In this document: piece by piece, positions 1 to 64,000 of the stretch
How positions within the stretch are numbered: the stretch's first letter is position 1
Layout of the letters: every line of letters starts with the position of its first letter
From: an uncultured Lachnospiraceae bacterium
Lineage (GTDB): Bacteria; Bacillota; Clostridia; Lachnospirales; Lachnospiraceae
Reading direction: 5' to 3'
Assembly (NCBI GenBank): GCA_947650155.1
Contig: CANSUS010000005.1
Location: 1 to 64,000, forward strand
Length of the DNA stretch: 64,000 bases
Made by a program: the position numbers and the translations under genes
Notes under the pieces: model-generated
Database searches by the model: none
The model's input: only the letters and a program-made list of their open reading frames with translations
Told to the model about the DNA's origin: nothing

Positions 1-1
1 T

Positions 2-49
2 GATAAATATATGAATTCCTATGTTGCTGTTAGAGCAATAAAAAAGTGA
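2..49 (+). CDS. Possible C-terminal tail of a gene entering from the left
   Basis: An open frame from position 2 reads DKYMNSYVAVRAIKK and stops at TGA 47-49, 31 bp before a perfect hairpin at 81-114 that would suit a 3' end. It is too short for any functional call. It could equally be a chance open frame. Confidence 0.25.
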   Translation, partial: DKYMNSYVAVRAIKK

Positions 50-80
50 AATCCCAGTTTGTAGAATAAAAACATAAACA

Positions 81-114
81 AGAGGTTGTTAGAAAAAACT
101 GTCTAACAACCTCT
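81..114. terminator. Perfect 13-bp hairpin, terminator-like
   Basis: AGAGGTTGTTAGA (81-93) pairs perfectly with 102-114 across an 8-nt loop. There is no clear T tract on the plus side (ATCACAATTAT follows). The minus side runs into a T-rich stretch. It may end transcription from within the element on either strand. Confidence 0.5.
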
Positions 115-193
115 ATCACAATTATCTTTTGAGAACTTGTAAACCGTTTGCTTCGCAAATTTTTTCTTTCAGAAAAAACGAGCGGTTGACAAG

Positions 194-216
194 TTGGTTA
201 CACTTTTGGTTACACT
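194..216 (+). repeat. Two tandem 11-bp direct repeats, candidate integrase arm sites
   Basis: TTGGTTACACT occurs at 194-204 and again at 206-216, a 12-bp period, about 60 bp inside the putative attachment core at 276-295. Tyrosine recombinases of phages and ICEs commonly bind such repeats near att cores. The role is inferred from position only. Confidence 0.5.
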
Positions 217-275
217 CAATTAGCTGATGTGCGGAAAGCTCCTTTCTATGAGGGTTTGCGGTGTGGGGAAATTCC

Positions 276-295
276 TTCAAGTCCCATCTCCCGCA
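276..295 (+). other. Attachment-site core: tRNA (Leu-like) 3'-end fragment
   Basis: TTCAAGTCCCATCTCCCGCA reads as the T-loop, 3' T-stem strand, 3' acceptor strand and discriminator A of a tRNA that would start GCGGGAG, most like tRNA-Leu. The expected 5' T-stem strand (ATGGG) is absent: the preceding bases are GGGAAATTCC, so no tRNA can fold here. A strong terminator follows 6 bp later, as it would behind a tRNA gene. This fits the distal att copy left after integration at a tRNA 3' end. No CCA is encoded. tRNA identity is a judgement from consensus. Confidence 0.6.
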
Positions 296-301
296 GTAGA
301 G

Positions 302-333
302 CCTTGTAGATATGATTTCTACAAGGTTTTTTT
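302..333 (+). terminator. Rho-independent terminator, probably of the target tRNA gene
   Basis: CCTTGTAGA (302-310) pairs with TCTACAAGG (318-326) over a 7-nt loop, followed by seven T (327-333). It sits directly behind the tRNA 3' fragment and has no other gene to serve on this strand. It was probably the terminator of the tRNA gene now separated from it by the element. Confidence 0.8.
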
Positions 334-420
334 ACTTACACTGGTTTGATAAATTTCCAATATAAGTTGAAAATTTTATATTTTCTGTTAAATAGGAAAT
401 GAGCGGGCGGAGGCTTGGTA

Positions 421-924
421 ATGAGTAAAGTGATTTTTCTGGATATAGACGGTGTGCTCAACTCTGATTTTTGGGAAGAAAATCATCAAAAAGAGATTAG
501 TGACGGAACATTGATTGATCAGGAAAAAATTAAGCTGCTGGCGCAATTAGTTGAAATAACAAATGCTGAAATAGTGCTTCACTCGGGATGGCGTTTTTGG
601 TTTGAAGATGATTGCACTCCGTCTCGTCCAGAGGCTGAGAAGCTTATTGATCTGCTTGCGGGCGCAGGGATGAAAATAGCAGGAATGACTCCTGACCTGA
701 CAACAGAAGAAATAAGAAGAACTAAAAAATTTAGTCTTGTGAAAGCAGATGAAATTATGTTATGGTTAAAAACACATCCTGATGTAAAAAGCTGGGTAGT
801 TCTTGACGATCTGACTTTACATAATGAAATGGTCGTCAGGCATCAGGTGAAACCGGATCAGAAAACAGGATTGACTTTAGAAGATATTATGAAAGCAAAA
901 AGAATTCTTGATGAGGGGATTTGA
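421..924 (+). CDS. HAD-superfamily phosphatase-like protein (HAD_SAK_2 type)
   Basis: The 167-residue protein begins KVIFLDIDGVL, the HAD motif I with both catalytic aspartates (DxD). LHSGWR near residue 58 fits motif II, and VVLDD near residue 124 fits the acidic motif IV. Size and layout resemble the small stand-alone HAD domains first described in Swiss Army Knife RNA-repair proteins. Substrate is unknown. The start is ATG 421, 7 nt after GGAGG (409-413); a TTG at 415 lies too close to that site. The stop overlaps the hairpin leader of the acetyltransferase gene, so the two are probably co-transcribed. It is the first chromosomal gene after the apparent element junction. Confidence 0.7.
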   Translation: MSKVIFLDIDGVLNSDFWEENHQKEISDGTLIDQEKIKLLAQLVEITNAEIVLHSGWRFWFEDDCTPSRPEAEKLIDLLAGAGMKIAGMTPDLTTEEIRRTKKFSLVKADEIMLWLKTHPDVKSWVVLDDLTLHNEMVVRHQVKPDQKTGLTLEDIMKAKRILDEGI

Positions 925-925
925 G

Positions 926-951
926 TGTCCGCAAAAGCGGACAGATGGGAG
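926..951 (+). promoter_or_regulatory. Hairpin-SD translation-start module, copy 1
   Basis: TGTCCGC (926-932) and GCGGACA (937-943) form a perfect 7-bp stem with an AAAA loop, directly followed by GATGGGAG, then CGAAT and ATG 957. The hairpin starts 2 nt after the stop of the upstream gene. The same layout recurs at 7036, 10173 and 28829. The ATG inside CAGATGGGAG (945) is in frame with the start 12 nt later. Confidence 0.65.
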
Positions 952-956
952 CGAAT

Positions 957-1508
957 ATGAAACACTGTGGAACACAAAGAATAGTAACCGAAAGACTGGT
1001 TTTAAGAAAGTTTATCTATGAAGATGCGGATGCAATGTTCAGAAACTGGGCGTCGGATGATGAGGTGACCCGGTTTTTAACATGGCCCACACATCCCAAT
1101 ACGGATGTCTCTAAATTTGTAATAAAAGACTGGATCGATTCTTATTCTGATGAAAAATATTATCAGTGGGCGATTGTTGTAAAAGAAAACGGTGATGAAC
1201 CGATTGGCTGTATCAGCGCAGTTCGTGTGAATGAGGATATTTCTATGGTTCATATCGGATATTGTATTGGAAGAGCCTGGTGGCATCAGGGGATTACTTC
1301 AGAGGCGATGAAAGCGGTTATGGATTTTTTCTTTGAAAAGGTTTCAGTCAATCGTATTGAAGCAAGATTTGATCCGAGAAATTCCAATTCCGGCAAAGTG
1401 ATGGAAAAATGCGGAATGAAGTATGAGGGAACCATGCGAAGCGCGGATCGCAATAATCAGGGAATATGCGACGCCTGTTGTTATGCACTGTTAAAGTCAG
1501 AGCGGTAG
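957..1508 (+). CDS. GNAT-family N-acetyltransferase (RimJ/RimL-like)
   Basis: The 183-residue protein opens with TERLVLRKF, typical of RimJ/RimL-type acetyltransferases. It has the acetyl-CoA loop in WHQGITSEA near residue 108 and the family C-terminal pattern NSNSGKVMEKCGMKYEG. It should transfer an acetyl group from acetyl-CoA to an amine (protein N-terminus or small molecule); the acceptor cannot be predicted. ATG 957 is chosen because GGGAG lies 5 nt upstream; longer frames run through the hairpin at 926-943. It is probably translated from a transcript shared with the HAD gene. No terminator is evident before the promoter at 1560. Confidence 0.8.
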   Translation: MKHCGTQRIVTERLVLRKFIYEDADAMFRNWASDDEVTRFLTWPTHPNTDVSKFVIKDWIDSYSDEKYYQWAIVVKENGDEPIGCISAVRVNEDISMVHIGYCIGRAWWHQGITSEAMKAVMDFFFEKVSVNRIEARFDPRNSNSGKVMEKCGMKYEGTMRSADRNNQGICDACCYALLKSER

Positions 1509-1559
1509 ATACAGGCAGTGAATCAAAAGAAAAAAATCAGTCCGGTTATTTAATAGTGA

Positions 1560-1589
1560 TTGACCGCCTGTCTCAGCATAAAGTATAAT
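1560..1589 (+). promoter_or_regulatory. Sigma-A promoter for the FIST-transducer operon
   Basis: TTGACC (1560-1565), an 18-bp spacer and TATAAT (1584-1589) match the sigma-A consensus. Predicted transcription start is near 1596, downstream of a TTG at 1591, which rules that TTG out as the start codon of the next gene. Confidence 0.75.
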
Positions 1590-1641
1590 ATTGTTTGACC
1601 GGATAAAAACGAAATATGAACAGGGAAGAGAGGGAAATGTT

Positions 1642-2697
1642 TTGAGACAATTTTTTGGTATGAGCCAAAGTGGAGATTTAAAAGAAGCGGTTCAAGGACT
1701 GAATAATCCCCAGCTGATTATGCTGCTGTCTAACAGTGATCAGTTTGAAGCACATGTAAAAAAGTTGGAGGAGCTATATCCTAAAGTTCCAAGTATTGGG
1801 TGCATAGGAATGAGTTATGATACAAGCGTAGTGGAAAAGGGGGTTGGCGTCATAGCGTTTTATGACGGAATCAGCGCTGCTGCAAATGTATTGGAAGAGG
1901 TATCTACTATGCCGGTCAAATATATTGAACGGCTGGAACAGGATGTACATAAAATAAATCCGTCCAGAGAGAATACGGTATGTATTGATTTCTGCGCTGG
2001 AAATGATGCCTGTGTGCTGACTACGATCTATAGCGTATTAAAGAATGGAAACATCCCATTAGTCGGCGGGACAGGTGATGCAGGAAAAGTTTCTGCAAAC
2101 GGAAAAGTCTATCAGGATGCGGTGGCTTATGCATTAGTAAAAAGTGAACATGGCAGGGTTAAGGCTTATAAAGAAAATATATACCATCAGATGGGAAATT
2201 ACCGGTTTATCGCTTCCAAGACGGATAAAGCAAACTACCTGATGGGGCAGTTAAACGGAATGCCTGCGAAACAGGTTTATCAGGATATTCTTGGTATCTC
2301 AGAAAGAGAAATACAGACACAGACATTTAAAAATCCTTTTGGCAAGATCAATGGGGATGAGACTTGCATTATATCGATCAAGGAAGTAAGTGGGAACGCA
2401 CTGACATGTTTTCGGCAGGTAAACGATTCCGATGTATTGATTATGCTGGAATTAGGAGATTACAGGCAGATGGTAAAAGATACAATTCGGATGATAAAAA
2501 GTGATTTTTCTAAGATCTCTGCAGTATTTTCCGTAAACTGTCTGTTCCGGTATCTGCTCTTTAGCGAAAACAATTATATGGAAGAGTATTTGCAGGAAAT
2601 GAGTGCACTTGGCAGTCATACAGGACTGGTCGGATATGGAGAACATTATTATAATCAATTTGTCAATCAGTCTATGACTTGCGTTGTATTTGAATAA
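1642..2697 (+). CDS. FIST-domain sensory protein
   Basis: This is a soluble protein of about 351 residues with the FIST_N/FIST_C layout. The N-terminal half holds the glycine-rich PLVGGTGDAGKV region. The C-terminal half ends in the FIST_C-type pattern VNCLFRYLLF...LVGYGEHYYNQFVNQSMTCVVFE. FIST domains are predicted small-ligand (possibly amino-acid) sensors coupled to signalling proteins. Start TTG 1642 is preferred: GAGAGGG lies 7 nt upstream and the promoter at 1560-1589 places the transcript start after the alternative TTG 1591. The next gene begins 13 bp downstream and encodes a transducer without its own sensor, so this protein is probably its input partner. The ligand is unknown. Confidence 0.75.
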   Translation: MRQFFGMSQSGDLKEAVQGLNNPQLIMLLSNSDQFEAHVKKLEELYPKVPSIGCIGMSYDTSVVEKGVGVIAFYDGISAAANVLEEVSTMPVKYIERLEQDVHKINPSRENTVCIDFCAGNDACVLTTIYSVLKNGNIPLVGGTGDAGKVSANGKVYQDAVAYALVKSEHGRVKAYKENIYHQMGNYRFIASKTDKANYLMGQLNGMPAKQVYQDILGISEREIQTQTFKNPFGKINGDETCIISIKEVSGNALTCFRQVNDSDVLIMLELGDYRQMVKDTIRMIKSDFSKISAVFSVNCLFRYLLFSENNYMEEYLQEMSALGSHTGLVGYGEHYYNQFVNQSMTCVVFE

Positions 2698-2710
2698 GGG
2701 AGGATAGAAG

Positions 2711-3628
2711 ATGAAGTGGAAGAAAAAATCCCAAAAAAAAACCAAGAGCCTGTATCCGGTACTGTATGTTACAGAAAGCCTGAAAGATTATCAACAGGCG
2801 CTTGTACAAAGCGAAGTCTCATCACTGTATGAACTTAGCATGGTGAGCCAGTCTTTTGGAAATGTATTAAAAGAGTCGGAAAATTTCAGAGAAACTTTAG
2901 AGGGATTTGAACAGACTTTTTCCAGTATCAATACCGTATCCGGTCAGTTTGAATCGGTAAAGGACGATATTTCCCAGTCTGTTGTTCAGGCACAGACAGA
3001 AGTGGAAGAATTGAAAAAAAGTTCCGCCTTGGTAGAAACCTATTTTGATGAAATGAAGAGTACCTTTGAAGCGTTTGAATTGTCTTTAAAAGAGATCAAA
3101 GGATGTATGAATAAGATCGTCTCTATTGCAGATCAGACCAATATTCTGTCATTAAATGCGTCTATTGAAGCAGCAAGGGCAGGAGAACAGGGAAAAGGTT
3201 TTGCGGTAGTAGCCGAGGAAGTCAAAAGTCTTGCCGAGGAGATTAAAAATCTTGTTGCAGCAGTCGATGTAAGCATCGGAGATGTGGAGCAGGGAGCGGA
3301 TAAACTCAGTACCAGTATTCAGACTTCCCATCAGGCATTGGAACAGAGCCTGTCCAAAGTAGATGATACCTATGAAGTGTTTGATAATATTACGCAGGCG
3401 GCAGAAGGCGCAACGACAGTGCAGTCAGAAATTTATCAGGTCATTGACCGGTCCAGGACGGAATTACAGACATTGAACAGTTTTTTTGAAGTGATGAAAA
3501 AGCGGTATCAGGAAGTAATACAGCACATTAACCGTGCAAGTAAAATGGGAACAACAAAAAGCGCCATGTTTGAGGATGTGGATAATATGCTGTCCCAGAT
3601 TCCGCCTATTATAAAAGAATTAGATTAA
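2711..3628 (+). CDS. Soluble methyl-accepting chemotaxis-type transducer
   Basis: The 305-residue protein has no transmembrane segment and no HAMP domain. The middle is a long coiled coil with the conserved MCP hairpin tip ([20 protein letters not shown], about residues 143-162) followed by [17 protein letters not shown]. That tip normally contacts CheA and CheW. The N-terminus is short and lysine-rich. The SD GGGAGG lies 9 nt before ATG 2711. Together with the upstream FIST protein it looks like a two-piece cytoplasmic receptor. No che genes are in the window. The end overlaps by 3 bp the end of the convergent gene at 3625, and no terminator lies between them. Confidence 0.85.
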
Positions 3629-4329
3629 AAGTGCAGTCTCCTGCGTACCGCATCCCGAAATCTCCGCCTTGACAGAATCGTAATCAGGGCAATTTCGATA
3701 ATGACACATACTGTCAGTACAATGGCGGACCAGGAGAGTGCAGGTTTATTTCCTGTAAAGCGGTCGATCAGAAGTTCAATGCTCACGCAGAGAATGGCGA
3801 CACCGCCAAAAAGATAGACTGCACTGGGTAAAAAAGTATGAGAAACTTTGCGCCCCAGCAAGGTAATGATTTCAGCAATGCACAGTATGATGACAACAAT
3901 CGGCAGTGCAAGGGAAAAGAACCAGCGGTCCGAATGGGTGACATAGGTGATCATATACAGATAGACTGCGATAGAAGCGCCGTCCGCAAGCAGCGAGACA
4001 TAGATGGGCAGTTTTGTGTATACGATAGCCGGAAAGGCGGCAACCCAGATAATGATGCAGATGCCGATCACAAGTAAAGACCACATATTCTGATTGAAAA
4101 CAAGAAAATTTAAAAGACCACAGGTCAGTGCGGTTGCGCCGCATACGACGGATAAAAGAATCGCCCAGTCTTTTCTTTTAACAACCTCAACCTGTCCCAT
4201 TTCTTCGGGATAGGGGGAGGCTTTTTTTACATAGGGAAGTTCGTTTGGATTGATAACAGGGGTATTGCAAAGCGGACAGGATACTAAAGAAGATTCTAGC
4301 TCCACTCCACAGTTTACACAATAAGACAT
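3625..4329 (-). CDS. Zinc-ribbon membrane protein, DUF6320 type
   Basis: About 234 residues. The N-terminus [21 protein letters not shown] is a four-cysteine zinc ribbon (CxxC...CxxC). A polar linker follows, then about six hydrophobic segments, and an arginine-rich tail. This is the DUF6320 layout; its function is unknown. The start at 4329 is set by GGAGG 11 nt upstream, inside the end of the acyltransferase gene. A longer frame to 4362 has no such site. It is the second gene of a minus-strand pair with the acyltransferase at 4334-5638, so the two products probably act together at the membrane. Confidence 0.7.
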
Positions 4330-4333
4330 AAGA

Positions 4334-5638
4334 TCAGTCCTCCATTTCACGATTACTTTCAATTTTTACATGAATACCATCCTGTACAAGCTTTTTGAAA
4401 AAGTATCGTTCCACATCGCTTTCTTTAATACTGCTTGCAAAGTTTATGGTAAGAATATCTTCAAAACTGATAATGGCACAATTGGTTCTGGATGAAAACG
4501 GCTGTCCCATATAAATATCAAAGCGTTCAATAAAAGGCTTCATATCTTCAGGGACTTTCAGCGCTCCCATATTGGTGAGGCCTGCGGAAGAATTTTTGTC
4601 CTGTACTTTTGTATAGAAAAGGCGGACGACAAAATCTTTGATAAAAAGGGGAATCACGCGGATTACCGGATTTTGCTGGGTGGCGGCGTTCGTGGTGATG
4701 TCTCCCCGCAGGAATTTTTCATTGATATAGTAGCGCATATAGAAATGCACCTGTGTGATGATCTCCTCAAAAGTATATTCTCCCAGGCGAGGGTCGATGG
4801 AAGGATACACCATAGTAATAAAATTCCGCAGCGTTTTGGAGGGGAAGAATCTTCGCAGGTTTACCGGCATCGCTATCTTGACGGGACGCAGCTTTTTATG
4901 CCAGTCGTGCTGCTGTTTCTGCATCAGCGCATAGAGCAGGCATGCGTTCAGGTATTCTGTGATAGTAGCGTCATAGGAGGAAGCGACTTTGGCAATCTCT
5001 TTTACGGATAATATGCCGTCTATAATATTGAGCGTATAAAAGGGCTCCTTCGTGCCTCTGACACGGTATGTTTTTTCACCCGGACGGGGCGGACGGACCT
5101 GCGCATTGGCATAACGGATATAAGCGTCTTCCAATTCTTCCGGATCGGGCGTTTCGTCCACATCCAGCACAAAACCGCCACAGGAAATTTTATGTCCCAA
5201 AAGCCGCAGATAAACGGCTGTGATTGTCTGCAGCACGCACATACCGCCGGTACCGTCTCCGAGCGAGTGATGCGCCTCAAGGGCAATGCGGCAGTGATGA
5301 TAATAGATACGGATCAGATAACGGTTATTTGCTTTAAAAGGCATGGGCATACAGGGATTTTTAATGTCCGGCTGGACAAAAGGCCCCGGCCTTACATTGG
5401 GTTCCAGATAGCGCCAGAACAATCCTTTTCTGATTGCTGCTTTATAAGTAGGAAATCTTTTTAAGGCAGTATCCACAGCCTGCTGTAAGATTTCCGGCTG
5501 TATTTCTTCTTTTAATATAACGGAAAGTCTGTATACGGAAGAAAAATCTTTTCTTTGTAAAGTCGGATATACAATGGCGGAAAGATCCAGCTTGTACCAT
5601 TCTCTCCGCTCTGCACGGTTGTTTTTTTGTGAAGCCAT
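4334..5638 (-). CDS. Condensation/alcohol acetyltransferase-like acyltransferase
   Basis: The 434-residue soluble protein carries HHSLGDGTG near residue 123, the HHxxxDG active-site motif of the CoA-dependent acyltransferase superfamily (condensation domains, chloramphenicol and alcohol acetyltransferases). The histidine should act as general base in moving an acyl group from a thioester to an alcohol or amine. The C-terminal half has the second subdomain with LTNMGALKVP and a late SFEDILTINFASS strand. Donor and acceptor are unknown. TAGGAG lies 5 nt before the start. It is co-directional with DUF6320 and has no carrier-protein or adenylation genes nearby, which argues against a peptide-synthetase role. 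Confidence 0.7.
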   Translation of the reverse strand: MASQKNNRAERREWYKLDLSAIVYPTLQRKDFSSVYRLSVILKEEIQPEILQQAVDTALKRFPTYKAAIRKGLFWRYLEPNVRPGPFVQPDIKNPCMPMPFKANNRYLIRIYYHHCRIALEAHHSLGDGTGGMCVLQTITAVYLRLLGHKISCGGFVLDVDETPDPEELEDAYIRYANAQVRPPRPGEKTYRVRGTKEPFYTLNIIDGILSVKEIAKVASSYDATITEYLNACLLYALMQKQQHDWHKKLRPVKIAMPVNLRRFFPSKTLRNFITMVYPSIDPRLGEYTFEEIITQVHFYMRYYINEKFLRGDITTNAATQQNPVIRVIPLFIKDFVVRLFYTKVQDKNSSAGLTNMGALKVPEDMKPFIERFDIYMGQPFSSRTNCAIISFEDILTINFASSIKESDVERYFFKKLVQDGIHVKIESNREMED

Positions 5639-5770
5639 AAATACTCCTAGGTCATATGATTTTGTAAAGATTGTGAAAAATCTCCGGTCTTTTTGTTTTT
5701 ATAGCATGCTTCTATTTGCAAAACACTATACCGGTATTATAATCTTAATAAAACAGGAAAACAAGAAATA

Positions 5771-5799
5771 TTGGATTTTTATCCGGATTTTGTTATACT
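5771..5799 (+). promoter_or_regulatory. Sigma-A promoter for the flavodiiron gene
   Basis: TTGGAT (5771-5776), a 17-bp spacer and TATACT (5794-5799). The predicted start near 5806 gives a leader of about 50 nt before ATG 5856. Confidence 0.7.
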
Positions 5800-5855
5800 A
5801 TGGGATGCAGACAAGAAATCATTGAAATTGTCACAGGTCGGAAAAGGAGGAAATT

Positions 5856-7025
5856 ATGGATATTACGAAAGAAATACTTTATGCAGGAGTAAATGATACA
5901 GAGATAGACTTATTTGAAGGGCAGTATGCAGTACCGGACGGCGTATCTTACAATTCATATGTGATTCAGGATGAAAAGACTGCGGTCATCGATACGGTAG
6001 ATAAGCGTAAAGCGGAAGAATGGCTTGCCAATTTGGACCGGATTCTCGGAAATGAAAAACCGCATTTTCTGGTAGTTTCCCATCTGGAACCGGATCATGC
6101 AGGCAGTATTCAGGCGTTTTTGAAAAAATATCCTGATACGATCCTGCTTGGAAATGCGAAAACATTTATATTTTTAGGGCAGTTTTTCCCCTTGCTTTCA
6201 GAGGATATAAAGAAGCAGACGGTAACGGAAGGGGAAGCGGTATGTCTTGGAAAACATGTGCTGCAGTTTTTCTTTGCTCCAATGGTACACTGGCCGGAGG
6301 TTATGGTTACTTATGAACAGACGGAGAAAGTGCTTTTCAGCGCGGACGGTTTCGGAAAATTCGGTACGTCGGACCTAAACGGCGGATGCACTATGGAGGA
6401 ATGGACGGGAGAAGCAAGACGTTATTATATGAATATTGCAGGCAAATATGGAGCGTCCGTACAGGCGCTGTTAAAAAAAGCGGGCGGACTGAAAATCGAT
6501 GTGATCGCGCCTCTCCACGGACCGGTGTTACGGGAAAATTTAGAATATTATCTGGAAAAATATGATACATGGAGCAGTTATCGTCCCGAAGAGACGGGCG
6601 TGTTAATCGCCTGTGCCTCCATTCATGGAAATACGGCGGAAGCGGCAGAAAAACTGGCGGAAATACTGCGTAAAAAGGGGATGGATAAGGTAAAGCTTAT
6701 GGATCTTTCCAGAGACGATATGTCGGAAGCGGTGGCAGCAGCATTTTATTATGATAAAATGGTGCTCGCCTGCGCAACCTATGACGGAGGATTGTTTCCA
6801 TGCATGGAAGATTTCCTGCTGCACTTGAAGAGTAAGGCATATCAGAAGAGGACAGCGGCGCTGATTGAAAACGGTACTTGGGCGCCGATGGCAGGAAAAT
6901 GCATGAAAAAACTGTTAGAGGAGATGAAAGAGATCACTGTTCTGGAAAAGACGGTCACAATCAAATCGGCAGTAAACGAAGAAACGTTAGAACAGTTGGA
7001 AAGTCTGGCGTCTGAACTTATTTAA
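5856..7025 (+). CDS. FprA-type flavodiiron protein (O2/NO reductase)
   Basis: The 389-residue protein has an N-terminal metallo-beta-lactamase fold with diiron ligands H76-x-E78-x-D80-H81 (SHLEPDHAGS), later histidines in VHWPEVM and APLHGPVLR, and Asp in FSADGFGKFG. The C-terminal flavodoxin domain has the FMN loop CASIHGNTAEA from about residue 252. No rubredoxin domain is fused, the usual class A layout. Such proteins reduce O2 to water or NO to N2O with electrons from rubredoxin or a similar donor, protecting strict anaerobes. The SD AAGGAGG sits 6 nt before ATG. It is transcribed from its own promoter at 5771-5799. Confidence 0.93.
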   Translation: MDITKEILYAGVNDTEIDLFEGQYAVPDGVSYNSYVIQDEKTAVIDTVDKRKAEEWLANLDRILGNEKPHFLVVSHLEPDHAGSIQAFLKKYPDTILLGNAKTFIFLGQFFPLLSEDIKKQTVTEGEAVCLGKHVLQFFFAPMVHWPEVMVTYEQTEKVLFSADGFGKFGTSDLNGGCTMEEWTGEARRYYMNIAGKYGASVQALLKKAGGLKIDVIAPLHGPVLRENLEYYLEKYDTWSSYRPEETGVLIACASIHGNTAEAAEKLAEILRKKGMDKVKLMDLSRDDMSEAVAAAFYYDKMVLACATYDGGLFPCMEDFLLHLKSKAYQKRTAALIENGTWAPMAGKCMKKLLEEMKEITVLEKTVTIKSAVNEETLEQLESLASELI

Positions 7026-7035
7026 ACGGTACATA

Positions 7036-7058
7036 CTGCTAAAGCAGGCAGATGGGAG
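7036..7058 (+). promoter_or_regulatory. Hairpin-SD translation-start module, copy 2
   Basis: CTGC (7036-7039) and GCAG (7044-7047) form a short 4-bp stem with a TAAA loop, followed by GCAGATGGGAG, TAAAT and ATG 7064. The stem is the weakest of the four core copies, but the sequence after it matches the consensus. The internal ATG at 7052 is in frame, 12 nt before the preferred start. Confidence 0.55.
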
Positions 7059-7063
7059 TAAAT

Positions 7064-7960
7064 ATGGCAAATTTGGAAAAAAGAAATCAGAATTTAATGC
7101 AGCTTATTAAGAGAGTACATGGAATATTGGAAAATGAGGACATTGAAAAACACAGACAGTCCCAGGATCATGTGGGCGCCATCTTTGGCGGAGGAAAGGA
7201 TATTCTGATCAAAGAGGCGGATATTAATGGGATTCACGGAGAGTGGGTGAGCGTGAACCGTGCCCATATGAAAAAATATATTATCCTGCATTGTCATGGA
7301 GGAGGGTATTCAACAGGAAGCGCCCAGTATGCAAGGACGCTGACCGGAAAACTGGCGGCCTCCACTTCTATGGACGTTTTGAGCTTTGATTACAGGCTGG
7401 CGCCGGAACATCCTTATCCGGCGGCATGCGAAGATGCGATGCAGGTCTGGGATTACCTGATGCTTTTGGGATACGGAGCAAGAGACATTATCATATCAGG
7501 TGATTCGGCAGGCGGTAATCTTGCGCTGTCGTTAGTTCTGAAATTAAAAGAAGAAAGAAGGCTCCTTCCAAGGGGGCTGGTGCTGATGTCTCCCTGGACA
7601 GACCTGACTTCGTCTGGAGAATCTTTCCGGACGAAAGCGGAGGTAGATCCGGTATTGAATGAAGCTTACATTGGCAAAATGATTCAGAATTATGCAGAAG
7701 GACAGGATACAAAGGCCCCGTACATTTCGCCGTTGTTTGGAGATTTTACGGGATTTCCGCCTACTTATATACAGGTTGGAGAAAACGAGATTTTACAGAG
7801 CGACTCGCTGCTTTTACATGAAAAAATGGTACAGGCCAACGTGGCTGTTAAAATGGACGTGTTTGAGAGAATGTGGCATGTGTTCCAAATGTCGCCTTTT
7901 AAGACTGCTTATGAAGCGATGGATAAAAATGCGGAATTTATTTATGATATATGCCGTTAA
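7064..7960 (+). CDS. Alpha/beta hydrolase, hormone-sensitive-lipase family esterase
   Basis: About 298 residues. HGGGYSTGS near residue 77 is the HSL-family oxyanion hole and GDSAGGN near residue 146 is the nucleophile elbow with catalytic Ser. Asp in AEVDPVLNE or a neighbouring acidic residue and His in MWHVFQM complete the triad. It should hydrolyse short acyl esters; the physiological substrate is unknown. ATG 7064 is chosen over the in-frame ATG 7052 because GGGAG lies 5 nt upstream. There is no signal peptide. The acyltransferase at 4334 is close by on the other strand, but a functional link is only a guess. Confidence 0.85.
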   Translation: MANLEKRNQNLMQLIKRVHGILENEDIEKHRQSQDHVGAIFGGGKDILIKEADINGIHGEWVSVNRAHMKKYIILHCHGGGYSTGSAQYARTLTGKLAASTSMDVLSFDYRLAPEHPYPAACEDAMQVWDYLMLLGYGARDIIISGDSAGGNLALSLVLKLKEERRLLPRGLVLMSPWTDLTSSGESFRTKAEVDPVLNEAYIGKMIQNYAEGQDTKAPYISPLFGDFTGFPPTYIQVGENEILQSDSLLLHEKMVQANVAVKMDVFERMWHVFQMSPFKTAYEAMDKNAEFIYDICR

Positions 7961-7981
7961 GGAAGTGGGGAAAAATAGCAG

Positions 7982-8350
7982 ATGAAATATATATATCAGA
8001 TAGGAATCATCGGAGGGATCAGCTTTATTTCGGAAGTTCTTTATGTGCTGCTGCCGCTTCCGGTGCCGGCGAGCGTATACGGACTTATGATTTTGCTGGC
8101 GCTGCTTCTTACCGGGGTGGTAAAGTTAAAGCAGGTGGAAGAGACGGCGGACTGGCTTTTGAAAATTATGCCGCTTCTGTTTATCGGACCAAGCGTGGGG
8201 CTGATTACGGCGGCGGACGCAGTGAAAGGTCAGGTAATACCGCTGGTGGTTATGTGCGCGCTGTCCACAGTGGGAGTAATGATTGTCACTTCTCTTACGG
8301 CACAGGCGATGATACGCAGAAAGAAAGAAGGCAGGAAAAATGGTAAATGA
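7982..8350 (+). CDS. lrgA: LrgA/CidA-family holin-like membrane protein
   Basis: The 122-residue protein has about four transmembrane segments. It contains the LrgA/CidA core LPLPVPASVYGLMILLALL and MPLLFIGPSVGLI, and ends in a lysine/arginine-rich cytoplasmic tail. The family forms holin-like membrane complexes that influence autolysis and, in several Firmicutes, carry pyruvate. It overlaps the following lrgB by 11 bp, so the two are translationally coupled. CidA and LrgA cannot be separated from sequence alone. No LytSR-type regulator is adjacent; the nearest LytTR regulator is 44 kb away. Confidence 0.85.
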   Translation: MKYIYQIGIIGGISFISEVLYVLLPLPVPASVYGLMILLALLLTGVVKLKQVEETADWLLKIMPLLFIGPSVGLITAADAVKGQVIPLVVMCALSTVGVMIVTSLTAQAMIRRKKEGRKNGK

Positions 8351-9035
8351 GGTTTTGAAAGATTCCGTTTTTTTCGGAGTGACGGTCAGTATACTGGCAT
8401 ACTACATCGGAGAGAAACTGCGCGAAAGATACAGACTTCCTGTCTTGAATCCTTTACTGATTGCAACGATTCTTGTGATAGGGCTTCTTCTTGTTTTTCA
8501 TATTGATTATGAGACTTATGAACAGGGAGCGGATTTTATTACGTTTCTGCTGACGCCTGCAACGATCTGTCTTGCGGTGCCGCTTTACCGGCAGATTGAG
8601 GTTTTAAAAAAGAACGTGGCGGCGATTGTGGTCAGCATCTTAAGCGGCTGTATTGCTCATGTACTGATTCTGCTTGGCATTGCAGCAGTGTTTCATGTGG
8701 ATCAAGTTTTGCTCATCTCTTTTCTGCCTAAAAGCGTAACGACGCCGATCGCCATCGGCATATGCGGGGAAATGGGAGGAATACAGTCGGTTACCGTAGT
8801 AGGCGTTGTAGCGGCAGGAATTTTAGGTTCTATTGCAGGTCCGTTTATTTTTCGTCTGTGCCGAATCACGGAGCCGGTCGCGCAGGGGCTTGGGTTTGGA
8901 ACGCCCTCTCATGCCATAGGAACTTCCAAAGCGTTGGAAACAGGAGAAATACAGGGAGCTATGAGTTCTTTGGCGATCGTTGTAACGGGAATCCTTACAG
9001 TAATCATTGTGCCGATTGTAGTGCATTTTCTATGA
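8340..9035 (+). CDS. lrgB: LrgB-family membrane protein
   Basis: The 231-residue, highly hydrophobic protein contains LPKSVTTPIAIGI and GFGTPSHAIGTSKA, both typical of the LrgB/CidB family. It partners LrgA, encoded just upstream with an 11-bp overlap. The N-terminus up to residue 30 (SVFFGVTVSILAYYIGEKL) is the first membrane segment. A terminator candidate at 9079-9115 follows, so lrgAB ends this transcription unit. Whether the pair acts as a holin/antiholin or as a pyruvate transporter is not shown by the sequence. Confidence 0.88.
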   Translation: MVNEVLKDSVFFGVTVSILAYYIGEKLRERYRLPVLNPLLIATILVIGLLLVFHIDYETYEQGADFITFLLTPATICLAVPLYRQIEVLKKNVAAIVVSILSGCIAHVLILLGIAAVFHVDQVLLISFLPKSVTTPIAIGICGEMGGIQSVTVVGVVAAGILGSIAGPFIFRLCRITEPVAQGLGFGTPSHAIGTSKALETGEIQGAMSSLAIVVTGILTVIIVPIVVHFL

Positions 9036-9078
9036 AAAAAATTTTTTTAAAAATTTTGAAAAAAATAAAGGAATTTTG

Positions 9079-9115
9079 AAAACCACCCAGAATAATAAAA
9101 TAGAGTGGTTTTTTT
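9079..9115 (+). terminator. Terminator candidate after lrgB
   Basis: AAAACCAC (9079-9086) pairs with GTGGTTTT (9105-9112) across an 18-nt loop and is followed by more T. The long loop makes it weaker than the others in the window. Confidence 0.55.
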
Positions 9116-9133
9116 GATTGGATGGAAACGATT

Positions 9134-10141
9134 ATGACGATTCGAGAAAATTTAGAGCAATGGGAAAAGGAATACTTAAGCCCGTATGCGGCGCTCAGCA
9201 TGAATTCTAAAGGGCGGATGAAGGAAGAAGAACAATGCGATATACGGCCTGTTTTTCAAAGGGACAGGGATCGGATACTGCATTCCAAGTCTTTTCGGAG
9301 ATTAAAAGATAAGACGCAGGTGTTTTTGACGCCGGAAGGCGATCATTATCGTACCAGACTGACGCATACTCTGGAAGTATCCCAGAATGCAAGAACGATT
9401 GCAAAGGCGCTGCGTTTAAACGAGGATCTGGCAGAAGCAATTGCACTCGGTCATGATCTTGGGCATACGCCTTTCGGGCATGCCGGAGAGAGGGCGTTAA
9501 ACCGCATCTGTCCGTTTGGTTTTTCACACAGCAGGCAGAGCGTCAGAACGGTGGATGTACTGGAGAAAGGCGGGCATGGATTAAACCTGACAGAAGAAGT
9601 AAGGGATGGCATATTGAATCATCAGACAAAAGGAATGCCCAAAACGCTGGAAGGAAGAGTGGTCCGCTTTTCGGATAAGATTGCCTATATTCATCATGAT
9701 ATGGATGATGCAATCAGGGGCGGTATTTTAAAAGAAACGGATGTGCCGAAAGAGATCAGTGATGTGATCGGGAAAACCTGTGGAGAGCGGCTGGATCATT
9801 TTATTCATGATATTGTTACCGCAAGTAAGGACAAAGATGATATTATTATGTCCGAACCGGTTTTAGAAGCAATGCATAAGCTGCGGGAATTTATGTTTGT
9901 CCGGGTATATCAGAATAAAGAGGCCAAAAGTGAAGAGGGAAAGGCGGAAACGCTGGTGGAAACGCTGTATAAATATTACTATCAGAGAGTCCATCTTTTA
10001 CCCGGAGAATATTTGTATTTGATGGAAGAAAAAGGAGAGCCGAAAGAGCAGCTGATCTGCGATTATATAGGAGCAATGACAGACCGGTTTGCCATTGCAA
10101 AATACGAGGAGATTTATATTCCAAAGTCATGGCATGGTTAA
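9134..10141 (+). CDS. dgt: Deoxyguanosine triphosphate triphosphohydrolase (dGTPase-like, HD domain)
   Basis: About 335 residues. HSKSFRRLKDKTQVF and the HD pair in RLTHTLEVSQNARTIAKAL...ALGHDLGHTPFGHAGE are the dGTPase-family signature; the H...HD...D metal ligands cluster at residues 60-120. FSDKIAYIHHDMDDA supplies the last Asp. It hydrolyses dNTPs to nucleosides and triphosphate. ATG 9134 is preferred: GGATGG lies 8 nt upstream, while the in-frame ATG 9122 overlaps that site. It begins the dgt-dnaG-rpoD series common in Lachnospiraceae. Confidence 0.9.
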   Translation: MTIRENLEQWEKEYLSPYAALSMNSKGRMKEEEQCDIRPVFQRDRDRILHSKSFRRLKDKTQVFLTPEGDHYRTRLTHTLEVSQNARTIAKALRLNEDLAEAIALGHDLGHTPFGHAGERALNRICPFGFSHSRQSVRTVDVLEKGGHGLNLTEEVRDGILNHQTKGMPKTLEGRVVRFSDKIAYIHHDMDDAIRGGILKETDVPKEISDVIGKTCGERLDHFIHDIVTASKDKDDIIMSEPVLEAMHKLREFMFVRVYQNKEAKSEEGKAETLVETLYKYYYQRVHLLPGEYLYLMEEKGEPKEQLICDYIGAMTDRFAIAKYEEIYIPKSWHG

Positions 10142-10172
10142 ACCGCTGTTTGGGATCAGAAACTGAGGATTA

Positions 10173-10200
10173 TGTGCGCGTCATAGCGCGCAGATGGGAG
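10173..10200 (+). promoter_or_regulatory. Hairpin-SD translation-start module, copy 3 (dnaG)
   Basis: TGTGCGC (10173-10179) pairs with GCGCGCA (10186-10192), one G-T pair, loop GTCATA. CAGATGGGAG follows, then AGGCT and ATG 10206. The internal ATG 10194 is in frame, 12 nt before the real start. The layout and spacing match copies at 926, 7036 and 28829. Confidence 0.65.
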
Positions 10201-10205
10201 AGGCT

Positions 10206-11978
10206 ATGTATTATCCTGATGAACTGGTGGAAGAAGTCAGGGCAAAAAGCGATATTGTAGATGTGATTTCCGGTTATGTGCGTATTCAGAAAAAGGGCAG
10301 CAGTTACTTTGGCCTGTGCCCTTTTCATAACGAAAAATCACCTTCCTTTTCAGTATCGCCGGGAAAACAGATGTATTACTGCTTTGGCTGCGGCGCCGGG
10401 GGAAACGTATTTACTTTTATTATGAATTACGAAAACTTTACGTTTCCGGAGGCGGTTAAGCTGTTAGCCGAGCGCGCCGGCGTGAATCTGCCGGAAATTG
10501 AATATTCCGAAGAAATAAAGAAAAAAGAAAATAAAAGGGCAAAACTTTTAGAGGTAAATAAAGAAGCGGCGAAATACTTTTATTATCAGCTGAGGAGCGA
10601 CAAAGGGGCTATTGGCTACCGCTATCTTTCGGGAAGACAGCTGAGCGATGAGACAATCAGACAGTTTGGACTGGGGTTTGCCAATAAAACGAGCGATGAT
10701 CTGACCAGATATTTGAAGAACAAAGGATATTCTGACGAGATTTTAAAAGAAGCGGGGCTTGCAAGTTTTGAAGAACGTTTTGGGATGCATGATAAATTCT
10801 GGAACCGTGTCATGTTTCCCATACAGGATATCAATCACAGGGTGATCGGTTTTGGAGGCAGGGTGATGGGAGAAGGAACGCCAAAGTACTTAAACTCTCC
10901 TGAAACGCCGATTTTTGATAAAAGCAGGAACCTGTACGGATTGAACTTTGCACGGACAGCGCGGAAAAATAATATTATTTTATGCGAAGGCTACATGGAT
11001 GTGATTGCCATGCATCAGGCGGGATTTCATCAGGCGGCAGCTTCTCTCGGCACTGCATTTACGCCGGGACAGGCAAACCTTTTACGGCGTTATACGGAGG
11101 AAGTACTGCTTGCCTATGACAGTGACGGGGCCGGAGTAAAAGCGGCGCTTCGTGCAATTACGATCTTAAAGGAGACCGGACTTTCAGGAAAGGTCATCAA
11201 TCTGGAACCTTACAAAGACCCTGACGAGTTTATTAAAAATCTCGGAAAAGAAGCGTTTCAGGACAGGATCGATCATGCGGAAAACAGTTTTTTCTTTGAA
11301 ATCCGTATTTTGGAGAGAGAGTTTCATATGGAAGATCCTGAATCCAAAACGAAATTTCACAGGGAGATTGCAAAGAGGCTGTGCAGCTTTACAGAAGAAG
11401 TGGAAAGAGAGAACTATATCAGTGCGATTGCGCAAAAGTATCATATCGGGTTTGAAAACTTAAGAAAGCTGGTGATTTCCTATGCGGCGCAGACCGGGCT
11501 TGTCAAACCGGTAGAACGGCCCAAATCCGGTATTCAAAAGAAAAGTACGCCGGAGGATAATGCGAAAAGGGTACAAAGACTGTTAATTACCTGGATTACG
11601 GACGAGCCGTCATTGTACAAAAAGATAGAAAAATACATATCAGCTCAGGATTTTACAGAAGAACTTTACCGTAACGTTGCGGACAAGCTGTTTCAAAGCT
11701 TACGGGACGGGACTTATAATCCGGCGTCGATCATCAGCAGCTTTGAAGAGGAAGAGACGCAGAGAGAGGCGGCCGCCCTCTTCAATACAAAGCTGGAGGC
11801 AATAGAAACAAAGCAGGACAGAGAAAAAGCGTTTCATGATATTCTTTATGCAGTGAAAAAGAACAGTTATGATTATTTCAGCGCCGGAATGGGAACGGAT
11901 GCGGCAGCGTTAAATAAGGTGATCGAAGGGAAAAAAGAGTTGGAAGAACTTAGCAAAACGCATATTTCTATAGACTAA
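10206..11978 (+). CDS. dnaG: DNA primase
   Basis: The 590-residue protein starts [22 protein letters not shown], the usual DnaG N-terminus. The CHC2 zinc finger has ligands C38, H41, C59 and C62. The TOPRIM catalytic core has [15 protein letters not shown] and LAYDSDGAG for metal binding. The C-terminal 150 residues are the variable helicase-binding region. It makes RNA primers at the replication fork with DnaB helicase. ATG 10206 is fixed by the homologous N-terminus and by GGGAG 5 nt upstream; the longer ATG 10194 start is unlikely. rpoD follows after 41 bp, the classic macromolecular-synthesis order. Confidence 0.97.
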
Positions 11979-12019
11979 AGCCAATAATATTTATTACTAA
12001 TGGAAGGATGGACCAGACA

Positions 12020-13132
12020 ATGGACGAAAACACACAAGCAAAGTTTGAAGAGAAAGTAAAAGAATTACTGAATCTTGCAAAAAAGAAAAAAAATGTGCTC
12101 GAATATCAGGAGATCAGCGATTTCTTTACGGACATGCCGTTGGAGGAGGAGCAGTTTGAAAAGATTTTAGAGGCATTGGAGTCAAATAATGTAGACGTAC
12201 TCCGTATTACCGAAGACGACGATGTAGATGATGAAGAAATTATTCTGACCGAAGAGGACGAGGTGGATGTTGAGCACATTGATCTGTCAGTACCTGACGG
12301 CGTCAGCATCGAAGACCCGGTCCGTATGTATTTAAAGGAGATCGGAAAAGTCCCGCTGCTTTCCGCGGAGGAAGAAATCGAACTGGCGAAGCGGATGGAA
12401 ATGGGAGATGAGGAGGCGAAAAAGCGGCTCGCAGAGGCCAATCTGCGTCTTGTAGTCAGCATTGCCAAAAGATATGTGGGGCGTGGGATGCTTTTTCTGG
12501 ATCTGATCCAGGAAGGAAACCTGGGTCTTATTAAAGCTGTGGAAAAATTTGATTATCGCAAAGGATATAAATTTTCAACTTATGCTACATGGTGGATTCG
12601 TCAGGCAATTACAAGAGCGATTGCGGATCAGGCGAGAACGATCCGTATTCCGGTTCATATGGTGGAGACAATTAATAAACTGATCCGTGTGAGCAGACAG
12701 CTTTTGCAGGAACTTGGGAGAGAACCCACGCCGGAGGAAATTGCGGAAGAAATGAATATGCCGGTAGAACGTGTCCGTGAAATTTTGAAGATTTCGCAGG
12801 AACCGGTGTCTCTGGAAACGCCGATCGGCGAAGAAGAAGACAGTCATCTCGGGGATTTTATTCAGGATGACAACGTACCTGTTCCGGCGGATGCGGCAGC
12901 ATTTACACTGTTAAAAGAACAGCTTGTTGAAGTACTTGGCACATTGACGGAAAGAGAGCAGAAAGTGCTGCGTCTAAGATTTGGTCTGGACGACGGCAGG
13001 GCAAGGACTCTGGAAGAAGTAGGCAAGGAATTTAATGTAACCCGTGAACGTATCCGTCAGATCGAAGCGAAAGCGCTCCGTAAACTGCGCCATCCAAGCA
13101 GAAGCCGCAAATTAAAAGATTATCTGGATTGA
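12020..13132 (+). CDS. rpoD: RNA polymerase primary sigma factor (sigma-70/sigma-A)
   Basis: About 370 residues. Region 1.1 (helical, with an acidic stretch near residues 60-90) is followed by region 1.2 ([16 protein letters not shown]), the region 2 core ([38 protein letters not shown], shown here as key residues W-W and FSTYAT), region 3 and the region 4 helix-turn-helix ending [18 protein letters not shown]. It directs housekeeping transcription; the consensus promoters seen in this window are its expected targets. ATG 12020 is chosen over the in-frame ATG 12008, which abuts the GGAAGG site at 12002. Confidence 0.96.
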
Positions 13133-13163
13133 ACCTGAATGGATAGGAGAAAAGAAAAAGACA

Positions 13164-13931
13164 ATGGAATTATCAAAGCGGCTGGGGGCAGTAGCGGCGA
13201 TGGTTACATCCGGGCATGTTGTATGTGATGTGGGGTGTGACCACGGCTATGTATCTATTTTTCTGATTAAAACTGGAAAATGCAGGAAAGTTTATGCCCT
13301 GGATGTGAGAAAAGGCCCTCTGGAACGTGCCAGACAGCATGTAGAAGCATATGCATGTGCAGATTACATACAATTAATACTTTCGGACGGCTTAAAGGAA
13401 ATGCCGTCAGGCGCAGCCGATACGCTGATCTGCGCCGGCATGGGCGGCAGACTGGTGATAAAAATTCTGTCTGAGAGCATGGAAAAGGTTCGGGGAATGA
13501 AAGAGCTGATTTTACAGCCACAGTCCGAGATTGGAAGTGTGAGGGCATTTATCCGCCGGGAAGGATTTTTGCTTGCAGGGGAAGATATGGTGGAAGAAGA
13601 TGGAAAATATTATCCGATTATGAAGATCGTAGTTCCGCCTGCGGAAAATCGAGAAAGACAGCAGAAAGAGGCAGTACAAAAACCGGATAAAAAAGCGGAT
13701 ATGACTGAAACGGAGGAGCGGCAGGCTGTTTTGGATCAATACGGCCCCATCCTGCTTTCGGCAAAACATCCCGTATTAAAAGAATATCTTCTCAGAGAAA
13801 AGGCGTTGACAGAGGAGATTACAAGAAAACTGACAGAGTTTGGCGGGCACAAAAAACAGACGAAAAAGAGGGAATTGGAATTAGAAGAGAAGAAAAAGCG
13901 GTTGGAGACAGCGCTTGCTTATTTTCAGTAA
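13164..13931 (+). CDS. trmK: tRNA (adenine-22-N1)-methyltransferase
   Basis: The 255-residue protein has the SAM-binding motif CDVGCDHGYVSIFLI near residue 22 and ALDVRKGPLERA as motif II. ICAGMGGRLVIKIL matches the TrmK family. The C-terminus is a charged helix (residues about 205-255), as in family members. It methylates N1 of A22 in bacterial tRNAs. The order rpoD-trmK-nif3-like matches that of Bacillus subtilis (sigA-yqfN-yqfO), which supports the call. The nearest SD-like site, AGGAG, is 14 nt from the start, which is unusually far; no closer in-frame start is visible. Confidence 0.9.
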   Translation: MELSKRLGAVAAMVTSGHVVCDVGCDHGYVSIFLIKTGKCRKVYALDVRKGPLERARQHVEAYACADYIQLILSDGLKEMPSGAADTLICAGMGGRLVIKILSESMEKVRGMKELILQPQSEIGSVRAFIRREGFLLAGEDMVEEDGKYYPIMKIVVPPAENRERQQKEAVQKPDKKADMTETEERQAVLDQYGPILLSAKHPVLKEYLLREKALTEEITRKLTEFGGHKKQTKKRELELEEKKKRLETALAYFQ

Positions 13932-13974
13932 TCAGCTGATCCGGGGAGGATGCAAAAGAAAAGGGGGAAGGAAG

Positions 13975-14757
13975 ATGCGATGCAGTGATATTATTGAAAA
14001 ACTGGAACAGATTGCGCCGGTAAAATATGCGGAAGAGTGGGATAATGTGGGGTTTCTTGCGGGAAGGCGTGAAAAGAAAATAAAGACCGTATTTATTGCA
14101 TTGGATGCGACGGACGAGATCATTGAAGAGGCTGTTGAAGTGGGCGCCGATATGATACTGACACATCATCCGCTGATTTTTAAACCGGTAACGAGGATAA
14201 ATAACGATGATTTTATCGGAAGAAGACTGGTAAGACTGTTACAGAACGATATATGCTATTACGCCATGCATACGAATTTTGATGTGGTTGCAATGGCGCA
14301 GGCGGCGGCGGATGAAATGGGACTTACGGATACAAAAGTATTGTCAGTGACGTTTGACGATGGAAACAGAAAAGAAGGGATCGGCCGGTATGGGAAATGG
14401 AAAAGGATACAGTCTCTGTCGGAGTGCGCGTCCTATGTAAAGGAAGTGTTCCGGTTAAAATCCGTAAACGTTTACGGCGATCTGGAAACGCCTATTGGGA
14501 CAATCGCGATATGCCCGGGTTCCGGGAAAAGTACGATGAAAGATGTTGTGGCGGCAGGCGCGGATGTGCTGATCACCGGAGATGTGGATCACCATATGGG
14601 AATCGATCTTGCAGCCCAGGGGGTCTGTGTTATAGACGCGGGACATTATGGATTGGAAAAAATTTTTGCGCCTTATATGAAAGATTTTCTGAAAAAAGAG
14701 ATTCCTTCCATACAAATACAAACGGCAGAAGAAAAAAATCCGTTTTATACGATTTAA
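13975..14757 (+). CDS. Nif3-like dinuclear metal center protein (DUF34)
   Basis: The 260-residue protein has the DUF34 motifs AEEWDNVGFLAG, ILTHHPLIFKP and AMHTNFDV, which supply histidines and Asp for a two-metal site. ITGDVDHHMGIDLAAQGVCVIDAGHYGLE near the C-terminus gives the remaining ligands. The family is universal, often annotated as GTP cyclohydrolase 1 type 2, but its cellular role is unsettled. The size is that of the short form, without the inserted PII-like domain of some homologues. The start at 13975 follows GGGGGAAGG; the frame is open to 13915 but lacks an SD. It follows trmK, as in other Firmicutes. Confidence 0.88.
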   Translation: MRCSDIIEKLEQIAPVKYAEEWDNVGFLAGRREKKIKTVFIALDATDEIIEEAVEVGADMILTHHPLIFKPVTRINNDDFIGRRLVRLLQNDICYYAMHTNFDVVAMAQAAADEMGLTDTKVLSVTFDDGNRKEGIGRYGKWKRIQSLSECASYVKEVFRLKSVNVYGDLETPIGTIAICPGSGKSTMKDVVAAGADVLITGDVDHHMGIDLAAQGVCVIDAGHYGLEKIFAPYMKDFLKKEIPSIQIQTAEEKNPFYTI

Positions 14758-14879
14758 CGGCGGATACAGTATGTTTCCGGGCGTATAACGGGGTGATCTG
14801 TCATAGACTGATATAGCACAGGGATGCGGCCGGGAACGGACGTATCTGAAAAGAACGATAGAGAAGAGAGGAAAGGGTT

Positions 14880-16535
14880 ATGATTACGGTAAAAATCGAC
14901 GGGGAAGATAAAAAATATCAGGAAGGGATATTACTTGAAACAATTGCGGAGGAATATCAGGAAAAATATGATCATTTAATTGCCCTGACTATTGTCAATG
15001 GAAAAATTAAGGAATTATCCAAGAAGCTGACTGCCGACTGCGAATTAAAGTTTATCACTTTGAAAGAGACAATCGGACACATGACGTATGTCAGGACGGC
15101 GCTTATGATTCTGGCAAAGGCGGTTGAAGATGTGGTCGGAAAGGAGAATCTCAAAAAGTTAAAAGTGGATTATTCCATCGGACACGGATATTATTGCAGT
15201 ACAGAGGGAAATTTTACAGTAGACGGGACTTTGGCCTCTAATGTCAATAAGCGGATGCGTGAAATTGTAGAGGAAAGAATAGAGATCTTAAAGCGTCCCT
15301 ACCATATAGACGAAGCAATGGAGCTTTTCCGGGTGCAGGGCATGATGGATAAGGAAAAATTATTTAAATATAGACGAAGTTCTTATATTAATGTATACTG
15401 TATGGACGGGTATTATGATTATTACTACGGGTATATGTTTCCCAATACTTCTTATGTGAAATATTTTGATGTGATGGCATATGAAGGCGGTCTGATGCTG
15501 TTGATCCCTGATAAAAAATATCCTGATAAAATTGCAGCCTTTGAACCAAGGGAGAAATTATTCGCAACACTGAAAGAATCCGACGAATGGGGTAAAAAAT
15601 TAGGAATCGATACGGTAGGGGATTTGAACAACGAAATCTGCAAAGGGAATATCAACGAACTGATTTTGGTGCAGGAGGCGCTGCAGGAAAGAAAAATCGG
15701 CGAGATTGCAAAGGAGATTGCAGAACGAAAAGGGGTAAAATTTGTGATGATCGCAGGCCCTTCTTCTTCGGGGAAAACTACCTTTTCCCACAGACTTTCG
15801 GTGCAGTTAAAGACTTACGGACTTACGCCTCATCCGATCGGACTGGACGATTATTTTGTGAACAGAGAGCAGACGCCGAGAGATGAAAACGGGGATTATA
15901 ATTTTGAGTGTCTGGAAGCCATCGACGTTGAAAAATTCAATCAGGATATGTGTGCGCTTCTGGAAGGGAAAACAGTAGAACTGCCAAGCTTCAATTTTAA
16001 GACGGGGACGAGGGAATATAAAGGAAATTACAAAACCTTAGGGCCGGATGACATTCTTGTGATTGAGGGGATACATGGACTGAATGATAAAATGTCCCAC
16101 GCGCTTCCGAATGAGAGTAAATATAAAATTTATATCAGTGCCCTGACAAGTCTGAACGTCGACGAACATAACAGAATTTCGACTACGGACGGAAGACTGC
16201 TTAGAAGAATGGTAAGAGATGCAAGAACGAGGGGCTCGTCGGCACAGAGAACAATTTCCATGTGGCCTTCTGTAAGGAGAGGGGAAGAAGAAAATATTTT
16301 CCCGTTCCAGGAAAGCGCGGATGCAATGTTCAATTCTGTTTTGATCTATGAGCTGGCGGTTTTAAAGCAGTTTGCAGAACCATTGCTTTTCAGCATTGAA
16401 AAAGACGAACCGGAATATTTTGAAGCGAAAAGACTTTTAAAATTTTTGGGGTATTTTATCGGCGTCAGCAGTGAAAATCTGCCGCAAAATTCCATTTGCA
16501 GGGAATTTGTGGGAGGTTCCTGCTTCAACGTTTAA
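14880..16535 (+). CDS. Nucleoside (uridine) kinase with threonyl-tRNA synthetase-like N-terminus
   Basis: The 551-residue protein joins a TGS domain (about 1-60), a ThrRS second-additional-domain-like region (about 60-240) and a P-loop kinase. IAGPSSSGKTTFSHRL near residue 292 is the Walker A of uridine kinase/phosphoribulokinase proteins, followed by GLDDYFVNREQTPRD and IEGIHGLND. The kinase should phosphorylate a pyrimidine nucleoside. The TGS part has no tRNA-synthetase active site. This fusion is common in Clostridia, but the purpose of the N-terminus is not known. The 122-bp gap upstream shows no clear terminator; the RNase P RNA gene follows at 16584. Confidence 0.85.
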   Translation: MITVKIDGEDKKYQEGILLETIAEEYQEKYDHLIALTIVNGKIKELSKKLTADCELKFITLKETIGHMTYVRTALMILAKAVEDVVGKENLKKLKVDYSIGHGYYCSTEGNFTVDGTLASNVNKRMREIVEERIEILKRPYHIDEAMELFRVQGMMDKEKLFKYRRSSYINVYCMDGYYDYYYGYMFPNTSYVKYFDVMAYEGGLMLLIPDKKYPDKIAAFEPREKLFATLKESDEWGKKLGIDTVGDLNNEICKGNINELILVQEALQERKIGEIAKEIAERKGVKFVMIAGPSSSGKTTFSHRLSVQLKTYGLTPHPIGLDDYFVNREQTPRDENGDYNFECLEAIDVEKFNQDMCALLEGKTVELPSFNFKTGTREYKGNYKTLGPDDILVIEGIHGLNDKMSHALPNESKYKIYISALTSLNVDEHNRISTTDGRLLRRMVRDARTRGSSAQRTISMWPSVRRGEEENIFPFQESADAMFNSVLIYELAVLKQFAEPLLFSIEKDEPEYFEAKRLLKFLGYFIGVSSENLPQNSICREFVGGSCFNV

Positions 16536-16583
16536 AACGTATAGAAGATAAAAATAAGAATAAACTAAGTAGGAAAGAAAATT

Positions 16584-16985
16584 AAGTAGAACAAATGATC
16601 GCGGCTGCGTAAGCAGCTGAGGAAAGTCCGGGCTTCACAGGGCAGGATGCCGGATAACGTCCGGTGGAGGCGACTCCAAGGCCAGTGCAACAGAAAGATA
16701 CCGCCGGCGGCTTGTTTGGCCGTCCGGTAAGGGTGGAAAGGCAGTGTAAGAGACTACCGTTTCTTTGGTAACAAAGAGAGCCATGTAAACCCCATCCGAA
16801 GCAAGTCCAAAAAGAAAGCGTTAATGTCTGCCCGGCAGGCTTTCAGGTGGGACGCTGGAGGCTGCTGGCAACAGCAGTCCAAGATAGATGATCATTCGAT
16901 TGTAATCTGTCAGAAACGGAAAGTTTTTGGCTTTCCGTTCATATATGGGTTACGATCCGACATAACCCGGCTTATCGTTCTGCTT
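16584..16985 (+). ncRNA. rnpB: RNase P RNA component, class A
   Basis: This about 402-nt RNA has the conserved core blocks: GAGGAAAGTCCGGGCTTC near 16619, ATACCGCC, GTAAGGGTGGAAAGG, AGAGACTACC, AACCCCATCCGAAGCAAG and AGATAGATGATC near 16881, then ACATAACCCGGCTTA near the 3' end. The ends pair as helix P1: AAGTAGAAC (16584-16592) with GTTCTGCTT (16977-16985). GGCTGC-GTAA-GCAGCT near 16603 is P3. It is the catalytic subunit that removes tRNA 5' leaders. Exact ends are set by P1 and may be off by a few nt. A 255-bp open frame overlapping the 3' part is not a gene. Confidence 0.95.
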
Positions 16986-17080
16986 AATAATCTGATTCAT
17001 AAAAACTGCCGTTTCTGTCTTTGGTTTGGACAGGGCGGCTGTTTATATCTGGCGGCTTTATGGGAAAGGCGTGAGTAGAG

Positions 17081-18019
17081 ATGGGAGTATGTGAAAAAGG
17101 AAACAATAAAAACAGACAAAAGATAAAATATGCTGCGGTTTGGCGTCAGCTGCTTTTTTTATTTTTCTGTATGACCGTTCCTTATATCAGAGCAGAGGCA
17201 GAGTCGGACTTTTCCGATTACGAGACGGAAAAACATCCGCTGATACAGGCGACGAATGTGGTAGAGGAATACGAGGCTCTTGTGAGGCTTGGATTTTTCA
17301 GCACCGGTGAATGGGAAAACCCGGCATGCGGTCAGGCAGGTATTACGAAGAATGAATATGAAACGGAGCAGGAGAGAGAACGTAAGACAGAGGCACAGCA
17401 GCTTTTGTCAAGATTGGCAAGTGAAACTGCTTATGAAAAGGCATGTGCTGCCATTGTACAGATCAATATGGGAACTTATTACGGAAGCGGTGTATTATGG
17501 GATATAAGGGAGGACCGCCTTGTGATCGTATCCAATACGCATTTACTCAAAGAGGTAGAAAGCGGAGAAGTGACTTTTCGGAGCGGAACAAAGGCAGCAG
17601 GAGCGGTTGTTGGACTTTCTGATACGAGGGATATTGGGTTTATGGAAGTTTTGCTTTCCGATCTTAACAGAGAAGACTGGATGCTGCTTCGGTTTGCCGA
17701 TAAAAATTTGAAAAATTATGCTTCGCTGCACGCGGGAGATCCTCTGTTTGTTGTGGGTTCTGCTACTGGTGCAGGGCAGGATTATTATGAAGGTTCAATT
17801 GGAAATGTATCCTATTATTTTCCTGAATTTCAATCCGATATGCTTTACGGGTACTGCAAGGCCATGCCTGGAATGTCAGGCGGCGGAACTTTTGACGAAG
17901 CGGGACATTTCATCGGAATGCTTACGGCAGGAACGAAGCAGGATGAAATTGCAAGTCTTCCGGTAGAATTTGTAGTGGAAGAGTATCAGAAGATATATGA
18001 AATGATAAAGCAGAGATGA
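17081..18019 (+). CDS. Secreted or membrane-anchored trypsin-like serine protease
   Basis: The 312-residue protein has a basic N-terminus and a hydrophobic stretch (LLFLFFCMTVPYI, about residues 24-36) that serves as signal peptide or anchor. The catalytic triad is visible in IVSNTHLLK (His), DTRDIGFMEV (Asp) and GMSGGGTF (Ser), in the order of chymotrypsin/HtrA-type proteases. There is no PDZ domain after the protease, unlike HtrA. It follows rnpB by about 95 bp; a weak GCCG/CGGC hairpin (17009-17041) lies between and may end rnpB. Start ATG 17081 is the only reasonable in-frame start, though its SD is weak. Target proteins are unknown. Confidence 0.78.
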   Translation: MGVCEKGNNKNRQKIKYAAVWRQLLFLFFCMTVPYIRAEAESDFSDYETEKHPLIQATNVVEEYEALVRLGFFSTGEWENPACGQAGITKNEYETEQERERKTEAQQLLSRLASETAYEKACAAIVQINMGTYYGSGVLWDIREDRLVIVSNTHLLKEVESGEVTFRSGTKAAGAVVGLSDTRDIGFMEVLLSDLNREDWMLLRFADKNLKNYASLHAGDPLFVVGSATGAGQDYYEGSIGNVSYYFPEFQSDMLYGYCKAMPGMSGGGTFDEAGHFIGMLTAGTKQDEIASLPVEFVVEEYQKIYEMIKQR

Positions 18020-18031
18020 GGGAAAGTCAGC

Positions 18032-19168
18032 ATGGTAAAAATTGTTTTGACCGGATTAAACGGTTATGGAGGGAATTATACAGATCCGCTTTTGAAAACG
18101 GACGGCAGCTATAAGCTGGCAGCTGTGGTCAGCCGGAATCCGGTTAAAAGTCCGCATTATGAACGGTTAAGGGAGATGCAGGTGCATTTTTATGATGTTT
18201 TGGAAACTTGTCTGGAAAGGGAAAACCCGGATATGGTAATCATTACAACACCGATGCATCTCCATTTTGAGGAAGTGATGTGCGCGTTAAGAAAGGGGAT
18301 TTCTGTTTATTGTGAAAAACCGCTTGCTGTCAATACGACGCAGTGCAGGCAGATTTCAAAATTGGCAAAAGAAATGGGATGTCTGGCTGTAGTCGGATAC
18401 CAGTGGTCGCATTCCAAGGCCGTTACCATGCTGAAAAAGGATATTCTGTCAGGAAGATATGGAAAATTGCAGAAAATAAAAACATTGGCGGTGTGGAGCC
18501 GTCCGAAAAGCTATTATGCGGGAAGTGATTGGAAAGGAAGACACTACGGTCAAGGAGGAAAATTGATACAGGAGTCTGTTGTCAGTAACGGGGCGTCCCA
18601 TTTTCTTCATAATCTGTTGTTTTTATCCGGCGAAGCTTTGAATCAGGCGGCAGAACCGGTACATATTTATGGAGAAGCATACAGAGCGCATGAGATAGAA
18701 ACTTTTGACACTGCATGTATCAAAATGGAGACAGACAGCGGTTGTGAACTGTTATATATGGCGACGCTCTCAGCCGGGACAAACCATACTCCGGAGTTTA
18801 TCATGGAGTGTGAGACGGCTATCATTGTGTATCCTGCAGGAGAGAATAAAGAAATAGCGGCAAAGCAGAAAAATACGGGCGAACTGATTTACTATGGATG
18901 TCCCGATGAAGAGCGTTTTGAACATTTTAAAAAGGTGGTGGATGCGCTGTCAGACAGAGGAAAAGTGAACTGTGATGCCGACACGGTCCTGCCTGTTACA
19001 AAGGTCTGTGACTGGATAATGGAAAAGGGTAAGGTTATCGATTTCCCAAAAGAAAGAATTGTGGAAGATGGGGACAGGCTGTATGTGGAAGGTCTGGAAA
19101 CATTTATGAGAGAATGTTATACGGAAGAGAAGATGTTTTCAGAGATGGGGAGAATTGACTCTGTGTAA
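18032..19168 (+). CDS. Gfo/Idh/MocA-family NAD(P)-dependent oxidoreductase
   Basis: The 378-residue protein opens with a Rossmann strand and loop (VKIVLTGLNGYGGNY) and has ITTPMHLHFEE and the family EKPLAVN motif near residue 96, whose lysine is the catalytic residue. The C-terminal half is the alpha/beta substrate domain. The family oxidises or reduces sugars, inositols and related compounds, and the substrate cannot be predicted. It lies 12 bp after the protease gene on the same strand, so the two are probably co-transcribed. The next promoter (19155-19183) begins inside its last codons. Confidence 0.82.
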   Translation: MVKIVLTGLNGYGGNYTDPLLKTDGSYKLAAVVSRNPVKSPHYERLREMQVHFYDVLETCLERENPDMVIITTPMHLHFEEVMCALRKGISVYCEKPLAVNTTQCRQISKLAKEMGCLAVVGYQWSHSKAVTMLKKDILSGRYGKLQKIKTLAVWSRPKSYYAGSDWKGRHYGQGGKLIQESVVSNGASHFLHNLLFLSGEALNQAAEPVHIYGEAYRAHEIETFDTACIKMETDSGCELLYMATLSAGTNHTPEFIMECETAIIVYPAGENKEIAAKQKNTGELIYYGCPDEERFEHFKKVVDALSDRGKVNCDADTVLPVTKVCDWIMEKGKVIDFPKERIVEDGDRLYVEGLETFMRECYTEEKMFSEMGRIDSV

Positions 19169-19183
19169 ATTTTGGAGTAGAAT
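19155..19183 (+). promoter_or_regulatory. Sigma-A promoter for the COG0523 genes
   Basis: TTGACT (19155-19160), a 17-bp spacer and TAGAAT (19178-19183). The -35 box lies within the end of the oxidoreductase gene. Predicted transcript start near 19190 gives a 65-nt leader. I saw no convincing Zur-type palindrome. Confidence 0.6.
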
Positions 19184-19254
19184 ATTGGATGAATTGGATC
19201 AAACAGTAAATATAGAATAAAAAACAGCAGAATGAAGAAAGGAAGGGTTTTGAA

Positions 19255-20463
19255 ATGACCAAAATTGATATCGTGTCCGGCTTTCTCGGAGCGGGAAAGA
19301 CTACATTGATCAAAAAACTTTTAAAAGAGGTACTGGCAGGTACGAAAGTAGTATTGATTGAGAATGAATTTGGTGAAATAGGTGTGGACGGCGGCTTTTT
19401 AAAAGATGCGGGCATTGAGATAAAGGAAATGAACTCCGGCTGTATCTGCTGCTCCCTTGTCGGCGATTTCGGGGCGTCTTTACAGGAAGTACTGACAACT
19501 TATCAACCGGAGCGGATACTGATTGAGCCTTCGGGCGTCGGTAAACTGTCCGACGTGATGAAAGCAGTACAGGGGGTAAAAACGGAAGTAGAAGTGCAGC
19601 TTAACAGCGCGGTTGCCGTAGTGGATGCGTCAAAGTGTAAGATGTATATCAAAAACTTCGGAGAATTTTTTATCAATCAGATTGAACATGCCGGCACTGT
19701 TATTTTAAGCAGAACAGATAAAATGAGTGAAGAAAAAATAAAGCAGTGCGTGGAAATGATCAGAGAACACAATTCTAAAGCGTCTATTATCACAACACCC
19801 TGGGATCAATTGGATGGGAAAGATATTTTGGATACGATTGAGGGTGCGAAGGATTTGGAGGCCGAACTCATGAAGGAAGTGATGGAGCAGGAAGAGCATG
19901 CGCATCATCATCACCATGAACACGGGGAAAACTGCACCTGCGGCTGCCACGATCATGAGGAAGAAGGCCATGAGCATCATCACCACGATCATGAGGGAGA
20001 GGGCCACGACCATCATCACGAGGAAGAAGGGCACCACCATCATGATCATGAGGAAGGCCATGACCATCATCATGACCACGAAGAAGGACATGGACATCAC
20101 GATCACGAAGAAGAAGGCCATCACCATCATCACGATGGAGAGTGCGGCTGCGGACATGACCACGGACATGAGGGGCATCATCATGCGGACGAAGTGTTTA
20201 CAAGCTGGGGGATGGAAACACCGGCGTCTTACAGCAAATCGGATATAGAAAAGATTCTGGAAACGCTGGAAGATGAAAAAACTTACGGATTTGTACTCCG
20301 TGCAAAGGGCATGGTGCCTGCAGGCGACGGCACATGGGTATATTTTGATTATGTGCCCGGTGAAAGCAATGTAAGAGAAGGGAAACCGGAATATACAGGA
20401 AAATTCTGTGTGATCGGATCGAAACTGAATGAGGCGAATTTAGAACAATTATTTAAAAAGTAG
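19255..20463 (+). CDS. COG0523 (CobW/ZNG1-type) GTPase with long histidine-rich insert
   Basis: The 402-residue G3E GTPase has P-loop GFLGAGKTT (residues 9-17), the family metal site CICC (residues 63-66) and the GTP-specificity loop in SRTDKM. Residues about 215-311 are almost entirely His, Glu, Asp and Gly, with a few cysteine pairs (CTCGCHD, CGCGHDHG). The C-terminal CobW_C domain follows (TYGFVLRAKGMVPAGDG). Such proteins are GTP-driven metal chaperones, usually for zinc, sometimes nickel or cobalt. The His-rich block is much longer than in typical members and could store metal. A second, related gene follows 38 bp downstream, suggesting a shared metal-handling role. Confidence 0.88.
   Translation: MTKIDIVSGFLGAGKTTLIKKLLKEVLAGTKVVLIENEFGEIGVDGGFLKDAGIEIKEMNSGCICCSLVGDFGASLQEVLTTYQPERILIEPSGVGKLSDVMKAVQGVKTEVEVQLNSAVAVVDASKCKMYIKNFGEFFINQIEHAGTVILSRTDKMSEEKIKQCVEMIREHNSKASIITTPWDQLDGKDILDTIEGAKDLEAELMKEVMEQEEHAHHHHHEHGENCTCGCHDHEEEGHEHHHHDHEGEGHDHHHEEEGHHHHDHEEGHDHHHDHEEGHGHHDHEEEGHHHHHDGECGCGHDHGHEGHHHADEVFTSWGMETPASYSKSDIEKILETLEDEKTYGFVLRAKGMVPAGDGTWVYFDYVPGESNVREGKPEYTGKFCVIGSKLNEANLEQLFKK
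19897..20190 (+). repeat. Histidine-rich coding repeat tract
   Basis: This in-frame low-complexity tract is built of CAT/CAC runs separated by GAx codons, giving units such as HDHEEGHDHHH. It encodes the metal-binding insert of the COG0523 GTPase. The imperfect tandem units make copy number likely to vary between strains. It is not a CRISPR: unit lengths vary and there are no spacers. Confidence 0.85.
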
Positions 20464-20472
20464 TGGTTATCG

Positions 20473-20497
20473 GCCGCAGATGCGGCAGATTGTGAGG
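20473..20497 (+). promoter_or_regulatory. Hairpin immediately upstream of SD (variant module)
   Basis: GCCGC (20473-20477) and GCGGC (20482-20486) pair over an AGAT loop; AGATTGTGAGG then leads to ATG 20502. The position matches the other hairpin-SD modules, but the sequence after the stem is only partly similar (AGAT then GAGG). Confidence 0.45.
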
Positions 20498-20501
20498 AAA
20501 G

Positions 20502-21431
20502 ATGAAACCGGTATATATCATAAACGGATTTTTAGAAAGCGGAAAAACAGAATTTATTAACTTTACATTGGATCAGCCATACTTTCAGATTAAAGGAAAG
20601 ACGCTGCTGCTCTTGTGTGAAGAGGGAGAAATTGAATATGACGATGCGCTGCTAAAGAAAAGCCGTACTGTTTTGGAATTGATTGAAAAGGAAGAAGATT
20701 TTAATACTGCAAATTTGATCGAACTGGAAAAAAAGTATAAGCCCGAACGTATTATTGTGGAATACAATGGTATGTGGAATTTTAAAAATATGAAACTTCC
20801 CTGGCATTGGAAGGTGGAACAGCAGATTACTACAATAGACGCGTCCACTTTTCCCATGTATTTTACAAATATGCGGTCGCTGCTTGCGGAGATGATAAGA
20901 AAATCGGAGATGATTATTTTTAACCGTTGTGACGGAGTAGAAGAGCTGAGCGTTTACAAAAGAAATGTAAAGGCCATTAATGCACAGGCGGATATTATTT
21001 TTGAAGACGCGAATGGAGAAATTAACGAAATTTTTGAAGATGATCTTCCTTATGACTTGAAGCAGGATAATCTGGAATTAGATAACTATGGTTATGGAAT
21101 ATGGTATCTGGATTCCCTTGACCATTTAGAACGTTATATTGGAAAACAGGTTACGTTTACGGCAATGGTATTGAAACCGGAAAATTTTCCGAAAGATTAT
21201 TTTGTACCGGGCAGGATGGCTATGACATGCTGTGCTGACGATATGGCGTTTTTAGGTTTTGCCTGCGAGTATGATAAGGCAGATACTTTGGAGCAGAAAC
21301 AGTGGGTAAAGGTAACTGCCAGAGTGGCAAAGGAATATTGGGCTGATTATAACGGCGAGGGACCGATTCTTCATGCAGTCAGCGTGGAAGAGACGAAAGC
21401 GCCGAAAGAAGCAGTGATCAGTTTTACTTAA
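20502..21431 (+). CDS. COG0523-like GTPase fused to a DUF1980/TIGR03943-like domain
   Basis: The 309-residue protein starts with a CobW-like strand and P-loop (IINGFLESGKTEF, residues 6-18) and keeps IIVEYNGMWN, the counterpart of the IEPSG loop. It lacks the CxCC metal motif: the region reads LLLLCEEGEIEYDD. The C-terminal 110 residues (TFTAMVLKPENFPKDYFVPGR, then MTCCADD, then WVKVTARV) resemble the conserved end of TIGR03943/YcgQ proteins, which in Bacillus act with a YcgR permease near zinc-regulated genes. A metal or thiol role through MTCC is possible. It follows the His-rich GTPase in the same transcription unit. Confidence 0.7.
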   Translation: MKPVYIINGFLESGKTEFINFTLDQPYFQIKGKTLLLLCEEGEIEYDDALLKKSRTVLELIEKEEDFNTANLIELEKKYKPERIIVEYNGMWNFKNMKLPWHWKVEQQITTIDASTFPMYFTNMRSLLAEMIRKSEMIIFNRCDGVEELSVYKRNVKAINAQADIIFEDANGEINEIFEDDLPYDLKQDNLELDNYGYGIWYLDSLDHLERYIGKQVTFTAMVLKPENFPKDYFVPGRMAMTCCADDMAFLGFACEYDKADTLEQKQWVKVTARVAKEYWADYNGEGPILHAVSVEETKAPKEAVISFT

Positions 21432-21468
21432 AACCCTAAAATGGATAGCAGTCACAGGATGAGATTGT

Positions 21469-22239
21469 ATGGCGATACAGAGTGAAAAAGAATTACAACA
21501 GTTAAAAAAACGCTTTATGGAACTGGGAGAAAAATCTTATCAGCAGAATATGTATACTTTTACCGGTTTTTTAGGATTGAGCGAACAGGAAGTTTTTTTA
21601 CAGACGGCACAGACGATGAAACATGTGCCGTTTACAATGTGGGGAGGAACTGAGGAGTGCGAACGAAAAATGGCGCGCTTTGGGAGCGAAGAGGAACTGG
21701 GATATGAAGAAAAATTTCCGATCCGCTGCATCAGTATCTGCCCGCTTCTTGAGAAATTTGCCGACGATCTGTCGCACAGAGATTTTCTGGGTGCGCTCAT
21801 GAATCTGGGGATTGACAGAAGCACATTGGGAGATATTTATGTGAAGGGAAAAAGCGGATACTTATTCTGTACTGAGGCGATAGCGGGATTTATAGTAGAA
21901 AATCTGGATAAAGTAAAGCATACCAATATAAAATGCAGTATTTTGGAGGAACTTCCTGACATAGCGGTGAAAGAAGCGGTGGAAGAGGAGCATCTGGCGT
22001 CTTCAGAGAGGATAGACGGCATCATAGCGAAATTGTATCATCTATCAAGGAATAAAAGTATGGATTTATTCCGCACCGGGAAAATTTATGTAAATGGGAG
22101 ACTGAATGAAAATAACAGTTATAATTTAAAGCCGGGGGATGCTGTCAGTGTGCGGGGACATGGGAAATTTACTTATGAGGGAATCAGTCAGGAGACACGG
22201 AAAGGAAAGTACCGGATTAAAGTGAAGATTTTCCGTTAA
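21469..22239 (+). CDS. ylmH: YlmH-family S4-domain RNA-binding protein
   Basis: The 256-residue protein has a YlmH-type N-terminal half (TFTGFLGLSEQEVFLQ, later RDFLGALMNLGIDRSTLGDI) and a C-terminal S4 RNA-binding domain from about residue 180 (SMDLFRTGKIYVNGRLNENNSYNLKPGDAVSVRG). YlmH binds the 50S subunit and has been linked to rescue of stalled ribosomes. In many Firmicutes the gene sits in the sepF/divIVA cluster. Here it stands alone between metal GTPase and membrane-protein genes. The SD CAGGATGAG lies about 7 nt before ATG 21469. Confidence 0.88.
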   Translation: MAIQSEKELQQLKKRFMELGEKSYQQNMYTFTGFLGLSEQEVFLQTAQTMKHVPFTMWGGTEECERKMARFGSEEELGYEEKFPIRCISICPLLEKFADDLSHRDFLGALMNLGIDRSTLGDIYVKGKSGYLFCTEAIAGFIVENLDKVKHTNIKCSILEELPDIAVKEAVEEEHLASSERIDGIIAKLYHLSRNKSMDLFRTGKIYVNGRLNENNSYNLKPGDAVSVRGHGKFTYEGISQETRKGKYRIKVKIFR

Positions 22240-22273
22240 AGTACTTTTGACCCAAATACAGGAGAGAAGAACT

Positions 22274-23221
22274 ATGAGAGTGTGGAGTATTGGAAATTAC
22301 CATTATATGGTAATACAGTGGCTTTTTCTTTTTTACTTTTACTGTTTTTGCGGATGGTGCATTGAATCTTCTTATGTTTCGATCAAGAGCAGAAAATTAG
22401 TGAACAGAGGATTTATGCGCGGTCCTTTTCTGCCGCTTTACGGCAGCGGCGCAATGATGATGCTGGTAGTATCGGCGCCGTTTCAGGATCATATTGTATT
22501 GGTCTATATTGCCGGATGTATCGGAGCGACGGTATTAGAATATATAACGGGCGTAACGATGGAAGCGTTGTTCAAAGTACGATATTGGGATTATTCAGAG
22601 AAGCCGTTTAATTTTCAAGGTCATATTTGTCTGGGAACTTCGCTTTCCTGGGGCGGTCTTACAATTTTAATGACGCAGTTTGTGCACAGACCGGTAGAGA
22701 CAATTCTTTTGTCCACGCCATTGAATGTTTTAATGCCGGTGACAGTGATTTTGACAATATTTCTGGCAGTTGATTTTGCACTTTCCTGTAAAGCGGCCTT
22801 GGATATTCGAGATATCCTTGTTAAAATGGAGAAGGCAAAGGAAGAATTGGAGCGTATCTCCAAACGTCTGGATGTGATTCTTGCTTTTGCAAACGAAGAA
22901 TGGGAGAGCAGGAAAGGCGAGAGACACACAAAAAGACGGCTGGAGAGCTTAAGATCAGGACTGGAAGAGCGCTTTGAAAGCATCAGGGCGGTCATTATGG
23001 CAAAACCGGGAGAATATAAAGAGAGTGAAAAGGAAGAGTTTTTATCGCTGAGAGAAAAATATCATATCAATATAGAACTTACAAAACAGTTGAAATCTTT
23101 TAAAGATTTCTATAAGAGAAGTATGCTTAGGGGGAATCCTACAATGGTTTCGGCAAAATTTAAGGAGGCTTTGGAAGAACTGAAGGAAGCGGTTTCAGGC
23201 AGAAGAAAAGACGATGAATAA
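22274..23221 (+). CDS. CmpB-like putative ABC-transporter permease protein (PF06541 type)
   Basis: The 315-residue protein has about five transmembrane segments in residues 10-180 and a long charged, helical cytoplasmic tail (residues about 185-315). The membrane part has the family marks CGWCIESSYVS, GPFLPLYGSGA, TGVTMEALF, RYWDYSEKPFNFQGHICLG. The family name is historical; no ATPase is adjacent and the function is unknown. ATG 22274 is chosen because GGAGAG lies 10 nt upstream. A shorter relative is encoded at 28365-28754. The bidirectional terminator at 23258-23291 ends this unit. Confidence 0.75.
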   Translation: MRVWSIGNYHYMVIQWLFLFYFYCFCGWCIESSYVSIKSRKLVNRGFMRGPFLPLYGSGAMMMLVVSAPFQDHIVLVYIAGCIGATVLEYITGVTMEALFKVRYWDYSEKPFNFQGHICLGTSLSWGGLTILMTQFVHRPVETILLSTPLNVLMPVTVILTIFLAVDFALSCKAALDIRDILVKMEKAKEELERISKRLDVILAFANEEWESRKGERHTKRRLESLRSGLEERFESIRAVIMAKPGEYKESEKEEFLSLREKYHINIELTKQLKSFKDFYKRSMLRGNPTMVSAKFKEALEELKEAVSGRRKDDE

Positions 23222-23257
23222 TGACAATAGTTATGCTATTGAATTTTTGTGAATAAT

Positions 23258-23292
23258 AAAGGCATGTACATAAAATTTTGTACATGCCTTTT
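23258..23292. terminator. Bidirectional terminator between convergent genes
   Basis: AAAGGCATGTACA (23258-23270) pairs perfectly with TGTACATGCCTTT (23279-23291) over an 8-nt loop; A and T flanks allow use from both sides. It separates the CmpB-like gene from the minus-strand PHP gene. Confidence 0.9.
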
Positions 23293-23324
23293 ATGGTGCG
23301 CCTGATGACGCATAGGAAACATCA

Positions 23325-24125
23325 TTAAGATACTTTTTTCTGCCACATTTTATAATCAGATTTTAAAAGCTCGATTTTACGTTTTCTTTTCTTAAGGAAG
23401 GCAAGCCCCTTATTGTAGAACCAAAAAGAATAGACCAGCACATTATTTAACTTTCCGATTTTTTGTTTTGTCGTTTTATCATAAAAAGTACCTCCCGATG
23501 AAACGGGGGCGTCGTTATGAACAGCGTCGATTAAATCGGTTTCATTTTCAATAGCCGCATCGATCTGTGTGTATCCAAGCCCAATACAATTTTCACGATG
23601 GGAATCGCTTCCGCCAAACTGGGGTTTGTCATATTCGTCAGCTAAAGCGGCCGCCTTTGCATTGGATTCCATTGATTCACAGGCATTAAATGTTTCGATA
23701 AAGTCAAATTTCTTTATAATATCTAAATTTCTTTTTCCCCGTTTGGTATTTGTTAGACTTAAGTATTTTTCGCCGCATGGGTGGGCGGGACCGAGAATAC
23801 CGCCAAAATGATGTACAATTTCAATCAGTATGGAGACAGGAAGTCCACGCAGCTCCAAAATGGGAACATGTACACCGTGGGGAAGAATTACAAGAATATG
23901 ACCGCAGTCTAACGTGTCGTATTCAATACCTTTTAAAACAACAAAGTCTGTATGCCTGATGCCTTTTATATTTTTTTTCCAATGCCGGTAGGCACGGTAG
24001 GAGTTATGATCGGTAATCAGCATTCCGTCATATCCCTTTTCTTTTAAAAGTTCAATGCTTTCCTCGATTGTGACTTTACCGTCAAGTGAACCTTCTTTTG
24101 TGTGGCAGTGCATATCAAATTTCAC
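23325..24125 (-). CDS. PHP-domain metal-dependent phosphoesterase
   Basis: The 266-residue protein starts MKFDMHCHTKEGSLDG and has ITDHNSY near residue 39, VLKGIEYDTL, GPAHPCGEKYL and FGGSDSHREN. These are the histidine and acidic metal ligands of the PHP fold, in order. PHP proteins hydrolyse phosphate esters such as histidinol phosphate, or nucleoside phosphates; the C-terminal KKRKRKIELLKSDYKMWQKK is basic. The substrate is unknown. AAAGGAG lies about 10 nt before the start. The 182-bp gap to the next gene (24126-24307) is very AT-rich and holds only promoter-like sequence. Confidence 0.82.
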   Translation of the reverse strand: MKFDMHCHTKEGSLDGKVTIEESIELLKEKGYDGMLITDHNSYRAYRHWKKNIKGIRHTDFVVLKGIEYDTLDCGHILVILPHGVHVPILELRGLPVSILIEIVHHFGGILGPAHPCGEKYLSLTNTKRGKRNLDIIKKFDFIETFNACESMESNAKAAALADEYDKPQFGGSDSHRENCIGLGYTQIDAAIENETDLIDAVHNDAPVSSGGTFYDKTTKQKIGKLNNVLVYSFWFYNKGLAFLKKRKRKIELLKSDYKMWQKKVS

Positions 24126-24307
24126 GGATATCTTCTCCTTTATAAATATAGAATTTTATGAATATTTAATATTTTGTAAATTGTTTTTTTATATAATGAT
24201 ATGACAATACAAATCTTATTATAATACTATTATCTCAAAATTTAAAGTATTTATTTAAAAGAAAATAAGAATGAAAAGTGGCATTCTAGTCTGCCAGACA
24301 TATATAA

Positions 24308-24751
24308 TCAATATTTATAAAAAGAAATTTTATCAAACTTCTCATCACAGTACTTACAACGGTAAATCTCTTTCTTTTCATCAGCGAGAAGGAATACATG
24401 GGGAAGTTCCTGCTCGATGGAAGTAATGCATCTCGGATTTTTGCATTTGATAACGCCGCGTATTTCCTTCGGCAGCACCAGATCCTTTTTTTCTACGATA
24501 ATTCCATCTTTGATTACATTGACTGTAATGTTGTGGTCAATAAAACCCAAAATATCCAGATTCAGCATGTCAATATCGCATTCTACTTTTATAATATCTT
24601 TTTTGTCCATTTTACCGCTGCGGGCATTTTTGATAATAGCAACGGTGCAGTCTAACTTATCCAGTTTCAGGTGATGATAAATGGAAAGGCTCTGTCCGGC
24701 TTTGATATGGTCGAGGACGAAACCTTCTTCGATTTTTCCTACGTTTAGCAT
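24308..24751 (-). CDS. pyrI: Aspartate carbamoyltransferase regulatory subunit
   Basis: The 147-residue protein begins MLNVGKIEEGFVLDHIKAG and has the PyrI nucleotide-binding half followed by a zinc domain with two cysteine pairs (CKNPRC near residue 105 and CKYC near 131). It binds the catalytic PyrB trimers and confers allosteric control by nucleotides. GGAGG lies 6 nt before the start at 24751; a longer in-frame ATG at 24763 overlaps that site. It is the second gene of a minus-strand pyrBI operon, 62 bp after pyrB. No other pyrimidine gene is in the window. Confidence 0.95.
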   Translation of the reverse strand: MLNVGKIEEGFVLDHIKAGQSLSIYHHLKLDKLDCTVAIIKNARSGKMDKKDIIKVECDIDMLNLDILGFIDHNITVNVIKDGIIVEKKDLVLPKEIRGVIKCKNPRCITSIEQELPHVFLLADEKKEIYRCKYCDEKFDKISFYKY

Positions 24752-24813
24752 AATTTCCTCCATTTTAAAATAATCAATTTGTATCGCCGCCGTTATGGCT
24801 GATGTTGTTTCGC

Positions 24814-25728
24814 TTATACGCGGATTCCCAACAGAGTAAGGATCAGCGCCATACGGACATACACGCCGTACTGTACCTGTTTGAAGTATGCGGCTCGTTT
24901 GTCTTCATCCACTTCTACGGAAATTTCATTTACCCTGGGGAGGGGATGGAGCACCAGCATATCTTCTTTCGCCAGACTCATTTTTGCCCTGTCCAGAATG
25001 TAAAAATCTTTTAATCTTACATAGTCTTCTTCATTAAAGAAACGTTCCTTCTGGACGCGCGTCATATACAACAGATCAAGATCTGCAATCGTATCTTCCA
25101 GCCGTATCACTTCTTTATAAGGAATGGAATTTTGTTTTAACATATCTGTGATATAATCAGGGATGCGCAGTTCTTCAGGGGAGATAAAAATAAATTTGAT
25201 ATTGTCATAGCGGACCAGTGCGTTGATCAGAGAATGCACGGTGCGTCCGAATTTTAAGTCTCCACATAGTCCGATTGTGAAATGATTCAGCCGTCCCTTT
25301 AAGGCGCGGATTGTCAAAAGGTCAGTTAAAGTCTGTGTGGGGTGCTGGTGTCCGCCGTCGCCTGCATTGATAACGGGAATGCTTGATTTTTCGGCGGCTA
25401 CCATCGGAGCTCCTTCTTTTGGGTGTCGCATGGCGCAAATATCTGCAAAGCAGGAAATCACGCGGATCGTATCGGAAACACTTTCTCCTTTTGCAGCAGA
25501 AGAGGAACCGGCATCAGAAAAACCGATGACGCTTCCGCCTAAATTTATCATAGCTGTTTCAAAACTTAAGCGCGTTCTGGTGCTTGGTTCATAAAAGCAG
25601 GTTGCAAGTTTTTTTCCGTCGCAGGCATGGGCGTATTTGGCAGGATTTTTCTCAATATCTTCTGCTAGATCAAATAAATCGGATAATTCTTCGATGGAGA
25701 AATCTAAAGGACTCATTAAATGTCTCAT
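24814..25728 (-). CDS. pyrB: Aspartate carbamoyltransferase catalytic subunit
   Basis: The 304-residue protein has the carbamoyl-phosphate motif [13 protein letters not shown] near residue 46, [14 protein letters not shown] near 127 and HPLPRVNEI near 260, all ATCase landmarks. It joins carbamoyl phosphate and aspartate in the second step of pyrimidine synthesis. pyrI follows in the same direction. The 84-bp gap upstream holds a terminator hairpin at 25775-25805 and a second hairpin GGGATC-AGA-GATCCC at 25758-25772 before the SD. That arrangement could allow attenuation or simply separate this operon from the nitroreductase gene. No PyrR-binding leader was recognised. Confidence 0.96.
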
Positions 25729-25774
25729 AATTATGTTTTCCTTTCTACTAAAATATAGGGATCAGAGATCCCGT

Positions 25775-25805
25775 AAAAAAGTCGAAGAGTTTTGTCTCTT
25801 CGACT
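25775..25805 (-). terminator. Terminator after the nitroreductase gene, upstream of pyrB
   Basis: AGTCGAAGAG (25780-25789) pairs with CTCTTCGACT (25796-25805) over a 6-nt loop. Read on the minus strand it is followed by TTTTTT (25780-25775). It lies between two minus-strand genes. Confidence 0.8.
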
Positions 25806-25812
25806 AAAAAGA

Positions 25813-26352
25813 TCATTGATATGATAAAAGGTCATCGACCGGTTTCCTCTTTGGAGCTGCCGGTTCTTCAGCGGGATATCCAATTGGAACAAGAGCGACC
25901 AGTTCACGGTCTTCGGAAAGCCCTAAAATAGAAGCTGCTTTTGCGTCATCAAAAATACCTAATATAACAGAACCGATGCCTTTCTCGTGCGCTGCAAGGC
26001 AAAAGGTTTGTGCAGCAATTCCGGCGTCAAACATCTGCCAGCCGCTGCCTTTTGAAGTGGAAAAGGAGCCGTCTCTTTCATAACCGCTTCTTTTGGTGAT
26101 CATAGTAATGGCAATCAGCGTTGGCGCGTTGGAAATAATTTCGCCGTTCTTTTTATAGGCATCTGTACACTCGGAAGCGATTTTCTCCTTTAATTCACCG
26201 GTTATGGCGATATACCGGGTAATCTGAGTATTCTTCCAACTGGGGGCAAAGGATGCTGTTTCGACAATTTCTGTTAAAACATCCTCTGGAATGGGAGTGT
26301 CTTTAAATTGTCGTATACTTCTGCGTCCTAAGATACATTCTTTTGCAGTCAT
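25813..26352 (-). CDS. Nitroreductase-family FMN flavoprotein
   Basis: The 179-residue protein starts MTAKECILGRRSIRQFKDTPI, with the RRSIR FMN-phosphate motif, then FAPSWKNTQITRYI and the C-terminal GIGSVILGIFDD, all typical of NfsA/NfsB-type flavin reductases. It probably reduces nitro compounds or quinones with NAD(P)H; the natural substrate is unknown. GGAGG lies 7 nt before the start. It has its own sigma-A promoter (26386-26414) and its own terminator, so it seems to be a single-gene unit. Confidence 0.88.
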   Translation of the reverse strand: MTAKECILGRRSIRQFKDTPIPEDVLTEIVETASFAPSWKNTQITRYIAITGELKEKIASECTDAYKKNGEIISNAPTLIAITMITKRSGYERDGSFSTSKGSGWQMFDAGIAAQTFCLAAHEKGIGSVILGIFDDAKAASILGLSEDRELVALVPIGYPAEEPAAPKRKPVDDLLSYQ

Positions 26353-26385
26353 GAAAATCCTCCTTTATAAAATTTTATTATTTTT

Positions 26386-26414
26386 ATCTTACCATATGAA
26401 GGTGCCGGTTTCAA
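26386..26414 (-). promoter_or_regulatory. Sigma-A promoter for the nitroreductase gene
   Basis: On the minus strand TTGAAA (26414-26409), a 17-bp spacer and TAAGAT (26391-26386). The leader to the start codon at 26352 is about 28 nt. Confidence 0.65.
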
Positions 26415-26480
26415 TTCTTAAAAACAGAAAATTTTCCTATGCTGCTATTTTACAACAGAAAATTTCAGGCTTTTATGTTA

Positions 26481-26509
26481 TTGATTTTAACAAAGAAATA
26501 TTTTATTCT
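26481..26509 (+). promoter_or_regulatory. Sigma-A promoter for the PH-domain/MATE genes
   Basis: TTGATT (26481-26486), a 17-bp spacer and TATTCT (26504-26509). The leader to ATG 26575 is about 60 nt, with AAAGGGG near 26558 as SD. Confidence 0.55.
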
Positions 26510-26574
26510 ATAGGTTATAGATCTTTCCATTTTTGATGTAGAATAAACAGGCAAAGAAAGGGGCATACAATTAT

Positions 26575-26955
26575 ATGGAAAATGAAATTGCATACAAAGA
26601 AAGAAAAAGATGGGTGTTTCTGGGATTACCGTTTACCTTTACGAAATATACGGTGAAAGAGGATGGGATTACGATCAACAGCGGACTCTTTAAAACTTAC
26701 GAAAATGACTGTTATATGTATAAGGTGCAGGACGTAGAACATACCTCGACTTTGTTTGAAAAAATGTTCGGTCTTGGAACAGTGATCTGTTATACAGGAG
26801 ATACGACACATCCGCAGCTTGTTTTGGAACATATCAGGCGCTCGAAAGAAGTCAAAAATTATATTCTGGAGTATTCTGAAAAGGCAAGGATGCGCAGACG
26901 TACGTTAAATACACTTGACATTGGAACAGGCAGTATGGAAGAGATAGACGAATAA
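26575..26955 (+). CDS. Bacterial PH-domain protein (DUF304/YdbS-like)
   Basis: The 126-residue soluble protein is dominated by a beta-rich segment (FTFTKYTVKEDGITINSGLFKTYENDCYMYKVQDVEHTSTLFEKMFGLGT, cited by key residues YKVQDVE and GLGT), the hallmark of bacterial PH-like domains. There are no transmembrane helices, unlike many YdbS proteins. The C-terminal 30 residues are charged and helical. Function is unknown; PH-like domains usually serve as assembly modules. The MATE transporter begins 26 bp downstream and is probably co-transcribed. Confidence 0.7.
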   Translation: MENEIAYKERKRWVFLGLPFTFTKYTVKEDGITINSGLFKTYENDCYMYKVQDVEHTSTLFEKMFGLGTVICYTGDTTHPQLVLEHIRRSKEVKNYILEYSEKARMRRRTLNTLDIGTGSMEEIDE

Positions 26956-26964
26956 GATTACAGG

Positions 26965-26984
26965 CAGGAATGGAGATTATTATG
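26965..26984 (+). repeat. 20-bp start-region repeat, copy A (MATE gene)
   Basis: The 20 bp CAGGAATGGAGATTATTATG ends in the start codon of the MATE gene. An identical 20-mer precedes and includes the ppk start codon (37782-37801). It contains an in-frame ATG at 26970 and GGAG as SD. The two downstream genes are unrelated. Confidence 0.75.
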
Positions 26985-28364
26985 GAACTGGATATGACGA
27001 AGGGAAGTCCTTCCCGTTTGATACTTAAGTTTATAGTACCTTTGATCATAGGAAACATTTTTCAGCAGCTCTATAGTATGGTAGATACGATTATTGTCGG
27101 GCAGTATGTGGGAGTGCAGGCGCTTGCGGCAGTGGGAGCAACCGGAACGATTAACTTTCTGATTCTGGGATTTATGATGGGAATGACTTCCGGCTTTACC
27201 GTGCCTGTGGCGCAGAGATTTGGCGCCGGGGATGATAAGGGAATGCGTGTCAGCATTGCCAATGCGGCAAGACTGTGCGTAATTGTTACCGTGGTTATGA
27301 CGGCGGTCAGTATTTTGGGCATGAGACCGCTTCTTCATGTGATGAATACTCCGGAAGATATTTTTGAGATGTCATGGACCTACATTGTGATTATCTGTGC
27401 GGGAATGGTATGTATAGTCCTGTATAACTTTTTAGCGGGAATTTTACGCGCCATCGGAAACAGCAAAGTGCCGTTGTTTTTTCTGATTGTATCAGCTGTG
27501 TTAAACATTCTCTTAGATCTGTTTTTCATCAGGGTTATTCCATTAGGAGTTGCGGGTGCGGCACTGGCGACTGTGATATCGCAGGGAATTTCAGGCTTGC
27601 TTTGTCTGCTTTATTTAATGAAAAAGGTGCCGCTTGTGCATCCGAAAAGAGAAGAATGGATTTCGGATAAGGACTGCATGGGTTTACAGTTGAAAATAGG
27701 TCTGCCGATGGCGCTCCAGTTTTCCATTACGGCGATTGGAACGATCATGGTGCAGTCGGTGTTGAATTTATTTGGTTCGACTGTGATTGCATCTTATACG
27801 GCGGCGAGTAAGGTAGAAGCTCTTGTGACGCAGCCTTTTGGTGCAATGGGAATGACAATGGCGACTTATGGGGCGCAGAACAGAGGGATCAATGATCTTT
27901 CCAGGATCAGGAGAGGGGTACGGATTGCAAACGGAATGTCCGCAGGATATGCGGTGGTCATTTACGTGCTTGCAGTAGCAATGATGCCCTATCTGGTCGT
28001 CTTGTTTGTCAGTGAAAATATATCCGAAGTTTTAGTATATGCCACGATTTATATGAAGATCTGCGGGGCCTTTTTTATCCCGCTTGGCATGATCTTTATT
28101 TTTCGGAATATTTTGCAGGGATGTGGATTTTCCTTTATACCGATGTTTGGCGGAGTCATAGAATTGGTAAGCCGTATGGCGGCGGCGCTTTTAGCCGCGC
28201 ATTTTTTCAGCTATGAGGGGATCTGCGCCGCGAATATCAGCGCGTGGCTGACTGCCGGGATTTATCTTCTTATCGGTTATATCGTGATTATGCGCAGGAT
28301 GCTGAAACAGGCGGAGACGGGGACTGACAGGACGGTGGACGAAAGTGTGAAAGCAGGTTTATGA
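26982..28364 (+). CDS. MATE-family multidrug/cation efflux transporter
   Basis: The 460-residue protein has about 12 transmembrane segments in two MatE repeats. The first opens with LILKFIVPLIIGNIFQQLYS, followed by MVDTIIVGQYVGVQALAAVG, a hallmark of DinF/NorM-like exporters. The second repeat begins near residue 235. It should export drugs or organic cations in exchange for Na+ or H+. Start 26982 is preferred over the in-frame ATG 26970 because GGAG (26972-26975) lies 6 nt upstream of it. The gene ends against the convergent gene at 28365 with no spacer and no terminator. Confidence 0.9.
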   Translation: MELDMTKGSPSRLILKFIVPLIIGNIFQQLYSMVDTIIVGQYVGVQALAAVGATGTINFLILGFMMGMTSGFTVPVAQRFGAGDDKGMRVSIANAARLCVIVTVVMTAVSILGMRPLLHVMNTPEDIFEMSWTYIVIICAGMVCIVLYNFLAGILRAIGNSKVPLFFLIVSAVLNILLDLFFIRVIPLGVAGAALATVISQGISGLLCLLYLMKKVPLVHPKREEWISDKDCMGLQLKIGLPMALQFSITAIGTIMVQSVLNLFGSTVIASYTAASKVEALVTQPFGAMGMTMATYGAQNRGINDLSRIRRGVRIANGMSAGYAVVIYVLAVAMMPYLVVLFVSENISEVLVYATIYMKICGAFFIPLGMIFIFRNILQGCGFSFIPMFGGVIELVSRMAAALLAAHFFSYEGICAANISAWLTAGIYLLIGYIVIMRRMLKQAETGTDRTVDESVKAGL

Positions 28365-28754
28365 TCATTTTTGTCCAAGCTTTTCAAAAAGAAGTCCTAC
28401 GCCGATCCAATAGGGGGTAAAATCAAGCCGGATGACCTGTGAAATATTCCATCTTGACCGGCTGTAGTCCCAGGGGCAGGCATTTCTTTTCAGAAGAAAA
28501 CGCCCGCTTAAAAATTCCACCAGGAATATAAGAATGGCATAAGTCAGTCCCCGCAGGGCAACATGCCATTTTTTTATGAGTTTGGATATAGGTACAAGAA
28601 AAGCACCCATTCCATAAATGGGAAACATCCAAAGAGAAGTATTTCCGGTCAGGGTTTTATCCCGTCTTTGAAAAGCGTGCAGAGAGGTAAATATAATTTC
28701 CATGCACCAGCCAAGGATGCCAAAACGTAAAAAATTTTTGCAAGTTGTTTTCAT
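28365..28754 (-). CDS. Small membrane protein related to PF06541 (CmpB-like)
   Basis: About 129 residues with roughly four transmembrane segments. It shares with the larger protein at 22274 the marks GWCMEIIF, FPIYGMGAF, EFLSGRFLL, WDYSRSRWNI and a final hydrophobic segment, so it looks like a short PF06541 member. The start at 28754 is inferred from the first conserved helix; no good SD precedes it, and the open frame runs on to 28883 through the folC leader. Function is unknown. Confidence 0.55.
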   Translation of the reverse strand: MKTTCKNFLRFGILGWCMEIIFTSLHAFQRRDKTLTGNTSLWMFPIYGMGAFLVPISKLIKKWHVALRGLTYAILIFLVEFLSGRFLLKRNACPWDYSRSRWNISQVIRLDFTPYWIGVGLLFEKLGQK

Positions 28755-28828
28755 AGGAGTAGTATGGGCGGAGGACAGGGAAAATATTACAGGGATTGAA
28801 ATTTTTTTATAGACAGTGGCAGAGAAAG

Positions 28829-28853
28829 GCGTGCAAAAGCATGCAGATAGGAG
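28829..28853 (+). promoter_or_regulatory. Hairpin-SD translation-start module, copy 4 (folC)
   Basis: GCGTGC (28829-28834) pairs with GCATGC (28839-28844), one G-T pair, AAAA loop. AGATAGGAG follows, then CAGAT and ATG 28859. The loop is the same AAAA as in copy 1, and SD spacing and the T before ATG match the other copies. Here the module reads GATAGG, so the internal ATG is missing. Confidence 0.65.
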
Positions 28854-28858
28854 CAGAT

Positions 28859-30184
28859 ATGACATATACAGATGCGCTTGCATATATAGAAGAAACCGGA
28901 AAATACGGAAGTGTGCCGGGGCTTGAGCGTATTACGGAATTGTGTAAAAGGCTGGGAAACCCACAGGAGGAGCTTCAGTTTGTACATATTGCAGGGACGA
29001 ATGGAAAGGGGTCTGTGTTAGCTTATATTTCAACGGTACTGAAAGAAGCCGGGTATCGGGTCGGAAGATATATTTCCCCCACTATTGTTGACTACAGGGA
29101 ACGGATACAGGTTTCGGGAAAAATGATTTCCAAAGAGGGACTCTGCCGGAACCTGGAAAAGATAATCAGCGCGGTGAACGACATGCTGGAAGAAGGGAAA
29201 CCGCATCCTACAGCTTTTGAAATAGAGACTGCGTTGGCATTTTTATATTTTCGGGAAAAAAAATGCGATATCGTTGTACTGGAGACAGGACTTGGAGGGA
29301 GTCTGGATGCAACGAATCTGGTGACGACTACGATGGTATCAGTGATCGCCTCCATCAGCAGGGATCATATGGCATTTTTGGGGGAAACGCTTGCTGAGAT
29401 TGCGGAAAATAAAGCGGGTATCATCAAAAAAGGCGTTCCCGTAGTGAGTATGGCACAGAAACCGGAGGCAATGCAGGTGATAGAACAGGCAGCGAAAGAA
29501 AAGGGAAGCCGGTTGATCATCGCATCAGGAGAAGAGGCAAAAAACATACGTTATGGAATAGAAAAGCAGAGATTTGATTATAAGAAGTATAAAAAAATGG
29601 AAATTACTTTGGCAGGACAATGTCAGATCGATAACTGTATTTTAGCGATAGAAGCGCTTGCGCTGCTTTCTGAAAACGGATTTCCCATAGGGGAAAAGGC
29701 GCTGCGGCAGGGACTTTTTAAGACGGAGTGGCGAGGAAGATTTACTGTGATTGCCAAAAAACCTATTTTTATTACAGATGGTGCGCATAATGAGGACGCC
29801 GCCAAAAAACTTGCCGCTTCTGTGCAGTTTTATTTTACAAATAAAAAAATAATTTATATAATGGGAATATTGAAAGATAAGGAATACGAAAAGATCATAG
29901 CCAATACTTATGCGCTGGCGGAACAGATCATTACGGTTGCAGCGCCGGATAATCCGCGGGCAATGTCTGCTTATGAACTGGCAAAGGCAGTCAGGGAATA
30001 CCATTCCGGCGTTACTGCAGCGGACAGTTTGGAAGAAGCGGTAGAAATGAGTTATCTTCTGGCGGATCAGGACAGCGTGATTATTGCGTTTGGTTCCCTT
30101 TCTTTTTTAGGACAGTTAATGACAATTGTAGAAAACAGACATACGATCAGGAGAGATTCTCATGGTAGATCAGAAGAAAATTAA
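28859..30184 (+). CDS. folC: Folylpolyglutamate synthase/dihydrofolate synthase
   Basis: The 441-residue protein has [12 protein letters not shown], the Mur-ligase-like P-loop, near residue 41, and [11 protein letters not shown] with the [15 protein letters not shown] stretch typical of FolC. It uses ATP to add glutamate to dihydropteroate or folates. The N-terminus [25 protein letters not shown] matches the family and fixes ATG 28859. GGAG lies 5 nt upstream, preceded by a hairpin. It is the first gene of the folate operon and overlaps folE by 23 bp. Confidence 0.94.
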
Positions 30185-30719
30185 AGAAGCAGTAACGTTA
30201 TTATTAGAAGGAATCGGCGAAGATGTAAACCGGGAAGGCTTAAAGGAAACGCCTGACAGAATTGCAAGGATGTACACGGAGATTTTTTCCGGTATGGAAG
30301 AGAGCGCGTCGGAGCATCTGTCCAAAACCTTTACAGTGAGCGGAAGCGATATGGTGGTAGAAAAGGACATTGTCTTTTATTCTACCTGCGAGCATCATCT
30401 TATGCCTTTTTACGGAAAAGCACATGTGGCTTACATACCGGACGGCAAGGTTGTGGGACTGAGCAAACTGGCGAGGTGTGTAGAGGTTTTTGCGAAAAGA
30501 CCACAGATACAGGAGAAGATGACGGCACAAATTGCAGATGCTGTTATGGAATATTTAAGCCCTGAAGGCGTGATGGTAATGATCGAAGCGGAGCATATGT
30601 GCATGACGATGCGGGGCGTGAAAAAGCCGGGAAGTAAGACTGTGACTTTTGCAGCCAGAGGAGTGTTTGAAGAGAACGAAAGATTACAGGAGAAGTTTTT
30701 TGGAGTGGTTAGGAGTTGA
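30162..30719 (+). CDS. folE: GTP cyclohydrolase I
   Basis: The 185-residue protein has the zinc and catalytic motif [18 protein letters not shown] near residue 72 and a second ligand in EHMCMTMRG near 145. [19 protein letters not shown] is the classic signature. It converts GTP to dihydroneopterin triphosphate, the first step of folate synthesis. It starts inside the end of folC (23-bp overlap) and is followed by folP after 1 bp, so the genes are translationally coupled. CAGGAGAG lies 9 nt before ATG. Confidence 0.97.
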
Positions 30720-30720
30720 C

Positions 30721-31533
30721 ATGAGAATAGGAAAACGAGACTTTGATGTACAAAACAAAACATATGTTATGGGAATTTTGAATGTGACTCCCGATTCTTT
30801 TTCCGACGGCGGCAGATATCAGAAGCTGGATCAGGCATTAAAGCATGTGGAAGGGATGCTTTCGGAAGGGGCGGATGTGATAGATGTGGGCGGAGAATCT
30901 ACCCGTCCCGGATATCGTTTTGTGTCCGATGAAGAGGAAATTGAAAGAGTAACACCTGTTATAGAAGGAATCAGAGCAAGATTTGACGTACCGGTTTCTC
31001 TGGATACGTATAAGCCTGAAGTGGCGCGGGCAGGGATTTTAGCCGGTGCGGACCTGATCAATGACATTTGGGGATTGAAATATGATGAAGAGATGGCAAA
31101 GGTCGTAGCGGCGTCAGGACTTCCCTGCTGTCTGATGCATAACAGAAAAGTTCCTGAATATCAGGAATTTGTGAAGGAAGTGCTTGCAGATCTGCAGGAA
31201 TCGGTTCAGATTGCAAAAGGGGCAGGTATTTCTGAGGATAAGATTATTTTGGACCCGGGAGTGGGCTTTGGAAAGACCTATGAGCATAATCTGGAGATCA
31301 TAAATCGGCTGGAAGAGTTGAAAATACTGGGATATCCGGTACTTTTGGGCGCTTCCAGAAAGTCTGTGATCGGACTTACCCTTGATCTTCCGGTAGAGGA
31401 GAGAATAGAAGGAACTATTGTAACGACTGTTTTCGGCGTTTTGAAAGGCTGTGCTTTCGTCAGGGTACACAATGTCAGGGAAAATGTACGTGCTGTAAAG
31501 ATGGCAGAAGCGATTAAAAACAGCACGGCATAA
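30721..31533 (+). CDS. folP: Dihydropteroate synthase
   Basis: The 270-residue protein has the two pterin-binding signatures: MGILNVTPDSFSDGG near residue 17 and DVIDVGGESTRPG near 50. DPGVGFGKTYEHNLEI near residue 178 and the C-terminal VRVHNVRE complete the family. It condenses dihydropterin pyrophosphate with p-aminobenzoate and is the sulfonamide target. ATG 30721 is chosen with TTAGGAG 5 nt upstream, though the frame is open to 30649 inside folE. folBK follows after 64 bp. Confidence 0.96.
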   Translation: MRIGKRDFDVQNKTYVMGILNVTPDSFSDGGRYQKLDQALKHVEGMLSEGADVIDVGGESTRPGYRFVSDEEEIERVTPVIEGIRARFDVPVSLDTYKPEVARAGILAGADLINDIWGLKYDEEMAKVVAASGLPCCLMHNRKVPEYQEFVKEVLADLQESVQIAKGAGISEDKIILDPGVGFGKTYEHNLEIINRLEELKILGYPVLLGASRKSVIGLTLDLPVEERIEGTIVTTVFGVLKGCAFVRVHNVRENVRAVKMAEAIKNSTA

Positions 31534-31597
31534 AGGGAACAGATGCGTATAACAGGATTGGGAAAAGTCAGCAAATAAGGAAAGGCAGACTGTAAAG

Positions 31598-32416
31598 ATG
31601 GATGAAATACGGATTGAGGATTTAAAAGTCTATGCGTATCATGGCGTATACGCTGAAGAGAATGAAACAGGACAGGATTTTTATGTAAACGCGGTGTTGT
31701 ATACTGATACCAGAGAGGCGGGAAGGCAGGATGCACTTGCACTTTCCACCAATTATGGCGAAGTCTGTCATTTTATAAACGATTTTCTGAAACTGCATAC
31801 TTTTAAGTTGATAGAAACAGTGGCGGAAAGGACGGCGGAAGAGATGTTACGCCATTTCCCACTGATCCGGGAACTGGACTTGGAAATCAGAAAACCGCAG
31901 GCGCCGATCGGACTGCCTTTTTCTTCCGTATCTGTTAAGATTCGCAGGGGATGGCACAGGGTATATGCAGCGGTCGGTTCTAACATGGGTGACAGACATG
32001 CTTATATCAGAGAGGCGCTTAATGGAATAAAAGAAAATAAAAATATAAAAAATGTCCGATCCTCCAAACTGATAGAGACAAAACCTTATGGCGAAGTAAA
32101 AGAGCAGGAGGATTTTGTAAATGGAATGCTGGAATTTGATACCCTGCTTACCCCGGAGGAATTATTGGATTTTTTACATGAATTAGAGCAGAAAGCAAAA
32201 AGGGAACGTAAAATCCACTGGGGACCGAGAACGCTGGATCTGGATATCATTTTTTATGATGATCTGGTAATGGATAGTGAAAACCTGGTAATTCCGCACC
32301 CGGATATGCAAAACAGAGAGTTTGTATTGGAGCCGCTTTGCGAACTGGCGCCTTTTAAAAGGCATCCGTTGTTGAACAGAACTGTTACAGAACTTTTAAA
32401 GGACATAAAAGTGTGA
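31598..32416 (+). CDS. folBK: Bifunctional dihydroneopterin aldolase / HPPK
   Basis: The 272-residue protein is a fusion. Residues 1-118 are FolB (IRIEDLKVYAYHGVYAEENETGQ, with LALSTNYGEV and KLIETVAERTAEEML). Residues 120-272 are FolK (YAAVGSNMGDRHAYI, FVNGMLEFDT and the ATP/pterin motif GPRTLDLDIIFYDD). It makes 6-hydroxymethyl-dihydropterin and pyrophosphorylates it for FolP. With folC, folE and folP it completes the pterin branch except the phosphatase step. A strong terminator at 32436-32470 closes the operon. Confidence 0.95.
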   Translation: MDEIRIEDLKVYAYHGVYAEENETGQDFYVNAVLYTDTREAGRQDALALSTNYGEVCHFINDFLKLHTFKLIETVAERTAEEMLRHFPLIRELDLEIRKPQAPIGLPFSSVSVKIRRGWHRVYAAVGSNMGDRHAYIREALNGIKENKNIKNVRSSKLIETKPYGEVKEQEDFVNGMLEFDTLLTPEELLDFLHELEQKAKRERKIHWGPRTLDLDIIFYDDLVMDSENLVIPHPDMQNREFVLEPLCELAPFKRHPLLNRTVTELLKDIKV

Positions 32417-32435
32417 AGAGAAGTTTTAAGGTATC

Positions 32436-32470
32436 AAAGAGCACGGCAGTTGTATCATGCCGTGCTCTTT
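32436..32470. terminator. Bidirectional terminator after the folate operon
   Basis: AAAGAGCACGGCA (32436-32448) pairs perfectly with TGCCGTGCTCTTT (32458-32470) over a 9-nt loop, with a T tract on the plus side. It separates folBK from the convergent DUF5050 gene. Confidence 0.92.
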
Positions 32471-32486
32471 TTGTCTGTTCCTGTAT

Positions 32487-33521
32487 TTATTTCAAATTCT
32501 CCGCCGCCGCATTCATCGCCGCGTCAAAGGTAGTAACATTGACCGGCCCATAGGTACTGGTTTTATAAACCGGTACGGCAGAGTCCCCGAATTCTGTAAA
32601 GTAAACATACTGAGAAGTAATATTGATATCCGTATAAATTCCGTAAGCGACTATTTCCGGGTTGCTGCCGTCAAGATTCATTCTCATAAGAGCAGGGCTT
32701 GTTGTGTTAGTCTGATAATAAACGATCGAATCGTAAATATTAAAAAGATCCACCCTTTCCTTTGTCAAAACGGTAACAGATCCGTCGATCAGAGAATAAC
32801 GGCTCAAACGGTAATTTTGATCCAGATCCATAAAATAGACGTAATCGCCGACGGCCACAGGATTATAAACATTTCCGTTCCAAAGCATATAGGAACTGTC
32901 ATTCGCGGTATTCCACACGTATAAATGATTGTCGACGCCCAAAGCGGACCAGTAAATCAGTCCGTTCTGGCAGGATGCGGGATTTACCCATATATCGCTT
33001 AAAGTCTGTTCGTCTTTTTTATTCAGCCTGATCTTATGAAGGGTAATAGCCGTAGCGGTGTCATAATGGGAATAATATATGTAGTTGTCGATCAGATTCA
33101 GCGTGGTGGAAGGGCTGTGATCCAGGCATACTGTGTTATTTCCTTTTAAGTCGGCCCGGTAAACGCCGTTTAAGCTGCCAAATTTGGGACCTTCTTCTTT
33201 GGTACTGCTGCCCGACTGATAGTAGACCAGGTATCTGCCCCCGGCGTTGATAAATTCTACTTTGGCATTATTTAGTTTTTTGATATCTGTTTCATCGGGA
33301 TTCATGGAATAAAGCGTACCGTCGTCATAGGCATTGGCAAAATAGACTTTTCCGTTGTATTCACAGAATAATCCCCGGTTATTTAAGTTGCCGGCAGTAT
33401 TGCCGATTGTTCCTTCGGGAACAGGAGAGGTTCTTCCTCTGAAAAATGCTGTGATGCCAATTATGGCAAACAATAAAATAACAACAACAATTAAAATAGC
33501 AGTTCTTTTTCTGGTTTGCAT
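32487..33521 (-). CDS. DUF5050-type membrane-anchored beta-propeller protein
   Basis: The 344-residue protein has a basic N-terminus and one hydrophobic segment (AILIVVVILLFAIIGITAFF, about residues 8-27) acting as a signal anchor. The rest is extracellular and made of repeated short strands: YNGKVYFANAYDDGTLYSMN, IDNYIYYSHYD, VGDYVYFMDLDQNYRLSRYS and SQYVYFTEFGDSAVPVYK. These repeats suggest a six- or seven-bladed propeller of the DUF5050 type. Function is unknown; such proteins are common in Clostridia and may bind cell-wall or ligand molecules. It is transcribed alone, divergent from pheA. Confidence 0.75.
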   Translation of the reverse strand: MQTRKRTAILIVVVILLFAIIGITAFFRGRTSPVPEGTIGNTAGNLNNRGLFCEYNGKVYFANAYDDGTLYSMNPDETDIKKLNNAKVEFINAGGRYLVYYQSGSSTKEEGPKFGSLNGVYRADLKGNNTVCLDHSPSTTLNLIDNYIYYSHYDTATAITLHKIRLNKKDEQTLSDIWVNPASCQNGLIYWSALGVDNHLYVWNTANDSSYMLWNGNVYNPVAVGDYVYFMDLDQNYRLSRYSLIDGSVTVLTKERVDLFNIYDSIVYYQTNTTSPALMRMNLDGSNPEIVAYGIYTDINITSQYVYFTEFGDSAVPVYKTSTYGPVNVTTFDAAMNAAAENLK

Positions 33522-33679
33522 ATGTCCTCACATTCCGCCGTTTTCAGGCATAATTCTTATAAAAAAATAAAGAAATATTTTTAATGGATATATAGAAATT
33601 ATAGCCTTTATTTTCAAAGCAATCAACCTTTATTTTACTTGCGTGACACCGGGTTTTGCGATAAGATGGACTTGAGTAA

Positions 33680-33700
33680 GAAGGATACGGTTTATCCTTC
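33680..33700 (+). other. Hairpin in the pheA leader
   Basis: GAAGGATA (33680-33687) pairs with TATCCTTC (33693-33700) over a 5-nt loop, 49 bp before pheA. No T tract follows, and I found no phenylalanine leader peptide or T-box. The 227-bp gap between the divergent genes holds otherwise only AT-rich promoter sequence; a weak TTGCGT/TAAGAT pair sits near 33641-33669. Confidence 0.4.
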
Positions 33701-33748
33701 CTGCAGGGACAGGCAGACGAATGAAATAAGGTAAAGAAGGGAACGTAA

Positions 33749-34876
33749 ATGGATTTATTGGAGCTGCGGGGGCAGATAGATGAAATTGACAGACAGCTGG
33801 TGGAGCTGTATGAAAAAAGAATGGATATTTCCAGGCAGGTTGCGGAATATAAAATCGAAACCGGAAAAAAGGTCTTTGATAAAGAACGGGAAGAACAGAA
33901 GATTGCTGCGGTAAAGGCACTCGCTCATAATGAATTTAACAGACATGGAGTGGAGGAGCTGTTTGAACAGATTATGTCGATCAGCCGTAAACTGCAATAC
34001 CGGATACTGACAGAACACGGAAATATGGCAAAACTTCCATTTATCGGAGTGGAAGAGCTGGATACCAAAAAGGCAAGGGTAGTATTTCCGGGCGCAGAAG
34101 GAGCCTACACACAGGCGGCGATGCAAAAATATTTTGGAGAGGATATTAACAGTTTTCATGTGGATACGTTTCGGGACGCCATGATTGCGATCGACGAAGG
34201 AAGCGCGGACTTTGCAGTGCTTCCGATCGAAAACTCCACGGCGGGCATTGTCAGTGAGATTTATGATATGCTGGTGGAATTTGAAAATTATATTGTCGGC
34301 GAACAGATTATCAAGGTCGAGCATTGTCTCATGGGAATACAGGGAACCGGAATAGAAGATATCAGGACCGTTTATTCCCACCCCCAGTCTTTAATGCAGA
34401 GCGCCGGATATTTAAGGGAACATCCTGCATGGCAGCAGATCAGTATGAATAATAACGCTTTTGCAGCAAGAAAAGTGGCAGAGGATAAGGATAAGACGCA
34501 GGCGGCGATTGCAAGCGAATATGCGGCGTCGGCTTACGGGCTTTCCGTAATAGAAAAAGGGATAAACGACCTGAAAAATAATTCCACCCGTTTTATTATT
34601 GTAACGAATCAGAAGATATACAAAAAAGACGCAAAAAAAGTGAGTATTTGCTTTGAAATTGCGCATGAAAGCGGTTCGCTTTATCATATATTATCTCATT
34701 TTATATATAATAATCTGAATATGAATAAAATCGAGAGCCGCCCGATAGAAGGAAGGGCATGGGAATACCGGTTTTTCATTGACTTCGACGGAAATCTGGC
34801 TGACAGCGCGGTAAGAAATGCATTGAGAGGGCTGCGTGAAGAGGCAAGAAATATGAAAATTTTAGGGAATTATTAA
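33749..34876 (+). CDS. pheA: Bifunctional chorismate mutase / prephenate dehydratase
   Basis: The 375-residue protein has three parts. Chorismate mutase (about 1-90) has LRGQIDEIDRQLVELYEKRM and VAEYKIETGKKVFDKERE. Prephenate dehydratase (about 110-285) has FPGAEGAYTQAA, LPIENSTAGIV and NNSTRFIIV. The ACT domain (about 295-370) has ESRPIEGRAWEYRFFIDFDG, which binds phenylalanine for feedback inhibition. It makes phenylpyruvate. The DUF815 ATPase gene begins 15 bp later, so pheA is probably the first gene of a longer operon running to 40764. Confidence 0.95.
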   Translation: MDLLELRGQIDEIDRQLVELYEKRMDISRQVAEYKIETGKKVFDKEREEQKIAAVKALAHNEFNRHGVEELFEQIMSISRKLQYRILTEHGNMAKLPFIGVEELDTKKARVVFPGAEGAYTQAAMQKYFGEDINSFHVDTFRDAMIAIDEGSADFAVLPIENSTAGIVSEIYDMLVEFENYIVGEQIIKVEHCLMGIQGTGIEDIRTVYSHPQSLMQSAGYLREHPAWQQISMNNNAFAARKVAEDKDKTQAAIASEYAASAYGLSVIEKGINDLKNNSTRFIIVTNQKIYKKDAKKVSICFEIAHESGSLYHILSHFIYNNLNMNKIESRPIEGRAWEYRFFIDFDGNLADSAVRNALRGLREEARNMKILGNY

Positions 34877-34891
34877 GAGGGAACGGGGAAA

Positions 34892-36193
34892 ATGAGAGCA
34901 AAAGAGCTGATTGTATACAAAAATCTGGAAGACGGAAAACTGCTTGAGGATATGGAATGGCTCATGGATCATTATGCGGATGAGTATTATAACAGGGAAG
35001 ACAGAGAAGCATTATTTTACGAGTGTATTCATGTACTGTTAGATATGGCGGGGCATCATGGGTTTTATGGAAACCTCTGGCACTGCTATCTGACAAATCT
35101 GTTGGTAAACAATGAGAACAGCTACAGTATGTCCTGTGAAATCACAGGAGAAATAAAAGGGACGATTAATCAGGCAGTACTGCATGATATTACTATTTTT
35201 AAAGAATTTTTTGATTTTGATTTTGCACCGGTATGCGAGACGCTTTCCGTAGAGGCGTTTGCATGGGTTCAAAATTACGAAAGCAGTTCAGAAAAGAGTA
35301 AAGTGTATAATGCGAGAATCAGAGACAGGATCTGCACGCTGGCGGTAAAGTTTAAGGAAGACCAGACGGCGGAAGAGATGAAGCGTTCTCTGACACAGTT
35401 TTATCAGGAGTATGGAGTCGGCAAGTTTGGCTTACATAAGTCATTCCGCATTGAACACAGGGAAGACGGGGCAGCCATTGTACCGATTAAAAATATTGCG
35501 CACGTGCATTTAGGAGATATAATCGGGTATGAAATACCCAAACAAAAGCTGATAGAAAATACAGAGGCTTTTGTAAATGGAAAGAAGGCAAATAACTGTC
35601 TTTTGTTCGGAGATGCCGGGACAGGTAAATCTTCCAGCATTAAAGCGATCGCCAATGAATATTATGACAGGGGACTACGAATCATAGAGGTGTATAAGCA
35701 TCAGTTTCAGGATTTAAATGATGTAATCGGACAGATCAAAAACCGGAATTATAAGTTCATTATTTATATGGATGATCTGAGTTTTGAAGATTTTGAGATT
35801 GAATATAAATATCTTAAGGCAGTCATTGAAGGCGGTTTGGAAAAGAAGCCTGACAATGTACTGATTTATGCAACTTCTAACAGGAGGCATCTTGTCAGGG
35901 AAAAATTCAGTGACAAAGAGGACAGAAAAGATGATTTGCATTCTAATGATACGGTGCAGGAAAAACTGTCTTTAGTATATCGATTCGGTGTGACTATTTA
36001 TTTCGGTGCGCCGAGTCCGAAGGAGTTTAAAGAAATCGTATGCATGCTTGCCAAACGAAATCACATTGAGATGGAAGAAGAAAAGCTTCTGGCGCAGGCG
36101 AATAAATGGGAACTTTCTCATGGTGGTCTTTCGGGCAGGACAGCGCAGCAGTTTATAGATTATCTTTTGGGGTCTGCTTTTCAGGAGAAGTAG
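34892..36193 (+). CDS. DUF815-family AAA ATPase
   Basis: The 433-residue protein has a helical N-terminal half of about 220 residues and an AAA-type core: Walker A GDAGTGKSSSIKA near residue 237, Walker B IIYMDDLSFEDFE near 285, sensor 1 IYATSNRRHLV and a C-terminal GLSGRTAQQFIDYLLGS. DUF815 proteins resemble DnaA/Cdc48-type loaders, but their job is unknown. It lies 15 bp after pheA and ends 20 bp before ppx. Association with polyphosphate genes is seen here, not explained. Confidence 0.82.
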   Translation: MRAKELIVYKNLEDGKLLEDMEWLMDHYADEYYNREDREALFYECIHVLLDMAGHHGFYGNLWHCYLTNLLVNNENSYSMSCEITGEIKGTINQAVLHDITIFKEFFDFDFAPVCETLSVEAFAWVQNYESSSEKSKVYNARIRDRICTLAVKFKEDQTAEEMKRSLTQFYQEYGVGKFGLHKSFRIEHREDGAAIVPIKNIAHVHLGDIIGYEIPKQKLIENTEAFVNGKKANNCLLFGDAGTGKSSSIKAIANEYYDRGLRIIEVYKHQFQDLNDVIGQIKNRNYKFIIYMDDLSFEDFEIEYKYLKAVIEGGLEKKPDNVLIYATSNRRHLVREKFSDKEDRKDDLHSNDTVQEKLSLVYRFGVTIYFGAPSPKEFKEIVCMLAKRNHIEMEEEKLLAQANKWELSHGGLSGRTAQQFIDYLLGSAFQEK

Positions 36194-36213
36194 AAGAAAG
36201 GGGATATGGTTTT

Positions 36214-37731
36214 ATGGCGGTGAAGACATTTGCGGCAATCGACGTGGGGTCCTATGAGCTTGGTATGAAAATTTTTGAAATTTCCCCCAAAAACGGGATG
36301 AAAGAAATAGAGCATATCAGACATCGGATAGAACTTGGTGCGGATACGTTTGCTACAGGAAAGATCAGCTATGAAAGAGTAGAAGAGTTGTGCAGGGTAT
36401 TGACTGAATTTTCGGATATCATGAAAACCTATAAGGTAGAAGACTATAAAGCTTATGCGACCAGTGCCATCAGGGAAACAAGTAATAAAAGGATACTGTT
36501 GGATCAGATTCGGGTGAAGACCGGAATGAAAATTGAAATACTGAGTAACTCCGAGCAGCGTTTTCTTGATTACAAATCGGTTGCATTCAGAGGGGAAGAA
36601 TTTAAACATTTTCTGGAAAAAGGAACGGCTATTGTGGACATTGGGGGAGGAAGCATTCAGATTTCTCTGTTCATGAAAGATACTCTTGTGGCAACGCAGA
36701 ATTTACGGCTTGGAGTATTACGGCTTTTAGAGCGTATGAATCATTTGAATGCAAAACAGGCTCAATATGACGGGCTGATTGAAGAGATCGTGAGTGCGCA
36801 GCTGGAGGTATTCAAGAAATTATATTTGAAAGACAGAGACGTGCAGAATATTATCGTTGTAGACGACTATTTGTCCCGGCTGCTGAAACGTGGGCAGATT
36901 GCAGGGACAAAAGAGGGATATGTGGATGCGGAAGCTTATAGAAAGTTTGTGGGCGCGCTGCATAAAAAAGCGGTAATTGATATCAGCAGTATGTATGATA
37001 TTCCGGAGGAGATTATTCCCATGCTGCATATTACGGTGGTTTTAATCAGGCAGATTTTACTTATGATGGATGCAAAGCAGATCTGGGCGCCGGGCGTAAC
37101 GCTTTGTGACGGCATTGCTTATGAATATGCGGAAAAAAATAAAATTGCAGTGATTGATCATGATTTTGAACAGGATATTATTGCATGTGCGCAAAATATC
37201 AGCAAGCGTTATATGGGAAGCAAAAAGCGCAGTGAAACACTGGAGAAGATCACGCTTACTATTTTTGACAGTACCAAAAGAGTACACGGACTGGGAAAAA
37301 GAGAACGGCTTCTTTTACGGATTGCAGCCATTCTCCATGACTGTGGGAAGTTTATCAGCATGATGAACCTGGGAGAATGTTCCTATCATATTGTGATGTC
37401 AACGGAAATTATAGGTCTTTCCCATACAGAGAGGGAGATTGTTGCAAATGTAGTAAAATATAATCATGCAGATTTTGATTATCCTGAAACAGTGGATTAT
37501 CTTACGATTGCGAAGCTGACGGCGATTTTACGTGTAGCCAATGCGCTTGACCGCAGCCATAAGCAGAAATTTAAAGACATTAAGACCGTATTAAAGGATA
37601 ACAGACTGGTCATGACAGTAGCGTCAGATGCAGATATTACATTGGAGAAAGGACTGTTCAAAGAAAGGGCGGATTTCTTTGAAGAAGTATTCAGTGTAAA
37701 ACCTGTAATCAAGCAGAGAAAATCAGTGTAG
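36214..37731 (+). CDS. ppx: Ppx/GppA-family exopolyphosphatase with HD domain
   Basis: The 505-residue protein has the ASKHA N-terminal domain: AAIDVGSYELGMKIFEI (phosphate 1), SAIRETSNKR and VDIGGGSIQISLF (phosphate 2). The C-terminal third is HD-like (RIAAILHDCGKFISMMN near residue 372, VANVVKYNHADF), as in exopolyphosphatases and guanosine pentaphosphatases. It shortens polyphosphate or removes phosphate from pppGpp. It precedes ppk, its synthetic partner, by 67 bp. Start ATG 36214 follows AAAGGGG; the open frame extends to 36106 inside the ATPase gene. Confidence 0.9.
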   Translation: MAVKTFAAIDVGSYELGMKIFEISPKNGMKEIEHIRHRIELGADTFATGKISYERVEELCRVLTEFSDIMKTYKVEDYKAYATSAIRETSNKRILLDQIRVKTGMKIEILSNSEQRFLDYKSVAFRGEEFKHFLEKGTAIVDIGGGSIQISLFMKDTLVATQNLRLGVLRLLERMNHLNAKQAQYDGLIEEIVSAQLEVFKKLYLKDRDVQNIIVVDDYLSRLLKRGQIAGTKEGYVDAEAYRKFVGALHKKAVIDISSMYDIPEEIIPMLHITVVLIRQILLMMDAKQIWAPGVTLCDGIAYEYAEKNKIAVIDHDFEQDIIACAQNISKRYMGSKKRSETLEKITLTIFDSTKRVHGLGKRERLLLRIAAILHDCGKFISMMNLGECSYHIVMSTEIIGLSHTEREIVANVVKYNHADFDYPETVDYLTIAKLTAILRVANALDRSHKQKFKDIKTVLKDNRLVMTVASDADITLEKGLFKERADFFEEVFSVKPVIKQRKSV

Positions 37732-37781
37732 TAGTGTATTGGGCGGTTCAAATGGAAACAGGGAAGATGTTTTCATCTGAA

Positions 37782-37801
37782 CAGGAATGGAGATTATTAT
37801 G
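37782..37801 (+). repeat. 20-bp start-region repeat, copy B (ppk)
   Basis: This is identical to 26965-26984 before the MATE gene and ends in the ppk start codon. A short hairpin AGATG-TTTT-CATCT (37765-37778) lies 3 nt upstream. Confidence 0.75.
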
Positions 37802-39919
37802 TCAGAAAAATATAAAAATCCGGAATATTATACAAACAGGGAGATGAGCTGGGTACTTTTTAATAACAGAGTGCTCAGCGAGGCAAGGGACAAACAGATT
37901 CCCTTGTTTGAACGTCTGAAATTTTTAAGCATTACCGCATCGAATCTGGATGAATTTTTTATGGTTCGTGTGGCGTCTTTGAAAGATATGGTGAACGCGA
38001 AATATAATAAACCTGATATTTCAGGGAAAACGCCGATAGAACAACTCGAAATGCTGGATAAGGCAACGCATGAGCTTGTACGGAATCAGTATTCTACATA
38101 CAAGCGTTCTTTAGTGCCTCAGCTTTTGCAGAACGGGCTTCGCATAATAGAACATCATGAAGAACTGACGGAGGAAGAAGAACGCTTTGTAGATCATTAC
38201 TTTATGGATCATGTATATCCGGTGCTTACGCCGATGGCGGTGGATTCTTCCAGACCTTTTCCATTGATTCGGAATAAATCTTTGAATATCGGGGCGCTGG
38301 TAAGCAAAAAAAAGGAAGAGGGGGATCTGGAATTTGCCACAGTGCAAGTGCCGAGCGTTCTGCCAAGGATTGTACCGGTACCTTCCGAACGTGAAAATCA
38401 GACAACAGTGATTCTCTTAGAGGAGATCATTGAGCGGAATATGGATAAGCTGTTTTTAAATTATGATATTGTGTGTGCCCATCCGTTCCGCATTATGAGA
38501 AATGCAGATTTGACCATTGATGAAGATGAAGCGGAAGATCTTTTACAGGAAATTGAAAGACAGCTTAAAAAAAGGCAGTGGGGCGAAGTCATTCGTCTGG
38601 AAGTGGAAGACGGAACGGATAAGAGGCTCTTAAAAACACTGAAAAATGAACTTGTGATTTCTGAGGAAGGAATTTACAGGATTGACGGTCCGCTAGACCT
38701 CACTTTCCTTATGAAAATGTATTCTCTGGAAGGCTTTGAACGTTTGAAAACAGAAAAATATGTACCCCAGCCGGTACCTGAACTGCCGGCAGGTGAAGAT
38801 ATTTTTGAGCATATCAGACAGGGGGATATTTTACTGCATCATCCATACCAGACCTTTATGCCGGTGGTGGATTTTATCAGGCAGGCGGCAAAGGACAAGG
38901 ATGTGCTTGCAATCAAACAGACGCTTTACCGTGTCAGCGGTAATTCTCCTATTATCGCAGCGCTGGCGCAGGCAGCGGAAAACGGGAAACAGGTGTCTGT
39001 GTTAGTAGAATTAAAGGCAAGATTTGACGAGGAAAATAATATTGTTTGGGCAAGAAAGCTTGAAAAAGCGGGATGCCATGTTATTTACGGACTGGTAGGA
39101 TTAAAAACGCACAGTAAGATTACACTGATTGTCAGAAAAGAAGAGGACGGCATACGCCGTTACGTGCATCTTGGAACGGGAAATTACAATGATGCAACGG
39201 CAAAATTATATACGGACGTAGGACTTCTTACCTGTTCGGAGGCGATCGGAGAAGATGCGACGGCAGTATTTAATATGCTTTCCGGTTATTCCGAACCTTT
39301 GACATGGAATAAACTTGCACTTGCGCCGCTTTGGCTGAAAAAGAAGTTCCTGCATTTGATTGAAAGGGAAAAGAAGCATGCGATGGAGGGAAATCCGGCA
39401 CATATTATTGCAAAGATGAATTCTTTGTGCGATAAAGACATTATGGAGGCTCTTTATGATGCAAGTTCGCAGGGAGTAAGGATCGAATTGATTGTGAGGG
39501 GAATCTGCTGCCTGAGAGTGGGAATTCCGGGAATCAGTGAAAATATCACGGTCCGCTCCATTGTCGGAAACTTTTTGGAACACAGCAGGATATTTTATTT
39601 TGAAAACGGCGGCAGGAATGAAGTTTACTGCGGAAGTGCGGACTGGATGCCGAGAAATCTGGACAGACGCGTGGAGATCCTTTTCCCTATAGAAAATGAA
39701 GCGCTGAAAAAGAAACTGATGCATATACTGGAAGGTCAGCTTCGTGATACGGAAAAGGCTCATATTCTGAATGAGAAAGGCGTTTACGAAAAAGTGGACA
39801 AACGGGGAAAAACTTTATATAATTCTCAGGAAGCTTTTTGTGAAGAAGCCATTCTTGCGGCAAAGGAAGAAGACATTACGAATCATCATATATTTATACC
39901 GGAGACACATCATGAATAA
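37799..39919 (+). CDS. ppk1: Polyphosphate kinase 1
   Basis: The 706-residue protein has the PPK1 domains in order: N-terminal NREMSWVLFNNRVLSEARDK, head domain with DEFFMVRVASLKD, and two phospholipase D-like catalytic domains with GLKTHSKITLIVR and VHLGTGNYNDATAKLYTD, and later DWMPRNLDRRVEILFPI. The conserved histidine in LKTHSKI is the residue phosphorylated in catalysis. It polymerises ATP gamma-phosphates into polyphosphate. ATG 37799 is preferred over the in-frame ATG 37787, which sits in the SD. It overlaps maf by 8 bp. Confidence 0.96.
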   Translation: MSEKYKNPEYYTNREMSWVLFNNRVLSEARDKQIPLFERLKFLSITASNLDEFFMVRVASLKDMVNAKYNKPDISGKTPIEQLEMLDKATHELVRNQYSTYKRSLVPQLLQNGLRIIEHHEELTEEEERFVDHYFMDHVYPVLTPMAVDSSRPFPLIRNKSLNIGALVSKKKEEGDLEFATVQVPSVLPRIVPVPSERENQTTVILLEEIIERNMDKLFLNYDIVCAHPFRIMRNADLTIDEDEAEDLLQEIERQLKKRQWGEVIRLEVEDGTDKRLLKTLKNELVISEEGIYRIDGPLDLTFLMKMYSLEGFERLKTEKYVPQPVPELPAGEDIFEHIRQGDILLHHPYQTFMPVVDFIRQAAKDKDVLAIKQTLYRVSGNSPIIAALAQAAENGKQVSVLVELKARFDEENNIVWARKLEKAGCHVIYGLVGLKTHSKITLIVRKEEDGIRRYVHLGTGNYNDATAKLYTDVGLLTCSEAIGEDATAVFNMLSGYSEPLTWNKLALAPLWLKKKFLHLIEREKKHAMEGNPAHIIAKMNSLCDKDIMEALYDASSQGVRIELIVRGICCLRVGIPGISENITVRSIVGNFLEHSRIFYFENGGRNEVYCGSADWMPRNLDRRVEILFPIENEALKKKLMHILEGQLRDTEKAHILNEKGVYEKVDKRGKTLYNSQEAFCEEAILAAKEEDITNHHIFIPETHHE

Positions 39920-40478
39920 ATTTGTTTTGGCATCGGCATCGCCGAGAAGAAAAGAATTATTGGAACAGATCGGACTTTCTTTTATGATATGTAAAAGCAG
40001 CGTGGAAGAAAAAATAACGGAAAGCGATCCGGCAAGAATTGTTATGGAGTTATCAGAACAAAAAGCAAAAGATGTAAAAAAAGATGTAGGTTCAAACGTG
40101 GTAGTGATTGGCGCCGATACAATTGTTGTATTCCGGGATCAGATTTTGGGAAAGCCTGTGGACAAGGAAGACGCATATCGAATGCTTTTTGAACTTCAGG
40201 GTAAAACCCATAAAGTTTATACAGGCGTAACAGTCTGCTACGGAAACAGGGTTCGTTCTTTTTTTGAAAGTACAAAGGTGCATGTATATGAAATGAACGA
40301 AAGGCAGATACGCAGCTATATTGAAACAGGAGAACCTATGGATAAAGCGGGCGCCTATGGCATACAGGGAAGATTTGCAGCATATATAAGAGGGATTGAA
40401 GGAGATTATAATAATGTAGTCGGACTTCCTATAGGCAGACTGTATCAGGAGCTGGTACATCTTTCATTATTAGAGTAA
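39912..40478 (+). CDS. maf: Maf-family nucleoside triphosphate pyrophosphatase
   Basis: The 188-residue protein starts MNKFVLASASPRRKELLEQIG, the Maf signature, and has VVIGADTIVVFRDQILGKP near residue 62 and GAYGIQGRFAAYIRGIEGDYNNVVGLPI. It hydrolyses non-standard or dTTP/UTP-type nucleotides to monophosphates. It starts 8 bp inside the end of ppk, with CCGGAG upstream, so the two are coupled. Many Maf proteins limit septation, but which activity applies here is not visible. Confidence 0.93.
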   Translation: MNKFVLASASPRRKELLEQIGLSFMICKSSVEEKITESDPARIVMELSEQKAKDVKKDVGSNVVVIGADTIVVFRDQILGKPVDKEDAYRMLFELQGKTHKVYTGVTVCYGNRVRSFFESTKVHVYEMNERQIRSYIETGEPMDKAGAYGIQGRFAAYIRGIEGDYNNVVGLPIGRLYQELVHLSLLE

Positions 40479-40500
40479 AGAAAAGAAGGGAGGGAGGAAG

Positions 40501-40764
40501 ATGCCTGAATTTGACAGTGTGGTGCTTCAGTGCTTTTTGGAAAACCAATTACAGCTTTTTCCAGAGAAAGTAGCGGAAAGCGAAGAAGAGGCGGAAGAAT
40601 TTCTGGAAGACTGTATGGCAGTTGTAGTGAATTCCGTAAAAGAAGTATGGGAATACTTTGAGGAAGCAGGAATCGACATGGAAGGAGCAGATGAAGAGGA
40701 AATCCTTGAGGCGGAAGAAGTGTTTGAAGTTGGAGACGGAAGATATTTGATCGTGGAAGGATAA
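40501..40764 (+). CDS. Small acidic conserved-type protein of unknown function
   Basis: The 87-residue protein is very acidic (more than a third Asp/Glu) with one Lys/Arg cluster missing. It reads as two or three helices (FLENQLQLFPEKVAESEEEA, then AVVVNSVKEVWEYFEEAGI). No known domain is recognised. It is preceded by GGGAGGGAGG, a strong SD, and is followed at once by a strong terminator, so it is real and the last gene of the operon that includes ppx, ppk and maf. Confidence 0.7.
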   Translation: MPEFDSVVLQCFLENQLQLFPEKVAESEEEAEEFLEDCMAVVVNSVKEVWEYFEEAGIDMEGADEEEILEAEEVFEVGDGRYLIVEG

Positions 40765-40774
40765 GAAAAACCAG

Positions 40775-40802
40775 AAAAGCCGCCCGGGCCGGGCGGCTTT
40801 TT
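40775..40802. terminator. Strong bidirectional terminator
   Basis: AAAAGCCGCCC (40775-40785) pairs with GGGCGGCTTTT (40791-40801), loop GGGCC, followed by more T. It separates the polyphosphate operon from the convergent chemoreceptor gene. Confidence 0.95.
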
Positions 40803-40830
40803 CTGATGCTGCCTGTTTTCCGGCAGCGAT

Positions 40831-42303
40831 CTATTCTCTGTTAAGCAGTCTGCTCATTTCATCAACCATATCGCTGATGATACTTGCCTGTTTCGCCACT
40901 TCTGTCGTATCGTTTGCATTACTTTCAGCCATAATATTGATGGAACCGAACTGTTCATTTTCGCTCTTAATACTTGCAGCGATATCCTGATTGATGGAAA
41001 CGGTTCTTTCAATTACTTCGGATTGTTTACTGTAAGTATCACCCATTGTCTGAATCGCGTCAACGGAAACATTGAGCAGCGCCGTCATATCCTGCATGCT
41101 CTTAAATACGTTAGCAAAGTATTCGTTCTGTGTTCCCAGTTTGGAAGAGTTTTCTTCTACCTGCACCGTAATTTCTTTTACATTTTGCTGAACCCGTTCA
41201 ATGACAGATTCAACGACTCTTAAAGAATCCTGAGTGCTCTTGGCAAGATCGCCTACTTCGGTGGCAACTACTGCAAATCCCTTTCCTGCCTCGCCTGCTC
41301 TTGCCGCTTCAATAGAAGCGTTTAATGCCAACAGGTTCGTAGAGGAGGAAATATCGCTGATCAGTTTCAGAGTAACGCCTATTTCCCGAACCGCATCGGA
41401 GAGTTTTTGCGCTGCATCCGTTGTAAGTTTCATGGATTCAGATACTTCGCCGTTAATTTTATGTAAATCATTCAATAATTTTTCATTTTCTACAGATTTA
41501 TCCAATAAATCTTTTGACGTGGTTTCTACTTTTTCCACATTGTCAGCAACAACGCTTTCCCATTTTCTGAGTTCATCCAGATTTCCCATGCTCTCGTCTG
41601 TCTTAGAACCGAGGATACTGCTGGTTTCTACTAACTGCTCGCTTGTTGCGGCCAATTCCTGTGCAGCGGCGCTTTCATTTTCAGAAACCTGTGAAAGAGC
41701 AGTACCTGCATCGGAAAGCCTGTTCGACAGCGTTTGTACCGAATCCAGAACATTTTCTACTTCTTTTCCTTTATCCTCTACCATCGCAAACAGTGTAGTT
41801 GCCCGATAAACAATAAAGCTGCATGCGGCAAACAATACAAGATAAACAATTCCCGTAAAAATCCATCCGATCGGAAGATGAAGTTTTAAAAATCCTGCCG
41901 GAAAAATAATCATCATAACTGCATTGACGATAAGAGTAACAGCAGTGCTTACTTTAAGAAGTTTTTGATCATAATAGGGAACCAATAACAATGTCGCTAC
42001 AAAATAATAGTGTGTCAGACACACATAACCAGCACTGTCGTTCGTATTGCTGACGGCGGCTGTAATTGCCCCGATGACAGGCGGAATACAGGCATATACA
42101 TACTTTGCTTTGCTGCCTAACTGCTTTTCAAAAACTTTAGTCAGAATTGCGCATACGCCGGATAACAGAAAGATACATTCGCGTATTCCTCCGTTTAACA
42201 GGAGCATTACAAACCCCCATCCTGAAATTGCAACTCCGAGGATGTAAATAAACATAATATTATTTACAAGCTTTTCCTCATTTTTGATTGACTGTACCTG
42301 CAT
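40831..42303 (-). CDS. Membrane methyl-accepting chemotaxis protein
   Basis: The 490-residue protein has about six transmembrane segments in residues 15-185 (no large extracellular loop, no HAMP), then a long coiled coil. The signalling tip [38 protein letters not shown] is typical; key residues are [11 protein letters not shown]. The membrane domain, not an extracytoplasmic one, would be the sensor. GGAGAG lies about 6 nt before the start. The promoter is a perfect consensus on the minus strand (42455-42427). No chemotaxis pathway genes are adjacent. Confidence 0.88.
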
Positions 42304-42426
42304 TTTTCTCTCTCCTTCAAGTAAAATAATGTTGAAAAATCCAGCCTGTTAACCGTGCAACATTCCCAGATTTATGTCTTTTTTATGGTTATTGCCACGA
42401 AATTTCTTGTGATTTTTCATGAAAAC

Positions 42427-42455
42427 ATTATAGTACTTTTGTACGGAATTGTCAA
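42427..42455 (-). promoter_or_regulatory. Consensus sigma-A promoter for the chemoreceptor
   Basis: On the minus strand TTGACA (42455-42450), 17-bp spacer and TATAAT (42432-42427), the exact consensus. It leaves a leader of about 115 nt before the start codon at 42303. Confidence 0.85.
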
Positions 42456-42508
42456 TTTGTACAGAAGATCTGATACAAAAATAAACGAGTTTTTAACAAA
42501 AATATCTC

Positions 42509-42538
42509 TTGCAAAAGAAACAGTGGACGTAGTATAAT
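42509..42538 (+). promoter_or_regulatory. Sigma-A promoter for the serine hydrolase gene
   Basis: TTGCAA (42509-42514), 18-bp spacer and TATAAT (42533-42538). The leader to ATG 42571 is about 25 nt. Confidence 0.65.
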
Positions 42539-42570
42539 TTTAGCTTATCAAATGATACAGGGGAGCAAAG

Positions 42571-43440
42571 ATGAACTTTGAGGCATTTGTAAGGGATATA
42601 AAAGAAAATAACTGGAACGTTTTCGGGGCAGAGATATACGAAAACGGACGGCTGATCCATGAATATGGAGATACTGACAGGACAAGATTTCCCATTTATT
42701 CCGCAACCAAAACGATCACTTCGATTGCGGCGGGCATTGCCTGTGATCAGGGAAAGTTTGAAATAGAAAAGCCGGTTCTTGCGTATCTTCCTTCGGAAAT
42801 AGTAAGAAAAATGAAGAAAGAGCAGGTTACAGCCTTTCAGGATATCACGATACAGAGACTGCTTACCATGTCGGTAGATGGGTTCCCTTTCCGGCCGGAA
42901 GGAGAAAGCTATCTGGAATATGCCCTTTCCTGTCCTATAAAGAATGGAAAGACAAGAATATTTCATTATAGCAATATACCGGCATATCTGGTTGGCGTGG
43001 CGCTTACTCACGCAGTAGAGGAAGATTTAGTAAACTACTTAACCAGATATCTTTTTATTCCTCTGCATCTTACAGATCCGGTCTGTCAAAGATGTCCTGA
43101 CGGATATTTTTATGGCGCTTCCGGTATGGAGATGACAGTACATGATTTAAGCCGGATCGGATTACTTCTTTACAATGGCGGTATTTATGAAGGAAAGAGG
43201 ATTGTTTCGGAAAGCTATGTCAAAGAGGCGGCTGGTGTCAGGCAGATGAACCGGGAGGGCGGATATGGATATTTTATATGGAAATACCGGGATGGTTTCA
43301 GTATCAATGGGAAGTGGAAACAAAAGTGCTATATTTTACCGGGAAGAGGTTTGGTCGTTACTTATCTTTCCCATATAGAAGAGGATTCCCACGAGCTTTT
43401 GGACAGTATGGAAAAAAATATACTGGGAATAGGATTGTGA
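42571..43440 (+). CDS. Beta-lactamase/penicillin-binding-like serine hydrolase
   Basis: The 289-residue protein has SATKTITS near residue 44 (the SxxK catalytic Ser and Lys) and HYSNIPAYL near 132 (the YxN motif) of class C beta-lactamase relatives. SASGMEMTV... is represented by GASGMEMTVHDLSRIGLLL near residue 179. There is no signal peptide, so it acts in the cytoplasm, unlike true penicillin-binding enzymes. The third KTG motif is not clear. It is likely an esterase or peptidase of unknown substrate. It is followed after 36 bp by the 2-oxoacid oxidoreductase genes and may share their transcript. Confidence 0.75.
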   Translation: MNFEAFVRDIKENNWNVFGAEIYENGRLIHEYGDTDRTRFPIYSATKTITSIAAGIACDQGKFEIEKPVLAYLPSEIVRKMKKEQVTAFQDITIQRLLTMSVDGFPFRPEGESYLEYALSCPIKNGKTRIFHYSNIPAYLVGVALTHAVEEDLVNYLTRYLFIPLHLTDPVCQRCPDGYFYGASGMEMTVHDLSRIGLLLYNGGIYEGKRIVSESYVKEAAGVRQMNREGGYGYFIWKYRDGFSINGKWKQKCYILPGRGLVVTYLSHIEEDSHELLDSMEKNILGIGL

Positions 43441-43476
43441 AAGCAGAGAAAATACAGATAGGAGCGGAGGAAGATT

Positions 43477-44067
43477 ATGGATAACACAGTTGAAATCAGA
43501 TGGCATGGGCGGGGCGGCCAGGGCGCTAAAACAGCGGCGCTTTTATTAGCGGATGTGGCTTTTAAAACCGGAAAATATGTACAGGGGTTTCCGGAGTACG
43601 GACCGGAGCGTATGGGTGCGCCGATTACGGCATATAACCGTATCAGTGATGCGCCGGTTACCATTCATTCTAATATTTACGACCCCGATTATGTGGCCGT
43701 TGTGGACGACAGTCTGCTGGAAAGTATTGATGTGACTCACGGATTAAAAAGAAATGGTGCGGTTATTATTAATACGGAAAAGAAAAAGGAACATATTATG
43801 CCTTTACTGCATGGCTTTGAAGGCGCAGTTTATGTATTGGATGCGAAGGCCGTATCCATGAAGGCGCTTGGAAAAAATTATCCAAACAGCCCTATGCTTG
43901 CGGCAGTAGCAGCGGTTTCCGGGGTGATGCCAAAGAAAGATTTCTTGAGGGAGATGCAGGCATCCTTTGCGCATAAGTTTGCAAAGAAACCGGAAGTGAT
44001 TGATGGGAACATGCGGGCATTGGAACTTGCTTTTGCAGAGGTGGAAAAGGAAAACGGCTGTAAATAA
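43477..44067 (+). CDS. 2-oxoacid:ferredoxin oxidoreductase, gamma subunit
   Basis: The 196-residue protein opens with VEIRWHGRGGQGAKTAALLLA, the gamma-subunit signature, and has FPEYGPERMGAPI near residue 33. Gamma subunits bind the CoA part of the reaction. It is the first of four genes in gamma-delta-alpha-beta order, as in archaeal and thermophile-type pyruvate or branched-chain 2-oxoacid:ferredoxin oxidoreductases. GGAGG lies 7 nt before ATG, and ACAGATAGGAG just upstream resembles part of the hairpin-SD module but without a stem. Confidence 0.9.
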   Translation: MDNTVEIRWHGRGGQGAKTAALLLADVAFKTGKYVQGFPEYGPERMGAPITAYNRISDAPVTIHSNIYDPDYVAVVDDSLLESIDVTHGLKRNGAVIINTEKKKEHIMPLLHGFEGAVYVLDAKAVSMKALGKNYPNSPMLAAVAAVSGVMPKKDFLREMQASFAHKFAKKPEVIDGNMRALELAFAEVEKENGCK

Positions 44068-44141
44068 CAGGCGGTAAGAGGAAGTAGAAAGATAAAAACT
44101 GAGAGGATAAGAATATCAGGATTTAGAAAGGCAGGATAGCG

Positions 44142-44438
44142 ATGATAAGCGACAGGATTAATGAGAAAAGCCCTTGGCAGGATATCACAGAGGGGAATAA
44201 GATTTTTGAAGCGGCAACATCCAGAGAATTTTGTACAGGTGAGTGGCGTACCTCCACACCGGTATGGGATAAGGAAAAATGTAAACAGTGTCTTTTATGC
44301 ACACCGGTATGCCCGGATTCTTCCATACCGGTAAAGGATGGAAAGAGAGAAGAATTTGACTACGATCATTGTAAGGGGTGCGGCATTTGCGCTAAAGTAT
44401 GCCCTTTCGATGCAATTGCAATGAAGGAGGGCAAATAA
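44142..44438 (+). CDS. 2-oxoacid:ferredoxin oxidoreductase, delta subunit (2[4Fe-4S])
   Basis: The 98-residue protein carries two CxxCxxCxxxCP ferredoxin motifs: CKQCLLCTPVCPD near residue 47 and CKGCGICAKVCPF near 78. It passes electrons from the beta subunit to ferredoxin. Its stop abuts the alpha start with no gap (44438/44439). The N-terminal 40 residues are specific to delta subunits. Confidence 0.93.
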   Translation: MISDRINEKSPWQDITEGNKIFEAATSREFCTGEWRTSTPVWDKEKCKQCLLCTPVCPDSSIPVKDGKREEFDYDHCKGCGICAKVCPFDAIAMKEGK

Positions 44439-45623
44439 ATGGCAGTTAGAGAACGTTTATCCGGTAATGAAGCAGTAGCTTATGCAATTAAGCAGATCGA
44501 ACCCGATGTTATGCCGGCATTTCCCATTACGCCGTCTACAGAGATTCCTCAGTATGTTGCCACTTACATAGCAAATGGAGAAATAGATACGGAATTTATT
44601 CCGGTGGAAAGCGAACATAGCGCTATGAGTGCGACGCTTGGCGCATGTGCGGCAGGTGCAAGGGCGCTTACCGCCACGTCTTCCTGCGGTATGGCGCTTA
44701 TGTGGGAGGAACTGTATGTGGCGGCATCCGACAGACTTCCTATTGTAATGGCGTTAGTCAACCGTGCCTTGTCAGGCCCAATCAATATTAATGCGGATCA
44801 TTCCGACAGTATGGGAGCAAGAGACAGCGGATGGATACAAATCTATGCAGAATCCAATCAGGAAGTATATGATAATTTTTTACAGGCATTTCCCATTGCC
44901 GAGCATAAAGATGTGATGCTTCCCGTTATGATCTGTCAGGATGGATTTATTACCAGCCACGGCGTAGAAAATATTCTGCTTGTGGAAACCGATTCCGTCA
45001 AACAATTTGTGGGAGAAAGAAATCCTGAACATTATCTTTTGAATGCCAAAGAGCCGATGGCAGTGGGACCCTATGCGGTATCCAATTATTATATGGAAAC
45101 AAAGCGCGGACAGCGGGAAGCGATGAAAAATGCCCGCAAAGTGATTCTGGAGGTGGCGGAACGGTTTGAGAAGATGACCGGCAGAAAATACGGTTTCTTT
45201 GAAGAGTATTGTTTAGAGGACGCGGAATATGCGATCGTCATTATCGGTTCTGCGGCAGGCACCTGCAAAGCCGCAGTCAATAAGATCCGTAAAGAAACAG
45301 GGAAAAAAGTGGGCCTGCTAAAAATCAGAGTATTCCGTCCGTTCCCGGAAGAGGAACTTGCCGCAGCGCTGTCGCATGTGAAGACAATCGCCGTTTTAGA
45401 CCGTTCCGAGATGTTTTCGGCGACGGGAGGACCTTTGGGAGCGGAGGTGCAGGCGGCGCTTTATCAGGCAAAGGCGGATGCGGACGTGGTAAATTATTTT
45501 TATGGTCTTGGCGGCAGGGACATTACGGTTGAGGATTTTGAACAGGTTTACAGTAAATTGGAACGGATCGCTAAGGAGCATAAGGTGACAGACAAGTATG
45601 ATTATATTGGTCTGCGGAAATAG
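44439..45623 (+). CDS. 2-oxoacid:ferredoxin oxidoreductase, alpha subunit
   Basis: The 394-residue protein has the PFOR alpha marks: LSGNEAVAYAIKQIEPDVMPAFPITPSTEI at the N-terminus, TATSSCGMALMWEELYVAA near residue 77 and the C-terminal KIRVFRPFPEEELAAAL. It holds part of the TPP and substrate site. Pyruvate and branched-chain or aromatic 2-oxoacids are all possible; no motif here separates them. AAGGAGGGC upstream gives a strong SD. Confidence 0.92.
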   Translation: MAVRERLSGNEAVAYAIKQIEPDVMPAFPITPSTEIPQYVATYIANGEIDTEFIPVESEHSAMSATLGACAAGARALTATSSCGMALMWEELYVAASDRLPIVMALVNRALSGPININADHSDSMGARDSGWIQIYAESNQEVYDNFLQAFPIAEHKDVMLPVMICQDGFITSHGVENILLVETDSVKQFVGERNPEHYLLNAKEPMAVGPYAVSNYYMETKRGQREAMKNARKVILEVAERFEKMTGRKYGFFEEYCLEDAEYAIVIIGSAAGTCKAAVNKIRKETGKKVGLLKIRVFRPFPEEELAAALSHVKTIAVLDRSEMFSATGGPLGAEVQAALYQAKADADVVNYFYGLGGRDITVEDFEQVYSKLERIAKEHKVTDKYDYIGLRK

Positions 45624-45690
45624 AGATTTATAAAAGAGAAAACGGTTCAGAAATGGAATTTGCACTAAAAAGAGAGGTATGGTTATCAAT

Positions 45691-46629
45691 ATGGAAGCAG
45701 CATATAATTTGAAAGAAATCATGAACAAACCGGAAAGACTGGCGCCGGGACACAGGATGTGTGCAGGATGCGGCGGTACGATTGCGGTGCGGGCTGTCCT
45801 TCGCGCGCTGCACGAGGAGGACCGGGCAGTGATTGGAAATGCCACAGGTTGTCTGGAAGTATCTTCCTTTATGTATCCTTATACGGCATATGAGGACAGT
45901 TATATTCACAATGCATTTGAAAATGCGGGCGCGACGCTTTCCGGCGTGGAGACCGCCTACCGGGTATTAAAGAGAAAAGGGAAGATCAAAGAAAATTATA
46001 AATTTATTACTTTCGGCGGCGACGGCGGCACTTATGACATTGGATTTCAGTCCCTGTCCGGTGCGATGGAGAGAGGACATGATATGGTGTATGTGTGCTA
46101 TGACAATGGCGCTTACATGAATACCGGGACACAGCGGTCTTCTGCAACGCCGCAGTTTGCGGATACGACTACCACGCCTGCCGGAAAAGAATCAAATGGA
46201 AAAGTACAGGTAAGGAAGGATCTTGCGGCAATTATGGCAGAACATCATATTCCTTATGTGGCGCAGACTACTTTTACAAATAATTTTAAGGATCTGCATG
46301 TGAAAGCCCAAAAAGCGATTTATACGCCGGGAGCCGCTTTTTTAAATGTGCTTTCCCCCTGTCCAAGGGGCTGGGGATATGAACCTTCCGAACTTATGAA
46401 TATTTGTAAGGCGGCGGTGGATACCTGTTATTGGCCGATGTTTGAAGTGGTGGACGGAAAGTGGATTTTAAGCTATGAGCCAAAGCATAAACTTCCGGTA
46501 GAGGAATTTTTACGTTCCCAGCGTCGTTTTAAGCATTTATTTACACGCGGAAATGAAGATCTGATTGTGGAGTTTCAAAAAGAAGTGGATAAACGGTGGG
46601 AAGAATTACAGACACGGTGCAGTGAATAA
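45691..46629 (+). CDS. 2-oxoacid:ferredoxin oxidoreductase, beta subunit
   Basis: The 312-residue protein has CAGCGGTIAVR near residue 26 and ATGCLEVSS, cysteine motifs for an iron-sulfur cluster, then FGGDGGTYDIGFQSLSGAMERG, the TPP-binding region. It completes the four-subunit enzyme. Two in-frame starts exist: ATG 45679, only 1 nt from AGAGAGG, and ATG 45691, 13 nt away; I chose 45691 on the family N-terminus. The products would feed acetyl-CoA (or acyl-CoA) and reduced ferredoxin to fermentation. Confidence 0.92.
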   Translation: MEAAYNLKEIMNKPERLAPGHRMCAGCGGTIAVRAVLRALHEEDRAVIGNATGCLEVSSFMYPYTAYEDSYIHNAFENAGATLSGVETAYRVLKRKGKIKENYKFITFGGDGGTYDIGFQSLSGAMERGHDMVYVCYDNGAYMNTGTQRSSATPQFADTTTTPAGKESNGKVQVRKDLAAIMAEHHIPYVAQTTFTNNFKDLHVKAQKAIYTPGAAFLNVLSPCPRGWGYEPSELMNICKAAVDTCYWPMFEVVDGKWILSYEPKHKLPVEEFLRSQRRFKHLFTRGNEDLIVEFQKEVDKRWEELQTRCSE

Positions 46630-46649
46630 AACAATTTAGAAAAGAAAAC

Positions 46650-46675
46650 GGGGAGCCGGTATTTACCAGATCCCC
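46650..46675 (-). terminator. Possible weak terminator after the YeiH-type gene
   Basis: GGGGA (46650-46654) pairs with TCCCC (46671-46675), with an inner GGT/ACC helix, and on the minus strand a T-rich stretch follows. The stem overlaps the stop codon at 46663-46665, which is unusual. It may also stop plus-strand transcription from the oxidoreductase genes. Confidence 0.35.
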
Positions 46676-47691
46676 ATTGCAGACTGAAGTACCAGACTGA
46701 CCGCCGTAATTCCAACCCAGCAGCAAAGTCCCATGATAATTGGTTTGCCGCCGGTCTTAATCAGTTTTATAATATCGGTGTTTAATCCGATTGCCGCCAT
46801 CGCAAGAACAATAAGAAATTTACTGAACTCTTTAAAAGGCGTAAAGAAAGAAACCGGCACATTACAGTTTACTGCAATTGTAGTTATGACTGAGGCGAGA
46901 ATAAAGTAAAGGATGAAGAAAGGAAAGATTTTCTTAAAGTCCACTTTATTTCCGTCTTTTTTTGATTTTTTTGTCCGAATCAACGCAAGAGCAAGCGTGA
47001 TCGGGATGATTGCAAGGGTTCTCGTCAGTTTTACGGTGACCGCTTTGTCCAAAGTGGCGGAACCCAGATTCCACATATTGTCCCAGGTGGAGGCGGCAGC
47101 GGTAACGGAAGAAGTATCGTTTACAGCCGTACCTGCAAAAATACCAAAGGCATCGCCGCTTGTCGTAGAAAAACCAAGCAGAGAACCCAGGTGAGGGAAG
47201 ATAATAGCGGCAAGCACGTTAAAAAAGAAAATAACGGATATTGCCTGGGCCACTTCCTCGTCATCCGCATCGATGACCGGCGCCGTTGCGGCGATGGCCG
47301 AGCCACCGCAGATAGAAGAACCAACCCCTACTAAAGTAGAGATATTTCCCGGTATGCGCATGGCTTTGTGCAGGATAAAAGCAATTGCCAGAGAAACGGA
47401 AATGGTCGCCAGAATAATGGGAAGCGACTGCTTTCCCGTTTCCAGAATCACATTCAGATTTAGTCCGAAACCAAGCAGAATAACGGCATACTGTAATATT
47501 TTTTTTGAAGTGAATTTGATACCGTCCTCCAACTGACTTTTGTCTTTGAGAAACATTGTAATGACCATACCTGCCAGAATAGCGATAACAGGACCGCCGA
47601 TAATCGGGAAATAAGATCCTAAAATCCATGACGGAATGGCAATCACAAGGCAGAGCAAAAAGCCCTTCCACATTTTTTGGATAAAATTCAT
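46663..47691 (-). CDS. YeiH-family putative sulfate exporter
   Basis: The 342-residue protein has about ten transmembrane segments. It contains the family marks SYFPIIGGPVIAILAGMV, VGVGSSICGGSAIAATAPVI and AGTAVNDTSSVTAA. PSE/YeiH proteins are putative sulfate or sulfonate-related transporters. AAGAGG lies 6 nt before ATG 47691; a longer in-frame ATG at 47697 lies directly on the SD. It is transcribed alone, divergent from the pullulanase gene. No LysR regulator is adjacent. Confidence 0.82.
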   Translation of the reverse strand: MNFIQKMWKGFLLCLVIAIPSWILGSYFPIIGGPVIAILAGMVITMFLKDKSQLEDGIKFTSKKILQYAVILLGFGLNLNVILETGKQSLPIILATISVSLAIAFILHKAMRIPGNISTLVGVGSSICGGSAIAATAPVIDADDEEVAQAISVIFFFNVLAAIIFPHLGSLLGFSTTSGDAFGIFAGTAVNDTSSVTAAASTWDNMWNLGSATLDKAVTVKLTRTLAIIPITLALALIRTKKSKKDGNKVDFKKIFPFFILYFILASVITTIAVNCNVPVSFFTPFKEFSKFLIVLAMAAIGLNTDIIKLIKTGGKPIIMGLCCWVGITAVSLVLQSAMGIW

Positions 47692-47902
47692 ATGCATCCT
47701 CTTTTCTGTAATCGATAGAATTTTGATGGAACAATAGTTATAGTATAACCGCGTCTGTGAACGTAATTACATATTTCTTCCTAAAAATACCATAAAATAA
47801 TCAGGTTGGCAATCAGGGATTCTTCGACGCAATGAAATGTCGTATTGTGTATATTCCACAAAAACTTCAACTTAATTTTTACGAAAAAAAGCGAAAATTT
47901 AC

Positions 47903-47932
47903 TTAGACTATATATTAGAGTAATGATATAAT
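47903..47932 (+). promoter_or_regulatory. Candidate sigma-A promoter for the pullulanase gene
   Basis: TTAGAC (47903-47908), 18-bp spacer and TATAAT (47927-47932). The 317-bp gap 47698-48014 holds this, an AT-rich tract near 47865-47900 and the hairpin-SD at 47984. No catabolite-responsive element (cre) was recognised. Confidence 0.45.
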
Positions 47933-47983
47933 AAAATCAGCGCAGATCATGGAAGGTTTTGATCCCGTGAATAAATAAGGAAA

Positions 47984-48007
47984 GTTCGTGAAAACGGACA
48001 AAGGAGG
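47984..48007 (+). promoter_or_regulatory. Hairpin immediately upstream of SD (pullulanase)
   Basis: GTTCGT (47984-47989) pairs with ACGGAC (47994-47999), one T-G pair, GAAA tetraloop. AAAGGAGG follows and GTG 48015 lies 7 nt after it. The stem begins about 43 nt after the predicted promoter start. It resembles the hairpin-SD modules in position but not in the conserved CAGATRGGAG. Confidence 0.5.
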
Positions 48008-48014
48008 TAGCATT

Positions 48015-51000
48015 GTGAAAAAGAAGATTACCGCAGGATTTATGGCAGTCTGTATGATGATCCTGGCAGTAGTGGCGGGCTTCGTACCAGGCATAACAGC
48101 TTATGCAGCCGGAACAACATTGATTGTTCATTACGGGGGCCGGAGCGACAATAGTTATGAGGGCTGGAACTTGTGGATATGGGAGGAAGGAAAAGACGGG
48201 CAGCAGGTCAATTTTGACGGAAGTGATTCTTTCGGACAGGTAGCCGTATATCAAAGCAATAATTCCCCTTCTAAGATCGGGTTTATTGTCAGACTCAACG
48301 AATGGGAAGACAAAGACACAAGCGACGACCGTTTTGTTACGATTGACAAAGAAGTTGTGGAAATCTGGGTAACCAGCGGTGAAACAGAATTTGCAACAGA
48401 AGCGCCGGAAGGTGCGGAATCATTTGACTATGCAGCGTTAGATGAAGCAAGAATTAAACTATATGACGAAGCGGATGCATTAAAACTGAATGTACATTAT
48501 TATAATTTTGACGAAGCGTACGATGGAGAAACGCTTGAAGCAAACGCATGGATGGGCGCCGGCGCCGGGGGAAGTTATCCTTTCGTGGAAAAGGACAGCT
48601 ACGGAGCGGTTTTCCATATCGGATTTATGCCGGAAGAAGGAACTGAGAGTGCAGGTATCCAGATTTTGCAAAATGGTGAGCAGGATGCAGCGTCTTCAAG
48701 GGAGATTGATTTGACAAAAGCAGATGGAAACGTACTTGATATTTATTTGGTAGAAGGCAACCCTACAGTCTGGTACGACAAGGCGGAGGTAAACTTCGGT
48801 CCGGTCATTGCGGATGCTTATTTTGGGGAGACGACAGAACAGGTTTTTGTTACGCTTTCTAAAGCAATTGATATTGCAGATAAAGAGGAAGCCGGAAAGT
48901 TCAGTGTTACTGACGAGGATGGAAATAGTTATGCCGTTACGGAAATAAAGGATGGAGAAGGACAGAGCGGAAAATCAGCCTGCCTGATTATGGAAGAGCC
49001 GCTTGATCTGGCAAAATCTTATACGGTAACAAGGGAAGATTATGAAGGATGTCAGGTTTCCATGAGAAAGGTGATTGGTTCTTCTTTCTTTGACGAGGCA
49101 TTTGCCTATGACGGGGATGACCTGGGTGCGGTTTATACGAAGGAAAGTACGAAATTCAGAGTATGGGCGCCGATTGCGTCGGAAGTATCTTTAAACCTGT
49201 ATGAGACAGGAGACGGGGATGATCTGATCGAAACGATACCGATGCAGGCAGATGAAAAAGGTACATGGACTTGTGAGAAACAGGGAGATTTAAACGGCGT
49301 ATATTATACCTATTCCATTAAAAACGGAGATACCGTAAATGAAGCGGTGGATTTATATGCAAGAACCGCGGGCGTAAATGGTAACAGAGGTATGGTAATA
49401 GATCTGGATGCTACAGATCCTGAAGGATTCGATGCAGACGTGCGCCCTGCATTTGTCAATGCAACGGACGCGGTAATTTATGAACTGCATATCCGGGACT
49501 TATCCTCAGATTCTTCCTCTCATATTGAGAATACAGGTAAATTTTTGGGGCTTACGGAAACGGGGACTGTAAATGGAGAAGGACTTCCTACAGGTCTGGA
49601 TCATATGAAAGATCTGGGAATTACACATGTACAGATTCTTCCAAGTTATGATTACGCAACGGTGGACGAGAGCAAACTGGACTCTGACCAGTTCAACTGG
49701 GGATATGATCCGAAAAATTATAATATTCCGGAGGGTTCTTACAGTACCGATCCGTATCATGGGGAAGTGCGTGTAAAGGAAATGAAACAGATGATACAGA
49801 CGCTTCATGAAAACGGAATCCGTGTTGTCATGGACGTGGTATATAACCATACTTATAATACGGCAGATTCATGGTTCCAGAAAACAGTACCGGATTATTA
49901 TTACAGAAAAGTCGGCGATAATTATTCCAACGCGTCGGGATGTGGTAACGAGACGGCGTCAGACCGTGCCATGATGCGTAAGTATATGATTGAATCCGTA
50001 GTTTACTGGGCGGAAGAATATCATATTGACGGATTCCGTTTTGATCTTATGGGAGTCCATGATACAGAGACTATGATGGAGATCAGAAAAGCTTTGGATG
50101 AAGTAGATCCTTCCATTATCATATACGGAGAAGGATGGACCAGCGGCGAAGCGGCAATTGATCCTGAATTACAGGCAACAAAGAACCATACCTACCAGAT
50201 GGACAGGGTAGGGGCGTTCAGCGACGACATCAGGGACGGCATCAGAGGAAATGTATTTGACGCTTATGATACCGGATTTGTGGCAGGAAAAGAAGGCATG
50301 GAGGAAAGTATTAAGTTCAGTGTCGTAGGTGCGGTCGAACATCCTCAGGTAGATCTGTCCAATCATGACAAGAGTGAAAACTTCTGGTCAGGACAGCCGG
50401 GACAAAGTATTAATTATGCGTCCTGCCATGATAATTTAACCCTTTGGGATAAATTGTCTATTTCCAACCCGGATGCAAGTAAAGAAGATCTGATCAAAAT
50501 GAATAAACTTTCCAGCGCTATTGTATTTACTTCTCAGGGAGTCCCCTTTATGCTGTCAGGAGAAGAGATGTTAAGAACAAAGCCTTCCCAGACAACGGCA
50601 GGCGCATTTGATGAAAACAGTTATGCATCGCCGGATGCAACAAACAGCATCAAATGGTACAATAAAGGAAATGTAATGGATGTTTATGAATACTACAAAG
50701 GTCTGATTGCTTTTCGTAAGGCGCACGGCGCTTTCCGCATGACGACTGCAGAAGAGATTCAGAACAATCTTACCTTTATGGACGGTCTGGATGCAAATGT
50801 GGTGGCATTCACGATTGCGAATCAACCGAATGGAGAAACAGCGGAGGAGATCTGCGTCATTTACAATGCCAATAAAGAAGCTGTGAATGTAACGCTTCCG
50901 GACGGCGAATGGGAGATTTATGTAAATGGTGAAAAGGCAGGATGCGAAGTACTCGGAACCGCCAGTAAGTCGGTGGAAGTAGAAGGCGTTTCCGCAATGG

Positions 51001-51212
51001 TTCTGACAAAAGGTAATTCCGGTAATGCAGCCGCAGATTCCCAGACAGAGAAAACGACAGAAAGCGCTGCAGAAACGTCAGGTCAGAGCGTGGAAAGCGG
51101 AAATTCCATTTTCTCAGTCAGAAATATAGTGATTGCAGCAGTAGCAGTATGTGTGATCGTTGTCATTTGCGTAGTAGTTTTGAAGAAGAAAAAAGGCGGA
51201 GAAACGAAATAA
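48015..51212 (+). CDS. pulA: Surface-anchored type I pullulanase
   Basis: The 1065-residue protein starts at GTG 48015 after AAGGAGG. It has a signal peptide ending near TAYA-AG (residue about 31), then carbohydrate-binding modules (TLIVHYGGRSDNSYEGWNLWIWEE and LKLNVHYYNFDEAY), a CBM48-like domain (FRVWAPIASEVSLNLYETG) and a GH13 barrel. FNWGYDPKNYNIPEGSYSTD is the type I pullulanase signature; GFRFDLMGVHD and YGEGWTSG carry the catalytic Asp and Glu. The C-terminus has a Ser/Thr-rich linker, a hydrophobic segment (NIVIAAVAVCVIVVICVVVL) and KKKKGGETK, a membrane anchor rather than LPXTG. It debranches alpha-1,6 links in pullulan or starch. Confidence 0.95.
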   Translation: MKKKITAGFMAVCMMILAVVAGFVPGITAYAAGTTLIVHYGGRSDNSYEGWNLWIWEEGKDGQQVNFDGSDSFGQVAVYQSNNSPSKIGFIVRLNEWEDKDTSDDRFVTIDKEVVEIWVTSGETEFATEAPEGAESFDYAALDEARIKLYDEADALKLNVHYYNFDEAYDGETLEANAWMGAGAGGSYPFVEKDSYGAVFHIGFMPEEGTESAGIQILQNGEQDAASSREIDLTKADGNVLDIYLVEGNPTVWYDKAEVNFGPVIADAYFGETTEQVFVTLSKAIDIADKEEAGKFSVTDEDGNSYAVTEIKDGEGQSGKSACLIMEEPLDLAKSYTVTREDYEGCQVSMRKVIGSSFFDEAFAYDGDDLGAVYTKESTKFRVWAPIASEVSLNLYETGDGDDLIETIPMQADEKGTWTCEKQGDLNGVYYTYSIKNGDTVNEAVDLYARTAGVNGNRGMVIDLDATDPEGFDADVRPAFVNATDAVIYELHIRDLSSDSSSHIENTGKFLGLTETGTVNGEGLPTGLDHMKDLGITHVQILPSYDYATVDESKLDSDQFNWGYDPKNYNIPEGSYSTDPYHGEVRVKEMKQMIQTLHENGIRVVMDVVYNHTYNTADSWFQKTVPDYYYRKVGDNYSNASGCGNETASDRAMMRKYMIESVVYWAEEYHIDGFRFDLMGVHDTETMMEIRKALDEVDPSIIIYGEGWTSGEAAIDPELQATKNHTYQMDRVGAFSDDIRDGIRGNVFDAYDTGFVAGKEGMEESIKFSVVGAVEHPQVDLSNHDKSENFWSGQPGQSINYASCHDNLTLWDKLSISNPDASKEDLIKMNKLSSAIVFTSQGVPFMLSGEEMLRTKPSQTTAGAFDENSYASPDATNSIKWYNKGNVMDVYEYYKGLIAFRKAHGAFRMTTAEEIQNNLTFMDGLDANVVAFTIANQPNGETAEEICVIYNANKEAVNVTLPDGEWEIYVNGEKAGCEVLGTASKSVEVEGVSAMVLTKGNSGNAAADSQTEKTTESAAETSGQSVESGNSIFSVRNIVIAAVAVCVIVVICVVVLKKKKGGETK

Positions 51213-51233
51213 GTAACAAATAATGGAAATTGG

Positions 51234-51280
51234 AAAAAGCTTTTCTTTGCAGTAATGCAGAGAAAAGCTTTTTTATTTTT
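51234..51280 (+). terminator. Strong terminator after pulA
   Basis: AAAAAGCTTTTCTTTGC (51234-51250) pairs over a 6-nt AGTAAT loop with 51257-51273, a 17-bp stem followed by T. Confidence 0.92.
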
Positions 51281-51287
51281 GATTATA

Positions 51288-51316
51288 TAGACAAAATACA
51301 TAAAAAAAGTTATAAT
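51288..51316 (+). promoter_or_regulatory. Sigma-A promoter for the GGDEF-like gene
   Basis: TAGACA (51288-51293), a 17-bp spacer and TATAAT (51311-51316). The leader to ATG 51404 is about 80 nt. Confidence 0.6.
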
Positions 51317-51403
51317 TACACCATGCTCTAAAGTGTTTTTGAACAATACTTTTTCAAATACGCTTAAGTACAAAATGTCAGATAACAGGGTAGGAGTGAG
51401 CGC

Positions 51404-52333
51404 ATGGATATCGGAGTAAAATCAATTGATCAGAGAGTCAGGGAAAATATTAAAAATTACAATATCAATAATTTGCTGATAGCGGAATATTTAGAAAAAA
51501 AGCTGAGAAATTTATCGGCATTGACAGGGGCGGAATTTTATATTACAGACAGACATGGGGCGAAATTTGTCTGCGTTGGGGAGTTTGGAAATTTTGAACC
51601 GGATGTAGTGGAAAACCCGGGGGAAAAGATCCGCGTAGTCAACCGGACGATTGGTCATGCGTATGTGAAGTATAATAAAGTGCCGGAAGAAAACATGGAA
51701 CTTGTGAAAGAAGCTGTAGGACAGGATTTGTTTATGATTGCAGCCTTTGCAGAGGAGCTTTACCTGCATAAAGAATATGCTTTTTATTCGGATGCATTGG
51801 AAGAAAAGGTGGTGGACGAATCCTATCGTACGAAACAGATGGAAAAGGAAGATCCGTTGACAGGCGTATTTAATCATGTTTATTTTATTGACAGAATGAA
51901 AGTGCTGGACCGTTCTGAAGTGGTTCCCATTGCGATTCTTTATGGAAATATTAACGACTGTAAATTTTTTAACGATACATACGGTGAAGAAGAGAGCGAC
52001 AGAATGATTGCAGCGATTGCAGGAATCTTAAAAGAAGAAGCAAAACCGGAATACATTATAGGGCGCTGCGCCGGGGATGTGTTTAATATTCTTATTCCCG
52101 TGCCGGAAGACGGGGAGGCGGAGGAATATTGCGCGAGAGTACAGGCAAAGTGCGAAGCGTTTGAAGATCCGCGTCTTTCCCCTTCCGTGGCATTTGGGGT
52201 GGTATATAAGCAGAATGTGGAAGAAACAATGCATATGCTTTTATCAGACGCCGAGTATGCTATGTTTGAAAATAAACTGGAGATGAAACAAAGACCGGAA
52301 TATGAGGAAAGGAAAAGAAAAGGATTGGCATAA
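51404..52333 (+). CDS. Soluble protein with degenerate GGDEF domain
   Basis: The 309-residue protein has an N-terminal sensor-like region (about 1-150, with LTGAEFYITDRHGAKF) and a GGDEF-type domain starting EDPLTGVFNHVYFIDRM near residue 150. The catalytic signature, normally GGDEF, reads CAGDVF within GRCAGDVFNIL near residue 222. With the first Gly and the Glu changed, diguanylate cyclase activity is unlikely; it may bind GTP or act as a receptor. No EAL, HD-GYP or PilZ gene is nearby. It is transcribed as a single gene between two strong terminators. Confidence 0.75.
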   Translation: MDIGVKSIDQRVRENIKNYNINNLLIAEYLEKKLRNLSALTGAEFYITDRHGAKFVCVGEFGNFEPDVVENPGEKIRVVNRTIGHAYVKYNKVPEENMELVKEAVGQDLFMIAAFAEELYLHKEYAFYSDALEEKVVDESYRTKQMEKEDPLTGVFNHVYFIDRMKVLDRSEVVPIAILYGNINDCKFFNDTYGEEESDRMIAAIAGILKEEAKPEYIIGRCAGDVFNILIPVPEDGEAEEYCARVQAKCEAFEDPRLSPSVAFGVVYKQNVEETMHMLLSDAEYAMFENKLEMKQRPEYEERKRKGLA

Positions 52334-52338
52334 CATAT

Positions 52339-52380
52339 AAAAAATGGAGCAGTATGCGGCAGGCACTGCTCCATTTTTTT
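52339..52380 (+). terminator. Strong terminator after the GGDEF-like gene
   Basis: AAAAAATGGAGCAGT (52339-52353) pairs with ACTGCTCCATTTTTT (52365-52379) over an 11-nt loop, with T continuing to 52380. Confidence 0.92.
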
Positions 52381-52407
52381 GACAACAAAAAAAGGTCTTT
52401 TTACAAC
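52379..52407 (+). promoter_or_regulatory. Candidate promoter for the LytTR two-component genes
   Basis: TTGACA (52379-52384), 17-bp spacer and TACAAC (52402-52407), the -35 overlapping the previous terminator's T tract. A second -10-like TATAAT at 52439-52444 has no good -35 and could instead be an activator-dependent promoter. Neither is strong evidence. Confidence 0.35.
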
Positions 52408-52491
52408 ACTATCCAACAATGATAGGGGATAAAAATGATATAATAGGCACAGGTAAAACGATATGGGACGACGCAGGAGGTGAAAACAAAA

Positions 52492-53220
52492 GTGAGGATC
52501 GGAATTTGTGATGACGAAGAAGAAATCAGGAACATGCTGAAAATAAAGATCGACGCATATGGAAAATCGGGCGAGGTTGTTTCCTATCAGTCAGGGGAAG
52601 AACTTTTGACGGAGGAAACTATGCCGGATATCCTTTTTCTGGACATTCAGATGCCGGGAATAGACGGGATGGAAACAGCTTACGAAGTGAAAAAAAGAAA
52701 GAAAGAGTCGATTCTTATTTTTGTCACGGCATTGGAGGAATATGTGTTCCAGGCATTTGACGTGGGCGCTTTTCACTATCTGGTGAAGCCTTTTTCGGAT
52801 GAAAAATTTTATGAAATATTGGAAAAGGCAATAGCGGAATACGAGGAGAACAAAAGCGTCTGTAAAAAGGATGCGGACAGAGAATCCCGGTATATGATGG
52901 TGAAAACAAAAGGCGCCAGAATAAAGGTAGTATTTGATACGATTCTGTATGCGGAGGTATTTAACAGGAAGATCATACTTTATACCACGGAAGGAAAAGT
53001 AGAATATTACGGAAAGATGACGGAGCTTTGCAGCCGGCTCGGCGAGGATTTTTACCGGACGCACAGAGGATACCTTGTCAATTTTAAGTATGTGAAAAAA
53101 TATGATGCCGCTGCGGTTTTTTTGGAAAACGGTGAACAGGTCATCATGGCGAAGCAGCAGTTTCCAGGATTTGTAAAGGCATTTCTCAGATATCATAAAA
53201 GGGAAGGGATGGAAGGATAG
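52492..53220 (+). CDS. LytTR-family response regulator (AgrA-like)
   Basis: The 242-residue protein has a receiver domain with acidic pocket RIGICDDEEEI, phospho-acceptor Asp in ILFLDIQMPGIDG near residue 54, FVTALEEY and the switch lysine in YLVKPFSDEKF. A LytTR DNA-binding domain follows (about 135-235, with ILYAEVFNRKIILYT and FYRTHRGYLVNFKYVKKYD). GTG 52492 is chosen with AGGAGG 11 nt upstream; GTG 52480 sits on the SD. A cognate GHKL kinase follows 39 bp later. AgrA-type pairs respond to peptide signals, but no peptide gene is visible. Confidence 0.9.
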   Translation: MRIGICDDEEEIRNMLKIKIDAYGKSGEVVSYQSGEELLTEETMPDILFLDIQMPGIDGMETAYEVKKRKKESILIFVTALEEYVFQAFDVGAFHYLVKPFSDEKFYEILEKAIAEYEENKSVCKKDADRESRYMMVKTKGARIKVVFDTILYAEVFNRKIILYTTEGKVEYYGKMTELCSRLGEDFYRTHRGYLVNFKYVKKYDAAAVFLENGEQVIMAKQQFPGFVKAFLRYHKREGMEG

Positions 53221-53259
53221 ATTACCGGCCGGAATTTGCGCGAAATGGGATAGAGAAAG

Positions 53260-54642
53260 ATGGAAATATATTACGAAGCAGTTTACTTTTTTAATACGAG
53301 CATAATGGACGCTTTAACGGCATACTGTCTTGTTGAACTGGTAAAGCCTTTTCTGGCAAAACACAGTAAGGTATGGCAGGTTGGAGCAGCTTATTTTATG
53401 ATGATGCAGTTTGTAAGATGGATACCATTGCATATCAGCAATTTTACTGCATACAGCCTGGGTATTTTTGCAGCATTTTTCATGATGTATTATTTGGACA
53501 GAAAAAACACGGCACAGAAAATTTTTCTTTGTGTAACCTTTTTTTCTCTGAGAGGATTTTCTTTTGCGATGGAAAACTGTATAGACAAAGAGTATACCAG
53601 ACTGACTGCAATGCTTCCCGCGTATTTTGAAAGTAAGTGGCAGCAGTTTGGTCTTTTCATGATAGATTGTCTGCAGGATATTGTACTTAGCTTTGTGTTT
53701 CTTATGTTTGTAGTTTCCCGTGTGAAAAAAAACTATATTTATAAACAGTTTATTATGACAAAAAAGGAAATGTTCATGTTGATGATTCCTTCTTTATCGG
53801 CAATGTTAGGATACGTCATATTGAAATATTATGATAATCTTTACACGGCGGCAACGGGAGAGAGCCTGTATTATGTACATGGATTCTATAATTTGATCTG
53901 CTTTTTCTATTATGGCATTTCCCTTGCCGCGATCTTGGTATTTATCAGTCTGCATCAGGATCTGAAACGCAGACAGATCGAAGAAGGGCAGTATGCGGTT
54001 CTGGCCTCGCAGGCTGCAAATATGGAAAATCATATTGCAGAAGTGGAAAAGCTGTACCGTGATATCAGGAGTTTAAAGCATGATATGGAAAATCATGTGA
54101 TGGTATTGGAGGGATTGTATCAAAAGAATGAAATAAGGGAAGCAAAGGAATATGCAAAAAATCTGCGGGAACAGCTGCGGGACAGCACATTTACCGTGAA
54201 AAGCGGAAATCCTGTTACGGATGTGATTTTAACGGAAAAGGGCAAAAAGATGGAAGAAGCGGGCATCTCGTTTCAATGCGATTTTCACTATCCGGAAGGG
54301 ACAAAAGTGGATGCATTTGATATCAGCGTTATTTTAAATAATGCGCTGGCTAATGCGATAGAGGCAGTGGAAGAGACCGCGAAATGCAGGGACATAAAAG
54401 AATTGTGTATTACGCTTGCTTCTTACAGAAAAAAGAACGTTTATATGATAGAGATCAGAAACAGTTTTTATGGCGAACTTGTAAGAGACGAGGATCAGCT
54501 CCCCGTAACGACAAAAAAAGGAGAGGGACACGGATTCGGATTGGCAAATATAAAAAAGGTGGCGCAGAAATACTGCGGGGATGTGGAGATCGAATGCGGT
54601 AACGGCGAATGTGTGGTAAACGTAATGCTGCTTGTGTGCTGA
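53260..54642 (+). CDS. AgrC-like GHKL sensor histidine kinase
   Basis: The 460-residue protein has about six transmembrane segments in residues 1-230, then a dimerisation helix and an ATP-binding domain. The phospho-acceptor His is in SLKHDMENHVMV near residue 272, the N box is ALANAIEAVE near 364, and the G boxes are KKGEGHGFGLANIKKVA near 418. This HisKA-less GHKL layout is that of AgrC/ComD peptide sensors and LytS-like kinases. It pairs with the LytTR regulator upstream. No AgrB protease or AgrD precursor lies within the window, so the signal is unknown. Confidence 0.88.
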   Translation: MEIYYEAVYFFNTSIMDALTAYCLVELVKPFLAKHSKVWQVGAAYFMMMQFVRWIPLHISNFTAYSLGIFAAFFMMYYLDRKNTAQKIFLCVTFFSLRGFSFAMENCIDKEYTRLTAMLPAYFESKWQQFGLFMIDCLQDIVLSFVFLMFVVSRVKKNYIYKQFIMTKKEMFMLMIPSLSAMLGYVILKYYDNLYTAATGESLYYVHGFYNLICFFYYGISLAAILVFISLHQDLKRRQIEEGQYAVLASQAANMENHIAEVEKLYRDIRSLKHDMENHVMVLEGLYQKNEIREAKEYAKNLREQLRDSTFTVKSGNPVTDVILTEKGKKMEEAGISFQCDFHYPEGTKVDAFDISVILNNALANAIEAVEETAKCRDIKELCITLASYRKKNVYMIEIRNSFYGELVRDEDQLPVTTKKGEGHGFGLANIKKVAQKYCGDVEIECGNGECVVNVMLLVC

Positions 54643-54775
54643 AAAAGGGTTTCACAACGAAAATAAGTCGGTTGGTACCATTCATATAAAACGGAAAAAA
54701 GAGAGTTCCGATATAAAATATAAGAGGGGTATCTCGGATCATATCAGAGGCTGGGAGTGTTGGGAAAATGAAAAT

Positions 54776-54800
54776 GCCGCCTGCGCGGCGGAAGGAGAGG
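54776..54800 (+). promoter_or_regulatory. Hairpin immediately upstream of SD (FlxA-like gene)
   Basis: GCCGC (54776-54780) pairs with GCGGC (54785-54789), loop CTGC. GGAAGGAGAGG then leads, after 5 nt, to ATG 54806. The stem matches the loosely similar hairpins at 20473 and 47984. Confidence 0.45.
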
Positions 54801-54805
54801 ATCAC

Positions 54806-55630
54806 ATGAAAATAGGCGGAATGAACAGCGTCAGCGCACCTGTAATGGGAGCAGGACAGCAAACGGACGCTTTGTCACGATCATTGCAAAAGCAGATTGA
54901 AGATGTGAAAAAACAGCTGCAGGAGATTTCATCTGACAAGAATATGAGCGATGAAGAAAAGATGAAAAAACGTCAGGAACTGCAAAAAAAGATGACGGAT
55001 TTAAATCAGCAGTTGAAACAGCATCAGATGGAACAAAAAAGAGAAGCAAGAGAAAAGACAAAGAAAGAAAAAGAGTCTTCTATGGAAGACATGCTTGGAG
55101 GAAGAAGTTCACAGGGCGCAAAAGGCGGGACGAAGAGCGCTGTACTTTCTACGGGAAGCATGCAGTCCATAATCTCGGCGGATTGTTCCATGAAGCAGGC
55201 AAAAGTTCAGGGCAGAGCAGCCGCGGAAATGAAGGGCAGGGAAAACGTGCTGGAAGTTGAGATTAAGTTAGACGGTGCGCGTGCCGGTTCCAGTAAGGGA
55301 GTCGACGCCAAAAAGGAGCAGCTGGCGGAGACAAGAGAGCGGCGGATGGGCGTGGAAAGCGCACAGATGCAGACTTTGGTAAAAGCAAATAATGAAGCCG
55401 GGAAAGCGGCGGAAGATATGGAGAACACGGAGCAGACAAAAGACGGTCAAAAGAAGGCCCCAAAAGCGGAAACGAAACAGACAAAAACAGGAGAAAAAAC
55501 GAAAGACGGCTCGGTGGGGAAAGAGGAAACAAAATCGCTGCAGAATGAAGAGGAAGCAGGGATGGCGCTTTCAGAGAGACAGGAAGAGGAATCGGAAAGA
55601 AGATATACTCATATGGATGTACGGTTATAA
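54806..55630 (+). CDS. FlxA-like coiled-coil protein
   Basis: The 274-residue protein begins MKIGGMNSVSAPVMGAGQQ and has a long coiled coil at about 25-95 (IEDVKKQLQEISSDKNMSDE, then RQELQKKMTDLNQQLKQHQ), like FlxA-family proteins. A glycine- and serine-rich region follows, then a charged, repetitive C-terminal part rich in Lys, Glu and Thr. There is no signal peptide and no membrane segment. ATG 54806 is set by AAGGAGAGG 5 nt upstream; the open frame runs to 54632. Function is unknown. It lies 163 bp after the sensor kinase. Confidence 0.7.
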   Translation: MKIGGMNSVSAPVMGAGQQTDALSRSLQKQIEDVKKQLQEISSDKNMSDEEKMKKRQELQKKMTDLNQQLKQHQMEQKREAREKTKKEKESSMEDMLGGRSSQGAKGGTKSAVLSTGSMQSIISADCSMKQAKVQGRAAAEMKGRENVLEVEIKLDGARAGSSKGVDAKKEQLAETRERRMGVESAQMQTLVKANNEAGKAAEDMENTEQTKDGQKKAPKAETKQTKTGEKTKDGSVGKEETKSLQNEEEAGMALSERQEEESERRYTHMDVRL

Positions 55631-55641
55631 ACAGCAGATTT

Positions 55642-56585
55642 ATGATGCAGGCGGAGTTTGGCAATTGGGCCAGGCTCCGCCGTGTTCTTTCCCTGTTTGC
55701 GTTCAGTATACATGCAGATTCTTCCCGGAAAAATACAGCGCCGGGACAGGATGCCGACGGATATATCTGCTTTGTACGAAAGAGGATTTTGAATGGTTTA
55801 TTTCCACGGTCAGACAGGGAGATACAGAAATTAATGTACGCCTGAAGAATGATCTGATCTTACACGATACTTCCAACTGGGAGAATTGGGCTGATACTCC
55901 GCCTGAAAACAAATTCAATCCGATGATTGATTATAATGGACATTTTGACGGCGGCGGATTTGCGCTGGAAGGATATTATTCAAACTTTAAAGGAACGTGG
56001 CAGGCCTTTATTTTTACAAATTTGGAGGAAAATGCAAGAATTACAAACCTGCATATCCGCAATTCCTTTTTTCGTACATCTTTTGAGGACTCCTCCTATG
56101 AGAACGATGACGGCAGGACGGATGTAGTGGCCGCTTTCGTGCTCTGCTTTTCTAATGAAGGCATAATTGAGGGCTGCGATGTTCATGCAAGGGTAATGGG
56201 AGCGTGGAACGCAGGAGGTATCGTCGGAATCAATTACGGACAGATCAGAGATTGTTGTTTTTCAGGCAGCGTGGAAGCCGGACTTGCGAAAGAAACGGAG
56301 GAACCGGAGAATGCGGCTTTCTACCGGGTAAGAGACGGTTTCCTGGCAGAGTATGTTGGAATCGAACCGACAGAGGAGGATTGGAATGTCTTAGAGAGGG
56401 CGCGTTATCTGGCTGCCGAAATCGATAATGCACTGATCACTTCTGAAGTACAGAGCGACTGTGAAGAATTTTGCGGAAAGGAAAACTGGGATTTTCCGCT
56501 GCTTCACAATCCCTTTGCTGCTGCTCTCTGCTACAGTAAAGATGCGGAGTGCAGTTCCTATATGCTCTTTACGGGAGCGCAGTAA
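55642..56585 (+). pseudogene. Frameshifted gene for a secreted repeat-type protein of unknown function
   Basis: Two overlapping frames give one plausible protein. The first, from ATG 55642, reads through LRRVLSLFAFSIHADSSRKN and APGQDADGYI, a short signal-like start, to about 55768. The second continues as CTKEDFEWFISTVRQGDTEI with a long remainder (GHFDGGGFALEGYYSN, AGGIVGINYGQIRDCCFSG) to the stop at 56585. The change of frame lies around 55760-55775 and is -1 or +2. The second part resembles GLUG-type repeat regions by its GGIVGINYGQI motif. A sequencing error or programmed shift cannot be excluded. No clear SD precedes ATG 55642. Confidence 0.5.
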
Positions 56586-56718
56586 GATGCTTTAGTAATC
56601 ACAAAATCTAAAAAAAATATTAAATTGATAATATTGGAAGAAAATGAGAAAACAAGAGATATAAAGAGAAAAAAGAAGTAAATGAAAGAAAAAGTGTGCG
56701 TATAGGATGTGGATGCGT

Positions 56719-56747
56719 TTGCATCCTCACGCATATAAAACTAATAT
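56719..56747 (+). promoter_or_regulatory. Sigma-A promoter of groESL
   Basis: TTGCAT (56719-56724), a 17-bp spacer and TAATAT (56742-56747). The -35 lies in a small palindrome GGATGC-GTTT-GCATCC (56711-56726). The CIRCE operator follows directly. The rest of the 56586-56829 gap is AT-rich and shows no gene. Confidence 0.75.
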
Positions 56748-56758
56748 ATGATTATCGT

Positions 56759-56785
56759 TTAGCACTCGATCAAGATGAGTGCTAA
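56759..56785 (+). promoter_or_regulatory. CIRCE operator (HrcA site)
   Basis: TTAGCACTC (56759-56767), 9-bp spacer GATCAAGAT and GAGTGCTAA (56777-56785), a perfect inverted repeat. HrcA binds CIRCE and represses groESL at normal temperature. hrcA is not in the window. It begins 11 bp after the -10 box, overlapping the expected start of transcription. Confidence 0.98.
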
Positions 56786-56829
56786 CAAATCGCAAAAAAA
56801 GACATTGATATATAAGGAGGCAATTTGTT

Positions 56830-57114
56830 ATGAAATTAGTACCATTAGGCGACAGAGTCGTATTAAAGCAGTTAGTTGCAGAAGAGACTACAAAGTCTGG
56901 AATCGTCCTTCCGGGGCAGAATAAAGAAAAACCCCAGCAGGCGGAAGTAATTGCGGTAGGCCCGGGCGGAGTGATCGACGGCAAAGAAGTAAAGATGGAA
57001 GTGAAAGTTGGAGACAACGTAATTTATTCCAAATATGCAGGTACGGATGTAAAGATTGAAGAAGACGAGTACATCATTGTAAAGCAGAGCGATATTTTAG
57101 CAATTTTAGCGTAA
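56830..57114 (+). CDS. groES: Co-chaperonin GroES
   Basis: The 94-residue protein has MKLVPLGDRVVLKQL, the mobile loop ETTKSGIVLPGQNKEKPQQA and the C-terminal EEDEYIIVKQSDILAIL, all GroES marks. It caps the GroEL cylinder. AAGGAGG lies 8 nt before ATG. It is the first gene of the CIRCE-controlled heat-shock operon. Confidence 0.98.
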   Translation: MKLVPLGDRVVLKQLVAEETTKSGIVLPGQNKEKPQQAEVIAVGPGGVIDGKEVKMEVKVGDNVIYSKYAGTDVKIEEDEYIIVKQSDILAILA

Positions 57115-57150
57115 CAGCACGAAAATAATACTTTAAAAATTTTAATGTAA

Positions 57151-58794
<1,644 letters not shown>

Positions 58795-58819
58795 GTAACG
58801 TAAAAGAACAGTGAAAGGT

Positions 58820-58855
58820 AAAATCGGCAGAGCGTACAGCTTTGCCGATTTTTTA
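58820..58855 (+). terminator. Terminator of groESL
   Basis: AAAATCGGCAGAGC (58820-58833) pairs with GCTTTGCCGATTTT (58839-58852), loop GTACA, followed by T. The stem has one G-T pair. Confidence 0.93.
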
Positions 58856-58880
58856 AATACTGCTGAAGGAAAGAGAGTAT

Positions 58881-59555
58881 ATGGCTTATAAGATCTTGAT
58901 GATAGATGATGATACAGAACTTCTTAAAATGCTGAAAAAATATTTTGAAATGAAGAAGTATGAAGTTATTACGGCGGAGAATGGCGCAGAGGGATTACAT
59001 AAAATGAAACTGCAGCCGGATCTCATACTGCTGGACGTCAATATGCCGAAAATTGACGGGATAGAACTGTGCCGAAAGATACGGGACAAGACGGATTGTC
59101 CCATTTTGTTTTTGACGGCGCGGGTAGAAGAGCAGGATATTGTGAACGGGCTTTCCTCGGGCGGCGATGATTATATTTTAAAGCCTTTTAGTCTGAAGGA
59201 ACTTGACGCAAGGATTACAGCGCACTTAAAACGGGAAGTACGCCGTAAAAACAGAACGGAATGTTGTTTTTCAGGCGAGCTGGTTATCGATTATAAGGCA
59301 AAGACCGTGCAGGTTCACGCAGACTATCTGGAACTTACGAAACTGGAATACGAGATTATGGAATTTCTGTCCATGAATCCGGGAATGGTTTTTGATAAAG
59401 AGAGAATATATGAAAAGGTCTGCGGATTCGATGCAGAGGGAGACAGCAGGGTAATTACGGAACTGATCCGAAGAATCAGAAAAAAGCTGCAGCAGTATAC
59501 AGAAACGGAATATATTGAGACCGTATGGGGGATGGGATACCGATGGATAAAATAA
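58881..59555 (+). CDS. OmpR/PhoB-family response regulator
   Basis: The 224-residue protein has a receiver domain (ILMIDDDTELLKML, phospho-acceptor in LILLDVNMPKIDG near residue 52, and ILKPFSLKELD with the switch lysine) and a winged-helix DNA-binding domain (ELTKLEYEIMEFLSMNPGMV, GDSRVITELIRRIRKKLQQ). The stop overlaps the sensor kinase start by 13 bp. It probably regulates the ABC exporter genes that follow at 60797. AAGGAAAGAG is the SD. Confidence 0.93.
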   Translation: MAYKILMIDDDTELLKMLKKYFEMKKYEVITAENGAEGLHKMKLQPDLILLDVNMPKIDGIELCRKIRDKTDCPILFLTARVEEQDIVNGLSSGGDDYILKPFSLKELDARITAHLKREVRRKNRTECCFSGELVIDYKAKTVQVHADYLELTKLEYEIMEFLSMNPGMVFDKERIYEKVCGFDAEGDSRVITELIRRIRKKLQQYTETEYIETVWGMGYRWIK

Positions 59556-60724
59556 GAAATCTTTCCGTGAGAAAAACAATTATATTATATATGGCGGCAG
59601 CCTTATTCGTCAGTTTTTTACTCTCGGCAGTCATTGCCGGAATTGCGCAGCGCGCACAGATGCATGTCTGGTGGAATTATGTGGACCAGGAGGCATATTT
59701 TAAAGCAGTGCAAAGGGAAGGACCCTATTATGTCACAGATATTGCAAGACCGGCCGAACAGGAAATGACACGGTCGGATTTATTTGTTTCAGAGCTTTGT
59801 GATTTTTTACAGACGTATACTGTATTGATATTGTCTATGATCGGAAGCTGTGCCGCGGTTTTTCTTTTTTTTCGGAACAAGCTGAAAAAACCGATTGAGG
59901 AATTGGGACGGGCCGCGAAAAAAATTGCCGAAAATCAGCTGGATTTTACCATTTCCTATGAAAATAAGGATGAAATGGGCGTACTTTGCAGGGAGTTTGA
60001 GCGAATGCGGGGAGAACTTGCCAGAAATAATCAGATACTATGGAAAACGATTGAGGAGGAAAAAATGCTGCGGGCGGCAATTGCCCACGATATACGATCG
60101 CCTTTGTCTGTTCTGAAAGGATATCAGGAAATGCTGACGGAGTATCTGCCAAATGCAGATATCGATATGGAACAGGCAATGGAAATGTTGTCGGAAAGCA
60201 GGCGTCAGATTGATCGTATGGATGCTTTTGTAGAAACCATGCGGAAACTGAACAGTTTGGAGAGCAGAGAGCCGGTTCTTTCAGAGATCTCCGCCAAAGA
60301 ATTGGAGGCGGAAATCCGGGCTGAACTCGCCGTTTTGGAAAAAGAGTATGGGAAACAATCTATTTTGCAGGCGCCGGCATCAAAGGAAAGCTTTTTCGGA
60401 GATAAGGAAATGATCCTGGAGGTAACGGAAAATCTGTTGTCAAATGCCTTTCGTTATAGTCAGCGTCAAATCGTAGTTATGATACGGACAGGGTATTCAG
60501 AATTAAGCGTCTGCGTCAGGGATGACGGCGGCGGTTTCGAGGAAGACGCAGAAAAAATTACGGAAGCGTTTCATGGGCGAAATGTGAAAGACAGTCTGAA
60601 ACACGCAGGAATCGGAATGTATATCAGCAGGCTGTATTGTGAAAAGCATGGGGGAAATTTAGTTCTTAAAAACGAGGAACAGGGAGGGGCTGTCGTGACA
60701 GCAACATTCCGCCGGATTGGATAA
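59543..60724 (+). CDS. Sensor histidine kinase (HisKA/HATPase)
   Basis: The 393-residue protein has two transmembrane segments (IILYMAAALFVSFLLSAVIA and VLILSMIGSCAAVFLFF) around a roughly 65-residue outer loop, then HAMP (KPIEELGRAAKKIAENQLDF), HisKA (AAIAHDIRSPLSVLKGYQE, His near residue 188) and HATPase_c (NLLSNAFRYSQRQ, VRDDGGGFEE, HAGIGMYISRLYCEKHGG). ATG 59543 overlaps the regulator stop. The short outer loop and the ABC genes downstream fit the type of kinase that senses antimicrobial peptides or cell-envelope stress, but the signal is not known. Confidence 0.92.
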   Translation: MDKIRNLSVRKTIILYMAAALFVSFLLSAVIAGIAQRAQMHVWWNYVDQEAYFKAVQREGPYYVTDIARPAEQEMTRSDLFVSELCDFLQTYTVLILSMIGSCAAVFLFFRNKLKKPIEELGRAAKKIAENQLDFTISYENKDEMGVLCREFERMRGELARNNQILWKTIEEEKMLRAAIAHDIRSPLSVLKGYQEMLTEYLPNADIDMEQAMEMLSESRRQIDRMDAFVETMRKLNSLESREPVLSEISAKELEAEIRAELAVLEKEYGKQSILQAPASKESFFGDKEMILEVTENLLSNAFRYSQRQIVVMIRTGYSELSVCVRDDGGGFEEDAEKITEAFHGRNVKDSLKHAGIGMYISRLYCEKHGGNLVLKNEEQGGAVVTATFRRIG

Positions 60725-60748
60725 AAAATTTTTCATTGTCTTTTTGTT

Positions 60749-60775
60749 GTGATTTCTTTTTTATAATGAAATCAC
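60749..60775 (+). promoter_or_regulatory. Palindrome over the -10 box upstream of the ABC genes
   Basis: GTGATTTC (60749-60756) and GAAATCAC (60768-60775) are a perfect 8-bp inverted repeat around TTTTTTATAAT, with TATAAT at 60762-60767. The -35 is not clear. It looks like an operator placed over a promoter, or a regulator-dependent promoter. Confidence 0.5.
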
Positions 60776-60796
60776 TAAGAAAAAGGAGGCAGAATG

Positions 60797-61861
60797 ATGT
60801 GGTCGATTTTGAAAAGAGAGGTAAAAAATGATATGAAAAACCCTCTGCTCTGGCTTGGCGCCGCAATTGGCGTTTTAATGATATTTCAAAATACAGGTCC
60901 TTATTTGAATACCTGTTATCTAAAAGAAGGGGAAATTATTGTGAACGATTATCCGGAGACTGTTCATGAAGGGGACGTTTATGAGGGATATTTGCCAACC
61001 GAAAAAGAGCTGAGACGGGAAATGTGGGAAGAAAAAATACGGGAAGTCCTGATTGACGAAATGGAGATGGACGATGCGCAGGCCCGGTCTGTTATTGATG
61101 AGATGAAGGGAATGGATATTGCGGCAGCCTGCAGGTATCTGGAAAAATATGATTTTATAGATGGACGATATTATTACATCAATACCGCTTACCATAAAGG
61201 AACGAGCGAAGAAATCAATTCTTACCTTGCAGAGAAATTGGGAAACAGGACATTTTCGTTTTATTTTTCAAGAAAATTTGCCGATTTCGCGGGGCTGTTT
61301 ATGGGATTCTTTGCAACGGTTTTATTGTCTGTTCTATTTCTGCAGGATACGAGGAGGAGCACCTATGAGCTTCTTCATACAAAGCCTGTCAGCGCGGGAA
61401 AATATCTGTCAGGTAAAGTGGGCGGCGGCTTTGCGGTCTGTTTGATTGTACTTGCGCTCTTAAATCTGATCTTCTTTTGTCTGTGTGCTGTATCAGCGGG
61501 AAAAAGCGGATTTGAAGTACGTTTGACGGACTTTCTGCTGGCATCCTGTTTTTACATCCTGCCCAATATGTTTATGATTGTAAGCGTCTATAGTCTGATT
61601 TCAATGGTATTTAAGAGTCCGCTGCCCGCAGTGCCGCTTTTGTTTCTTTATATGGTATATTCCAATATGGGAAGCAGGAATGCGGAAGGTCTTTACGGAT
61701 ATTATGGCAGACCGTTAGCGATTATGGTGCGGTTTCCGGGAACCTTTTTTGATACTGCCCCTCCTCCGCTTGTATTGCTGAATCAGAGTTTTCTGATCTT
61801 AGCCGCTGTCTGTATTATTTTCATATCGATGCAGATCTGGAAAAGGAGGCGGGTATATTGA
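60797..61861 (+). CDS. ABC-2-type exporter membrane protein
   Basis: The 354-residue protein has one N-terminal transmembrane segment (NPLLWLGAAIGVLMIF), a charged outer region (residues about 35-155) and a C-terminal set of about five hydrophobic segments (FAGLFMGFFATVLLSVLFL, then KYLSGKVGGGFAVCLIVLALL). This is the layout of ABC-2 exporter permeases. AGGAGG lies 7 nt before ATG 60797 and 4 nt before ATG 60794; I chose the former. It overlaps the next permease gene by 4 bp. The substrate is unknown; the two-component system just upstream suggests envelope stress or peptide export. Confidence 0.78.
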   Translation: MWSILKREVKNDMKNPLLWLGAAIGVLMIFQNTGPYLNTCYLKEGEIIVNDYPETVHEGDVYEGYLPTEKELRREMWEEKIREVLIDEMEMDDAQARSVIDEMKGMDIAAACRYLEKYDFIDGRYYYINTAYHKGTSEEINSYLAEKLGNRTFSFYFSRKFADFAGLFMGFFATVLLSVLFLQDTRRSTYELLHTKPVSAGKYLSGKVGGGFAVCLIVLALLNLIFFCLCAVSAGKSGFEVRLTDFLLASCFYILPNMFMIVSVYSLISMVFKSPLPAVPLLFLYMVYSNMGSRNAEGLYGYYGRPLAIMVRFPGTFFDTAPPPLVLLNQSFLILAAVCIIFISMQIWKRRRVY

Positions 61862-62529
61862 AGCAGGAAATAAAAATCTCCCTTCCGTTTTATAAACAAG
61901 CCTATGCGGTATTTTTTATTGTGATCTTAAGTCTTGTCCGGGGAGTGACCTATTCTGATGAAATAGGAATTGCTTTAGAAGCGCCAATGGCGGTACTTGC
62001 TTTTACATTCTGCGCAGACACCTATACGCAGGAGATTGTCGGCAGGCGGTCGGAAATCTGGCGGCTGTACCCGATGAAAAAGAGAATCCGCTCTGTTAAC
62101 AGAAGGATTGTGATACAGGAAATATTTTTACTGTCCGCTGCAGGCGTCGGATATGGATTGTTTTTTTTGTTTCAAAATCCGGGGACGGCTGATATAGGGC
62201 AAAATGGACTGGAAAAAGAAATCTGCCGGTTTTTCGTATACTTTGCTGCCGTCGCAGTTACAATTGGATTCTGGGGGCTTTTATCCAATGTGCTTTCCTG
62301 CCTGTTTCGGAATATGTGGGTAGGAATCGGAGGCTGTCTGTTCGTGTGGCTGACGACCAATTCCAGCATCGGAGACAGATATTTCGGAGCATGGAATCTG
62401 TTTTCCTATACATTCAGAAAGTTAGAAAACGGCGGCGATTTTAGCTGGCTGTGTGGGAAAATGGTATGTATTTGTATTGGAATAATGACGGTGGCGGCGC
62501 TGCCTGAAATCATGGAGAAAAGAGGCTGA
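61858..62529 (+). CDS. ABC-transporter-associated membrane protein
   Basis: The 223-residue protein has about six hydrophobic segments in residues 12-215. The start is TTG 61858, overlapping the TGA of the previous gene; AAGGAGG lies about 8 nt upstream. No family motif is recognised. It lies between a permease and an ATPase gene, so it is probably the second permease subunit of the same exporter. Confidence 0.7.
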   Translation: MKQEIKISLPFYKQAYAVFFIVILSLVRGVTYSDEIGIALEAPMAVLAFTFCADTYTQEIVGRRSEIWRLYPMKKRIRSVNRRIVIQEIFLLSAAGVGYGLFFLFQNPGTADIGQNGLEKEICRFFVYFAAVAVTIGFWGLLSNVLSCLFRNMWVGIGGCLFVWLTTNSSIGDRYFGAWNLFSYTFRKLENGGDFSWLCGKMVCICIGIMTVAALPEIMEKRG

Positions 62530-62533
62530 TATA

Positions 62534-63409
62534 ATGGGAATGAAAATAGAGGATTTAACAGTAACATTTAAGAATAAAGTAACGGCAGTCGATTATGCCA
62601 GTCTGGAAATTCCAAAGGGAATTTTTGGGCTGTTAGGGGAAAACGGAGCGGGAAAAACAACGCTGATGAGGGTGCTTACAACTGTATTACCGCCAACCGG
62701 CGGAACAGTAACCCTGGATGGAATACTTTACAACAAGGGGAATTATGAAAAAATACAAAGAAAGATAGGATATCTGCCGCAGGAAGTTGATCTGTACCCA
62801 AACCTGACAGTGCAGGAATGTCTGGAATATATGGGGGATTTATCGGGGATCTCCAGACAGGTATGTAAAGAACGTATCCGATATTTCCTTGAAAAGACCA
62901 GTCTGTCGGAGCATCGTAAGAAGAAAATGAAACAATTATCCGGCGGCATGAAGCGGAGAGTCGGACTTGTTCAGGCGCTTTTAAACGAGCCGGAATTTTT
63001 AATCGTGGACGAACCGACAACGGGGTTAGATCCTGAAGAACGTATCCGTATCCGAAATCTGCTGGTTGATTTTTCGGAGGAACGTACTGTTTTGTTCTCC
63101 ACCCATGTGGTGGAAGATCTGGCGGCGACCTGCAATCGGCTTGCAGTTATGAAGAAAGGAAAATTTCTTTATTCCGGGAACATGAAAGACCTGCTGGAAC
63201 AGGCAGAGGGCCGCGTCTGGATTTGTAAAACGGCGGAGGAAACAATGGCGAGAAAGCTGGAAAAAAATTATATTGTTTCATCGAAACAATATGTGGGTAA
63301 CGAACTGCAGATGAAACTCATCAGTGAAACACAGCCTGAAACGGAATGCCGCTCCTGTGAGGCAACGCTTGAAGACGCATATATTTATATGACACACATG
63401 GTACAATAA
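62534..63409 (+). CDS. ABC transporter ATP-binding protein
   Basis: The 291-residue protein has Walker A GLLGENGAGKTTLMRVL near residue 32, Q-loop YLPQEVDLYP, signature LSGGMKRRVGLVQALL near 138, Walker B FLIVDEPTTGLDPEE and the H-loop in STHVVEDL. The C-terminal 80 residues are the variable extension of ABC-2 exporter ATPases. It powers the two membrane proteins upstream. The order permease-permease-ATPase is less usual than ATPase first. GAGG lies 8 nt before ATG 62534. Confidence 0.94.
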   Translation: MGMKIEDLTVTFKNKVTAVDYASLEIPKGIFGLLGENGAGKTTLMRVLTTVLPPTGGTVTLDGILYNKGNYEKIQRKIGYLPQEVDLYPNLTVQECLEYMGDLSGISRQVCKERIRYFLEKTSLSEHRKKKMKQLSGGMKRRVGLVQALLNEPEFLIVDEPTTGLDPEERIRIRNLLVDFSEERTVLFSTHVVEDLAATCNRLAVMKKGKFLYSGNMKDLLEQAEGRVWICKTAEETMARKLEKNYIVSSKQYVGNELQMKLISETQPETECRSCEATLEDAYIYMTHMVQ

Positions 63410-63432
63410 CATTCCTTTTTTTCAGAAATACT

Positions 63433-63461
63433 TTGACTTCCTTTCACAAAGATAATATAAT
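63433..63461 (+). promoter_or_regulatory. Sigma-A promoter of apt
   Basis: TTGACT (63433-63438), 17-bp spacer and TATAAT (63456-63461). The transcript start near 63468 gives a leader of about 144 nt. Confidence 0.8.
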
Positions 63462-63475
63462 TAGGATTAACCATC

Positions 63476-63570
63476 AGGATACTGTTTACATATTTGTAAA
63501 ATTGTATCCTTTTATCAATTCAAGAGGACAAAAAGCAGGCAATGCATTATATTACAAAAAGCAGTGTCCT
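63476..63570 (+). other. Structured leader of apt
   Basis: Hairpin 1: AGGATAC (63476-63482) with GTATCCT (63504-63510), inner TTTACA/TGTAAA, followed by TTT. Hairpin 2: AGGACA (63525-63530) with TGTCCT (63565-63570), enclosing two copies of ACAAAAAGCAG (63528-63538 and 63554-63564). I recognise no known purine riboswitch. Confidence 0.45.
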
Positions 63571-63611
63571 ATTTTGAGAAAGATTTCAAAGCGGGAAAGG
63601 ACAGAAGGAAC

Positions 63612-64000
63612 ATGAAGAAGCTGGAAGAATATGTGAGAAGCATACCGGATTTTCCGGAAAAAGGAATAATATTCAGAGACGTGACAAGCGTATTGCAGGA
63701 TGCAGACGGACTTGCGCTTGCGATTGATACCATGCAGGAAAAGATTAAGGATTTAGATTTTGATGTGGTGGCAGGACCGGAATCAAGGGGCTTTATCTTT
63801 GGAACACCGATTGCATATAATAATCACAAACCTTTTGTACTGATCCGCAAAAAAGGGAAGCTGCCCTGTGAGACTGTGGCAATGGAATATGATCTGGAAT
63901 ACGGCAAGGCAACAATAGAAATGCATAAAGATTCTATTCAAAAAGGACAGAAAGTACTGATTGTTGACGATCTGATCGCTACCGGCGGAACAACGGAAGC
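63612..64000 (+). CDS. apt: Adenine phosphoribosyltransferase (partial)
   Basis: The first 129 residues are present; the window ends inside the gene. The protein starts MKKLEEYVRSIPDFPEKGIIFRDVTSVL and has AGPESRGFIFGTP near residue 59 and the PRPP motif VLIVDDLIATGGTT near 114, which are Apt landmarks. It converts adenine and PRPP to AMP. AGAAGGAA lies about 4 nt before ATG. It has its own promoter and structured leader. About 40 residues are missing at the C-terminus, judging from family length. Confidence 0.92.
   Translation, partial: MKKLEEYVRSIPDFPEKGIIFRDVTSVLQDADGLALAIDTMQEKIKDLDFDVVAGPESRGFIFGTPIAYNNHKPFVLIRKKGKLPCETVAMEYDLEYGKATIEMHKDSIQKGQKVLIVDDLIATGGTTE

Follow-up and report, generated by a model that had tools for sequence, protein, structure and literature searches.

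Two adjacent genes of an uncultured Lachnospiraceae bacterium encode a His-rich GTPase of the COG0523 type (GTPase 1, protein 1) and a second G3E GTPase that lacks the CxCC motif and is fused to a DUF1980_C domain (GTPase 2, protein 2). This domain combination is real and conserved, apparently undescribed, and clear in its source, and a role of the pair in metal relay is reasonable but unproven. The G3E–DUF1980_C fusion is also old and is no product of chance or assembly, given its 64 aligned orthologues and its adjacency to the partner gene. A search of the open-licence literature by title and start of abstract returned no paper on a G3E–DUF1980 or G3E–ArsP_1 fusion. The pair lies in the 64,000-nucleotide stretch of DNA analyzed here, which we call the window.

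The two proteins

The features of the pair, in window coordinates, are listed below.

19255–20463, plus strand: GTPase 1, CxCC G3E GTPase of the COG0523 type, His-rich, 402 aa (ORF and Pfam)
19441–19452, plus strand: CICC motif of protein 1, aa 63–66 (Cys 63, 65, and 66)
19894–20190, plus strand: H/E/D/G-rich insert of protein 1, aa 214–312 (residue count)
20203–20457, plus strand: CobW_C-like C-terminus of protein 1 (21.7 bits; Pfam cut-off, 22)
20502–21431, plus strand: protein 2, CxCC-less G3E GTPase fused to DUF1980_C, 309 aa, no transmembrane (TM) segment
20508–20999, plus strand: G3E (cobW) domain of protein 2, aa 3–166 (PF02492, 49.8 bits; cut-off, 20.7)
20526–20549, plus strand: P-loop GFLESGKT of protein 2, aa 9–16
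20616–20627, plus strand: C-E-E-G of protein 2, aa 39–42, aligned with N-E-F-G of the partner
20760–20771, plus strand: E-Y-N-G of protein 2, aa 87–90, a G3E ExxG-type motif
20922–20930, plus strand: N-R-C of protein 2, aa 141–143, occupying the NKxD (G4) position
21045–21410, plus strand: DUF1980_C of protein 2, aa 182–303, with an OB-like fold (PF21537, 80.3 bits; cut-off, 25.9)
21222–21233, plus strand: MTCC of protein 2, aa 241–244

The cobW domain of protein 1 (PF02492, 135 bits, aa 6–179 in the Pfam profile search) carries CXCC, by which membership in COG0523 is judged; one survey states this motif for all COG0523 members and a His-rich stretch for about 40% of the sequences (PMC2770081). 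We counted 44 H, 21 E, 15 G, 10 D, and 5 C among the 99 residues of the insert, in agreement with the earlier note, which had described a His/Asp/Glu insert of nearly 100 residues together with CICC.

That note had also described protein 2 as a metal-GTPase fused to a DUF1980-like domain with MTCC, and the Pfam matches bear this out: the C-terminal end scored as DUF1980_C, which occupies the place of CobW_C, and CobW_C itself gave no Pfam match in protein 2 at E values up to 1. The result that the note had named as refuting its idea, a C-terminal end matching CobW_C but not DUF1980, was thus not obtained. The wider description of this end as TIGR03943/DUF1980-like holds for DUF1980_C and fails for the full TIGR03943 model, which scored 73.8 bits (cut-off, 88.8) because only the C-terminal half of the profile is present (positions 108–219 of 221 covered); DUF1980_C, not the whole of TIGR03943, is therefore the fitting model. 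The N-terminal membrane half (PF09323) is missing from protein 2, and no TM segment was predicted. Matches to the CobW_rel_Se, CobW, and HypB models were all far under their cut-offs and were rejected, and PDB sequence searches with protein 2 and with a profile of its C domain returned no credible relative.

Pfam recognized DUF1980_C in all 64 aligned full-length fusions and cobW in 63. Residues G9, G14, K15, E40, G42, E87, N89, W92, N141, R142, and R238 were invariant, C39 and C143 were kept in 62 and 59 of the fusions, respectively, and C243 and C244 were each kept in 63, at identities down to 34%. Across 38 C domains, including eight from YcgQ, the pattern CC-x2-D never varied. The Asp following N-R-C (G4 Asp) was present in just 29 of the 64 fusions, which leaves the nucleotide choice of protein 2 unsure, and CxCC was absent from protein 2, from the consensus of the 64 orthologues, and from the rows aligned against the partner. 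These last two properties would be expected if GTPase 2 were a degenerate, non-functional duplicate with a DUF1980_C tail gained by chance, but the invariant P-loop residues, the retention of the Cys pair in such distant fusions, and the adjacency of the partner in 140 of 149 loci already disfavour that explanation, which we regard as highly improbable.

The model of full-length protein 2 had a pLDDT of 90 and a pTM of 0.59, values that make the two domains certain and leave their mutual placement uncertain. Residues 1–178 best matched the fold of HypB (2wsm; Z 14.3, rmsd 3.1, 163 residues aligned), followed by YjiA (1nij; Z 13.1) and UreG (5xkt; Z 12.4). The C domain modelled separately (pLDDT 93) matched OB-fold proteins, with AsnRS at the top (6pqh; Z 9.2 over 99 residues) and CST (8d0b; Z 9.0), RPA, and SSB among the others. 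Such modest scores reflect a common fold and are no indication of function. An OB-fold domain that binds RNA or a ribosomal or tRNA partner, and so couples metal state to translation, would suit the matches to the anticodon-binding domain of AsnRS, RPA, SSB, CST, and MCM, as well as the YlmH RNA-binding gene found downstream in close relatives. We nevertheless consider it improbable: OB folds are common enough to match without functional meaning, the invariant CC-x2-D is no nucleic-acid signature, YcgQ holds DUF1980_C next to a membrane anchor, and the adjacency to YlmH is limited to near relatives.

Gene context and distribution

A CxCC GTPase gene lies less than 200 bp upstream of the fusion gene in 140 of the 149 fusion loci, a set that includes repeats between two retrieval routes (e.g., L090 and L132 are one contig). 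The same was true of 64 of the 69 loci in the genome-search subset, or 66 when the distance was extended to 3 kb. GTPase 1 and the fusion gene are separated by a median gap of 23.5 bp. Nine of the 149 loci lack a GTPase 1 gene at this distance: L063, L088, and L185 have it 246–1480 bp from the fusion, and the stretches retrieved around the fusion in L115, L081, L082, L141, L182, and L183 contained none; the fusion gene itself reaches the end of the stretch in L082, L182, and L183, and L115 has a CxCC GTPase elsewhere on its contig (L116). The same-genus relative L088 carries a 212-aa ORF with no Pfam match (5333–5971) between the two GTPase genes.

About 4.5 kb upstream of the pair, the window encodes a DUF34/NIF3 protein (13972–14757, 266 bits), probably as ordinary context; one paper proposes this family as a metal chaperone (PMC8469502). 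Downstream, a YlmH-like RNA-binding gene and a PF06541 (ABC_trans_CmpB) membrane gene (21469–23221) follow the pair here and in close relatives. In 43 of the 149 fusion loci, one of the three following genes was CmpB.

With protein 2 as query, we obtained matches in 76 of 116 related genomes, some of them to one half only. Among the best 80 of 584 matches, named fusions were almost all from Lachnospiraceae and included Acetatifactor, Eisenbergiella, Butyrivibrio hungatei, Hungatella hathewayi DSM 13479, and Blautia parvula. Across 299 genomes spread over the phylum, DUF1980_C occurred in 24, and six of these had the fusion, all within one class; two came from other families of the class (L216 and L218), with the L216 fusion confirmed by Pfam. 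Genome G258 carries the fusion in two diverged copies (L215, 1471–2430, minus strand; L226, 943–1878).

The host draft genome (4.0 Mb, 95% complete) encodes no cobW-family proteins other than the pair; a third match, on contig C28, is EngA/Der (MMR_HSR1, 208 bits) and was dropped as false. Protein 2 was the sole TIGR03943 match. The earlier note had suggested looking for a YcgR-type permease elsewhere in the genome, and none was found, the ArsP_1 permease family (PF03773) having no match in this 95% complete assembly. Two genome searches combined placed the fusion in 63 genomes of the family, 43 of which had no ArsP_1 match, so in most of these genomes the fusion manages without that permease. 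Within the remaining 20, a GTPase–permease frame (525–533 aa) was found only in G047 and G055.

Permease-fused relatives and the origin of the fusion

DUF1980/YcgQ proteins with a permease are widespread in Gram-positive bacteria. We found relatives of the pair in which the GTPase 2 type of G domain is joined to an ArsP_1 permease: L035, L036, L037, L039, and L120 each have a single gene (513–540 aa) with cobW followed by ArsP_1, and phmmer indicated the same arrangement in L038.

L035, 4983–6605: GTPase 2–ArsP_1 gene
L037, 5180–6721: GTPase 2–ArsP_1 gene
L038, 4427–6028: GTPase 2–ArsP_1 gene
L039, 4849–6426: GTPase 2–ArsP_1 gene
L120, 1817–3382, minus strand: GTPase 2–ArsP_1 gene
L036, 5121–6680, minus strand: GTPase 2–ArsP_1 gene

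All five of these middle genes that were scanned matched both cobW (28–48 bits) and ArsP_1 (138–204 bits), and the gene downstream, in the two cases scanned, contained the DUF1980 N-terminal domain and DUF1980_C, that is, a full YcgQ. GTPase 1 precedes the permease fusion in L035, L037–L039, and L120; L036 has no adjacent GTPase 1.

In a tree of 75 rows sampled from 148 G domains, all 37 CxCC proteins fell on one side of a branch with 100/100 support. The earlier note, which had the P-loop kept and CxCC lost in protein 2, was correct about the absence; judging from the tree, this G domain is better described as a separate CxCC-less lineage of G3E than as one that lost the motif. Fusion G domains were nearest to those of the permease-fused L035 and L036 with moderate support (95/72), in a tree with some long branches and with permease-fused G domains that do not form one clade; the tree of GTPase 1 alone did not single out L035 as nearest. 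In a separate, independent tree of DUF1980_C (53 rows, with 25 fusions taken from the first set), 32 fusion domains formed one group (98/93), and its sister was YcgQ of L035 and L036 (94/94).

Because the gene order of these relatives is GTPase 2/permease followed by TM/DUF1980_C, one internal deletion would yield the fusion gene. We infer that the fusion arose once, from an arrangement of GTPase 1, GTPase 2–permease, and TM–DUF1980_C that lost the permease and the membrane anchor by one such deletion. Hydropathy indicated three TM segments in the N-terminal half of nine of 12 YcgQ-type proteins and two in the other three; in two of the nine, the CC strand also gave a borderline window. Three TM segments and a positive N-terminus would place the C domain outside in most, so DUF1980_C is probably outside the cell in most YcgQ, and the version in the fusion must be cytosolic.

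GTPase 1 beside permease-type genes has 4–17 His (six loci: L035, L037, L038, L039, L040, and L120, with L040 having a free-standing G domain), versus a median of 41 His in the partner GTPase across fusion loci, where 127 of 130 have at least 20; as the permease-type loci are few and related to each other, this difference is a lead only. UreG with added His stretches has been noted in genomes without UreE (PMC2770081). This offers a precedent for a His-rich stretch in place of an absent partner, with which the low His counts in permease-type loci are consistent. It is possible, though doubtful, that a single deletion turned a membrane metal-transport system into a soluble two-GTPase relay, with an outward metal domain now in the cytosol and a His-rich store replacing the permease. 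Separately, YcgQ-adjacent ArsP_1 permeases in L041 (4699–5637, minus strand) and L047 (4946–6079, minus strand) contain a His/Cys-rich loop like the insert of protein 1.

The fusion might instead act as a metal sensor or regulatory brake, in which DUF1980_C binds metal through CC-x2-D and signals GTPase 1 to load or unload without handing metal on. Lacking CxCC, the second G domain may carry no metal itself; the strong conservation of C39-E-x-G, E-x-N-G-x-W, and N-R-C would fit a regulatory interface, and the storage loop is found in the partner alone. However, the same G domain is joined to a transporter in the relatives, which fits delivery or gating better, and we consider a sensor unlikely.

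Metal, mechanism, and known systems

The link to zinc and to a YcgR-type permease made by the earlier note is plausible. Genes for both ZnuA and ZnuB occur within five genes of the pair in 10 of the 149 fusion loci (with L090 and L132 being one contig) and were not seen in the other 139; ZnuA was confirmed by Pfam in L102, L107, L092, L138, and L144. In the genome-search subset, five of 69 loci had znu genes, compared with about 0.2 of 69 expected by chance on the rough assumption of one znu locus for every 3000 genes or so. The permease-type L036 and L120 also adjoin znuABC, the order in L120 being FUR, znuACB, GTPase 1, GTPase 2–permease, and YcgQ. L046 (895–3950) has znuA, znuC, and znuB directly followed by a 188-aa DUF1980_C protein with no match to the DUF1980 N-terminal domain. 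The host genome itself gave no match to ZnuA or to a ZnuB/ABC-3 permease; it encodes one ZIP transporter, the sole candidate for zinc uptake found, and two FUR-family regulators.

A Zur site upstream, as envisaged by the earlier note, showed no enrichment: with at most two mismatches to what we take to be the Bacillus Zur-box consensus, none of 137 regions upstream of GTPase 1, including that of the host pair, had a box (shuffles, 0.2), and a clostridial box could differ. Palindrome and 8-mer discovery in up to 137 upstream regions likewise revealed no shared operator. Inverted repeats with 5-base arms numbered 340 versus 263 in shuffles, with no single motif outstanding. Zur of Bacillus anthracis has binding sites upstream of yciC and of the ArsP_1 permease operon BAS1632, and from the positions of the boxes the authors proposed positive regulation of the permease (PMC6336718). 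Such regulation would be compatible with a role both when zinc is in excess and when it is scarce.

The same machinery could serve cobalt, nickel, or manganese instead of zinc. L038 has CbiM (Pfam) and CbiQ/CbiO-like cobalt-type ECF genes (1223–3503) directly upstream of GTPase 1, GTPase 2–permease, and YcgQ, which makes cobalt or a different metal possible in some lineages. In addition, the ZnuA and ABC-3 families (PF01297 and PF00950) also include manganese systems, and the host genome is without ZnuABC. Conversely, znuABC adjoins loci of both the permease type and the fusion type, and Zur of B. anthracis binds the promoter of the ArsP_1 permease (PMC6336718). We regard a metal other than zinc as distinctly unlikely, more so than a sensor.

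We tentatively prefer to read the pair as a soluble, GTP-driven relay of two GTPases, which quite possibly passes metal, probably zinc, from the His-rich GTPase to the OB domain. The long His-rich loop of GTPase 1 and its CICC switch would gather metal, and GTPase 2 would pair with this protein through the G domains to form a heterodimer; HypB, like other G3E GTPases, is a dimer (PMC9164220). Nucleotide turnover might then transfer the metal bound at CICC to the CC-x2-D loop in the OB domain, and this CC site would in turn supply a target or a buffered pool. The heterodimer, the metal transfer and its direction, and zinc as the metal are guesses on our part. We also infer that, within the fusion, a metal-GTPase is coupled to a domain that receives metal, and the permease-fused relatives make this coupling likelier.

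Depending on the genome, one type of G3E domain is fused to a permease or to DUF1980_C, which ties the GTPase, the permease, and DUF1980 to one process, and their shared job could be tested on a small soluble protein rather than on a membrane complex. If functional, protein 2 would be a G3E domain that works despite lacking the CxCC switch regarded as defining COG0523. The combination suggests a route of zinc handling that is apparently undescribed.

Protein 1 resembles the COG0523 proteins YciC/ZagA, ZigA, CobW, and YjiA in its cobW domain, CxCC, borderline CobW_C-like end, and His-rich stretch, whereas protein 2 shares only the G3E G-domain fold with them, having neither CxCC nor CobW_C and ending in DUF1980_C. 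Relative to HypB and UreG, the nickel G3E GTPases whose solved folds are closest to its G domain (Z 14.3 and 12.4), protein 2 differs in having an OB domain and different partners. With YcgQ/DUF1980 proteins (TIGR03943, ScfB-like), it shares the C-terminal domain with CC-x2-D and the same neighbour families; unlike the system of YcgQ and the ArsP_1 permease (YcgR, ScfA-like), it lacks the membrane half, lies in the cytosol behind a GTPase, and belongs to a genome without the permease. We read the streptococcal relatives of permease and YcgQ as ScfA and ScfB, which PMC5584981 describes as fitness genes of unknown function. The GTPase 2–permease/YcgQ relatives share with protein 2 both the CxCC-less type of G domain and DUF1980_C, with L035 and L036 nearest in both trees, but their G domain sits on the permease and their DUF1980_C on a membrane anchor.
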